Position numbers and translations under genes: made by a program | The notes under the pieces: generated by a model | What the model was told of the DNA's origin: nothing | The model's input: the letters and a program-made list of their open reading frames with translations, nothing else | Databases searched by the model: none | Shown here: positions 1 to 36,260 of the stretch, piece by piece | Numbering within the stretch: the first letter of the stretch is position 1 | How the letters are laid out: each line of letters begins with the position of its first letter | DNA from: a candidate division TA06 bacterium ADurb.Bin131 | Lineage (GTDB): Bacteria > Ratteibacteria > UBA8468 > B48-G9 > DTJG01 | DNA length: 36,260 nt | Assembly: GCA_002070645.1 (NCBI GenBank) | Contig: MWDQ01000150.1 | Coordinates: forward strand, 1 to 36,260 | Reading direction: 5' to 3'

Positions 1-1
1 A

Positions 2-178
2 ACCAGAAAACTTGTGATCGTCGGAAGTTTCATTGTCGCAGCCATCATAACACCCACAACAGATATAATAACCCAGACTATTATCGCAGGAGTCCTTATA
101 ATTCTTTATGAGATTACAGTTATTATTCTCAGGGTAACTTATAAACGTAAATCACTAAAAGAACTGAACTTAGATTAA
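2..178 (+). CDS. tatC: Sec-independent protein translocase TatC, C-terminal fragment
   Basis: Reading frame 2 is open from the window edge to a TAA at 176-178 and gives 58 residues. The string GSFIVAAIITPTTDIITQ followed by a hydrophobic run and LYE is the usual end of TatC: a transmembrane segment, the TPP-D-x-x-Q-like periplasmic turn (here TPTTD), and the last helix ending in a basic tail. TatC is the twin-arginine receptor subunit of the inner-membrane Tat translocase. The N-terminal three-quarters lie outside the window. Recognition rests on this short conserved tail only. Confidence 0.85.
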   Translation, partial: TRKLVIVGSFIVAAIITPTTDIITQTIIAGVLIILYEITVIILRVTYKRKSLKELNLD

Positions 179-279
179 TTTTTCTTAGAAACAATCTTAA
201 CTAACAAATCCTTGTGGAACACACAAAAAACCCATAACCCAAAATGCTATCCCATACCCAAAAAGTTTACATAATATAT

Positions 280-304
280 CTTATGCGACGTTATATTACA
301 TAAG
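280..304. repeat. Inverted repeat CTTATG/CATAAG between tatC and the sigma stub
   Basis: CTTATG at 280-285 pairs with CATAAG at 299-304 across a 13-base spacer, and a third CTTATG occurs at 322-327. The rest of 179-419 is AT-rich and otherwise holds only the sigma-like stub; I see no RNA gene in it. The repeat could be a small operator or chance in AT-rich DNA. Confidence 0.2.
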
Positions 305-324
305 TTTCGTATTATAAATACCTT

Positions 325-471
325 ATGTTTATATTGGATATGAATTATACAAAAAATACAAGAACTCTGACGGAACGTCTTCTGGATGAATCAAAGGATA
401 AAACCTGGGATCAAAACAATTACTTTGGCAGATGTTTGATAATGGAAACCATTTCCTTCACAGCGTTATGA
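325..471 (+). pseudogene. 5' stub of an ECF-type RNA polymerase sigma factor gene
   Basis: An open frame from ATG 325 (second ATG at 340) encodes TRTLTERLLDESKDKTWDQ near its start. This resembles the first residues of planctomycete-type ECF sigma factors, which run T-R-x-S/T-L-x-x-L-x-D-x-x-D-x-x-A-W-x-x-F-V-x-x-Y. The resemblance stops after the Trp-Asp-Gln (about position 414). Where region 2 should begin, the frame runs antisense into the end of pdxJ and stops at 469-471. No strong ribosome site precedes either ATG. I read it as the remnant of a sigma gene truncated by a deletion or rearrangement that brought pdxJ next to tatC. It could also be a chance ORF; the match is short and from memory. 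Confidence 0.4.
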
Positions 472-1151
472 AGCCCGATAAAAACCGCCTTACATATTAT
501 GCTATAGCCAATATTGAATTCCTGAATCTGCTGGATGGATAGTATCGGGTATATATTTCTGTAATCAAGACCATGTCCTGCATGAACCTTAAGGCCAGTT
601 GACATTGCATATTCCGCTGATTTCACAATTTTTTCATATTCTTCATACCACAGAGATTCCTGATGTTCTTCAAAAATATCTGCGTATTTCCCTGTGTGGA
701 TTTCTATGGCATCTGCTCCAACGGACTTCGAGGCATCTATCTGTTTGAAGTCAGGATCAATAAATAAACTTACCACGATGCCTTTTTCATGGAACCTATC
801 GGTTGTCTGCTTTATCCTGTCTAAGTTTCCAGAAACATCAAGGCCACCTTCTGTGGTTAGCTCTTCTCTCTTTTCTGGAACAAGAGTTACCTGGGCAGGA
901 CATACATCAAGGGCTATTTTTACAATCCCCTCATTCACTGCCATTTCAAGATTCAGTCGTCTGACCGATGACTTCAAAAGATATACATCCTTATCCTGAA
1001 TATGCCTTCTATCCTCCCTAAGATGGCAGACAATTGAATCACAACCAGCGATTTCACATATACCTGCCGCAAATACAGGTTCTGGAAACCTTCCGCGTCT
1101 TGCCTGCCTTAATGTAGCAATATGGTCTATATTTACACCTAATCCCCCCAT
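420..1151 (-). CDS. pdxJ: Pyridoxine 5'-phosphate synthase PdxJ
   Basis: PdxJ condenses 1-deoxyxylulose 5-phosphate with 3-amino-2-oxopropyl phosphate to pyridoxine 5'-phosphate in the DXP-dependent vitamin B6 pathway. Family motifs follow in order: GVNIDHIATLRQARRG at the N-terminus, HLREDRRHIQD, the TLVPEKREELTTEGGLDV segment, SLFIDPD, IEIHTGKYA, VHAGHGLDY and the phosphate-binding end NIGYSIICKAVFIGL. Length (243 aa) is normal. A GTG six bases upstream (1157) is in frame, but ATG 1151 sits five bases after a GGGGG run and fits better. It is the last gene of the minus-strand operon that starts with the M18 peptidase, 21 bases after hisC. HisC needs PLP, the end product of this pathway, so the pairing is sensible. 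Its 3' end overlaps the antisense sigma stub. Confidence 0.96.
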   Translation of the reverse strand: MGGLGVNIDHIATLRQARRGRFPEPVFAAGICEIAGCDSIVCHLREDRRHIQDKDVYLLKSSVRRLNLEMAVNEGIVKIALDVCPAQVTLVPEKREELTTEGGLDVSGNLDRIKQTTDRFHEKGIVVSLFIDPDFKQIDASKSVGADAIEIHTGKYADIFEEHQESLWYEEYEKIVKSAEYAMSTGLKVHAGHGLDYRNIYPILSIQQIQEFNIGYSIICKAVFIGLHNAVKEMVSIIKHLPK

Positions 1152-1172
1152 TTTCACCCCCAGAAATCAATT

Positions 1173-2273
1173 TTAACAGATTTTTTTTAGTTGTTTTATG
1201 AGAAACCTATTCTCAGATGGTTTTCCAATCGTAATTCGCATATAATTCCAATTAGGGTCAAACCCATCCACAGGCCGGATGATAACTCCATTTTCTTCGA
1301 GTTTCTCGCATATCTCTGTAATATTCTTCTCTGTACGACAGAAAAGAAAATTTGCCTCACTGTGAAAAACAGTGAATCCCAATCTTTTCAGGTTCTCAAA
1401 AAGATATATTTTCTCTTTTTTATTATAATAGATGGATTTCTTTACAAAATCAGTGTCATCAAGCGCAGCAATGGCTGCATCCTGAGCCAGGGAGGATGTA
1501 TTAAAAGGAGGCCTTATCTTCTCCATAATTCCTATTATATCCGGTGACGCTATACCATAGCCAATTCTTAGTCCAGCAAGTCCATATACCTTCGAAAATG
1601 TCCTGGCAATTATCATATTTTCTTTTCCAAGCCACTGGAAAGCGCTTCCAAAATCATCTGCTTCAACATATTCAACATATGCCTCATCGGATAGTATAAT
1701 AACATTGTCTGGAACATTTTTAATAAGCCATTCAAGTTCCTGCTTTTTAATATAGGTCCCAGTAGGATTATTAGGATTACATAGTATTAGCAATTTTGTT
1801 CTTTTTGATATGCTTTCAAGGTATGCATTAAGGTTATAACTGAAATCAGGATTAAGTTTAACCTCTATCGGAATTGCACCAAAGGCATGGGCAAGAATCC
1901 TGTATATTACAAATGAAGGAGTAGCAAATATTACCTCATCTCCTGGTTCGCAGAATGACTGAATTGTTAAACTTATTATTTCGCTTGAACCACTGCCTAC
2001 TATTATCTGTTGCATATTAACACCAAGGGTACGCGATAGTTTTTCTTTAAGAGCGAATGCACTGCCTTCTGGATATCTATTAATAGTCCGTGCACGATTC
2101 TTTATGGCTTTTATGGCAAAGGGAGAAGCACCAAATGGATTCTCATTTGAAGCAAGTTTTATGACTTTTAACAATCCCTTTTCTCTAAAAAGTTGCTCTT
2201 CAGGTTTCCCAGGTACATAGGGACTGATAAAAGATAATGATTTTCTTGCAATTTTTTCAATCTTATTATTCAT
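1173..2273 (-). CDS. hisC: Histidinol-phosphate aminotransferase HisC
   Basis: A fold-type I PLP aminotransferase of 366 aa. The N-terminal LASNENPFGASP and RYPEGSAFALKEKL, the GSGSSEII cofactor-phosphate loop, LCNPNNPTGTY, LSDEAYVEY and ARTFSKVYGLAGLRIGYG (the Lys of SK is the Schiff-base lysine) are all HisC-class hallmarks. The C-terminal WNYMRITIG motif carries the substrate-binding Arg. HisC converts imidazole-acetol phosphate to histidinol phosphate; close relatives can transaminate phenylpyruvate or arogenate-type substrates. No other his gene is adjacent (hisA is 25 kb away), so a broader aromatic aminotransferase role is possible, especially as pheA is in the window with no dedicated partner. 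The start is five bases after the trpS stop. Confidence 0.92.
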   Translation of the reverse strand: MNNKIEKIARKSLSFISPYVPGKPEEQLFREKGLLKVIKLASNENPFGASPFAIKAIKNRARTINRYPEGSAFALKEKLSRTLGVNMQQIIVGSGSSEIISLTIQSFCEPGDEVIFATPSFVIYRILAHAFGAIPIEVKLNPDFSYNLNAYLESISKRTKLLILCNPNNPTGTYIKKQELEWLIKNVPDNVIILSDEAYVEYVEADDFGSAFQWLGKENMIIARTFSKVYGLAGLRIGYGIASPDIIGIMEKIRPPFNTSSLAQDAAIAALDDTDFVKKSIYYNKKEKIYLFENLKRLGFTVFHSEANFLFCRTEKNITEICEKLEENGVIIRPVDGFDPNWNYMRITIGKPSENRFLIKQLKKIC

Positions 2274-2278
2274 CTTTT

Positions 2279-3277
2279 TTAATACTCCATTCCAACAAGT
2301 TTTTGCACATCCTTCATCGTTTGTTTAGCAAAACCCATTGCTTTTTCTGAACCAGTATGTAGGATTTCCCATACATCTTCACGATGTTCTGAAAAATATT
2401 TTCTTCTTTCTTGTACTGGCCTTAAAAACTCAATAAGGTCCCTACCCATCTGTTTTTTGCAATCAGTACATCCAATCTCTGCATTCAAACACTTATTCTT
2501 GATATCACCTATTCCATCTGAAACAAGTTGCCTGTATGCAAAAACAGCGCATTCATCAGGATGTCCAGGATCTTTTCTGTACAACCGTTTCTGATCTGTA
2601 AACATCTTTGATACCTTCGCTGAAATTTCTTCTTCTGAATCTTTTAAGTAAATGGCATTTCCATATGATTTACTCATTTTTCTTCCGTCTGTTCCAGGAA
2701 TCTTCGGGGTTTCAGTAAGAAGTTCTTTTGGCTCAGGGAAATATTCACCGTAAAGAAAATTGAATCTACGAGCAATCTCTCTTGTTAATTCAAGATGTGG
2801 CAATTGATCTACACCTATTGGAACATAATCAGCACGATATATAAGAATATCTGCTGCCTGTAAGACAGGGTATCCGAGAAATCCAAAGGTATTTAAATCC
2901 TTTTCTTTTAGTTCCGACATTTGTTCTTTATATACAGGGTTTCTTTCGAGCCAGGGCACAGGAACAATCATTGAAAAAATAAGATTTAATTCTGAGTGCT
3001 CCTTTACATTTGATTGTATAAATATTACTGATTTTTTCGGATCAAGCCCACAAGAAAGAAAGTCCACTGCTATTTCAAAAACATTATCCTTTATGCTTTC
3101 TGGATTCTGGTATTCTGTACTTAACGCGTGCCAATCAGCGATCATATAAAAACAATGATATCCTTCATCCTGTAACCTTCTCCAGTTTTCAAGTGCACCA
3201 AAAAGATGACCTATGTGTAATGGACCAGTTGGCCTCATTCCACTTAATATCCTACCTTTTGAAGTTCTTAAGTTCAT
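2279..3277 (-). CDS. trpS: Tryptophanyl-tRNA synthetase
   Basis: Class I aminoacyl-tRNA synthetase, 332 aa, the normal bacterial TrpRS size. The N-terminal SGMRPTGPLHIGHLFGAL contains the HIGH signature. VPIGVDQLPHLELTREIARRFN and the RKMSKSYGNAIYL (KMSKS) loop follow. The ATP- and tryptophan-binding Rossmann core occupies about residues 1-200 and the helical anticodon domain the rest. Four Cys residues in the CLNAEIGCTDCKKQ segment (around 260-275) are suggestive, but I would not claim a metal site. It lies four bases after the macro/Nudix gene and five before hisC, so all are probably cotranscribed. I see no T-box or attenuator in front of it. Confidence 0.97.
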   Translation of the reverse strand: MNLRTSKGRILSGMRPTGPLHIGHLFGALENWRRLQDEGYHCFYMIADWHALSTEYQNPESIKDNVFEIAVDFLSCGLDPKKSVIFIQSNVKEHSELNLIFSMIVPVPWLERNPVYKEQMSELKEKDLNTFGFLGYPVLQAADILIYRADYVPIGVDQLPHLELTREIARRFNFLYGEYFPEPKELLTETPKIPGTDGRKMSKSYGNAIYLKDSEEEISAKVSKMFTDQKRLYRKDPGHPDECAVFAYRQLVSDGIGDIKNKCLNAEIGCTDCKKQMGRDLIEFLRPVQERRKYFSEHREDVWEILHTGSEKAMGFAKQTMKDVQKLVGMEY

Positions 3278-3281
3278 AATC

Positions 3282-4163
3282 TCATACCTTTGTAAGATTT
3301 ACATTTGATTGAAAAAATCGTTTAAGAATTTCCCTGTGGTCAAAAACAACATCTTCAGGAAGTCCATCCCGATAGAAAACCCTTGCTTTCAACGCATCAT
3401 CTCCAGGATGAATTTTCCCTCGTCCATCTGCTACAAATACAATTGATAGCGTATGAAACCTCGGATCTCTCTGAGGGTCTGAAAAAACACCAAAAAGATT
3501 GAGATTGGTAATATCAAGTCCAGTTTCCTCTTTTGCCTCTCTTATTGCAGCATCTTCCGCTGATTCACCATAGTTGATAAACCCTCCTGGTATTGCCCAT
3601 CCCCGAGGAGGATTCTTGCGGTATATCAAAACCACCCCGCCATCTTTTTTTATTATAGTATCAGATGCTGGATACGGATTCCTGAAGATTTTCCTAACAA
3701 GATGCTGGAGCATTTCAGTAGCCACTTTTTCACACCTTTCAAACGAGTTTTCCGGAAGTATCACTATAATATTTCCTAAATTTTTCATCTGCCCCCAGGA
3801 GGAAATAATCTCTCCCATCATAATCTTAAATGACTCTTGGACAGAAATTTTATTTGTCATGCAACCAAAAACAGGTAGAAGAGCCGATGTACAGGAAAAC
3901 TTTTCCATCTGCTGTAAACAGTCCCTTACCGTTTCTTTTATTTTATCTCTAATCTCTTTTCTTGAAGCGTCTGGTATGGAAACATGGAGTATATACCTTT
4001 TCCTGTTGGATTTATTTGAAATACTTTTAGTTTTTATGCCAGAAAATTTACTGGATTCACGCACAACAAAATCCACATTATCATTTCCAGATTCTCTGGA
4101 AGTAATTTCAATTATTTTATCAGAAACAAAATATTTTACTTTTTCCATTGTAATTAACTTCAT
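3282..4163 (-). CDS. Truncated macro-like domain fused to a Nudix (ADP-ribose pyrophosphatase-like) hydrolase
   Basis: Two domains in 293 aa. Residues about 170-285 are a clear Nudix hydrolase: the box is G194 x5 E200 x7 R208-E209-A-K-E212-E213-T-G215-L, preceded by GWAIPGG and followed by SDPQRDPRFHTLSIVFVA, wording typical of ADP-ribose pyrophosphatases. Residues about 30-155 resemble a macro domain: VDFVV, RYILHVSIPD, an amphipathic helix ending RDCLQQ, CTSALLPVFGC where macro domains have S-I-A-F-P-A-L-G-T-G, then the SFKIMMGEII helix and NIIVIL strand. The asparagine/glycine-rich ADP-ribose-binding loops expected near residues 35-45 are missing, so that half may be structural. Its ATG overlaps the yjbQ stop by four bases, implying translational coupling. 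The Nudix call is firm; the macro relation and ADP-ribose substrate are inferred. Confidence 0.85.
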   Translation of the reverse strand: MKLITMEKVKYFVSDKIIEITSRESGNDNVDFVVRESSKFSGIKTKSISNKSNRKRYILHVSIPDASRKEIRDKIKETVRDCLQQMEKFSCTSALLPVFGCMTNKISVQESFKIMMGEIISSWGQMKNLGNIIVILPENSFERCEKVATEMLQHLVRKIFRNPYPASDTIIKKDGGVVLIYRKNPPRGWAIPGGFINYGESAEDAAIREAKEETGLDITNLNLFGVFSDPQRDPRFHTLSIVFVADGRGKIHPGDDALKARVFYRDGLPEDVVFDHREILKRFFQSNVNLTKV

Positions 4164-4573
4164 AAATTATTAACTTCTGAACTTGATAAAGTAGAAATCC
4201 AGACCTCTCTTGTTCGTGGTCCATCAAATTCGCACAAAAAAATGCCCTGCCAGGTTCCAAGTTGTATTCGTTGATTTTCAACTATAAGTATCAGAGAATG
4301 ACCCGACATAGTTGATTGTATATGGGCATCAGAGTTTCCCTCAAGATGCTGATACAGACCATCTTCAGGCACCATTCTGCTAAAATGAGAAAGTATATCT
4401 CTTCTAACAGAAATATCTGCGTTCTCATTAATCGTTATTCCACATGTTGTGTGGGGAATAAATAAAACACATATTCCATTTTTAATCGAAAGGTTACTGA
4501 TAATTTGCTGGACATCATCGGTAATATCCACCATTTCTTTTCGTTTTGTTGTTCTAACAATAATCTTCTTCAT
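4160..4573 (-). CDS. yjbQ: YjbQ/UPF0047 family protein
   Basis: A compact 137-residue single-domain protein. Conserved family stretches are CVLFIPHTTCGITINENAD (His-Thr-Thr motif, about residues 35-52), the LEGNSDAHIQSTMSGHS loop and LGTWQGIFLCEFDGPRTREV near the C-terminus. E. coli YjbQ has weak thiamine-phosphate synthase activity in vitro, but the physiological role of the family is unsettled, and nothing else here relates to thiamine. It sits nine bases after the M18 peptidase gene and overlaps the macro/Nudix start by four bases. The coupling to a nucleotide-hydrolase fusion is a hint toward repair or salvage of a phosphorylated metabolite; that is inference. Confidence 0.93.
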   Translation of the reverse strand: MKKIIVRTTKRKEMVDITDDVQQIISNLSIKNGICVLFIPHTTCGITINENADISVRRDILSHFSRMVPEDGLYQHLEGNSDAHIQSTMSGHSLILIVENQRIQLGTWQGIFLCEFDGPRTREVWISTLSSSEVNNL

Positions 4574-4582
4574 TTTTTATAA

Positions 4583-5938
4583 CTATTCAGCGGAATAAAA
4601 TGCCTTATAGGCATTGTATGTTGAATAAACATCTGCCTTGCTTGTAACCTCGAACGGAGCATGCATGGATATTACACCTGTTCCACAATCAATTGTCTGA
4701 ATATTCAATCTCGCAAAAAATGTTGCGACAGTGCCACCGCCACCCTGCTCTATTTTCCCAAGTTCAGATGGCTGCCAGTGAACATTATTCTCATCAAAAA
4801 TCTTTCTTATCCATGCAATATATTCTGCCGTTGGTTCAGTACTGCCTGCTTTCCCCCGTCCACCTGTGGTTCTTTCAACACACGCACCACATCCAATTCT
4901 TGCTGCGTTTCTTAAATCGTAGGCCTCTTTATAACCAGGGTCGAGTAATGAAGATACATCGGCAGATATTGCCCTTGAATTTTCAAAAACATCCCTAAGA
5001 GATTTCTTACTTTTCGTTTTTTCAAGAAGTTCCTCAATAAAAAACTGAAAAAATGCTGACTGAGCGGATGTACTTCCGTAACTACCAATTTCTTCCTGAT
5101 CGACAAAAACGCAAAACATGCTTCTTTTAACCTCACTGCTGTCAATAAGCGCTCTGAATGAAGTATAGGAACACACCCTGTCATCCTGTCCATATCCGAG
5201 TATTAAGCTTCTATCAAAGCCAAGATCTCTTGCTACACCCGCTGGCACCACCTCAAACTCACTGCTTATAAGGTCTTCTTCATTAACCCCATATTGACCC
5301 AATATTGAAAAAAGATTCTTCTTTACAGGTTCTTTATCATCCTCCATTGGAATTGTTGCAGCAACAATGTTCAGGTTTTCCCCAGGAAACCCTTCTTCAA
5401 TGGTCTTTTTTACCTGGTCCCTGGAAAGGTGAGGAAGTAGATCTGTTATTGTAAAAACTGGATCATCTGTCTTATCACCAATTTCTATCATCTTTATCTC
5501 ACCTGTCTTAGAAACAACAGTGCCATAAAGGGCAAGGGGTATCGTCAACCAGTGGTATTTTTTGATACCTCCATAATAATGGGTTTTGAAAAATACTATT
5601 CCTTCGTCCTCATATACGGGATTTGGTTTAAGATCCAATCTTGGAGCATCAATGTGTGCAACAATAAATCTTGCTCCTTCTTCAATGGGCACCTCTCCAA
5701 TTTTTCCGAATATTACCTGCTTATTTTTATTAATCTTAAAAATACTATCACCAGGAACAATCTTTTCCATCGCAGTTATATCTTGAAATCCTGTTTTTTT
5801 CGCAAGTTCCACAGATTTATTTACAAACTTTCTCTCTGTTTTGTTTTCAGATATAAATTTTTTATATTCTTCGGAAAAACTAAATGCCTTTTCTTTTTCT
5901 TCCTGCTTCCATAATTTCCATGCGTTCGTTTTCAGCAT
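4583..5938 (-). CDS. M18 family aminopeptidase (aspartyl aminopeptidase type)
   Basis: A dinuclear-zinc exopeptidase of 451 aa. Motifs: VAHIDAPRLDLKP (His and Asp of the first metal site), THYYGGIKKYHW, GYGQDDRVCSYTSFRAL (bridging Asp), FVDQEEIGSYGSTSAQS (catalytic Glu pair), ISADVSSLLDPGY (metal ligand) and a C-terminal MHAPFEVTSKADVY with the last His. The family forms dodecamers that remove N-terminal, often acidic or neutral, residues from cytosolic peptides. The closest memory match is the bacterial PepC/ApeA-like subgroup that starts with a K-x-x-W-x-x-W segment (here NAWKLWKQEEKEKAF). ATG follows a GGAGG site. It is the first gene after the promoter at 5987-6015, so it leads the six-gene operon. 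Confidence 0.93.
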   Translation of the reverse strand: MLKTNAWKLWKQEEKEKAFSFSEEYKKFISENKTERKFVNKSVELAKKTGFQDITAMEKIVPGDSIFKINKNKQVIFGKIGEVPIEEGARFIVAHIDAPRLDLKPNPVYEDEGIVFFKTHYYGGIKKYHWLTIPLALYGTVVSKTGEIKMIEIGDKTDDPVFTITDLLPHLSRDQVKKTIEEGFPGENLNIVAATIPMEDDKEPVKKNLFSILGQYGVNEEDLISSEFEVVPAGVARDLGFDRSLILGYGQDDRVCSYTSFRALIDSSEVKRSMFCVFVDQEEIGSYGSTSAQSAFFQFFIEELLEKTKSKKSLRDVFENSRAISADVSSLLDPGYKEAYDLRNAARIGCGACVERTTGGRGKAGSTEPTAEYIAWIRKIFDENNVHWQPSELGKIEQGGGGTVATFFARLNIQTIDCGTGVISMHAPFEVTSKADVYSTYNAYKAFYSAE

Positions 5939-5986
5939 ATTACCTCCACCAATAAATATCCATAATTGATTAAAAAATTTGCTGTT

Positions 5987-6015
5987 ATTTTAATTGGAAA
6001 ATATTTAATCGTCAA
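5987..6015 (-). promoter_or_regulatory. Sigma-70-type promoter for the M18-yjbQ-Nudix-trpS-hisC-pdxJ operon
   Basis: Read on the minus strand: -35 TTGACG (6010-6015), exactly 17 bases, then -10 TAAAAT (5987-5992). Transcription would begin near 5980, leaving a leader of about 40 bases before the M18 ATG. The -35 box begins three bases past the nitroreductase stop, so the upstream gene may also read through into this operon. Confidence 0.65.
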
Positions 6016-6017
6016 TC

Positions 6018-6518
6018 TTACCAGTGTTCCCATTTTATAACCTGTTCGACAGTTTTTTTAGGTGGAGAAGGATTTTCTGCTGGATAACCAAGCGCAACAA
6101 TTGATACAAGTTTCCATCCTTCTGGCACACCAATAATCTCAGAAATCACTGATACATATGGTTTTTTATCACCAGCAATCCAGCAGCTTCCAATCCCAAG
6201 AGCGTATGAGGCAAGCAGAATATTCTCGGTTGCAGCACAACCATCTTCAAGATAATACTTTGTATCCTCGCAAAAAACAAGTATACAGACCGCAGCATCC
6301 TTTAAAAATTTCCCATAATCAGTTGCTTCAGATATTTTTCGAAGTGTTTCATTTTTCTTTATCACGACAAACTTCCACGGTTGCAGGTTTCTTGCCGTTG
6401 GTGCAAGTCGCGCACAATCAATAATCTCGTTTATCGTCTGGTTTGATATCTCTTTGTTTTGAAATAACCTGATACTTCTTCTTTTTTTGATTACCTCTAT
6501 AAGATTGTTGTTCGACAT
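6018..6518 (-). CDS. Nitroreductase family FMN-dependent oxidoreductase
   Basis: 166 aa, the size of the short nitroreductase-fold subgroup. KKRRSIRLFQNKEIS at the N-terminus carries the R-R-S-I-R FMN-phosphate motif. LAPTARNLQPWKFVVI is the second FMN-binding segment, and GIGSCWIAG followed by LVSIVALGYPAE forms the third. Such proteins are homodimeric NAD(P)H-dependent reductases of nitro compounds, quinones or enones; the physiological substrate cannot be told from sequence. It follows cobO by 60 bases. BluB, which makes the lower ligand of B12, is a longer relative, and I see none of its distinguishing features, so I do not assign a cobalamin role. GGAGG precedes the ATG. Confidence 0.9.
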   Translation of the reverse strand: MSNNNLIEVIKKRRSIRLFQNKEISNQTINEIIDCARLAPTARNLQPWKFVVIKKNETLRKISEATDYGKFLKDAAVCILVFCEDTKYYLEDGCAATENILLASYALGIGSCWIAGDKKPYVSVISEIIGVPEGWKLVSIVALGYPAENPSPPKKTVEQVIKWEHW

Positions 6519-6578
6519 TTTTCCTCCTTCTAAATTTCAGAAAAAAAATGTTCTGTCTATTACCAATCTGTTTCATTT

Positions 6579-7115
6579 TTAATATTCAATTCCTTTCGAA
6601 GCCTTAATATATGGATATGGATGTTTTATACATCTCATTTCAGTAATAATATCCGCTATCTCGAAAATTGTCTTTGCTCTACCTCTTCCAGTAAGGATTA
6701 TATTCATACCCGGCATCTGTTTTTGTGCCTGTTTAATAAAAGAAAATAGATCTGATTCTTTGATAAGATTATCTCTTATTGCTATAAGAATCTCGTCCAT
6801 CACAAGAAGATCGCAAGATTTGATCTTTCTAAATTGTTTTAAAAAATTGTTCCACTCAACATTGAAAAACTTCTCGAATTCTTTCCTGTTTATATTCTTA
6901 CCTGAAAAGGTTGGATATTTACAGCAAAACATATAAAGTTTACAGCCATCCATCTTTTTTAGAATCTTTATTTCACCGGACAAAGAGTTCTTAAAAAATG
7001 TGCAATAAACAACTCTTTTCCTCCATCCGAGCATTCTAGCTGAACACCCCACTGCGGCAGTTGTTTTTCCTTTGCCATTTCCAGTAAAAATCAAAATAAT
7101 ACCACGATGTTTCAC
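6579..7115 (-). CDS. cobO: Corrinoid adenosyltransferase, CobO/BtuR type
   Basis: 178 aa. The P-loop IFTGNGKGKTTAAVG (residues 9-23) is diagnostic of CobA/CobO/BtuR ATP:cob(I)alamin adenosyltransferases. CDLLVMDEILIAI is the Walker B-like acidic segment, NIILTGRGRA is the third family motif, and the C-terminal EMRCIKHPYPYIKASKGIEY matches the K-H-x-Y-x-x-G-x-x-A-x-x-G-I-E-x tail. It transfers the adenosyl group of ATP to the corrin cobalt. The start codon is GTG, overlapping the TGA of the upstream oxidoreductase as GTGA, so the two are translationally coupled. No cobalamin riboswitch or other corrin gene is visible nearby, which suggests salvage or a corrinoid-dependent enzyme elsewhere. Confidence 0.95.
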   Translation of the reverse strand: MKHRGIILIFTGNGKGKTTAAVGCSARMLGWRKRVVYCTFFKNSLSGEIKILKKMDGCKLYMFCCKYPTFSGKNINRKEFEKFFNVEWNNFLKQFRKIKSCDLLVMDEILIAIRDNLIKESDLFSFIKQAQKQMPGMNIILTGRGRAKTIFEIADIITEMRCIKHPYPYIKASKGIEY

Positions 7116-8176
7116 GTTAATTCCACAGGTCTACCAGTTTCAGCAGACCTGTAAATACCTTCAATAATTTTTACAACAGTTAAAATCTCTTTTGGAGTGG
7201 TAATAGGTTGTGTATTATTTCTAACACAGTTTACAAAATGTTCAATCTCCGCCCGATACGTGTTCACTGGTGGAAATTCAGCAATTGTATCCGTAACCAC
7301 ACCATTCATCTCTCCATATACCCTAAGGGGGGGAGTTGCTTCTGTCCAATACTGAACGCCATTTTTCGTTCCCATAAGAGCAATCTTTAATCCACTTTCA
7401 GAGTTTCCGGCCCAGCTTGCCTCAAGAAAAAGAGTCGCGTTATTATTGAATTTAATAAATCCTGCAGCAAGATCTTCAACATCAAAAACACCTGTTGGTT
7501 TGTCCCCTACCCTGCTCCAGATAGGTGGCCATCCACCGTCAACTGCCTGATTCTTGAATTTATTATAGGTAACCCCAACAACAAGACGGGGGTCAGGACA
7601 TCCCATAAGATAAACAGCAAGATCAAGGATATGAACACCAATATCTATTAGAGGACCTCCTCCTGCTAATTTCTTTGTAGTAAACCATGTCCCCAACCCT
7701 GGAATACCCCTTCGTCTCAAACAGGATGCCTTTGCGAAATATATCTCACCCATCTGGTTGTTTTCAACCATCTTTTTTATAAACTGGCTGTGAGACGCAA
7801 ACCTATGGCAGAATGCAACCATAAACTTATTATTCGTTTGTTGCACTGTGTTAATTATAGATTCTGTTTCTTCAACATTTATTGCAACAGGTTTTTCGCA
7901 TATTACGTGTTTACCGGATTTAAGGGCAGCAATCGATTGTTGTGCATGAAAAGCATTTGGCGAGCATATACTAACAATATCGAGATTTTCATTTATAATA
8001 TTCTCCCAGTTTTCAAATCGCTTCAAGATACCAAACTTCTCTGCAACAAAAGAAAGTTTTGCCTCATTAGGATCGCAGATTGCAACAACCTCTACTTCTG
8101 GTATTGTTTTATATGCTTCTATATGAAAATGAGAAATACCACCAGCACCTATAATCCCAACCTTTATTTTTTTCAT
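7112..8176 (-). CDS. Gfo/Idh/MocA family NAD(P)-dependent oxidoreductase
   Basis: The Rossmann domain starts immediately: KKIKVGIIGAGGISHFHIEAY contains GxGGIxxxH, followed by VAICDP and ISICSPNAFHAQQSI-like strands. HVICEKPVAIN holds the E-K-P signature, with the catalytic-region GGPLIDIGVHILDLAVYLMG (His, Asp, Gly) later. Members oxidise or reduce sugars, inositols or sugar acids, or cleave glycosides by a redox route. The substrate is unknown here. An upstream in-frame ATG at 8263 would add 29 unrelated residues, but ATG 8176 has a textbook CGGAGG site eight bases before it and lies after the predicted promoter, so I use it (354 aa). The pairing with cobO by a 4-base overlap is unexpected. 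Confidence 0.93.
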   Translation of the reverse strand: MKKIKVGIIGAGGISHFHIEAYKTIPEVEVVAICDPNEAKLSFVAEKFGILKRFENWENIINENLDIVSICSPNAFHAQQSIAALKSGKHVICEKPVAINVEETESIINTVQQTNNKFMVAFCHRFASHSQFIKKMVENNQMGEIYFAKASCLRRRGIPGLGTWFTTKKLAGGGPLIDIGVHILDLAVYLMGCPDPRLVVGVTYNKFKNQAVDGGWPPIWSRVGDKPTGVFDVEDLAAGFIKFNNNATLFLEASWAGNSESGLKIALMGTKNGVQYWTEATPPLRVYGEMNGVVTDTIAEFPPVNTYRAEIEHFVNCVRNNTQPITTPKEILTVVKIIEGIYRSAETGRPVELT

Positions 8177-8240
8177 TTTTCCTCCGTTGTTCAAGGTTGT
8201 TATAATCATATCTAAATACGTGCTTTTAATATTAAAAATT

Positions 8241-8270
8241 ATATTAACATAATTTCTCTGCAAACACCAA
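8241..8270 (-). promoter_or_regulatory. Putative promoter for the oxidoreductase-cobO-nitroreductase operon
   Basis: On the minus strand: -35 TTGGTG (8265-8270), 18 bases, then an extended -10 TG-T-TAATAT with TAATAT at 8241-8246. Start of transcription would be near 8234, downstream of the alternative ATG at 8263, which supports the shorter protein. Confidence 0.4.
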
Positions 8271-8319
8271 GTTTACCAAATACCTGATATTAAAAAATCC
8301 GTGCTCCACAGCAATAAAA

Positions 8320-8348
8320 TTGAAAATTCTCTTTTATTAGGTTATATT
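8320..8348 (+). promoter_or_regulatory. Sigma-70-type promoter for leuS
   Basis: -35 TTGAAA at 8320-8325, 17-base spacer, -10 TATATT at 8343-8348. It gives a leader of roughly 25 bases with an AAGGGG ribosome site before ATG 8381. It is divergent from the oxidoreductase promoter about 50 bases away. Confidence 0.6.
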
Positions 8349-8380
8349 TATAAGGTCATTAAATTTATGAAAGGGGCAAA

Positions 8381-10846
8381 ATGGACGAAAAATTAACAAG
8401 AAAATATATACCTGTAATGATTGAAAAAAAATGGCGCAGAATATGGGAAGAAAAAAAAGTAAATTATACTGATATTAACACAAAAAATAAGAAGTACTAT
8501 TGTCTTGATATGTTTCCATATCCCTCGGGTTCAGGGCTCCATGTTGGACACTGGAGAGGATATGTACTTTCTGATGTTTGGGCTCGTTATAAACGGCTTC
8601 ATGGTTATCATGTCCTCCATCCTATGGGATGGGATTCATTTGGATTGCCTGCTGAAAACGATGCTATAAAAAAAGGAATCCATCCAAAGATAAGTACAAG
8701 AAATAATATCGAAAATATACGCCGACAACTTAAAGAAATTGGTGCTATGTATGATTGGAGCAAAGAAATAAACACAAGCGATCCAGAATATTACCGTTGG
8801 ACCCAGTGGATTTTTCTTCAGATGTATCATAAAAATCTTGCATACAGGGCAGAGATGCCTATAAACTGGTGTCCTGCGTGTAAAACAGGGCTCGCAAACG
8901 AAGAAGTAATCAATGGAACCTGTGAAAGGTGCGGAAGTCCGGTGGAAAAGAAAAAACTAATGCAGTGGATGTTAAAAATTACCTCATATGCTGAAAGGCT
9001 GCTTGCTGATATCGAAAAACTCGACTGGCCTGAAAAAGTAAAAACAATGCAAAAGAACTGGATTGGCAAAAGTGAAGGAGCAAGTATATTATTTACACTT
9101 GATAACAACCCAGATATAAAACTGGAGGTATTCACAACAAGACCTGATACTCTTTTTGGCGCAACATATGTGGTACTTGCTCCTGAACACCCACGTGCCC
9201 TCGAAATTACACTGCCTGAACAAATTCCAGATGTTAAGAGATATATCGAAGAAGCAACGAATAAGTCTGATATCGAAAGAACAAACCTTTTAAGAGAAAA
9301 AACAGGCGTCTTTACAGGGGCATTTGCAATTAATCCTGTGAATAATAAAAAGGTCCCTGTATGGATAGCAGATTATGTACTTGCACATTATGGTTCAGGG
9401 GCTATTATGTCGGTTCCTGCTCACGACCAGAGAGATTTCGAATTCGCAAAAAAATTTGGACTACCAATTATAGAAGTTATCTACAGCGAAAATGCATCGA
9501 GAAATCCAGACGGATCACTTGCTTCTGCCTATGAAGGAGCCGGAATACTTATAAATTCTCAGCAATTCAATGGAATTGATTCAGAACAGGCAAAAATTTC
9601 TATAACGCAGTGGCTGAAGAATATGAATAAAGGCGATTTTAAGACAACATATAAATTAAGGGATTGGGTTTTTTCAAGACAGAGATATTGGGGTGAACCA
9701 ATTCCAATAATTTACTGCAAGAAATGCGGAACTGTTCCTGTTAATGAAAAAGATCTTCCGGTTATTTTACCTGATGTCGAATCATATAAACCAACAGGTA
9801 CTGGAAAATCTCCACTTGCGGCAATAAAAGAATTTGTAAATACATCCTGCCCAATATGCGGCGGCCCTGCTGAAAGAGAAACAGATACAATGCCACAGTG
9901 GGCTGGTTCCTCCTGGTATTTTTTAAGATACCCAAATTCAAATCTTGAAACAGCACCTTTCGATAAAAAAATTGTCGATAAGTGGTTACCAGTGGATTGT
10001 TATGTTGGAGGAGTTGAGCACGCAATTCTTCACCTTTTATACGCAAGATTCTTCACAAAATTTCTTTATGATATCGGTGCAATTGGTTTTGATGAACCTT
10101 TTTTAAGATTGTTTAATCAAGGAATGGTTACAAAATTCAGTGAAAAAACAGGAAAGATTGAAAAAATGTCCAAGTCAAAAGGAAATGTTGTTAATCCAGA
10201 CCCTCTGGTCGAAAAATATGGCACTGATACAGTACGACTTTATGAGCTGTTTATTGGTCCGCCAGAGGTTGATTCAGAATGGAATGATAGTGGCATTGAA
10301 GGATGCTATAGATTTTTAAGAAAAGCATGGGATTTTATTATCGAGCAGGTGGAAAAAAATTATAATGAGACAGACAAACAGTCAAAGATAAAATTACATC
10401 AATTGATAAAAAAGGTTACTGAAAGAATTGAGGGGTTTAAACTAAATACAGCAATCAGTGCTTTTATGGAATTCATAAAGGATATACCAGATGATGCCTG
10501 TTTTTCCAGACAGGATATAGAAAAATTTATTGTGCTGCTTTCTCCATTTGCACCACACTTTGCAGAGGAACTCTGGTGTGAAGTTCTTAACCATGCTGAA
10601 ACAGTTTTTAATGATAGATGGCCTGAATTTGAAAATAAATTTATTTTTGAAGAAACAATTACCATACCTGTGCAGGTTAACGGCAAACTTCGTGGAACAC
10701 TTATCGTAGGGAAAGATGAAGATTCTGAATCTATCTTGAAAAGTGCCCTTGAATTAGAATCTGTTTCGCGTTTTGTATCAGGCAGGCATATTGTTAAACA
10801 AATCTATGTTCCTGGTAAAATTGTAAATATTGTTACCAAACAATAA
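8381..10846 (+). CDS. leuS: Leucyl-tRNA synthetase
   Basis: 821 aa, bacterial-type Leu[21 protein letters not shown] carries the HIGH-like motif. A zinc knuckle follows (C-P-A-C at about 164 and C-E-R-C at about 185). The CP1 editing domain contains [20 protein letters not shown], the threonine-rich peptide that discharges mischarged tRNA. A second Cys4 site is CKKCG and CPICGG (about 450-490), followed by [16 protein letters not shown]. The catalytic KMSKS loop is [13 protein letters not shown], and the C-terminal anticodon-binding and LeuRS-specific domains end with [10 protein letters not shown]. All active-site signatures are intact and the length is normal. It is a single-gene transcription unit with its own promoter and terminators. 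Confidence 0.98.
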
Positions 10847-10880
10847 ATCATATTATCTGATTCATAGCAGAAGAAAATTT

Positions 10881-10905
10881 ATAGGTAGAAACCTATCTTT
10901 TTATT
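10881..10905 (+). terminator. Rho-independent terminator of leuS
   Basis: ATAGGT (10881-10886), loop AGAA, ACCTAT (10891-10896), then C and a T-run. It lies 35 bases after the leuS stop. The stem is only six pairs with two G-C, so it is probably weak and backed by the stronger hairpin that follows. Confidence 0.5.
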
Positions 10906-10913
10906 ATGGCAAA

Positions 10914-10944
10914 AAAAAAGGGGCTACTATAAAGCCCCTTTTTT
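10914..10944. terminator. Bidirectional terminator between leuS and the small membrane-protein gene
   Basis: GGGGC at 10920-10924 pairs with GCCCC at 10934-10938. The stem is flanked by an A-run (10911-10919) and a T-run (10939-10944) that extend it by six A-T pairs and give a U-tract on either strand. It can end leuS transcription from the left and that of the 78-residue gene from the right. Confidence 0.85.
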
Positions 10945-10958
10945 ATAAAGGTATTTTC

Positions 10959-11195
10959 TTATTTTGGCTGTTCTGTTTGCGTCTCTGCTGCTTCTTTTTT
11001 TGCTTTTTCCTTCTCTTTCTGCTCTTCTTTCCTATCCTTTATATCACTTATTCCAGCCGCAATTGCTATTACCCCAACAAGCAGAATAAAAAATGGTACA
11101 GCTGCCTTAAGACCTTTTACGAAAAGATCCCACCAGTTAATCATTCCTACAAGACCGACTACCACCGCGATTATACCTCCAATAAGTGCTCCCAT
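10959..11195 (-). CDS. Small two-helix membrane protein of unknown function
   Basis: 78 aa, not recognised as a named family. Residues 3-20 (glycine- and isoleucine-rich) and 31-50 are two hydrophobic helices joined by a short loop with INWWDLF. Residues 51-78 form a strongly charged cytosol-type tail rich in Lys and Glu, ending with Thr, Gln and Pro. The ATG is preceded by AAAGGAGG. It has its own strong promoter and a good terminator, so it is a monocistronic, well-expressed gene. It looks like the small phage-shock or holin-like accessory proteins only in general shape; I assign no function. Confidence 0.75.
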   Translation of the reverse strand: MGALIGGIIAVVVGLVGMINWWDLFVKGLKAAVPFFILLVGVIAIAAGISDIKDRKEEQKEKEKAKKEAAETQTEQPK

Positions 11196-11225
11196 TCATC
11201 CTCCTTTTTATAGAAATTCCAATTT

Positions 11226-11254
11226 ATTATCACATGTCTTTTTCTATATGTCAA
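11226..11254 (-). promoter_or_regulatory. Strong promoter for the small membrane-protein gene
   Basis: Minus strand: perfect -35 TTGACA (11249-11254), 17-base spacer ending in TGT, -10 GATAAT (11226-11231), so it also has an extended -10 TG. It is among the best consensus matches in the window and serves a 78-residue protein. It lies between ribF and that gene, so it is independent of the aro operon. Confidence 0.75.
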
Positions 11255-11297
11255 TTTTTTTATTCCCTTCTTTACCCCATTTCTTACTCTTATTTCC

Positions 11298-12257
11298 TTA
11301 TGCAGACGAAAGAATTTTGTCAAAATTAAAGGAATTAAGAATTTCCATGGCTTCTTTAACATCCATTCTTATTTGATTTGCAAGATCTTCCACATTACTA
11401 AATCTTTTTATTTCCCTTATTTTCTTTACTGGGATAATAGAAAAAATTTCATCTTCATCAACAACAATACTTTTATCTTCAATAATATGAATTTCTAAAG
11501 ACAGCGGTGATTTAAACGTTGGAGATGAACCATAGAAAGCTACTGCCTTGAACAATTCGCCCTTATAAATTACAGTACAGGCATATACACCATTTTGAAG
11601 AGGACTGTTTTTATTTCTTACATCAATGTTTATTGTGGGAAAACCGATTGTTTTCCCGATTCCTCTACCCTTAATAAAACTCCCTTCAATTGTAAACCAT
11701 CTTCCAAGAAATAAAGAAGCATGAAAAAAATCAGAATTTTTTATTAATCTTTTTATTTCACTGCTGCTAACAACCCTATTATCGATGATAACTGTTTTAA
11801 CAACCCTTACTTCAACACAACCGGAAACAGCCCATGATTTCAGATAAGAAATATCGCCTTCTCTGCGAAAACCAAATCTAAAATTCTCGCCAACAACAAT
11901 GCCAGCCATATTACATCTTTCCTTCATCATATTTAAGAAATCCTGTGGCGTAAGTTTGTGTATCTCAAAAAAATCTGCCCAGAGGCAAATCTCTATGCCA
12001 TTTTCCCTGAATGCTTCCAGTTTTTCATCCCACAAACTAAGAGTCGTATCAAATGGATAATCTCTGAATGTAAAAACACAGGGAATACAATTCAACTGGT
12101 GCGAAAGATTAATTATCTCTTTTACAATCTTTTGGTGACCTATATGAAATCCATCAAATTTCCCTATTCCGATAACAGTCCTGAGATTTTTATCAATTTT
12201 AAAACTGCGTATGTTTAATATCTTCATTTTCGTAAGTTTATAAGTTATTAACTTCAT
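11298..12257 (-). CDS. ribF: Bifunctional riboflavin kinase/FAD synthetase RibF
   Basis: 319 aa, typical RibF size. The N-terminal nucleotidyltransferase (FAD synthetase) domain shows GIGKFDGFHIGHQKIV with the H-x-G-H motif, VFTFRDYP, and VVGENFRFGFRREGD. The C-terminal flavokinase domain shows GRWFTIEGSFIKGRGIGKT, GFPTINID (the P-T-x-N metal/ATP motif), NGVYACTV and LEIHIIED. It makes FMN and then FAD from riboflavin. ATG 12257 overlaps the alcohol dehydrogenase TGA as ATGA. An internal ATG at 12227 would also keep the whole domain. It is the last gene of the aroB operon; FMN supply is relevant to chorismate synthase, which needs reduced FMN, though that link is inference. Confidence 0.95.
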   Translation of the reverse strand: MKLITYKLTKMKILNIRSFKIDKNLRTVIGIGKFDGFHIGHQKIVKEIINLSHQLNCIPCVFTFRDYPFDTTLSLWDEKLEAFRENGIEICLWADFFEIHKLTPQDFLNMMKERCNMAGIVVGENFRFGFRREGDISYLKSWAVSGCVEVRVVKTVIIDNRVVSSSEIKRLIKNSDFFHASLFLGRWFTIEGSFIKGRGIGKTIGFPTINIDVRNKNSPLQNGVYACTVIYKGELFKAVAFYGSSPTFKSPLSLEIHIIEDKSIVVDEDEIFSIIPVKKIREIKRFSNVEDLANQIRMDVKEAMEILNSFNFDKILSSA

Positions 12258-13369
12258 AACATCTTCGAGAATATTTCAACAAACTCTTCCTTGCTAATAG
12301 ACATCTTCATATTCCTGAAAGCCCTTTCATTTCCGATAACAGCCATCTCTGCAAGGACGTCAACATCTTCCCGTTGTATTCCAAGTTCACTGAGATGAAC
12401 AGGAATACCAATTTTTTTATTTATATCGAAGAGAGAATCGATACTAAAAATTTTTTCAAGATCATGGATTTCCTCTTCATAGCCATGGTTTTTCAAAAAT
12501 TCAAGAGCATAGGGAAGACATATTGCATTCGCAGTTCCATGATGAAGTTGATATCTTATAGTCAATCCATATGCCATACCGTGAACAACAATAGTACCCG
12601 TATGGTTAATCACAAATCCTGCGTACAAAGAACCAAGCAGGAGAGTTGATAGATACTCGATTTTCCGTTGTTGAACTGCTTTCTCTATATTATCGAAAAT
12701 CAGGGTAATTGCTTCGCGTGAAAAAATTTTTGTAAGATGATTCGCTTTTATAGAAAGAAATCCTTCAACTGCATGGCATAATGCATCCATGCCAGTGCCC
12801 GCAATAATCCCTGGTGGGAGGGTCTTAATAGCAACAGGATCAAGAATTGCCATTTTTGGAATTATCCTTTCAGATGATATTGTTTTCTTTGTTCCTGATT
12901 GCCAATCAATAATCACAGAGTATCTCGTAACCTCACTTCCAGTACCACAGGTTGTTGGTATGGCGACTATGGGAAGTGGATCATTTTTAAACTTCTCTTC
13001 TCCAAAATAACCCTGAAGAGAACCTGTGTTTTTTACAAGTACCCCTGCTGCTTTTGCAACATCCATTGCACTTCCCCCGCCAACAGCAACAAGAACATCT
13101 GCATTACACCTTATTGCAAACTGAGCAACTTTCATACAATCATCCACAGAAGGTTCAGGCGAAACACCTTCATAAATATGGAAGGTAATGTGTTTCCTGT
13201 TCAGAATATCCGTGATGGAATCAAGCAACCCACTTTTTCTCACAGAAGATCTCCCTGTTACAATCAATGGAATTTTCCCATAACGGGATATCTCTGGCAA
13301 AAAGTCGTGTATGGTATCCTCACCAAATATAATCTTGGTTGGTAAAAAAAATCTTATTGTTTTTAACAA
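12254..13369 (-). CDS. Iron-containing (group III) alcohol dehydrogenase
   Basis: 371 aa of the Fe-ADH/DHQS-like fold. Cofactor loop: VAVGGGSAMDVAKAAGV. Then IPTTCGTGSEVTRYSVI. The metal-binding Asp and His lie in GTGMDALCHAVEGFLS, and the two further His in VHGMAYGL and HHGTANAICLPYAL, so all four ligands are present. Substrates in the family range from ethanol and butanol to lactaldehyde and propanediols, and the sequence does not decide. The start is TTG with a clear AGGAG seven bases upstream. It overlaps the glycoside hydrolase stop by seven bases and the ribF start by four. AroB, encoded in the same operon, is a distant fold relative, but motifs assign this one to Fe-ADH. Confidence 0.9.
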   Translation of the reverse strand: MLKTIRFFLPTKIIFGEDTIHDFLPEISRYGKIPLIVTGRSSVRKSGLLDSITDILNRKHITFHIYEGVSPEPSVDDCMKVAQFAIRCNADVLVAVGGGSAMDVAKAAGVLVKNTGSLQGYFGEEKFKNDPLPIVAIPTTCGTGSEVTRYSVIIDWQSGTKKTISSERIIPKMAILDPVAIKTLPPGIIAGTGMDALCHAVEGFLSIKANHLTKIFSREAITLIFDNIEKAVQQRKIEYLSTLLLGSLYAGFVINHTGTIVVHGMAYGLTIRYQLHHGTANAICLPYALEFLKNHGYEEEIHDLEKIFSIDSLFDINKKIGIPVHLSELGIQREDVDVLAEMAVIGNERAFRNMKMSISKEEFVEIFSKML

Positions 13370-14532
13370 ATTATTTCTCCTGTAGCAATTTTTTCAAGAC
13401 TTATCAAAGGTACTGATGCTGGACAATCTTGATATGGTCCGCGAATTCCATTTCTGGAAATCTTTGTTATATCACCATCAATTGGATTATAAAATTCCCA
13501 GAATTTTCCCGTTGTGTTATAGGTATTATAAACATTGTCAAGACATATCTTTGATATTTTTCTGGCAATATCGTTATAATGATATCTTTGAAGACCTATA
13601 CATGTCCAGAATACCTCTGACGGCCAGAGACATCCTCGCCAGAAGTCAAGTTTAAATTTTGGCTCTGACAGGGCAACTGAAGGAAGTCCACATGGTGCTC
13701 CAAATTCCCCTGGATCAAGCAACAAAGGAACCATCCTCTCAACATCCTCCTCCAATGCAAGACCACTTATAAGTGTCCAGAAAGAAGCAGAGGTTTTCTT
13801 CGCATTCATGCCAGTAAGTTCATAATCACAAAAGAAACCCAGAATATCATCCCAGAAATATCTCATAACGATCTTTTTAAGATTTCCATGTATAGAAACA
13901 AGATGATCCTTTTCTTTATTCATACCCAGTTTTTCCGCAAGGAAAATCATATTCTCGAGATAAAGAAGAATTTGACAGTTTAAGTCAATGCAGGGAAATG
14001 GCCCAAGATCCGTAAAATCCCATCGAGGAGAATGCTGACATCCTGATTCCGCTGAATCCTTTCTGTCAGGAAAACTATCAAGATACCAGAATAACCCTAT
14101 TCTATCCTGACGATTTTTTATCCACCATTTAAGATTTGTAATCCCGCTTTCAAAACAGAACAATGCAAATTTTGTATCCCACTGTTTTTCAAGAATTTTC
14201 CTCGCAGCATAACTCCACACAGGAGGATGGCTGTATTCATAAAATCTACCTTTTTCATTATCACGGTATAAAACATCTGACCTGCAAACAACCCTTGCAG
14301 CCATCATCCCATCTTTGTCTCTAAGACACGACTTTAAGTAAAGAACAATCTGGTGCCTTGCTCTTTGAATATCAAAGTGCGATAACTCATGAGATATCAA
14401 AGGTGTTTGCCATCCTCCAAGTCCTTTAATAGGATATCCCTTTCCAAATGAAATCCATTCACCTGGAAATGGATATTCAGCAGGATATGTTGATTCATCA
14501 ATAAGAACCTTCCATGCTTTAATTATGTCCAT
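13363..14532 (-). CDS. GH63-like (alpha/alpha)6-barrel glycoside hydrolase, catalytic acid position substituted
   Basis: 389 aa with the motif order of GH63/mannosylglycerate-hydrolase-like proteins: GLGGWQTPLISHE (residues 38-50), YSHPPVWSYAARKI (100-113), LKWWIKNRQD, an E-S-G-x-x-x-S-P-R segment (162-170), the Asp-Leu-Asn helix at about 183-185, FWRGCLWPSEVFW (297-309) and WEFYNP (345-350) with the usual base-side Glu346. In active relatives the ESG segment reads E-S-G-x-D-x-S-P and the Asp is the general acid; here position 166 is Gln. There is no signal peptide, so it is cytosolic. It lies 16 bases after aroF and overlaps the alcohol dehydrogenase gene. Fold assignment is moderate and substrate unknown; it may act on a stored glycoside or be a non-hydrolytic relative. 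Confidence 0.75.
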   Translation of the reverse strand: MDIIKAWKVLIDESTYPAEYPFPGEWISFGKGYPIKGLGGWQTPLISHELSHFDIQRARHQIVLYLKSCLRDKDGMMAARVVCRSDVLYRDNEKGRFYEYSHPPVWSYAARKILEKQWDTKFALFCFESGITNLKWWIKNRQDRIGLFWYLDSFPDRKDSAESGCQHSPRWDFTDLGPFPCIDLNCQILLYLENMIFLAEKLGMNKEKDHLVSIHGNLKKIVMRYFWDDILGFFCDYELTGMNAKKTSASFWTLISGLALEEDVERMVPLLLDPGEFGAPCGLPSVALSEPKFKLDFWRGCLWPSEVFWTCIGLQRYHYNDIARKISKICLDNVYNTYNTTGKFWEFYNPIDGDITKISRNGIRGPYQDCPASVPLISLEKIATGEIIC

Positions 14533-14548
14533 AAGAAAATCTTTGAGA

Positions 14549-15571
14549 TTAAATAATCCTACCCATAATATGAATAAAAGGTGTTATTTCTTTTATAAGT
14601 TTCTCGAACAAATCAAAGGTCAGAGATTGATAGCCATCTGATAATGCTTCTTCTGGCTTTGGATGAACCTCAACTATTAATCCATCTGCCCCTGCTGCGA
14701 CCGCCGCCCTCGACATAGGAATAACAAGTTCTCTTTTTCCTGTACCATGGCTGGGATCAACAAAAACAGGTAGATGACTCTCTTTCTTTAAGACAGGAAT
14801 AGCACTTAAATCAAGACAGTTTCTTGTAAATTGCGAATCAAATGTTCTTATTCCTCGTTCACAGAGTATAACCTGATTATTCCCGGCTTTTAAAATATAC
14901 TCTGCACAACTAAGAAATTCTCCTATTGTTGCCTGGAACCCTCTTTTAAGCATCACCGGTATAGAGGTTCTTCCAACCCTTTCAAGCAATCTATAATTAT
15001 ACATATTTCTTGCGCCAATCTGAAGAATATCAGCAACATCAGCAACAATTTCAACCTCTTCAGGTGCGAGAACTTCTGTGATAACAGGAAGCCCTGTTTC
15101 ATTTTTTACATCCTTTAGTATCGCAAGTCCTTCCTTCCCAAGTCCAACAAAACTATAAGGTGAAGTTCTCGGCTTGTACGCTCCTCCACGTAAAATTTTC
15201 CCATTGTGGTTCTTTATGAATACTGCTGTTGTAAACATCTGATCATAACTTTCAACCGAACAGGGACCTGCTGCTATAACAAAATGTTTATTGTCTATAA
15301 CAATATTTCCAGCAAAAACTGTGGTATCCGCTGGATGAAATTCTCTGGTCACAAGTTTATAATCCTTAAGAATACTTATAACATCTATAACACCAGGAAA
15401 TGATACAAAAACCTCCTCAGATAACTCGCGAGTATCTCCAATAATACCTATTATTATCTTTTCCGTACCTCTGCTAAGGTTAACATCAAAACCGAGCATC
15501 TTGATTTTATCTATAACAGCATTGATATTTTCCTCAGGACATTTTCCATCCATTATAATAATATCCGCCAT
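14549..15571 (-). CDS. aroF: 3-deoxy-7-phosphoheptulonate (DAHP) synthase, class I beta
   Basis: 340 aa. About 85 N-terminal residues form a ferredoxin-like (ACT-like) domain, as in Thermotoga-type DAHP synthases, where it mediates feedback by aromatic amino acids. The catalytic barrel shows [61 protein letters not shown] and the metal-site [11 protein letters not shown]. The enzyme condenses PEP with erythrose 4-phosphate, the first step to chorismate. Its ATG overlaps the pheA stop as TAATG, which couples the committed step of the common pathway to the first step of the phenylalanine branch. Some subgroup members also have KDO8P-synthase-like features, but the N-terminal domain favours DAHP. 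Confidence 0.95.
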
Positions 15572-16647
15572 TAGATATTCCCTTTTGGATAAGAACCAAG
15601 TATCTTAAGAAATGCGCAATTTTTTTCAAGCATTCTGAGTGCTGATTTAACATTATCCTCGTCTTTATGTCCAAGAAAATCCACAAAGAATATGTATTCC
15701 CATGCTTTTTTCTTTGTCGGTCTTGATTCAATGCGTGTAAGATTAATATTGTATTTCTTAAATGGAACAAGCATATCATGAAGTGCTCCAACTCTATCCT
15801 TTATGGAAAACATAATGGACGTTTTGTCATCACCGCTCGGTTTTGCTTCATCCGCACCAATAACAAGAAACCTCGTAACATTTTCCTTAAAATCCTCAAT
15901 ATTCGAGGCAAGAATATTCATATCATAGAGACCAGCAGAAACCTCTGACCCAATCGCAGCGGAAAAATGTTCCTTCCTTGCAAGTTCAACAGCGTATGCA
16001 GTACTTTCTGTTTCAACAAGTGATACATCTCTAATATTATCTTCAAGCCATTTCTGGCATTGAGCAAGTGCTTGAGGATGAGAATAAACCTTTTTTATTT
16101 TATCCAACCTTGTTTCTCTCGAGAGCAAGAAATGATGAATCTCAAGCATAATTTCAGCAGTAATTATCAAATCGCAGTCAATAAACATATCGAGAGTATG
16201 GGTAACCACTCCTTCGGTTGAATTTTCAACTGGTACCACTCCATAATCAGCCCTTTTCTTCTCAACCTCCATAAACACATTTTCAATTGTTCTACAGGAA
16301 ATGTATATATTCTTTTCTCCAAACTGGTACAGAGAGGCCTGATGCGTAAATGTCCCTGCAGGTCCAAAATAAGCAATCTTCAAAGGTTCCCCGAATGACC
16401 TACACACCTTAAAAACCGCGCCCATAACTGTTTCTATATCCTGATTTGAAAGAGGTCCTTTGTTTATCTTCTGAAGTTTCTCGATAATCTTTTTTTCTCT
16501 TGCAGGGTCAAATCTCGGAAAATTTGAAATCTTTTTTACCTCATTTATCTGTTTTACAATACTTGCCCTGCGATTTAATAATTGAATTAAACTTTTATCA
16601 ACATCATCGATTTCGGTTCTCAGAGTATCAAGATCTTTATTTTTCAT
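15571..16647 (-). CDS. pheA: Chorismate mutase/prephenate dehydratase (P-protein)
   Basis: Three domains in 358 aa. Residues 1-85: AroQ-type chorismate mutase ([29 protein letters not shown]). About 88-270: prephenate dehydratase starting [14 protein letters not shown], with [40 protein letters not shown] and the catalytic NVTRFLVIG. About 275-355: ACT domain with [10 protein letters not shown] and the Phe-binding N-L-T-R-I-E-S-R-P. It turns chorismate into phenylpyruvate and is normally inhibited by phenylalanine. An in-frame ATG at 16662 exists, but ATG 16647 forms ATGA with the aroB stop and follows GGGGAG by eight bases, so I prefer it. Confidence 0.97.
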
Positions 16648-17708
16648 TGCCAATCTCCCCATGTTGATATTACTTCTTCAGGTGAAATTTCAACACCTGT
16701 TTTTACAGCACCAACCCTTAAAGGTAAAACAAACCTGATTTTACCCATTTTTACTTTTTTATCATATACAAGAGTATCTGCCACCTTTTTTACGTCTATA
16801 TCTGTTTTAAAAGGAAGAGAAAATTTTTTTACCAGAGATTTAACATCATTAAAAAGTACTTCTGAACAATATCCTTTTTTCATAGAAAGAAATGTTTCTG
16901 CTATCATTCCAAGAGATATGGATTCTCCATGGTTCAGACGTTTACTATTAATCTCTATAGCATGCCCAATTGTATGTCCAAAATTCAGGATCTCCCGGAT
17001 TCCTTTTTTTTCCTGTTCATCTGCTTCTACAACCTTTTTCTTTATTACTATACATTCGTAAACAATTGTGTCAATATATTTTTCAATCTGTGATGGATCG
17101 ATGTCCATTAAAAGATTAAATAATGTTTTACTTCTTATAACCGCATACTTTATTACCTCTGCAATTCCCTGGGATATTTCTTTTTTAGGAAGAGTATCAA
17201 AAGTGGAAAAATCCATAATAACGAAGTATGGCTGATAAAATGTACCAACCAGATTTTTACCCCAGGGCAAATTTATACCCGTCTTTCCTCCAACAGAGGC
17301 ATCTACCTGTGCAAGAAGAGATGTTGGTATAGAAATAAACCTGATACCCCTCAAATAAATTGAAGCAACAAATCCTGCTATGTCGCAAACAACACCACCT
17401 CCAAGTGCTATAATTATATCTGATCTATCCAATCCAAAAAGAGAACATTCTTTAATAATGTCATAAACCGTTTTGATTGTCTTTGATTGTTCACCAGGTT
17501 TTATTTCAACAACCTTTACCTTTTTCTCGCAATTGATAAGTATTGTACGTATTCTCTCTGAATAAAGTTGTCCGACGTTTTTATCAGTAATCACAACAAC
17601 CCTGACCCCGCAGGTGTGCTCTTTCAGCAATTCCCCAATTTTAGAAATAGAGCAACCAAGGTAAACAGGATATCTTTTTTGTTTAAGATTCACCACTATT
17701 TTTTTCAT
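16644..17708 (-). CDS. aroB: 3-dehydroquinate synthase
   Basis: 354 aa. NAD-binding IIALGGGVVCDIAGFVAS, then FISIPTSLLAQVDASVGGKT, GINLPWGKNLVGTFYQP, and the zinc ligands in the Glu-rich middle and LNFGHTIGHAIE are all present. It cyclises DAHP to 3-dehydroquinate, the second step of the shikimate pathway. It is the first gene of a six-gene minus-strand operon (aroB, pheA, aroF, glycoside hydrolase, alcohol dehydrogenase, ribF) whose members overlap or nearly touch. ATG follows TCAGGAG. A good promoter lies 39-67 bases upstream. Confidence 0.98.
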   Translation of the reverse strand: MKKIVVNLKQKRYPVYLGCSISKIGELLKEHTCGVRVVVITDKNVGQLYSERIRTILINCEKKVKVVEIKPGEQSKTIKTVYDIIKECSLFGLDRSDIIIALGGGVVCDIAGFVASIYLRGIRFISIPTSLLAQVDASVGGKTGINLPWGKNLVGTFYQPYFVIMDFSTFDTLPKKEISQGIAEVIKYAVIRSKTLFNLLMDIDPSQIEKYIDTIVYECIVIKKKVVEADEQEKKGIREILNFGHTIGHAIEINSKRLNHGESISLGMIAETFLSMKKGYCSEVLFNDVKSLVKKFSLPFKTDIDVKKVADTLVYDKKVKMGKIRFVLPLRVGAVKTGVEISPEEVISTWGDWQ

Positions 17709-17746
17709 GTTCTCCTGAAGAAAAATCCATAGTCATTTTACATATT

Positions 17747-17775
17747 ATTATAACATCTGATTCATTAGGTGTCAT
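17747..17775 (-). promoter_or_regulatory. Promoter of the aroB operon
   Basis: Minus strand: -35 ATGACA (17770-17775), 17-base spacer, extended -10 TG-T-TATAAT with TATAAT at 17747-17752. The leader to the aroB ATG is about 30 bases and contains no leader peptide or attenuator that I can see. Confidence 0.7.
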
Positions 17776-17787
17776 CACAGTGCCATA

Positions 17788-17816
17788 TTGAACTTCACTG
17801 CTGATAGTGCTAAAAT
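17788..17816 (+). promoter_or_regulatory. Promoter of aroA-aroC, predicting a leaderless aroA mRNA
   Basis: -35 TTGAAC at 17788-17793, exactly 17 bases, -10 TAAAAT at 17811-17816. Initiation six to eight bases downstream falls at 17822-17824, that is on the aroA ATG at 17823. No ribosome-binding sequence precedes that ATG. The -35 box lies only 13 bases from the -35 box of the divergent aroB promoter. Confidence 0.65.
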
Positions 17817-17822
17817 TAATTG

Positions 17823-19106
17823 ATGAAATTCATAGTAAAAAAAACAAAATCACTTACTGGAACAGCAGAAATACCGGGTAGCAAATCGCATACAATCAGA
17901 GCAATTGTTATTGCCTCTCTCGCGCAGGGGCAATCAAAGATTTTTAAACCCCTCGAATCAGAAGACACAATGGCAGCAGTAAATGCTTGCAAATGTCTCG
18001 GTGCAGAAATAAACACAGAAAAAAAATACTGGACAATAAAGGGCTTTTCCGGCACACCATTAATTCCTTCATCGGGTTACCTCGATCTAAAAAATTCTGG
18101 AACTTCCTTCAATCTTATTTGTGGAGTTGTTTCTCTCGGTCATTTTGAAGTTATCCTTGACGGGGATAATTCGCTTAGAAGTAGACCGGTTGAACCACTT
18201 CTTACTGCATTAAGAAATATTGGCGCGCAAGCAGTATCAATAAATGGAAATGGAAAACCTCCTGTTAAAATTAAAGGTAGGATAAAAGGCGGAGAAACTA
18301 CTGTGGATGGAATAAATTCTCAATTCTTATCCTCTCTTCTTATATCAAGTCCTCTTGCTGATAATAACACTGAAATTACTGCTGTTAATCTTCATGAAAA
18401 GCCATATGTGAAAATGACATTGAGGTGGCTCGACGAGCAAAAAATACATTATGAGAAAAATGAGGATCTTTCACATTTCATTGTTTGGGGAAACCAATCA
18501 TATAGACCATTTAAAAAACGAATACCAGGCGATTGGAGTTCTGCAACATTTCCTCTTGTGGCAGCAGCAATAACAAAATCAGAAATTCTTATAAAAGGCC
18601 TTGATTTAAATGATGACCAGGGAGATAAAAAGGTTATTGATTATCTGAGAAACGCAGGTGCAGTTATTAACAATAGCCCGGAAGGAATAAGAATAAAAGG
18701 AGACCTGCTTAAAGGTCTTGAAATAGACCTCAACGAAACGCCAGATGCTCTTCCTGCACTTAGTGTAATGGGATGTATGGCCGAAGGAATCACAGTTCTT
18801 AAAAATGTCCAGCAGGCACGTATCAAAGAAACCGATCGTATCAGTGTGATGTCAGAAGAACTCACAAAAATGGGTGCAGATATAAAGGAAATGGAAGACG
18901 GATTGATAATCCGAAAAAGCAATCTTAAAGGTGCAACTGTTAATGGACACAAAGACCACAGGGTGGTAATGGCCTTAACACTTGCAGGACTTATAGCCGA
19001 AGGTACAACCATAATAACAACTGCAGAATCAGTTTCGGTAACATTCCCGGGATTTTTAGAGATGATGAAAAATCTTGGTGCAAACATAGAAGTCGTTAAA
19101 GAATAA
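17823..19106 (+). CDS. aroA: 3-phosphoshikimate 1-carboxyvinyltransferase (EPSP synthase), atypical
   Basis: 427 aa. AEIPGSKSHTIRAI supplies the PEP/shikimate-phosphate Lys and Ser, LRSRPVEPLLTALRNIGA the conserved R-P, INSQFLSSLLIS the Gln, ETPDALPALSVMG the catalytic Asp, RIKETDRISVMSEEL and DHRVVMALTLAG the C-terminal signatures. It joins PEP to shikimate 3-phosphate. The usual N-A-G-T-A-M-R loop reads NSGTSFNLI (about residues 90-98), replacing the otherwise highly conserved Arg by Asn, so this belongs to a divergent class. A TTG at 17820 is in frame, but ATG 17823 coincides with the predicted transcription start. aroC follows after 30 bases. Confidence 0.94.
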   Translation: MKFIVKKTKSLTGTAEIPGSKSHTIRAIVIASLAQGQSKIFKPLESEDTMAAVNACKCLGAEINTEKKYWTIKGFSGTPLIPSSGYLDLKNSGTSFNLICGVVSLGHFEVILDGDNSLRSRPVEPLLTALRNIGAQAVSINGNGKPPVKIKGRIKGGETTVDGINSQFLSSLLISSPLADNNTEITAVNLHEKPYVKMTLRWLDEQKIHYEKNEDLSHFIVWGNQSYRPFKKRIPGDWSSATFPLVAAAITKSEILIKGLDLNDDQGDKKVIDYLRNAGAVINNSPEGIRIKGDLLKGLEIDLNETPDALPALSVMGCMAEGITVLKNVQQARIKETDRISVMSEELTKMGADIKEMEDGLIIRKSNLKGATVNGHKDHRVVMALTLAGLIAEGTTIITTAESVSVTFPGFLEMMKNLGANIEVVKE

Positions 19107-19136
19107 TTAATTTTTTGCCACCAACACGGAGGGATT

Positions 19137-20291
19137 ATGCTCGGTAATACATTTGGAAGATTGTTCAGAATTACAACATGCGGAGAATCATATGGAAAGG
19201 GTAAAGGTTCAGGGCTTGCAGTAATTGTTGATGGTGTTCCACCAGGTCTTAAGATAACCCGAGATGTCATACAAAAAGAACTTGACAAAAGAAAACCAGG
19301 AGTGGGAAAACTTAATAGTCCGCGAAAAGAGACTGACCGATGTGAAATTTTTGCGGGTATTGGACAGGATGGGGTTACAACAGGTGCTCCCCTGGGAATA
19401 ATCATATACAATGTTGATACAAAAAAAGTACACGTCGAACAATACCGTTCTTATAAAGATATTTTTAGACCAGGACATGCAACGTACTCATTCTTCCTGA
19501 AGTACGGAGAATATCAGGATTGGTGCGGTGCTGGAAGAGCGTCTGGTAGAGAGACAGTTGCAAGGGTAGCAGGTGGTGCGGTGGCTAAATTTATACTTGC
19601 AAGAGAAGGAGTAGAAATTCTTGCATATACAAAAGAGTGTATGGGTATCAGGTGTAAAGACATGAAATTTGAAGAAATAAAAAGAAATTATAGAAAAAAT
19701 GAGATAAACTGTCCGGATCTTTCTGCAGCAAAAAAAATGGAAGAAAAGGTTCTTGAAATAAAAAATCAAGGAGATACAGCAGGGGGTATTATTGAAGTAA
19801 TTGCTCATAATGTTCCGCCAGGACTTGGAGAACCGGTCTTTGATAAAATGAATGCCTTGATTGCTCATGCACTTTGCAGTATTGGTGCAGTAAAAGGGAT
19901 TGAATTTGGAGCAGGGTTTAACGTTGGAAGAATGAAAGGGTCTGAAAATAATGATCAACCGTATTTGACCCCTGATGGCAGAATCAGGTTTAAAACAAAC
20001 AATGCAGGGGGAACTCTCGGGGGGATAACAAATGGAGAAGATATAGTTGTAAGAATTGCAGTCAAACCAACACCAACAATTTCAATAGGACAAACATCAA
20101 TTAATATGAGAACAATGAAAGAAGAACATCTCGAGCCAATTACAAGAAGAGACCCTACACTTCTTGGCAGGATTTATGCTGTTGCTGAAGCAATGATAGC
20201 ATGCGCAATACTTGATGCTTTGTATATGGCCCGGGCTTATGATGCCATTGCGAATCTTGATAAAAAATGGCTAAATCTAAAATATCGTTAA
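19137..20291 (+). CDS. aroC: Chorismate synthase
   Basis: 384 aa, normal length. The N-terminal GNTFGRLFRITTCGESYGKG, the DGVPPGL segment, RPGHATYSFFLKYG, GAGRASGRETVARVAGGAVA, the DTAGGIIEVIAHNVPPGLG segment and NNAGGTLGGITNGEDI are the family signatures. The active-site His in the usual G-E-S-H-G motif is Tyr here (C-G-E-S-Y-G); in well-studied enzymes that His protonates reduced FMN, so this is a real deviation. The later R-R-D-P motif near 340 is intact. The enzyme converts EPSP to chorismate using reduced FMN. A GGAGG site precedes the ATG. Its 3' end overlaps the antisense shikimate-kinase-like gene by 15 bases. Confidence 0.96.
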   Translation: MLGNTFGRLFRITTCGESYGKGKGSGLAVIVDGVPPGLKITRDVIQKELDKRKPGVGKLNSPRKETDRCEIFAGIGQDGVTTGAPLGIIIYNVDTKKVHVEQYRSYKDIFRPGHATYSFFLKYGEYQDWCGAGRASGRETVARVAGGAVAKFILAREGVEILAYTKECMGIRCKDMKFEEIKRNYRKNEINCPDLSAAKKMEEKVLEIKNQGDTAGGIIEVIAHNVPPGLGEPVFDKMNALIAHALCSIGAVKGIEFGAGFNVGRMKGSENNDQPYLTPDGRIRFKTNNAGGTLGGITNGEDIVVRIAVKPTPTISIGQTSINMRTMKEEHLEPITRRDPTLLGRIYAVAEAMIACAILDALYMARAYDAIANLDKKWLNLKYR

Positions 20292-20783
20292 CATTTTCTG
20301 GATAGTGTCAGTGGCTTCTTCTGGGGTAAGAAAAGATGTATCAATAATTCTATCTGCAAAATTTGAAAAATCCTGTTCTTTCAACATCTGTCTTATTTGG
20401 GTTAATGCATCCTTTTTTTTTAATAGATCCTTGCTCTCTTTGCCTGGATACAGACGAAGTAAAATTATTGATAGTTCTGCAGTAAGCCATATGATAAGAC
20501 CATTTGATTTAAATCGCTCGCGATTCTTCTTGTCAGAAAGGATATCTGGTGTAATGGATATTATACACTCTTCATTGGATGCAACTTCGCTCACTATTTG
20601 GTTTTGGAGTTTTCTGATATAATCAATACCTTTAATCTGAACAATATGTATAAACCTATCCTTTTCTCTTTCTTCAATAATCTGCTCTATATCGAAAAAC
20701 TTTCTTCCAAGACGCTCTGAAAGAATACTACCGATCTCTTTCCTCCATGTACCATTAAAACCTGCAAGAATAATTTTCAACAC
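20277..20783 (-). CDS. Shikimate kinase homologue with degenerate ATP-binding loop
   Basis: 168 aa that align over their whole length with AroK: strand plus loop (LAGFNGTWRKEIG, residues 6-18), LSERLGRKFFDIEQIIE, an I-R-K-L-Q helix matching F-R-x-x-E, IISITPDI where AroK has the G-G-G loop (78-80), KSNGLIIWLTAELSIILLRL, and ADRIIDTSFLTPEEATDTI at the end. But Walker A G-x-x-G-x-G-K-S/T has become G-F-N-G-T-W-R-K, the glycine triplet is T-P-D, the shikimate-binding D-x-D is D-x-E, and the lid/adenine Arg region (R-x-P-L-Y) is lost. The frame is intact, so this is a retained, diverged protein rather than decay. It follows aroE by nine bases. It is probably not an active kinase; a regulatory or scaffolding role is speculation. 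Confidence 0.8.
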   Translation of the reverse strand: MLKIILAGFNGTWRKEIGSILSERLGRKFFDIEQIIEEREKDRFIHIVQIKGIDYIRKLQNQIVSEVASNEECIISITPDILSDKKNRERFKSNGLIIWLTAELSIILLRLYPGKESKDLLKKKDALTQIRQMLKEQDFSNFADRIIDTSFLTPEEATDTIQKMLTIF

Positions 20784-20792
20784 AATCCTCTA

Positions 20793-21668
20793 CTATTTCT
20801 TTCCGTTTTTCCTGTAATCACCTATGGCCTTTTTCATTATTTCAACCGGTGCATCAATGCCTGTCCAGAGTGTAAATGAAACTGCCCCCTGAAAAATTAG
20901 CATAGATAAACCATCAAGACATCTTATTCCACGTTTTAAAGATGTCTCTATGAGGTTTGTTTTCCTGTTATAAACAATATCGTAAACAAATATATTTTCA
21001 CTAAGATTTTTCTCTTCTACAAGAATTATATTATCCTCATTCATTCCGATAGAAGTTGTATTAATAACAAGATCCACATTTTTCCATAGAGAAGGATGGT
21101 TTCTTTTCTTAAATTGTACAATCTCGATATTTTCAAAACCAAAATGTTTTTTTAAATGATTCTTCAGCATAACTGCCTTTTCATATGTTCGATTACAGAT
21201 AATCAGATTTGAGATCCCCGCTTTAACAAGGGTTCCAGAAAGAGCAAAAGCAGAACCTCCAGAACCAAACATAAAAACATTTTTTCCTGCAGGGTCAAAT
21301 CCACCGTCCTCTTTTAAGGAACGCAAAAATCCAATCCCATCTGTTGTATAACCTTTCAAGATACCGTTTTCATTGACAATTGTATTTGCAACCCCGAGAA
21401 GGTTTACATCATCATCAACAGAATCCACATATTGAGGTACATTTTTCTTATGAGGAATTGTAATGTTTATTCCCTTAATAGAAAATACTCTTATCGCGTC
21501 AACCGCCTTCCCGAGATTTTCAGGATTAACCTCAAACGGAATATAAACCCAGTTAAGCCCAGAATACAAAAATGCAGCATTTTGAAAAACAGGAGATAGA
21601 GAATGCTTCACGGGCCATCCAAAAACACCTGTAATTGTAGTTTCACCGGTTATTTGCATTTTATCCAT
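20793..21668 (-). CDS. aroE: Shikimate dehydrogenase
   Basis: 291 aa. GVFGWPVKHSLSPVFQNAAF binds shikimate through the Ser pair. INITIPHKKNVPQYVD carries the catalytic Lys, and ANTIVNENGILKGYTTDGIGF the catalytic Asp. The NADP domain starts at FMFGSGGSAFALSGTL (a glycine-rich loop with Ser-Ala), followed by INTTSIGMN and VYDIVYNRKTNLIE. It reduces 3-dehydroshikimate. Two ATGs, 21668 and 21659, are possible and neither has a clear ribosome site. It is the first gene of a two-gene unit with the degenerate kinase, and divergent from parA. Confidence 0.96.
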   Translation of the reverse strand: MDKMQITGETTITGVFGWPVKHSLSPVFQNAAFLYSGLNWVYIPFEVNPENLGKAVDAIRVFSIKGINITIPHKKNVPQYVDSVDDDVNLLGVANTIVNENGILKGYTTDGIGFLRSLKEDGGFDPAGKNVFMFGSGGSAFALSGTLVKAGISNLIICNRTYEKAVMLKNHLKKHFGFENIEIVQFKKRNHPSLWKNVDLVINTTSIGMNEDNIILVEEKNLSENIFVYDIVYNRKTNLIETSLKRGIRCLDGLSMLIFQGAVSFTLWTGIDAPVEIMKKAIGDYRKNGKK

Positions 21669-21740
21669 AAAAAGTATAACAGTTAAGTATTAATTATAAC
21701 GTTTTTTATATTATACGACACCAGTAATAATAAAAAAAAT

Positions 21741-21769
21741 TTGACAGAAGTACTTTATAAAAATAAAAT
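21741..21769 (+). promoter_or_regulatory. Consensus promoter for parA and the RHH gene
   Basis: Perfect -35 TTGACA (21741-21746), 17 bases, -10 TAAAAT (21764-21769). The leader of about 35 bases contains the inverted repeat AAGTT-AAG-AACTT (21784-21796) immediately before the AAGGAG site, a plausible operator for the ribbon-helix-helix protein made by the second gene. Confidence 0.7.
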
Positions 21770-21810
21770 AAATTCCATCTTTTAAGTTAAGAACTTCATA
21801 AGGAGAAAAA

Positions 21811-22656
21811 TTGAGAAAAATTGCCATAATAAACCAGAAGGGTGGTTCAGGAAAAACAACAACGGTCGTGAATGTTGGTTCAGCAATAGCAGAAGCCGGA
21901 CATAGAACGCTTTTAATAGATCTTGACCCACAAGCGCATACAACAATCCATCTCGGGTTTGAACCATTTTCTCTTGAAAAATCGGTTTATGATGTTCTGA
22001 TTAATGAAATACCAGTCGATGATGTTCTAATTCAAACACGAATAAAAAATTTATCTCTGATGCCAGCAAAAATTGAGCTTGCAAGCGCAGAAATTGAAAT
22101 GGTTAATACAATAGGAAGAGAGATTGTCTTAAGAGAGGCATTAAAAAAATCAAAGAACAATTTTGACTATATACTTATTGATTGTCCACCAAGTTTAGGA
22201 CTTTTAACTCTTAATGCTCTTACAACTGCATCTGAGGTTATTATACCGATTCAAGCAGAATTCTTTGCCCTCGAGGGATTAACAAAACTCATACAGACAA
22301 TACAGATAGTATCAGAAAGAATAAACCCCTCAACCCATATTGCAGGCGTCCTTATAACAATGTTTGACAGAAGAAAAAACATCTGTAAGGAGGTTGCACA
22401 GAAGGTAAAAAATCATTTTGAGGAAAGAGTTTTCAAAACAAAGATTAGAGAAAATGTTAAGCTTGCAGAGGCACCAAGTTTCGGACAAACAATATTTGAA
22501 TTTGCAGTAAATTCACACGGAGCAGAGGACTATAAAAAGCTCGCAAAAGAAATCTTAAACGGAGGCAAATATGAAAAAGAGCGGACTGGGAAAAGACCCG
22601 TTAAGCTGGATAACGTCAACAATCCAGGAGAGAAAACAGGAAAAAAGAAAAGATAA
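21811..22656 (+). CDS. parA: ParA/Soj family partition ATPase
   Basis: 281 aa. The deviant Walker A KGGSGKTTTVVNVG (from residue 10) with the signature first Lys, DLDPQAHTTIHLG, Walker B ILIDCPPSLGLLTLNAL and VIIPIQAEFFALEGL define chromosomal-type ParA. It binds DNA non-specifically as an ATP dimer and moves or positions a partner-bound cargo. Start is TTG after AAGGAG. The usual end of the fold is near E-D-Y-K-K-L-A-K-E-I-L (about residue 250); the last 30 residues, rich in Lys, Gly and Asn, are encoded by DNA that also encodes the start of the next gene in another frame. No ParB follows; an RHH protein takes its place. Confidence 0.92.
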   Translation: MRKIAIINQKGGSGKTTTVVNVGSAIAEAGHRTLLIDLDPQAHTTIHLGFEPFSLEKSVYDVLINEIPVDDVLIQTRIKNLSLMPAKIELASAEIEMVNTIGREIVLREALKKSKNNFDYILIDCPPSLGLLTLNALTTASEVIIPIQAEFFALEGLTKLIQTIQIVSERINPSTHIAGVLITMFDRRKNICKEVAQKVKNHFEERVFKTKIRENVKLAEAPSFGQTIFEFAVNSHGAEDYKKLAKEILNGGKYEKERTGKRPVKLDNVNNPGEKTGKKKR

Positions 22657-22936
22657 GACCGAAGGGGCACAGTCCATACCCGCAAGGATTCCAAAATTTC
22701 AGACATTTGAAATAAAACTCACGGTCCCGTTTTCCGAAGAACATATATTATTTCTTGACCAGATGCAGAGGGAAATACTAAAAAACAGAGAGAGTCAATA
22801 TAAAAAAGAGAGAATCACCAAGAATTCCATAATCAGGGCATGTATCGATGCGTTTAGAGATGTTTCAATTAACCTGGAAAATATTCCTGACGAAAAGATG
22901 CTTGTTGAAAGATTAAAGGAAAAGATAAAAAAATAG
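22571..22936 (+). CDS. Ribbon-helix-helix DNA-binding protein, probable ParA partner
   Basis: 121 aa. The start, KKSGLGKDPLSWI, recalls the short N-terminal peptide by which ParB-class partners stimulate ParA. Residues 15-45 are basic and low-complexity, so probably disordered. Residues 46-97 look like a ribbon-helix-helix: strand FEIKLTVPF, helix SEEHILFLDQMQREIL, turn RITKN, helix SIIRACIDAFRDV. The last 20 residues are a charged helix. A GGAGG site sits seven bases before ATG 22571, inside parA, giving an 86-base out-of-frame overlap. By analogy with ParG or Omega it may bind a centromere-like site and repress its own promoter; inference from fold and position only. Confidence 0.7.
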   Translation: MKKSGLGKDPLSWITSTIQERKQEKRKDKTEGAQSIPARIPKFQTFEIKLTVPFSEEHILFLDQMQREILKNRESQYKKERITKNSIIRACIDAFRDVSINLENIPDEKMLVERLKEKIKK

Positions 22937-22941
22937 AATAC

Positions 22942-24207
22942 TCAGGTTTCGTACCTCCAGAGATCTTCCACCTTTTCGCGCTCACGGCAGCAAATCATCT
23001 TATTACCAGAAATTAACACCTCTGCTGCCCTCGGCCTTCCGTTATAATTTGAACTCATTGAAAATCCATATGCACCTGCACCCATCACGGCGAGCAGGTC
23101 TCCTGATGAAATATTGTCGGATAGGAATCTTTCTTTACCAAGGAAATCACCAGTTTCACAGATTGGACCCACAACATCACAAATGACCTTTTTCCCACTT
23201 TTCTTCACAACAGGAATAATCTCATGATAACTGCCATACAAGGATGGTCTTATTAAATCATTCATTCCAGCATCTACGATGAGAAAATCCTTCCCGTCTG
23301 CATGTTTTCTATAGATAACTCTTGTCAATAGTATTCCCGCATTCCCAACAATAAATCTACCAGGCTCAAAAATCATTAATGCACCTGGAAAGTTTTTCAT
23401 AAAAAATTTAGAAATTTTCTTTCCAAAATCTTCTATCGGTTCAATTTCTTCATCCTTGTATTGAATGCCAAAACCACCGCCAATATCTATGATTGAAGGA
23501 TTAAAATCAATTTCTTTTAGTAAACCATTAAGTTTATTTAGCGCTTCAATATAAGGGGATGAATCCTTTATGTTCGAACCAAGATGAAACTGAGTTCCTT
23601 TAATCTTAACATACTTAAAGTCCTGCCTGCTTGCAAGAATCGACTTTGCATCCTTAAGAGGAATTCCAAATTTTGTTTCTTTTCTGGATGTTTTTATATA
23701 GTGATGCGTATCTACATCCACATCAAGATTTATCCGTAAACTTATATCAGTAATCTTTTTTAATCTTCGAGAGATTGCATTAATTGCTTTTAGCTCTTCT
23801 ATGCTCTCAACAGTAAAAAGAAATATACCCTTTTTAATTGAAAAATCAATCTCTTCTTCTGTTTTACCAGCTCCTGCAAATACCATTCTTTTTGCCGAGA
23901 AACCTGCCTTTAATGCCTTTGACAGTTCTCCGCAGGAAACAATATCAACCCCGCAGTCCTGCTTTTTAACGTATCTCAGAATATGAAGATTACTATTTGC
24001 TTTCATTGAATAACAAATTAATGAATTGATATCCGCAAAAGCATTCTTAATACGAGTAATTTGATTTCTTATATGAGTTGAGCTGTAAATATATAAAGGG
24101 GTTCCAAATTTTTTACATATCTTCTCAGCAGCAACATTTTCAATAAACAATCTACCATCAACATATCTGTATAAACCATCAGATATTATTTTAAGATATT
24201 TTTCCAT
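22942..24207 (-). CDS. lysA: Diaminopimelate decarboxylase
   Basis: 421 aa, fold-type III PLP enzyme. FGTPLYIYSS, then CYSMKANSNLHILR with the PLP lysine, GVDIVSCGEL, KGTQFHLGSNIKD, IDIGGGFGIQY (phosphate loop), EPGRFIVGNAGILLTRV, DVVGPICETGDFLG (the catalytic Cys-Glu of the partner subunit) and GAYGFSMSSNYNGRPRAAEVL are all present. It makes lysine from meso-diaminopimelate. ATG 24207 overlaps the argH end by 22 bases. Its stop lies five bases from the convergent RHH gene stop, leaving no room for a separate terminator. No lysine riboswitch is present. Confidence 0.97.
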   Translation of the reverse strand: MEKYLKIISDGLYRYVDGRLFIENVAAEKICKKFGTPLYIYSSTHIRNQITRIKNAFADINSLICYSMKANSNLHILRYVKKQDCGVDIVSCGELSKALKAGFSAKRMVFAGAGKTEEEIDFSIKKGIFLFTVESIEELKAINAISRRLKKITDISLRINLDVDVDTHHYIKTSRKETKFGIPLKDAKSILASRQDFKYVKIKGTQFHLGSNIKDSSPYIEALNKLNGLLKEIDFNPSIIDIGGGFGIQYKDEEIEPIEDFGKKISKFFMKNFPGALMIFEPGRFIVGNAGILLTRVIYRKHADGKDFLIVDAGMNDLIRPSLYGSYHEIIPVVKKSGKKVICDVVGPICETGDFLGKERFLSDNISSGDLLAVMGAGAYGFSMSSNYNGRPRAAEVLISGNKMICCREREKVEDLWRYET

Positions 24208-25562
24208 TTTTCTATCTCACTTTTTACTAGTTCAAGCCCTGTACTGCCCTGGGATTTTTTATTTTTAACTGACTTATGCACATCAAGATTTTTAATGAAA
24301 TTTACAACATCATCGTCACAAACAATTTCCTTAATTACTCTTTTATCCAGTTTTGATAAAGGAAGACCCTTTTCAGATGCAATACCGACAATTTCTGAAA
24401 CTATATGATGCGCCTGTCTGAAAGGAATTCCCTTTTTTGCAAGGAATTCTGCAATGTCAGTTGCCTCGATGTATCCGTAATTACAGGCCTCTTCCATCCT
24501 TGAAAACTTAAAATGAGTTTTTCTTATAATCTCTGCCATAACAAGCGCTGAAAGAATTGTAATCTCGCACACCTCAAACATAAACCTTTTATCTTCCTGA
24601 AGATCCCTGTTGTATGAAAAGGGAAGACCCTTCATAAGGGTAAAAATTCCAGAGATATCTCCTATAACAACAGAAGTTTTTCCTCTTAATAATTCGAGAA
24701 CATCAGGATTTTTCTTTTGAGGCATAATACTTGAACCAGTACAAAAGTCCTCAGGTAGGTCAACAAACCCAAAAAATGGAGAATGCCATAGTATTAATTC
24801 TTCAGCCATCCTTGAAAGGTGCACCATAAGTATTCCAAAATCAGCAAGTACCTCAAGAATAAAATCTCTGTCGCTTACAACGTCAATGCTATTTGAAAAA
24901 ACCCTGCTAAAACCAAGTTTTTTTGCAGTATATTCAGTGTCAATATTAAAAGATGTTCCAGCACATGCGCACGCTCCAAGAGGAGAAATATCAACCCGTT
25001 TAAGTGCATCTGATATTCTCTCGCGGTCCCTTTCGAGCATTGAAATATAGGCAATAAGATGATGAGAAAAAAGAACCGGCTGTGCTGGTTGAAGATGGGT
25101 CATCTCAGGCATGCAAAATCCAAACCCCTCCTCTGCTCTTTTAAGAATTGTTTTCTGGAGCAAAGCAATATTTGATTTTATTTCAGGTAATATGTATTTT
25201 AGATAAATCTTCTCATCAAAAACTATCTGGTCATTTCTTGATCGTGCAGTGTGAATCTTTCCTCCAGTTGTTCCAATTATTTCGGTTAGGCGTCTTTCAA
25301 CCGCAGTATGAATATCTTCATCATCTTCCTTAAATTTAAATATCCCTTTGTTTATCTCGTCCAGTATTTTTTTTAGTGCAGATATTATTGTTGTACCATC
25401 CTTCTTGGAAATAATTTTTTGTTTTACAAGCATCTCGACATGCGCAATGCTTCCCACAACATCGAATGAAGCAAGATTCTTATCAATCTCCAGGGAAAAT
25501 GTATATTTTTTAGCAATCTCGTGTAGATTCCCTTTTAGCCTTCCTGTCCAGAGGTAATTCAT
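24186..25562 (-). CDS. argH: Argininosuccinate lyase
   Basis: 458 aa of the fumarase/aspartase superfamily. The N-terminal LWTGRLKG, HTAVERRLTEIIG, the GGKIHTARSRNDQIVFD segment with the conserved S-R-N-D, MTHLQPAQPVLFSHHL (catalytic His), and the mobile signature loop GSSIMPQKKNPDVLELLRG with its catalytic Ser are in place. It splits argininosuccinate to arginine and fumarate. Two tandem ATGs open the frame; the second (25562) has GGAG five bases upstream, the first abuts it, so I use 25562. It heads a two-gene argH-lysA unit divergent from topA. No argG or other arg gene is in the window. Confidence 0.97.
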   Translation of the reverse strand: MNYLWTGRLKGNLHEIAKKYTFSLEIDKNLASFDVVGSIAHVEMLVKQKIISKKDGTTIISALKKILDEINKGIFKFKEDDEDIHTAVERRLTEIIGTTGGKIHTARSRNDQIVFDEKIYLKYILPEIKSNIALLQKTILKRAEEGFGFCMPEMTHLQPAQPVLFSHHLIAYISMLERDRERISDALKRVDISPLGACACAGTSFNIDTEYTAKKLGFSRVFSNSIDVVSDRDFILEVLADFGILMVHLSRMAEELILWHSPFFGFVDLPEDFCTGSSIMPQKKNPDVLELLRGKTSVVIGDISGIFTLMKGLPFSYNRDLQEDKRFMFEVCEITILSALVMAEIIRKTHFKFSRMEEACNYGYIEATDIAEFLAKKGIPFRQAHHIVSEIVGIASEKGLPLSKLDKRVIKEIVCDDDVVNFIKNLDVHKSVKNKKSQGSTGLELVKSEIEKWKNILK

Positions 25563-25602
25563 CATATCTCCAGTATGGTTAATTTACTACAACTTTTTTA
25601 TG

Positions 25603-25631
25603 ATTTTATCAAAAGTATTATAATAATGCAA
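25603..25631 (-). promoter_or_regulatory. Promoter of argH-lysA, overlapping the topA control region
   Basis: Minus strand: -35 TTGCAT (25626-25631), 17 bases, extended -10 TG-A-TAAAAT with TAAAAT at 25603-25608. On the plus strand a TATAAT at 25619-25624 lies inside the spacer and is the best -10 candidate for topA, though its -35 region (TTTTAT at 25596) is poor. If both are used, polymerases compete for the same 30 bases. Confidence 0.5.
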
Positions 25632-25658
25632 TTGAATATAAAAAAAAAGGAAAAAGAT

Positions 25659-27515
25659 ATGAGTAAAAAACTTGTGATAGTAGAATCACCAACAAAGGCG
25701 AAAACAATAAGGTATATACTTGGTTCTGAATACACTGTCAAGGCAACACTCGGGCATATTCGCGACCTCCCTAAAAGTACATTTGGGGTTGATCTTGAAA
25801 CCTTTAATCCTGAGTATGAGATACTTCCCGACAAGAAAAAAATTGTTGCATATCTCAAGAAATTAGCGAATCAATCGGATTCTATTTTTCTTGCAACAGA
25901 TGAAGACAGGGAAGGAGAGGCAATCGCATGGCATACAGCAAACATACTTGAAAAAGATATCAATGATTTAAAACGCGTTGCTTTTCATGAAATAACAAAA
26001 AATGCAGTTCTCGAATCATTTAAGAATCCGAGAGTAATTGATATGAATCTTGTTTCAGCACAACAGGCAAGAAGAATCCTTGATAGAATTGTTGGATATA
26101 AACTCAGCCCTCTGTTGGGAAGAAATCTTTCTGCAGGAAGGGTACAATCGGTTGCGCTGCAACTGATTGTGGAAAGAGAAAAAGAAATCCAGGACTTTGT
26201 TCCAGAACCTTATTGGATAATTAAGATACTTGTAGAACATAATGGTAAACAATTCAAAATGAAACTGATTTCTGTGGGCGAAGGAAAAATAAGCCCGCCT
26301 GGGATAAAGAAAAAGGAAAACGCTGAAAAATACATAAATGAAATAAAGAAACATGACAAACTTATGGTTGATGATGTAAGTAAAAGTTTAAAAAAAACAG
26401 GGCCATATCCACCATTTATAACAAGTTCACTTCAACAAGAAGCATCCATAAAACTCGGGTTCAGCTCATCAAAAACCATGCTTATTGCACAAAAACTTTA
26501 TGAAGGAATAGCCCTCGAGAAAAAAATGCCTGTGGGGTTGATTACCTATATGAGGACTGATTCTCCCGCGGTCTCAAAGATTGCGCAAAATCAAGCAGCA
26601 AAATTCATTAATGAACATTTTGGTCCAGAGTATGTCCCAGAAAAACCCCCCTATTATTCTGCAAAAATGTCGAGTGCCCAGGAAGCACATGAAGCCATAA
26701 GACCAACACACATAAACTATACTCCTGAGTATGTAAAAAAATACCTAAACAAAGATCATTACTCTCTATATAAATTGATATGGGACAGATTTATTTCCAG
26801 TCAGATGAAACCAGCCGAGATAGAAACATTAAGCGTAATCGCAAAAGCAGGTGAATATAAATTTGAGGCGTTTAAATCCAAGATAGTATTTGATGGATTT
26901 ACAAAAATATGGAATATAAAAATTGATGCTGGAGAAACAGACATACCTGATGATATAACAACAAATACCTGGATAAAACTTATTGATATTCTTCCTGAAG
27001 AGGAAAAAACAAAACCACCCTCAAGATATACTGAAGCATCCTTAATTAAAACCCTCGAGAAATTTGGTATTGGAAGACCATCCACATATGCACCAACCAT
27101 AAGCACAATCCTGCGGCGCAGGTATGTCAGGAAGGAAAAAAGATTTTTTGTTCCTGAGGAACTTGGAATCATGGTATCAGATGTACTTTCAAAATATTTT
27201 TCTGATGTTATTAATGTTCAGTTCACCGCAAAAATGGAAGAAGAACTTGATCAAATCGCTGAAGGAAAGAAAAACAGTATAGAATTGCTTAAGGAATTCT
27301 ATAGTGGATTTAAATCATCTCTCGATAAAGCATCAGGTGCAGTGGATATAAAAATTGAAAAAAACATAGATAAAGAAAAGGAACCTGTAGAAAAGATAGA
27401 AAAAAATTGTCCAAAGTGTGGAAAACCACTTGTAATCAGGGTAAGTAGATATGGAAAATTTATTGGATGCACTGGTTTTCCAAAATGCAGATATATAGAG
27501 AAAATTAAAAAATGA
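25659..27515 (+). CDS. topA: DNA topoisomerase I (type IA)
   Basis: 618 aa from ATG 25659. An open frame extends upstream to 25575, but its 28 extra residues are non-conserved and cross the promoter region, and AAGGAA precedes ATG 25659. The Toprim domain opens with KKLVIVESPTKAKTIRYILG and includes FLATDEDREGEAIAWH (metal-binding acidic triad). Later come RVQSVALQLIVERE, the catalytic tyrosine in GLITYMRTDSPAVS, AHEAIRPT and GIGRPSTYAPTISTIL. A single C-terminal Cys4 zinc ribbon (C-P-K-C, then CTGFPKC) ends the protein; many bacterial TopA have three or more, so this is a short form. It relaxes negative supercoils. The stop overlaps hisA by four bases. Confidence 0.97.
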   Translation: MSKKLVIVESPTKAKTIRYILGSEYTVKATLGHIRDLPKSTFGVDLETFNPEYEILPDKKKIVAYLKKLANQSDSIFLATDEDREGEAIAWHTANILEKDINDLKRVAFHEITKNAVLESFKNPRVIDMNLVSAQQARRILDRIVGYKLSPLLGRNLSAGRVQSVALQLIVEREKEIQDFVPEPYWIIKILVEHNGKQFKMKLISVGEGKISPPGIKKKENAEKYINEIKKHDKLMVDDVSKSLKKTGPYPPFITSSLQQEASIKLGFSSSKTMLIAQKLYEGIALEKKMPVGLITYMRTDSPAVSKIAQNQAAKFINEHFGPEYVPEKPPYYSAKMSSAQEAHEAIRPTHINYTPEYVKKYLNKDHYSLYKLIWDRFISSQMKPAEIETLSVIAKAGEYKFEAFKSKIVFDGFTKIWNIKIDAGETDIPDDITTNTWIKLIDILPEEEKTKPPSRYTEASLIKTLEKFGIGRPSTYAPTISTILRRRYVRKEKRFFVPEELGIMVSDVLSKYFSDVINVQFTAKMEEELDQIAEGKKNSIELLKEFYSGFKSSLDKASGAVDIKIEKNIDKEKEPVEKIEKNCPKCGKPLVIRVSRYGKFIGCTGFPKCRYIEKIKK

Positions 27516-28372
27516 TTATAATTCCTGCGATTGACCTAAAAAAAAGCAAGGTCGTACGATTGCATAAAGGCAGGTTTGAAAATGTGACATCATACGGGCT
27601 TAACCCTGAAGATATCGTAAGGAACTTCATATTAAAAGGAGCAAAACGAATCCATATAGTATCTCTCCTTGGAGCAAAGGATGGTAAAATACTTGAAGAA
27701 GATACATCTACCATTAAATCCATGGTTAAGATTAGAGATATAATGGCTTTTGAAAAATGTGAGATACAGGTGGGTGGCGGGCTGAGAAAGATTGAACAGA
27801 TAAAAACTTTCCTCGGAATGGGTATCGATTATTTAATCGTAGGAACCGCTATAGTACTTCCACAATTACTTGAATTAAATTTTTCACTCAGCGATATTGC
27901 AAAAGTGTACAATCTTGCGGATAAAAAATTTGATATTGAAAAAGAAATGCCAGAACCCAATATAATAGACAAAATGGACTTAAATATGAAGAAGAGAATT
28001 ATTGTTAGCATCGATATTTCAAGGGATTCTGTGGCATTAAGCGGTTGGCTTGTAACGATTCCAGTTGAACCTTCATATGTTATAAAAAAACTTGTTGAGA
28101 AAGGATTTTTTAGATTTATGATTACTGATACAACAAGAGATGGAACCATGGATGGAATAAACATAGAGGCATTTTCTCAAATAATAAACAAATCTAATGA
28201 ATTGACTGAACAAGATTTAGAGTTTATTATAGGAGGCGGAGTTGCCTCAGAAAAAGATATTGAAGATATCGTTGAATCAAAACTCCCTGTTTCTGGTGTA
28301 GTTATAGGTAAGGCGCTATATGAGCAAAAGGTTCAACTTCATACTCTTATAAAAAGGTTTCAAAAGCCATGA
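27512..28372 (+). CDS. hisA: Phosphoribosylformimino-AICAR-ribotide isomerase HisA, with an insertion
   Basis: 286 aa TIM barrel. IIIPAIDLKKSKVVRLHKG has the catalytic first Asp. IQVGGGLRKIEQI and LIVGTAIV form a phosphate-binding half, and IVSIDISRDSVALSGW, MITDTTRDGTMDGINIEAF (second catalytic Asp) and FIIGGGVAS the other. HisA is normally about 245 aa. The extra 35-40 residues lie between the two half-barrels (about 122-158, acidic and Lys-rich). The canonical H-V-V-D-L-D-G-A is HIVSLLGA here, losing two acidic residues. It catalyses the Amadori isomerisation in histidine synthesis. It is coupled by ATGA to topA and to the PLD-like gene, far from other his genes. Confidence 0.88.
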   Translation: MIIIPAIDLKKSKVVRLHKGRFENVTSYGLNPEDIVRNFILKGAKRIHIVSLLGAKDGKILEEDTSTIKSMVKIRDIMAFEKCEIQVGGGLRKIEQIKTFLGMGIDYLIVGTAIVLPQLLELNFSLSDIAKVYNLADKKFDIEKEMPEPNIIDKMDLNMKKRIIVSIDISRDSVALSGWLVTIPVEPSYVIKKLVEKGFFRFMITDTTRDGTMDGINIEAFSQIINKSNELTEQDLEFIIGGGVASEKDIEDIVESKLPVSGVVIGKALYEQKVQLHTLIKRFQKP

Positions 28373-28935
28373 TAAAAAACTATAAAATCGTTTATTTATT
28401 TAGTTTTTTATTTATTCTAAATACAACGCACCTTTTGTGTACTCCCGCAGACGTTGAACCTATTAATAATTGTTATTACCTGCCCAAAATAGTAGAACTC
28501 ATATCAAACGCCGAAACCTCAATAAAAATTGTTATGTATAACGTAGTATGGTACAGTAAATATCCAGACAGCGCATCAAACAGAATTATCAATAAACTCT
28601 GTGAAGCAGCGAAAAGAAAGGTTAATGTAACAGTAATTTTAAATCAGGACAAATTCGGTAATAAAATAACAAATGAAAGTAAAGAAGCAGGGGAAATATT
28701 AAGAAAATCAGGGGTAAATGTCCTTTATGATTCATTAGATCAAACCACACATGCCAAACTAATGATAGTGGATGATAGATTTGTTGTTATAGGAAGTTTT
28801 AACTGGTCATATTACAGTATTGAAAAAAATAACGAGGTTGCTGTTGTTATTGATTCAAAAGAAATTGCTCAACAATATCTAAAATATTTTGCAAGTATTG
28901 CCGTAAGAAGTTCTCCTGAACCAGCATCTCCTTAA
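28369..28935 (+). CDS. Exported phospholipase D-like (single HKD motif) protein
   Basis: 188 aa. Residues 7-24 are a hydrophobic signal sequence after a Lys-containing start, ending near L-L-C-T-P; the Cys might be a lipoprotein site, though the context is not a good lipobox. The mature part shows ISNAETSIKIVMYNV, a helix with ASNRIINKLCEAAKRKVNV, then the HKD motif THAKLMIVDDRFVVIGSFNWS (His, Lys and Asp at H-x-K-x4-D) and NNEVAVVID. One motif and this size match Nuc-type endonucleases and their relatives, which dimerise to build one active site. The substrate (DNA or phospholipid) is undetermined. It overlaps hisA by four bases (ATGA) and the convergent cimA by four. Confidence 0.85.
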   Translation: MIKNYKIVYLFSFLFILNTTHLLCTPADVEPINNCYYLPKIVELISNAETSIKIVMYNVVWYSKYPDSASNRIINKLCEAAKRKVNVTVILNQDKFGNKITNESKEAGEILRKSGVNVLYDSLDQTTHAKLMIVDDRFVVIGSFNWSYYSIEKNNEVAVVIDSKEIAQQYLKYFASIAVRSSPEPASP

Positions 28936-30503
28936 ATCTGTTTTTTCTCTTTAAGTACCTTATACTTAAAACTATCAATAAGCGCTATCCACGACGCCTC
29001 AATAATATTTTCAGATAATCCAATCGTTCCCCATGTTTCGTTTTCATCCATTGATTCAATAAGTACCCTCGTTACAGCGCCAGTTGCCTTTTCAGGATGA
29101 AGAATTCTTACCTTATAGTCAGTAAGTTTAAGATCTGAAAGGTATGGGAAAGCAGGAATTAATGCTTTTCTAATGGCATTATCAAGTGCATTAACAGGGC
29201 CATTTCCCTCAGCAACAGTATATTCTGTTTCTTCTCCAACTTTTATCTTTACGGTTGCTTCAGCAACAACGCCTGAAGATCTTTCTTCGACAATTACCCG
29301 AAATCCCTCGACATTGAAAGGTTCTTCATAAAGTCCAAGTATTTTCCTAACAAGGAGGTCAAAAGATGCCTCTGCAGATTCAAATTGATAACCATTTTTT
29401 TCAAGTTCACCCACTTTATCAAGAATCGTCCTTACAAGTTCTGGCCTCATATCAAGATGATACTTACCGAATTTCTGCAGAATCGTACTTTTCCCTGAAA
29501 GTTCGGACACAAGAATCCTTCTCTGGTTACCGACCTTTTCAGGTTGAATATGTTCATATGTTCTCGGATTTTTGTTAACAGCATCAATATGCACGCCGCC
29601 CTTGTGGGCAAAAGCACTATATCCGACAAATGGTTGGTTTCCTGGAGGAACAATATTTGCTATTTCATATACATATCTTGATAGGGTTGTAAGGCGTTCA
29701 AGAAATTCTTCCTCAAGACACTTAAAACCCATCTTCATCTGCAAGATTGGTATTATGCTTGTCAAATCTGCATTACCACACCTTTCGCCAAACCCATTTA
29801 TCGTACCCTGAACATGTTCAGCCCCGGATTTAACCGCAGCAATAGAATTGGCAACTGCTACTCCTGAATCATTGTGTGCGTGTATACCAACAGGCACTTT
29901 CATCAGATCAATAACCTTTCTCATTATCTCTTCAACTTCAAATGGAAGTATGCCTCCATTGGTATCACATAATACAAGCCGATCTGCACCATTTTCCTGT
30001 GCGACAAGTAACGTTTTCAGAGCATATTCAGGGTTTTCTTTATATCCGTCAAAAAAATGTTCTGCATCAAAAAAAACTGTCCTACCCTTTGATTTAAGAA
30101 AATAAATAGAATCTCCAATAAGTTGGAGATTTTCATCGAGTGAAATTCTTAAAACATCTTTAACATGAAGATCCCACGATTTACCAAAGATTGCTATAAC
30201 ATCTGCCCCAGAATCAATAAGCGCTTTTAGGTATGGATCCTTTTCAGCTGATCTTCCTTTTCTTCTTGTGCTTCCAAATGCAACGAGTTTACTATGTTTG
30301 AGAGGATTATCCCTCATAACATTAAAAAACTCTTCTGCTTTTGGATTCGACCCAGGCCATCCTCCTTCAATAAAATCAAATCCAAACTCATCAAGTTTTT
30401 CAGCAATCTTCGTCTGGTCGTGTATCGTGAAAAAAACTGATTCACCCTGGGCACCATCTCTTAATGTAGTATCATAAATTTCTATTTTCTTTTGCTTTTC
30501 CAT
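28932..30503 (-). CDS. cimA: (R)-citramalate synthase, CimA type
   Basis: About 523 aa. It starts IEIYDTTLRDGAQGESVFFT (metal-site Asp and Arg), FIEGGWPGSNPKAEEFF, the AFGSTRRKGRSAEKDP segment, VFFDAEHFFDGYKENPEYAL, RLVLCDTNGGILP, VGIHAHNDSGVAVANSIAAV (metal His-x-His), GTINGFGERCGNADL and YSAFAHKGGVHIDAV. From about residue 400 a LeuA-type allosteric domain follows. The E-G-G-W-P-G-S-N-P wording and the H-x-F-D-G-x-K segment separate this pyruvate-using subgroup from 2-isopropylmalate synthase. The route makes 2-oxobutyrate for isoleucine without threonine. Starts at 30512 and 30539 are also in frame; ATG 30503 matches where family members begin. Confidence 0.93.
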   Translation of the reverse strand: MEKQKKIEIYDTTLRDGAQGESVFFTIHDQTKIAEKLDEFGFDFIEGGWPGSNPKAEEFFNVMRDNPLKHSKLVAFGSTRRKGRSAEKDPYLKALIDSGADVIAIFGKSWDLHVKDVLRISLDENLQLIGDSIYFLKSKGRTVFFDAEHFFDGYKENPEYALKTLLVAQENGADRLVLCDTNGGILPFEVEEIMRKVIDLMKVPVGIHAHNDSGVAVANSIAAVKSGAEHVQGTINGFGERCGNADLTSIIPILQMKMGFKCLEEEFLERLTTLSRYVYEIANIVPPGNQPFVGYSAFAHKGGVHIDAVNKNPRTYEHIQPEKVGNQRRILVSELSGKSTILQKFGKYHLDMRPELVRTILDKVGELEKNGYQFESAEASFDLLVRKILGLYEEPFNVEGFRVIVEERSSGVVAEATVKIKVGEETEYTVAEGNGPVNALDNAIRKALIPAFPYLSDLKLTDYKVRILHPEKATGAVTRVLIESMDENETWGTIGLSENIIEASWIALIDSFKYKVLKEKKQI

Positions 30504-30545
30504 GAGATACATTTTACTTTCAACCGGCCAAAAAGTCAAAGAATC

Positions 30546-30559
30546 ATTGATACCTCAAT
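30546..30559. promoter_or_regulatory. Inverted repeat between cimA and the M24-fold gene, possible operator
   Basis: ATTGA (30546-30550), TACC, TCAAT (30555-30559) is a perfect inverted repeat. It overlaps the probable cimA transcription start: on the minus strand an extended -10 TG-T-TATATT lies at 30557-30562, with no good -35. The position suits a repressor site; chance is possible for five-base arms. Confidence 0.3.
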
Positions 30560-30593
30560 ATAACACATAAAAATCTTCTATTATTGGAGAATG

Positions 30594-30602
30594 TGCTATA
30601 AT
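30594..30602 (+). promoter_or_regulatory. Extended -10 promoter for the M24-fold/nfeD/LOG unit
   Basis: TG-C-TATAAT, with TATAAT at 30597-30602, is a perfect extended -10. No good -35 box is found 16-18 bases upstream. The leader to ATG 30678 is about 70 bases, with GGAGG at 30669-30673. An in-frame ATG at 30591 lies inside this promoter and is unlikely to be used. Confidence 0.5.
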
Positions 30603-30677
30603 ATTTTTATAAATTTAAGGATTTCTCCAGTGTTTCTCGTAAGAGAAATAAAGGTTTTCGATTCCAGTGGAGGATAT

Positions 30678-31766
30678 ATGAAAAAAGAAACTGAAATAAA
30701 ATGGGCGCGAATAAAAGAATTGCTTTCTGAAAAAAATCTCGAGGGAATTATTATTAATAAAATTTCAAATTTCGCATGGTTTACAGGGGGTGGGAATAAT
30801 TTCGTTGCATTAAACACAGAAAACGGTGTATGTTCCCTACTGTTGACAGAAAACAAGATTTATCTTCTTACAGATAATATTGAAGCAGGCAGAATAAAGC
30901 AGGAAGAAATTACTGATATCCCTGTTGATGATATTATATGGCCTTGGCATAAAGACAATAACCTGTATGACAATGTTAGAAAGATTATTCGAGGAAATGT
31001 TGCTTCTGACAAGCCAGATGGACAATTTGAAACAGTTGATATTGAAAAACTTCATTTCCCACTGATAGATATTGAGATTGAAAGGTTTAAAAATCTCGGT
31101 AGAAAAACAACAAAAATTATCTCAGGGATTTGTAATGAGATAAACCCTGGCATAACAGAGGTTGAAGTTGCAGGAAAATTGAGTAGTTCATTATGGGCAA
31201 ATGGATGTATTCCTGTTGTAATTCTTATCGCATCTGACGAAAGAATTACAAATTACAGACATCCAATTCCAACAAGCAAAAAAATAGATAAATATGCAAT
31301 GATTGCCGTATGTGCCTATGAAAAAGGACTGATACTTTCAATGACAAGAATTGTGAGTTTTATAAAACCTTCAGACGAAATTATAAGAAAACATCTTGCT
31401 GTATGTAATGTTGATGCAGCATTTATAGCAAATACAAAACCAGGCAACACTGTGGGAGATGTTTTTAATAAGGGCATTAAAACATATGAGGAAACTGGTT
31501 TCGCTGATGAATGGAAAAAACATCATCAGGGAGGTCCCTGTGGGTATAAAACAAGGTACTACAGAGCAACAGAAAAAAATAATGAGATAATCACACCCAA
31601 CCAGGCATTTGCATGGAACCCTTCTATAACTGGAACTAAATCAGAAGATACAATTATCACAACCGAAAATGCCCCGCTAATAATAAGTGAGGATCCCAAA
31701 TGGCCAAAACAAAATATAAGATACGAAGGTATATCAATAGCAAGACCCGATATACTTGTGCGATAG
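30678..31766 (+). CDS. M24-fold (Xaa-Pro peptidase-like) protein lacking metal ligands
   Basis: 362 aa. The N-terminal creatinase/prolidase-like domain (KWARIKELLSEKNLEGIII, NFAWFTGGGNNFV) and the pita-bread C-terminal domain (KTTKIISGICNEINPGITE, KPGNTVGDVFNKGI) are clear. The five metal ligands of M24 peptidases are mostly missing: the two Asp strands read MIAVCAYEKG and LSMTRIV (no Asp at D-x-G or S-D-x-T-R), the E-P-G motif is WNPSITGTK, and only the Glu of KSEDT and perhaps the His of HHQGG remain. HHQGGPCGYKTRYY and FAWNPSITG seem to define a conserved subgroup, so this is not decay. Probably non-hydrolytic or chemically different; function unknown. ATG 30678 has a GGAGG site; its 3' end overlaps nfeD by 67 bases. 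Confidence 0.85.
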   Translation: MKKETEIKWARIKELLSEKNLEGIIINKISNFAWFTGGGNNFVALNTENGVCSLLLTENKIYLLTDNIEAGRIKQEEITDIPVDDIIWPWHKDNNLYDNVRKIIRGNVASDKPDGQFETVDIEKLHFPLIDIEIERFKNLGRKTTKIISGICNEINPGITEVEVAGKLSSSLWANGCIPVVILIASDERITNYRHPIPTSKKIDKYAMIAVCAYEKGLILSMTRIVSFIKPSDEIIRKHLAVCNVDAAFIANTKPGNTVGDVFNKGIKTYEETGFADEWKKHHQGGPCGYKTRYYRATEKNNEIITPNQAFAWNPSITGTKSEDTIITTENAPLIISEDPKWPKQNIRYEGISIARPDILVR

Positions 31767-33070
31767 TACTTATATTAATTTCCATTATCTTTGTATTTAA
31801 CAATACATCTGCAGGATACCCCCAACCTGTTGCAGGAAATATTTATACCCTCACGATAGATGGAACAATTAATCCTGTTGTTTACTATAAAATAAAACGT
31901 TCTCTTTCAGTGGTTAAAAACCAACATGGACAATGTTTGATACTTGTTATAGATACTCCAGGAGGATTGCTTACTTCAACAAGAAAAATCATTCAGGAAA
32001 TTCTTAATTCTGATGTTCCTGTTATATGCTATGTTGCGCCAAAGGGTGCACAATGTGCTTCTGCAGGAACTTTTATTGCACTTGCCTGTCATATTGTTGC
32101 AATGGCACCAGCAACGAATATTGGTGCAGCCCATCCTGTAAGTATCGGAAAAGAAATGGATAAAACCATGGAAGAAAAAGTCATAAATGACACAGTCAGT
32201 TTTATAAAAAGCATATGCAGACATACAGGGAAAAATGAGAAATGGGCTGAAAAAGCAGTTCGTGAGAGTGTTTCTATCTCTTCTGAGGAAGCAGTGAAAA
32301 TCAATGTTGCGGACATCATTGCGAATGATATAGAGGATTTGCTGAAAAAAATTGACGGTAAAAAAATTAAATTGGCATCAGGCAAAGAAGTGCAACTTGA
32401 TACAAGAAATATATCCTCGCTGGACATAAAAGAAAGCATGGGTGAAAAATTACTTAAAACGATTGGAGATCCTACAGTTGCATATCTGCTGATGACTATT
32501 GGAATTCTTGGTATTATCATAGAATTTTCACATCCTGGGTTTGCGGTACCAGGGGTTGTAGGAACCATCTGTCTGATACTCTCTTTTTATGCTTTTCAAA
32601 CGTTTACCCAGAGCATTGCCGGCATTCTTTTAATTGTAACAGGAATAATTCTTCTTTTAATGGAGATAGCAGCACCTGGCTTTGGCATTTTTGCAATAGG
32701 TGGCTTTATCTCTATGGGGCTTGGAACCTGGATGTTTTTTCGATCTCCATCAAGTGAATTCCAAGCAGTTCCCACAACATTCTTTATCATTTATGGTATA
32801 CTTGTTATACTGATAACAGGTCTTCTGTTACTTATAAGGTATACCCGTAAAAGAAAAGTAACAACCGGGAAAGAAGGCATTGTGGGTGAAATTGGAAGAG
32901 CAATCACAGATATAAAAAATGAAGGGACTGTATATGTCCATGGTGAATACTGGAAGGCAATAAGTCCTTCGAAGGAAATAAGTCAAGGCATGAAAATACA
33001 GGTAAAGGATATTAATGGAATGATTTTAATTGTTGAACCCGTGGAGGAGCAAAAACAAAATGAAACCTAA
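31700..33070 (+). CDS. nfeD: Long-form NfeD: membrane-bound ClpP-class serine protease
   Basis: 456 aa. Residues 19-38 are a signal/anchor helix. About 45-235 is the ClpP-class domain: YTLTIDGTINPVV, LVIDTPGGLLTST, VPVICYVAPKGAQCASAGTFIA with the nucleophile Ser121, and HIVAMAPATNIGAAHPV; the helix with KVINDTVSFIKSI should hold the catalytic Lys. About 258-390 is a cluster of four or five membrane helices, and the last 55 residues form the NfeD OB-fold domain (KEGIVGEIGRAI, GEYWKAIS). Long NfeD proteins work with stomatin/SPFH partners (not seen here) in membrane quality control. ATG 31700 has GAGG upstream and lies inside the M24-like gene in another frame. Confidence 0.93.
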   Translation: MAKTKYKIRRYINSKTRYTCAIVLILISIIFVFNNTSAGYPQPVAGNIYTLTIDGTINPVVYYKIKRSLSVVKNQHGQCLILVIDTPGGLLTSTRKIIQEILNSDVPVICYVAPKGAQCASAGTFIALACHIVAMAPATNIGAAHPVSIGKEMDKTMEEKVINDTVSFIKSICRHTGKNEKWAEKAVRESVSISSEEAVKINVADIIANDIEDLLKKIDGKKIKLASGKEVQLDTRNISSLDIKESMGEKLLKTIGDPTVAYLLMTIGILGIIIEFSHPGFAVPGVVGTICLILSFYAFQTFTQSIAGILLIVTGIILLLMEIAAPGFGIFAIGGFISMGLGTWMFFRSPSSEFQAVPTTFFIIYGILVILITGLLLLIRYTRKRKVTTGKEGIVGEIGRAITDIKNEGTVYVHGEYWKAISPSKEISQGMKIQVKDINGMILIVEPVEEQKQNET

Positions 33071-33701
33071 AAATCCATATTCTGAGGAAAGCTGGCGGAT
33101 ATTCAGGATTATGTCAGAATTTGTCGATGGATTCGAACTTCTTGAAAATATTGATAAGGCAGTAACAGTTTGGGGATCAGCCAGAGTTTCCCGTGAAAAC
33201 AGGTGGTATAAAGAAGCCGTAAAACTCGGTGGATTGCTTAAAAAAAATGGGTATGCTGTGATCACTGGCGGCGGACCAGGAATTATGGAGGCGGCTAACA
33301 AAGGCGCGTTTCTTGAGAAAGGCATATCAATCGGGTTGAATATAGAATTGCCAAAGGAACAAAAACCAAATAAGTATATTACACATCTTCTTTCATTCAG
33401 GTATTTTTTTGTAAGAAAGGTTATGTTTGTCAAATATGCAAAGGGATTTGTTATTTTTCCTGGAGGATTTGGAACACTCGACGAATTTACAGAAGCAATT
33501 ACTCTTGTTCAAACACGAAGGGCAGACAGGTTTCCTATTGTTCTTGTTGGCAAACAACATTGGGAACCACTGATAAAATGGATGAAGGATTATCTTGTCA
33601 GATGTGGATATATTTCAAAAAACGATATGAAGATATTCAGTACTGCAGAAACAGCAGAAGAGGTAATCGAAAAAATTAAACAGTTTTATAAAAGGAGTTA
33701 A
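33060..33701 (+). CDS. LOG family protein (TIGR00730, putative nucleoside-monophosphate phosphoribohydrolase)
   Basis: 213 aa of Rossmann type. ITGGGPGIMEAANKGAF (about 69-84) and FPGGFGTLDEFTEAI (133-147) are the two LOG signatures; the second contains the catalytic PGGxGTxxE. FRYFFVRKVMF supplies the conserved Arg and Lys. Plant LOG enzymes free cytokinins from their ribotides; in bacteria, members cleave AMP-like nucleotides or remain uncharacterised. The ATG overlaps the nfeD end by 11 bases, and a GGAGGAG site is about 11 bases upstream. An upstream in-frame TTG at 33030 adds ten non-conserved residues. The 3' end overlaps glmM by 26 bases on the opposite strand. Confidence 0.92.
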   Translation: MKPKNPYSEESWRIFRIMSEFVDGFELLENIDKAVTVWGSARVSRENRWYKEAVKLGGLLKKNGYAVITGGGPGIMEAANKGAFLEKGISIGLNIELPKEQKPNKYITHLLSFRYFFVRKVMFVKYAKGFVIFPGGFGTLDEFTEAITLVQTRRADRFPIVLVGKQHWEPLIKWMKDYLVRCGYISKNDMKIFSTAETAEEVIEKIKQFYKRS

Positions 33702-35025
33702 TACATTCTTGAACTTCTTTTATCAGAGAATTAACTGTTTTTGTATCTTTACCTTCAACAAAAATTCTTACTATTGGTTCAGTGCCTGATGGTCTTATTC
33801 CAAGCCAGGCATCTTCAAAATCAATTCTTATTCCATCAAGATGTTTTATTCTACCATCAGTAAATTTCTCTTTAAGTTTCTTATAAAGGCCAGAAATTTT
33901 TTCAGAAGGAAACTTTATCTTCTTTTTCACAAAATAATACTGTGGAAATTTTTTTATAATCTCAGAAAGATTTAAACCTGTTTTCGCAAGCATCTCAAGA
34001 GCCAATGCCATACCTATAAAACTATCCCTGCCATAATGAAAATCTGGGAAAATCACACCTCCATTTCCTTCTCCACCAGCAGAGGCCCCTACCTCTTTCA
34101 TTTTCTCAACAACACAAACTTCTCCAACCATTGTACGGAATATTTCGACCCCTGCATCACGACATATATCATCCACAAGTTTGGTTGTCGCAATATTTAC
34201 AACAACAGGGCCTTTCTTTCTTTGAAGTATCCAGTTTATCAGAACTGAAAAACCAAGATCTTCACTTACACACATCCCATTATCTGCAACAAGTAAGAGA
34301 CGATCGCAATCAGGATCCTGACCAAATCCAATATCAGCGTTTTCCTTTTTAACAATTTCTCCAAGATGTCTGAGATGAGATGGAACAGGCTCTGGAGGAT
34401 GCGAAAAAATACCCGGTAAAGTACTGTTAATCATAACAACATCACAACCAAGCATTTCAAGAAATTTTTTTGAGTAAATGGCGCCTACTCCCTCCACAGG
34501 GTCAACAACAACCTTAATTCTTTTCTTCCTTATAGAAGACACATCAATAAAGTTGAATAATGAAGAAAAAAACCTATCCATAAGATGCGCATCAAAAAAA
34601 TATACCCCTGGTTTTTTACTTTTTTTCTTTTCAATATTTTTATAAGTATTAAAGAAGGATTCAAATTGCTTCAGGTTTAGAAATGTTCCGCAGGAATTAA
34701 TTAGTTTTATTCCATTATATTCAACGGGATTATGGCTTGCAGTAATAATAGATCCATAAAATCCATCTGTTTTTTCTGTAAACCATGTAAGCGCAGGAGT
34801 TGCAGCGATACCAAAATCTGAAACATTTTTTCCTGCCCACAGCAATCCTGATATAAATGCTGCTTTTAATGGTTCTCCACTCAACCTTGTATCTCTTGCA
34901 ACAGCAATATTCTGCCCTTTGGCCCATAGTCCAAAGGCCTTACCAAACATAAGGGCATCCTCTTCTTTTAAATCCTTCCCGTAAATTCCCCTGATTCCAG
35001 AAACACTAACAATTAACTGTTCCAT
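33676..35025 (-). CDS. glmM: Phosphohexomutase of the GlmM/phosphoglucosamine mutase type
   Basis: 449 aa alpha-D-phosphohexomutase. SVSGIRGIYGKDL at the N-terminus, ARDTRLSG, the phosphoserine loop SIITASHNPVEYNGIKLI, the metal loop FGQDPDCDRLLLV, sugar-specificity loop GEGNGGVIFPDFHYGRD and phosphate-binding RPSGTEPIVRIFVE are complete. The GEGNGGV form is typical of archaeal-type GlmM and of ManB-like mutases rather than the classical bacterial G-E-x-S-G-H. It could therefore act on glucosamine 6-phosphate, mannose 6-phosphate or both; the symbol is a best guess. The ATG is two bases after the truB stop. Confidence 0.85.
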   Translation of the reverse strand: MEQLIVSVSGIRGIYGKDLKEEDALMFGKAFGLWAKGQNIAVARDTRLSGEPLKAAFISGLLWAGKNVSDFGIAATPALTWFTEKTDGFYGSIITASHNPVEYNGIKLINSCGTFLNLKQFESFFNTYKNIEKKKSKKPGVYFFDAHLMDRFFSSLFNFIDVSSIRKKRIKVVVDPVEGVGAIYSKKFLEMLGCDVVMINSTLPGIFSHPPEPVPSHLRHLGEIVKKENADIGFGQDPDCDRLLLVADNGMCVSEDLGFSVLINWILQRKKGPVVVNIATTKLVDDICRDAGVEIFRTMVGEVCVVEKMKEVGASAGGEGNGGVIFPDFHYGRDSFIGMALALEMLAKTGLNLSEIIKKFPQYYFVKKKIKFPSEKISGLYKKLKEKFTDGRIKHLDGIRIDFEDAWLGIRPSGTEPIVRIFVEGKDTKTVNSLIKEVQECINSFYKTV

Positions 35026-35027
35026 CT

Positions 35028-35732
35028 CTATATTATATTTGTATTCATCAGATATTTTTTTATTCCATCTTTCTTCAATTGATCAAGGGTAATAGATTGC
35101 TCTATGGAAAAAAACCCAACCCTTGTCCTTATCAAAGCCTCCTGAACAGCGCCATAACCAAGTTTTCTTCCTATATCTCTACATAGTGCACGGATATATG
35201 TTCCCCTTGAACAAACAACCTTAAACACTACCCTTGGAATCTCAACCTTTTTTACATCTATCTCATAAATAAACACCTTCCTTGCTTCAGGTATTACCGG
35301 ACGACCCTGCCTGTGGAGTTTATACAACCTTACGCCCTGCCTTGTCAACGCTGAAACAGAAGGCGGAACCTGCTGAATCTCGCCGATAAAAGAATGAATT
35401 GTTTTATTAATCAAATCTATATCGAGTGTTGTATCATCTATCTTTTTCGTTTCGATAATCTTACCCTGTATATCGTCTGTATCTGTTGTTGTACCGAGAA
35501 GCATGGTAGCAAGATATTCTTTCTCCATTGCAAGAAACTTACCTGCCTTTTTTGTCGCTGAACCAATACAGATAACAAGAACTCCTGAAGCCAAAGGATC
35601 AAGTGTTCCTGTATGACCAATCTTTCCTTTAAAATTAGAAATTCTTTTGATGTGTCTTATGACATCATATGATGTCATACCCGATGGCTTATTTACATTT
35701 AAGAAACCATTCAATTCGTTGATATCAATCAT
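35028..35732 (-). CDS. truB: tRNA pseudouridine(55) synthase TruB
   Basis: 234 aa. GFLNVNKPSGMTSYDVI, then KIGHTGTLDPLASGVLVICIG with the catalytic Asp in T-L-D-P, EKEYLATMLLGTTTDTDD, QQVPPSVSALTRQGVRLYKLHRQG and CSRGTYIRALCRDIG. It isomerises U55 in the T-loop of tRNAs. There is no long C-terminal PUA extension, as usual for the shorter bacterial forms. The start overlaps the nrnA end by eight bases with an AAGG site inside nrnA. The nrnA-truB order is a common bacterial arrangement; ribF, often the next gene, is elsewhere here (11.3 kb). Confidence 0.97.
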   Translation of the reverse strand: MIDINELNGFLNVNKPSGMTSYDVIRHIKRISNFKGKIGHTGTLDPLASGVLVICIGSATKKAGKFLAMEKEYLATMLLGTTTDTDDIQGKIIETKKIDDTTLDIDLINKTIHSFIGEIQQVPPSVSALTRQGVRLYKLHRQGRPVIPEARKVFIYEIDVKKVEIPRVVFKVVCSRGTYIRALCRDIGRKLGYGAVQEALIRTRVGFFSIEQSITLDQLKKDGIKKYLMNTNII

Positions 35733-36258
35733 CTAAATCCTTGTCCTCCTGTTGCCTACTCCTTAAATACCTGAGAAATCTTAAAACTGCCTGTTCAATA
35801 GATATGCCCTGAAATGAAAATCCAGCAGCATTATTATGTCCGCCACCACCAAACCTTTCGGCTATTCTCCTTACATTTATACCTTTTCTGCTCCTCAGAC
35901 TAAACTTTATTTCTCTTTTTTTTTCCTTGACAATAAATATAATATCAGCGTCCTTAATTGTCCGTAGCATATCAACAACTATTTCTGTATCCTGTTCAAG
36001 TGCCCTTGTCCTTCTGTATATATCCCCGGTCAATACGGTCCATGCTGTTCGAATTTTATCATCATACTGGAGATTACTCAGCGCATAACCAAGCAAGCGC
36101 AAACAGGAAACAGAATTATTATGATAAATATTATCTGCTATTGTTTCTGGATCTATACCGGTTTGAAGAAGTTTCTCTGAAACATCAAAGGTTCTCATAT
36201 CAAAATGATGTCTGAAGGACCCTGTATCAGTAAGAATCGCTACATAAAGGCACTCTGC
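35725..36258 (-). CDS. nrnA: DHH/DHHA1 phosphoesterase (NrnA-type oligoribonuclease/pAp phosphatase), C-terminal part
   Basis: The frame is open through the right-hand window edge; the internal ATG at 36198 is not the start. The 177 visible residues begin AECLYVAILTDTGSFRHHF, whose TDTGSF is the third DHH motif. A helical linker follows, then the DHHA1 domain ending in IAERFGGGGHNNAAGF, the substrate-binding G-G-G-H-x-x-A-A-G-F loop. NrnA degrades 2- to 5-mer RNAs and 3',5'-pAp. The N-terminal DHH motif lies outside the window. Placement upstream of truB agrees with the common ribosome-maturation cluster. Confidence 0.92.
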   Translation of the reverse strand, partial: AECLYVAILTDTGSFRHHFDMRTFDVSEKLLQTGIDPETIADNIYHNNSVSCLRLLGYALSNLQYDDKIRTAWTVLTGDIYRRTRALEQDTEIVVDMLRTIKDADIIFIVKEKKREIKFSLRSRKGINVRRIAERFGGGGHNNAAGFSFQGISIEQAVLRFLRYLRSRQQEDKDLDD

Positions 36259-36260
36259 GA

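Follow-up and report, generated by a model that had tools for sequence, protein, structure and literature searches.

The locus analyzed here raises the question of how shikimate is activated in a bacterium whose shikimate kinase homologue has no P-loop. Descriptions of the pathway take the shikimate kinase step as invariable; to our knowledge, a single substitute has been described, that of archaea. In candidate division TA06 bacterium ADurb.Bin131, the homologue (hereafter SKL) belongs to an aro cluster of the window, i.e. the whole stretch of 36,260 nucleotides that was analyzed (contig MWDQ01000150.1). The genes of this cluster are:

14549..15571, minus strand: DAHP synthase (Pfam)
15571..16662, minus strand: pheA, chorismate mutase / prephenate dehydratase (Pfam)
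16644..17708, minus strand: aroB, 3-dehydroquinate synthase (Pfam)
17820..19106, plus strand: aroA, divergent EPSP synthase, 'type 1' (Pfam, alignment)
19137..20291, plus strand: aroC, divergent chorismate synthase, 'type 1' (Pfam, alignment, tree), convergent with SKL, the 3' ends overlapping by 15 bp
20277..20783, minus strand: SKL, putative AroK-derived pseudokinase of 168 aa with a GTG start
20793..21668, minus strand: aroE, shikimate dehydrogenase (Pfam), 9 bp upstream of SKL on the same strand

The ORF encoding SKL is genuine and its frame is open over 168 aa. The protein exceeds the gathering cut-off of the Pfam SKI family (PF01202; E = 8.8e-22, 78.4 vs 22.1 bits) over the whole domain (residues 16-165). 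Since this match opens at profile position 7, the P-loop is the unmatched part of SKL. The NCBIfam shikimate kinase equivalogs match it weakly and none of their cut-offs is reached (best 84.7 vs 204 bits). The shikimate kinase fold is retained (AlphaFold AF2 model with a mean pLDDT of 90.8), and the top PDB matches of the model in Foldseek are AroK structures (TM 0.72-0.85). Pfam, alignment, AF2 and Foldseek thus agree with the first-pass annotation, which had described a full-length AroK homologue with several active-site residues replaced. This annotation had also presented SKL as the only shikimate kinase-like gene of the window; it is the single SKI-family gene of the whole genome. The alignment locates the former motifs as follows:

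20739..20762, minus strand: former Walker A loop, GFNGTWRK (residues 8-15) in place of GxxGTGKS/T (test pattern GxxxxGK[ST])
20685..20696, minus strand: former DxD motif, FDIE, with the second Asp replaced by Glu (D31-I-E33, a mild change; DIE or DLE in 7/7 genus orthologues)
20544..20552, minus strand: former GGG shikimate/Walker B loop, TPD (T78-P79-D80; xPD in 7/7 genus orthologues, P79 and D80 being invariant)
20430..20444, minus strand: former lid, GKESK, without the RPLL motif and its Arg (Ser117 here, Ser/Gly across the genus orthologues)
20370..20381, minus strand: former C-terminal Arg site, KEQD (Gln137 here, Gln/His across the genus orthologues)

D31 survives in SKL, and so does the Arg of the FR motif, which binds the shikimate carboxylate in other kinases (R58). 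The latter is Arg in 6/7 orthologues and Lys in G001, and is therefore not fixed in the genus; it was absent from the list of residues given by the first-pass annotation. SKL might still act as a shikimate kinase through a non-Walker nucleotide site or with another phosphoryl donor, and the retention of the fold, D31, E33 and, in most orthologues, the FR-motif Arg would be consistent with this. However, the Gly-Lys-Ser/Thr of Walker A, the GGG loop, the lid Arg and the C-terminal Arg have been lost together. Furthermore, related proteins of a sister family (f3, see below) have lost the shikimate site instead, and related genomes lack the gene altogether yet carry aroC and aroE. We therefore regard a persisting kinase function of SKL as very improbable.

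Orthologues of SKL are encoded by six more genomes of the genus and share 54-74% identity with the window protein. All seven proteins carry G-F-[NK]-G-T-W-R-[KR] and have the other motif losses in common. Hence, GTWR is fixed (7/7), but the complete GFNGTWRK, whose fixation had been put forward as a check, is not, since N/K and the final K/R vary. Selection was another proposed check: NG86 dN/dS is 0.09-0.14 (about 0.1) for the orthologue pairs with unsaturated dS, indicating purifying selection, and 60 of the 168 positions are invariant across the seven orthologues. An intact P-loop in close relatives, which would have pointed to recent decay or a sequencing error, was not found in the genus; it was found in G011 of f3, in which the shikimate-binding residues are missing instead. 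The loss of motifs in SKL is not decay: seven open frames with GTWR, their 54-74% identity and a dN/dS of about 0.1 rule out a decaying gene or an assembly error, the probability of which is negligible.

In the tree, the SKL proteins of the genus and the f3 proteins form one clade (99/92) that arises from within the canonical AroKs of this class; a long stem (1.14) leads to the SKL of the genus. This indicates that an ordinary AroK turned into SKL. The second Asp, the GGG loop and the FR Arg are missing from both f3 proteins; the P-loop is intact in G011 (GTGKS) and altered in G013 (GTGKR). The shikimate site is thus gone with the P-loop intact in one case, and, in the genus, the ATP site has been lost too, an order that would fit shikimate having been dropped first as a substrate. 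SKL lies directly 3' of aroE in 9/9 genomes that carry it, the two f3 genomes included.

The first-pass annotation had called for a genome-wide search for a second aroK or a GHMP-type shikimate kinase, and this search found neither. No second SKI gene was detected in the 93%-complete window genome; weak SKI matches at C150:79.6k and 89.9k correspond to cmk and adk. Neither the window genome nor any of its 40 relatives (41 genomes in all) encodes a GHMP shikimate kinase of the archaeal type (TIGR01920) over the cut-off. The window genome has only two GHMP genes, ispE and thrB, the latter adjoining hom. It could be proposed that ThrB, the homoserine kinase, also phosphorylates shikimate in this genus, like its archaeal cousins, as window ThrB scores 61 bits with TIGR01920 and all TIGR01920 matches at E<=1e-6 among the 41 genomes come from AroK-less ones. 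However, window ThrB misses the shikimate kinase cut-off (126.85 bits) and meets that of thrB (208.8 vs 168.25 bits). Moreover, ThrB is missing from AroK-less G008, G019 and G020, and is therefore no general substitute; it is present in AroK-plus G016. This role of ThrB is thus very improbable.

Other candidates were sought in the relatives. Among these draft genomes, seven of the class (G008, G009, G010, G012, G019, G020 and G027) have no full-length SKI gene but possess aroC and aroE; for instance, the aro set of G012 comprises aroB, pheA, DAHP synthase, aroA, aroC and aroE. No AAA_33-type P-loop kinase common to the AroK-less genomes was evident, and no new kinase gene was found beside aroA, aroC or aroE in more than 10 of them. 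The neighbors of aro genes in the AroK-less relatives are xerD, ligA, parA, leuS, pckG, purC and genes for Gfo/Idh, CobO and nitroreductase. Judging from gene content, shikimate activation in these bacteria is independent of AroK. Given the fixed GTWR-type loss, purifying selection and the lack of a second SKI or GHMP kinase in these searches, the role of AroK is probably gone and SKL is probably otherwise employed. This part of the initial interpretation is supported. By contrast, the accompanying statement that the aro cluster is otherwise functional finds no support in that form: the neighboring AroA and AroC carry fixed, unusual active-site substitutions that had been missed:

18093..18113, plus strand: AroA NSGTSFN (Asn for E. 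coli R100; alignment)
18393..18407, plus strand: AroA HEKPY (Glu for E. coli S197, fixed in type-1 AroA; alignment)
19182..19196, plus strand: AroC GESYG for the invariant GESHG (acid His replaced by Tyr; alignment), followed by a 4-aa insertion
20142..20156, plus strand: AroC TRRDP for GRHDP (alignment)

Type-1 AroC and AroA are clear members of their families, like the canonical enzymes. However, the window AroC lacks the invariant acid His of canonical chorismate synthase. In type-1 AroC and in another group (type 3), Tyr replaces the His of GESHG in all readable sequences and TRRD replaces GRHD; every other aligned chorismate synthase has GESHG. Described as conserved in all known species, this His (His17 of the Neurospora enzyme, His11 of that of M. 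tuberculosis) has been proposed to protonate the leaving phosphate (PMC2386126). AroC retains the Arg residues of the SxRET and xRxDP motifs; by our own mapping, they would correspond to R129 and R354, which form salt bridges with the 3-phosphate (PMC11633415). The altered AroCs form a single clade (100/99) inside the GESHG tree. Those of AroK-less genomes are either type 1, 79-91% identical to the window AroC, or type 3 (38-39%; G003, G007, G010 and G020). The type-3 AroCs (446 aa) are encoded away from the aro cluster (L091:6597-7937, L098:695-2026, L095:2327-3658 and L088:8452-9789) and display GGSYQ, as well as FSGRYT for SSARET; in G003, type 3 seems to have replaced type 1. Furthermore, the AroK-plus genomes G014 and G026 (loci L099 and L231) have a Bacillus-type AroC in the order aroC-aroK-aroB, which indicates that the AroK-less relatives exchanged their AroC and did not modify it in situ.

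The window AroA likewise departs from canonical class I EPSP synthase, in which R100 and S197 are found. Among 18 type-1 AroAs (from 16 class members, G243 and G298; AroA was unreadable in the type-3 AroC genomes G007, G010 and G020), S197 is Glu in 18/18 and R100 is Asn, or Ser in G243. S197 is presumably part of the site for shikimate 3-phosphate and in contact with the phosphate. Type-1 AroA retains K340 and S170 and, where readable, the PEP-site residues K22, R124, D313, E341, R344 and R386. R100 is present in the AroAs of AroK-plus G014 and G016, whose residue 197 is Thr/Ser. We found no literature on AroA S197 or on the shikimate pathway in Omnitrophota/Ratteibacteria.

In this class, a divergent AroC is found where AroK is lost or degenerate, and AroA is altered as well wherever it is readable. 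All 15 genomes with the Tyr motif in AroC are devoid of an intact AroK, and GESHG is found in all 8 in which AroK is intact and the N-terminus of AroC readable; the exception is G032, which has GESHG and in which no AroK was found. The association between AroC motif and AroK status is significant (Fisher p = 1.2e-5) when genomes are counted as if unrelated. Outside the class, type-1 AroC was found in four of 386 sampled genomes (65-76% identity); below this, identity is at most 53% and the motif is GESHG again. In G243 and G298, aroA, aroC and aroE are clustered with no kinase gene among them. G248 encodes, about 4 kb from its type-1 aroC, a SKI domain fused to NusG and KOW domains (L274:14202-15224). 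In this domain, the P-loop is intact, but the second Asp and GGG are missing. As it groups in the tree with the AroK of G121, a canonical one, it represents another case, independent of SKL, of a degenerate shikimate kinase beside a type-1 AroC. Its fusion to antiterminator domains (NusG/KOW) suggests a regulatory use.

These co-occurrences could indicate that type-1 AroA and AroC use shikimate without a 3-phosphate, or with some different activation. As such a pair would need no shikimate kinase, AroK would decay wherever the pair is present. Several data agree with this: AroK loss tracks the altered AroC (15/15 vs 8/8), AroC lacks the His that has been proposed as proton donor to the leaving phosphate (His17; PMC2386126), all type-1 AroAs have Glu for S197 and lack R100, and no kinase gene accompanies the pair, in other lineages too. 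The AroC change, and probably those of AroA, sit where the 3-phosphate is handled. However, AroA keeps K340 and S170, and AroC keeps both Arg residues that, in our mapping, match the 3-phosphate-binding R129 and R354 (PMC11633415). Moreover, Tyr is also able to act as an acid, and, since type-1 AroC belongs to a clade that is divergent and has spread horizontally, something else may underlie its changes. Altered chemistry is thus possible but unlikely. Its broader form, a chorismate pathway without shikimate 3-phosphate in which a horizontally mobile AroA/AroC pair makes AroK dispensable in several lineages and the remnant becomes a regulator, is unlikely too.

Displacement by another kinase is more likely than altered chemistry; it is the conservative reading, given that the Arg residues of SxRET and xRxDP persist in AroC and K340 in AroA. 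We consider it probable that SKL is a vertically inherited AroK turned pseudokinase and kept for another role, while shikimate phosphorylation has been displaced in this lineage. SKL would no longer phosphorylate shikimate, and would be maintained under purifying selection because it has another job in the operon of aroE, most likely that of a metabolite sensor or of an AroE partner with a regulatory or structural function. It may have been free to change because the lineage has the divergent AroA/AroC pair and another way past shikimate phosphorylation. In the simplest version, this would be a further, non-homologous shikimate kinase. The position of SKL supports the pseudokinase reading as a whole: SKL follows aroE, whereas canonical AroK sits between aroC and aroB (G014 and G026). 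The absence of a replacement kinase among GHMP genes, AAA_33-type proteins and aro neighbors counts against it, as does the survival of D31 and, mostly, of the FR-motif Arg.

SKL resembles AroK/AroL (PF01202) in its entire fold, its length and its sequence-based family membership, and descends from an AroK of this class; it differs by the replacement of Walker A, GGG and both Arg residues (lid and C-terminal) and by its location behind aroE, not beside aroB. The closest parallel in plants is SKL1/SKL2, shikimate kinase homologues without kinase activity that were kept for a new role (PMC2593004), a loss of activity that is predicted for SKL. However, SKL1 of plants retains its P-loop, and an active shikimate kinase is still present in plants, whereas the P-loop is gone here and no active shikimate kinase is known in the genome. 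SKI domains also serve sensing or regulation, as in BoxR/PRK08154 (HTH + SKI) and in the fungal quinate repressors derived from AROM. SKL scores 52.7 bits on NF006015 but, unlike these regulators, has no DNA-binding domain; its analogue in G248 is a NusG fusion. The archaeal GHMP shikimate kinase is the known non-orthologous replacement of AroK, but none exceeds the TIGR01920 cut-off in the 41 genomes. As for the next two enzymes, type-1 AroC differs from the canonical one by GESYG and TRRDP, and type-1 AroA by N/S100 and E197.

Hence, several genomes keep aroC and aroE (and aroB, aroA and pheA where the cluster is readable) with no recognizable shikimate kinase. Since the next two enzymes are altered as well, a textbook step of aromatic amino acid synthesis must proceed differently in this lineage. 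Either a further kind of shikimate kinase exists or the chemistry after shikimate differs. Glyphosate targets an enzyme of the chorismate pathway, and either answer would alter the annotation of this pathway and bear on that enzyme.

The window also encodes, at 6018-8176, a nitroreductase, a CobO-like ATP:corrinoid adenosyltransferase and a Gfo/Idh oxidoreductase. This trio, absent from the AroK-plus loci examined, lies in whole or in part beside aro genes in AroK-less G008, G009, G012, G015, G019 and G024.
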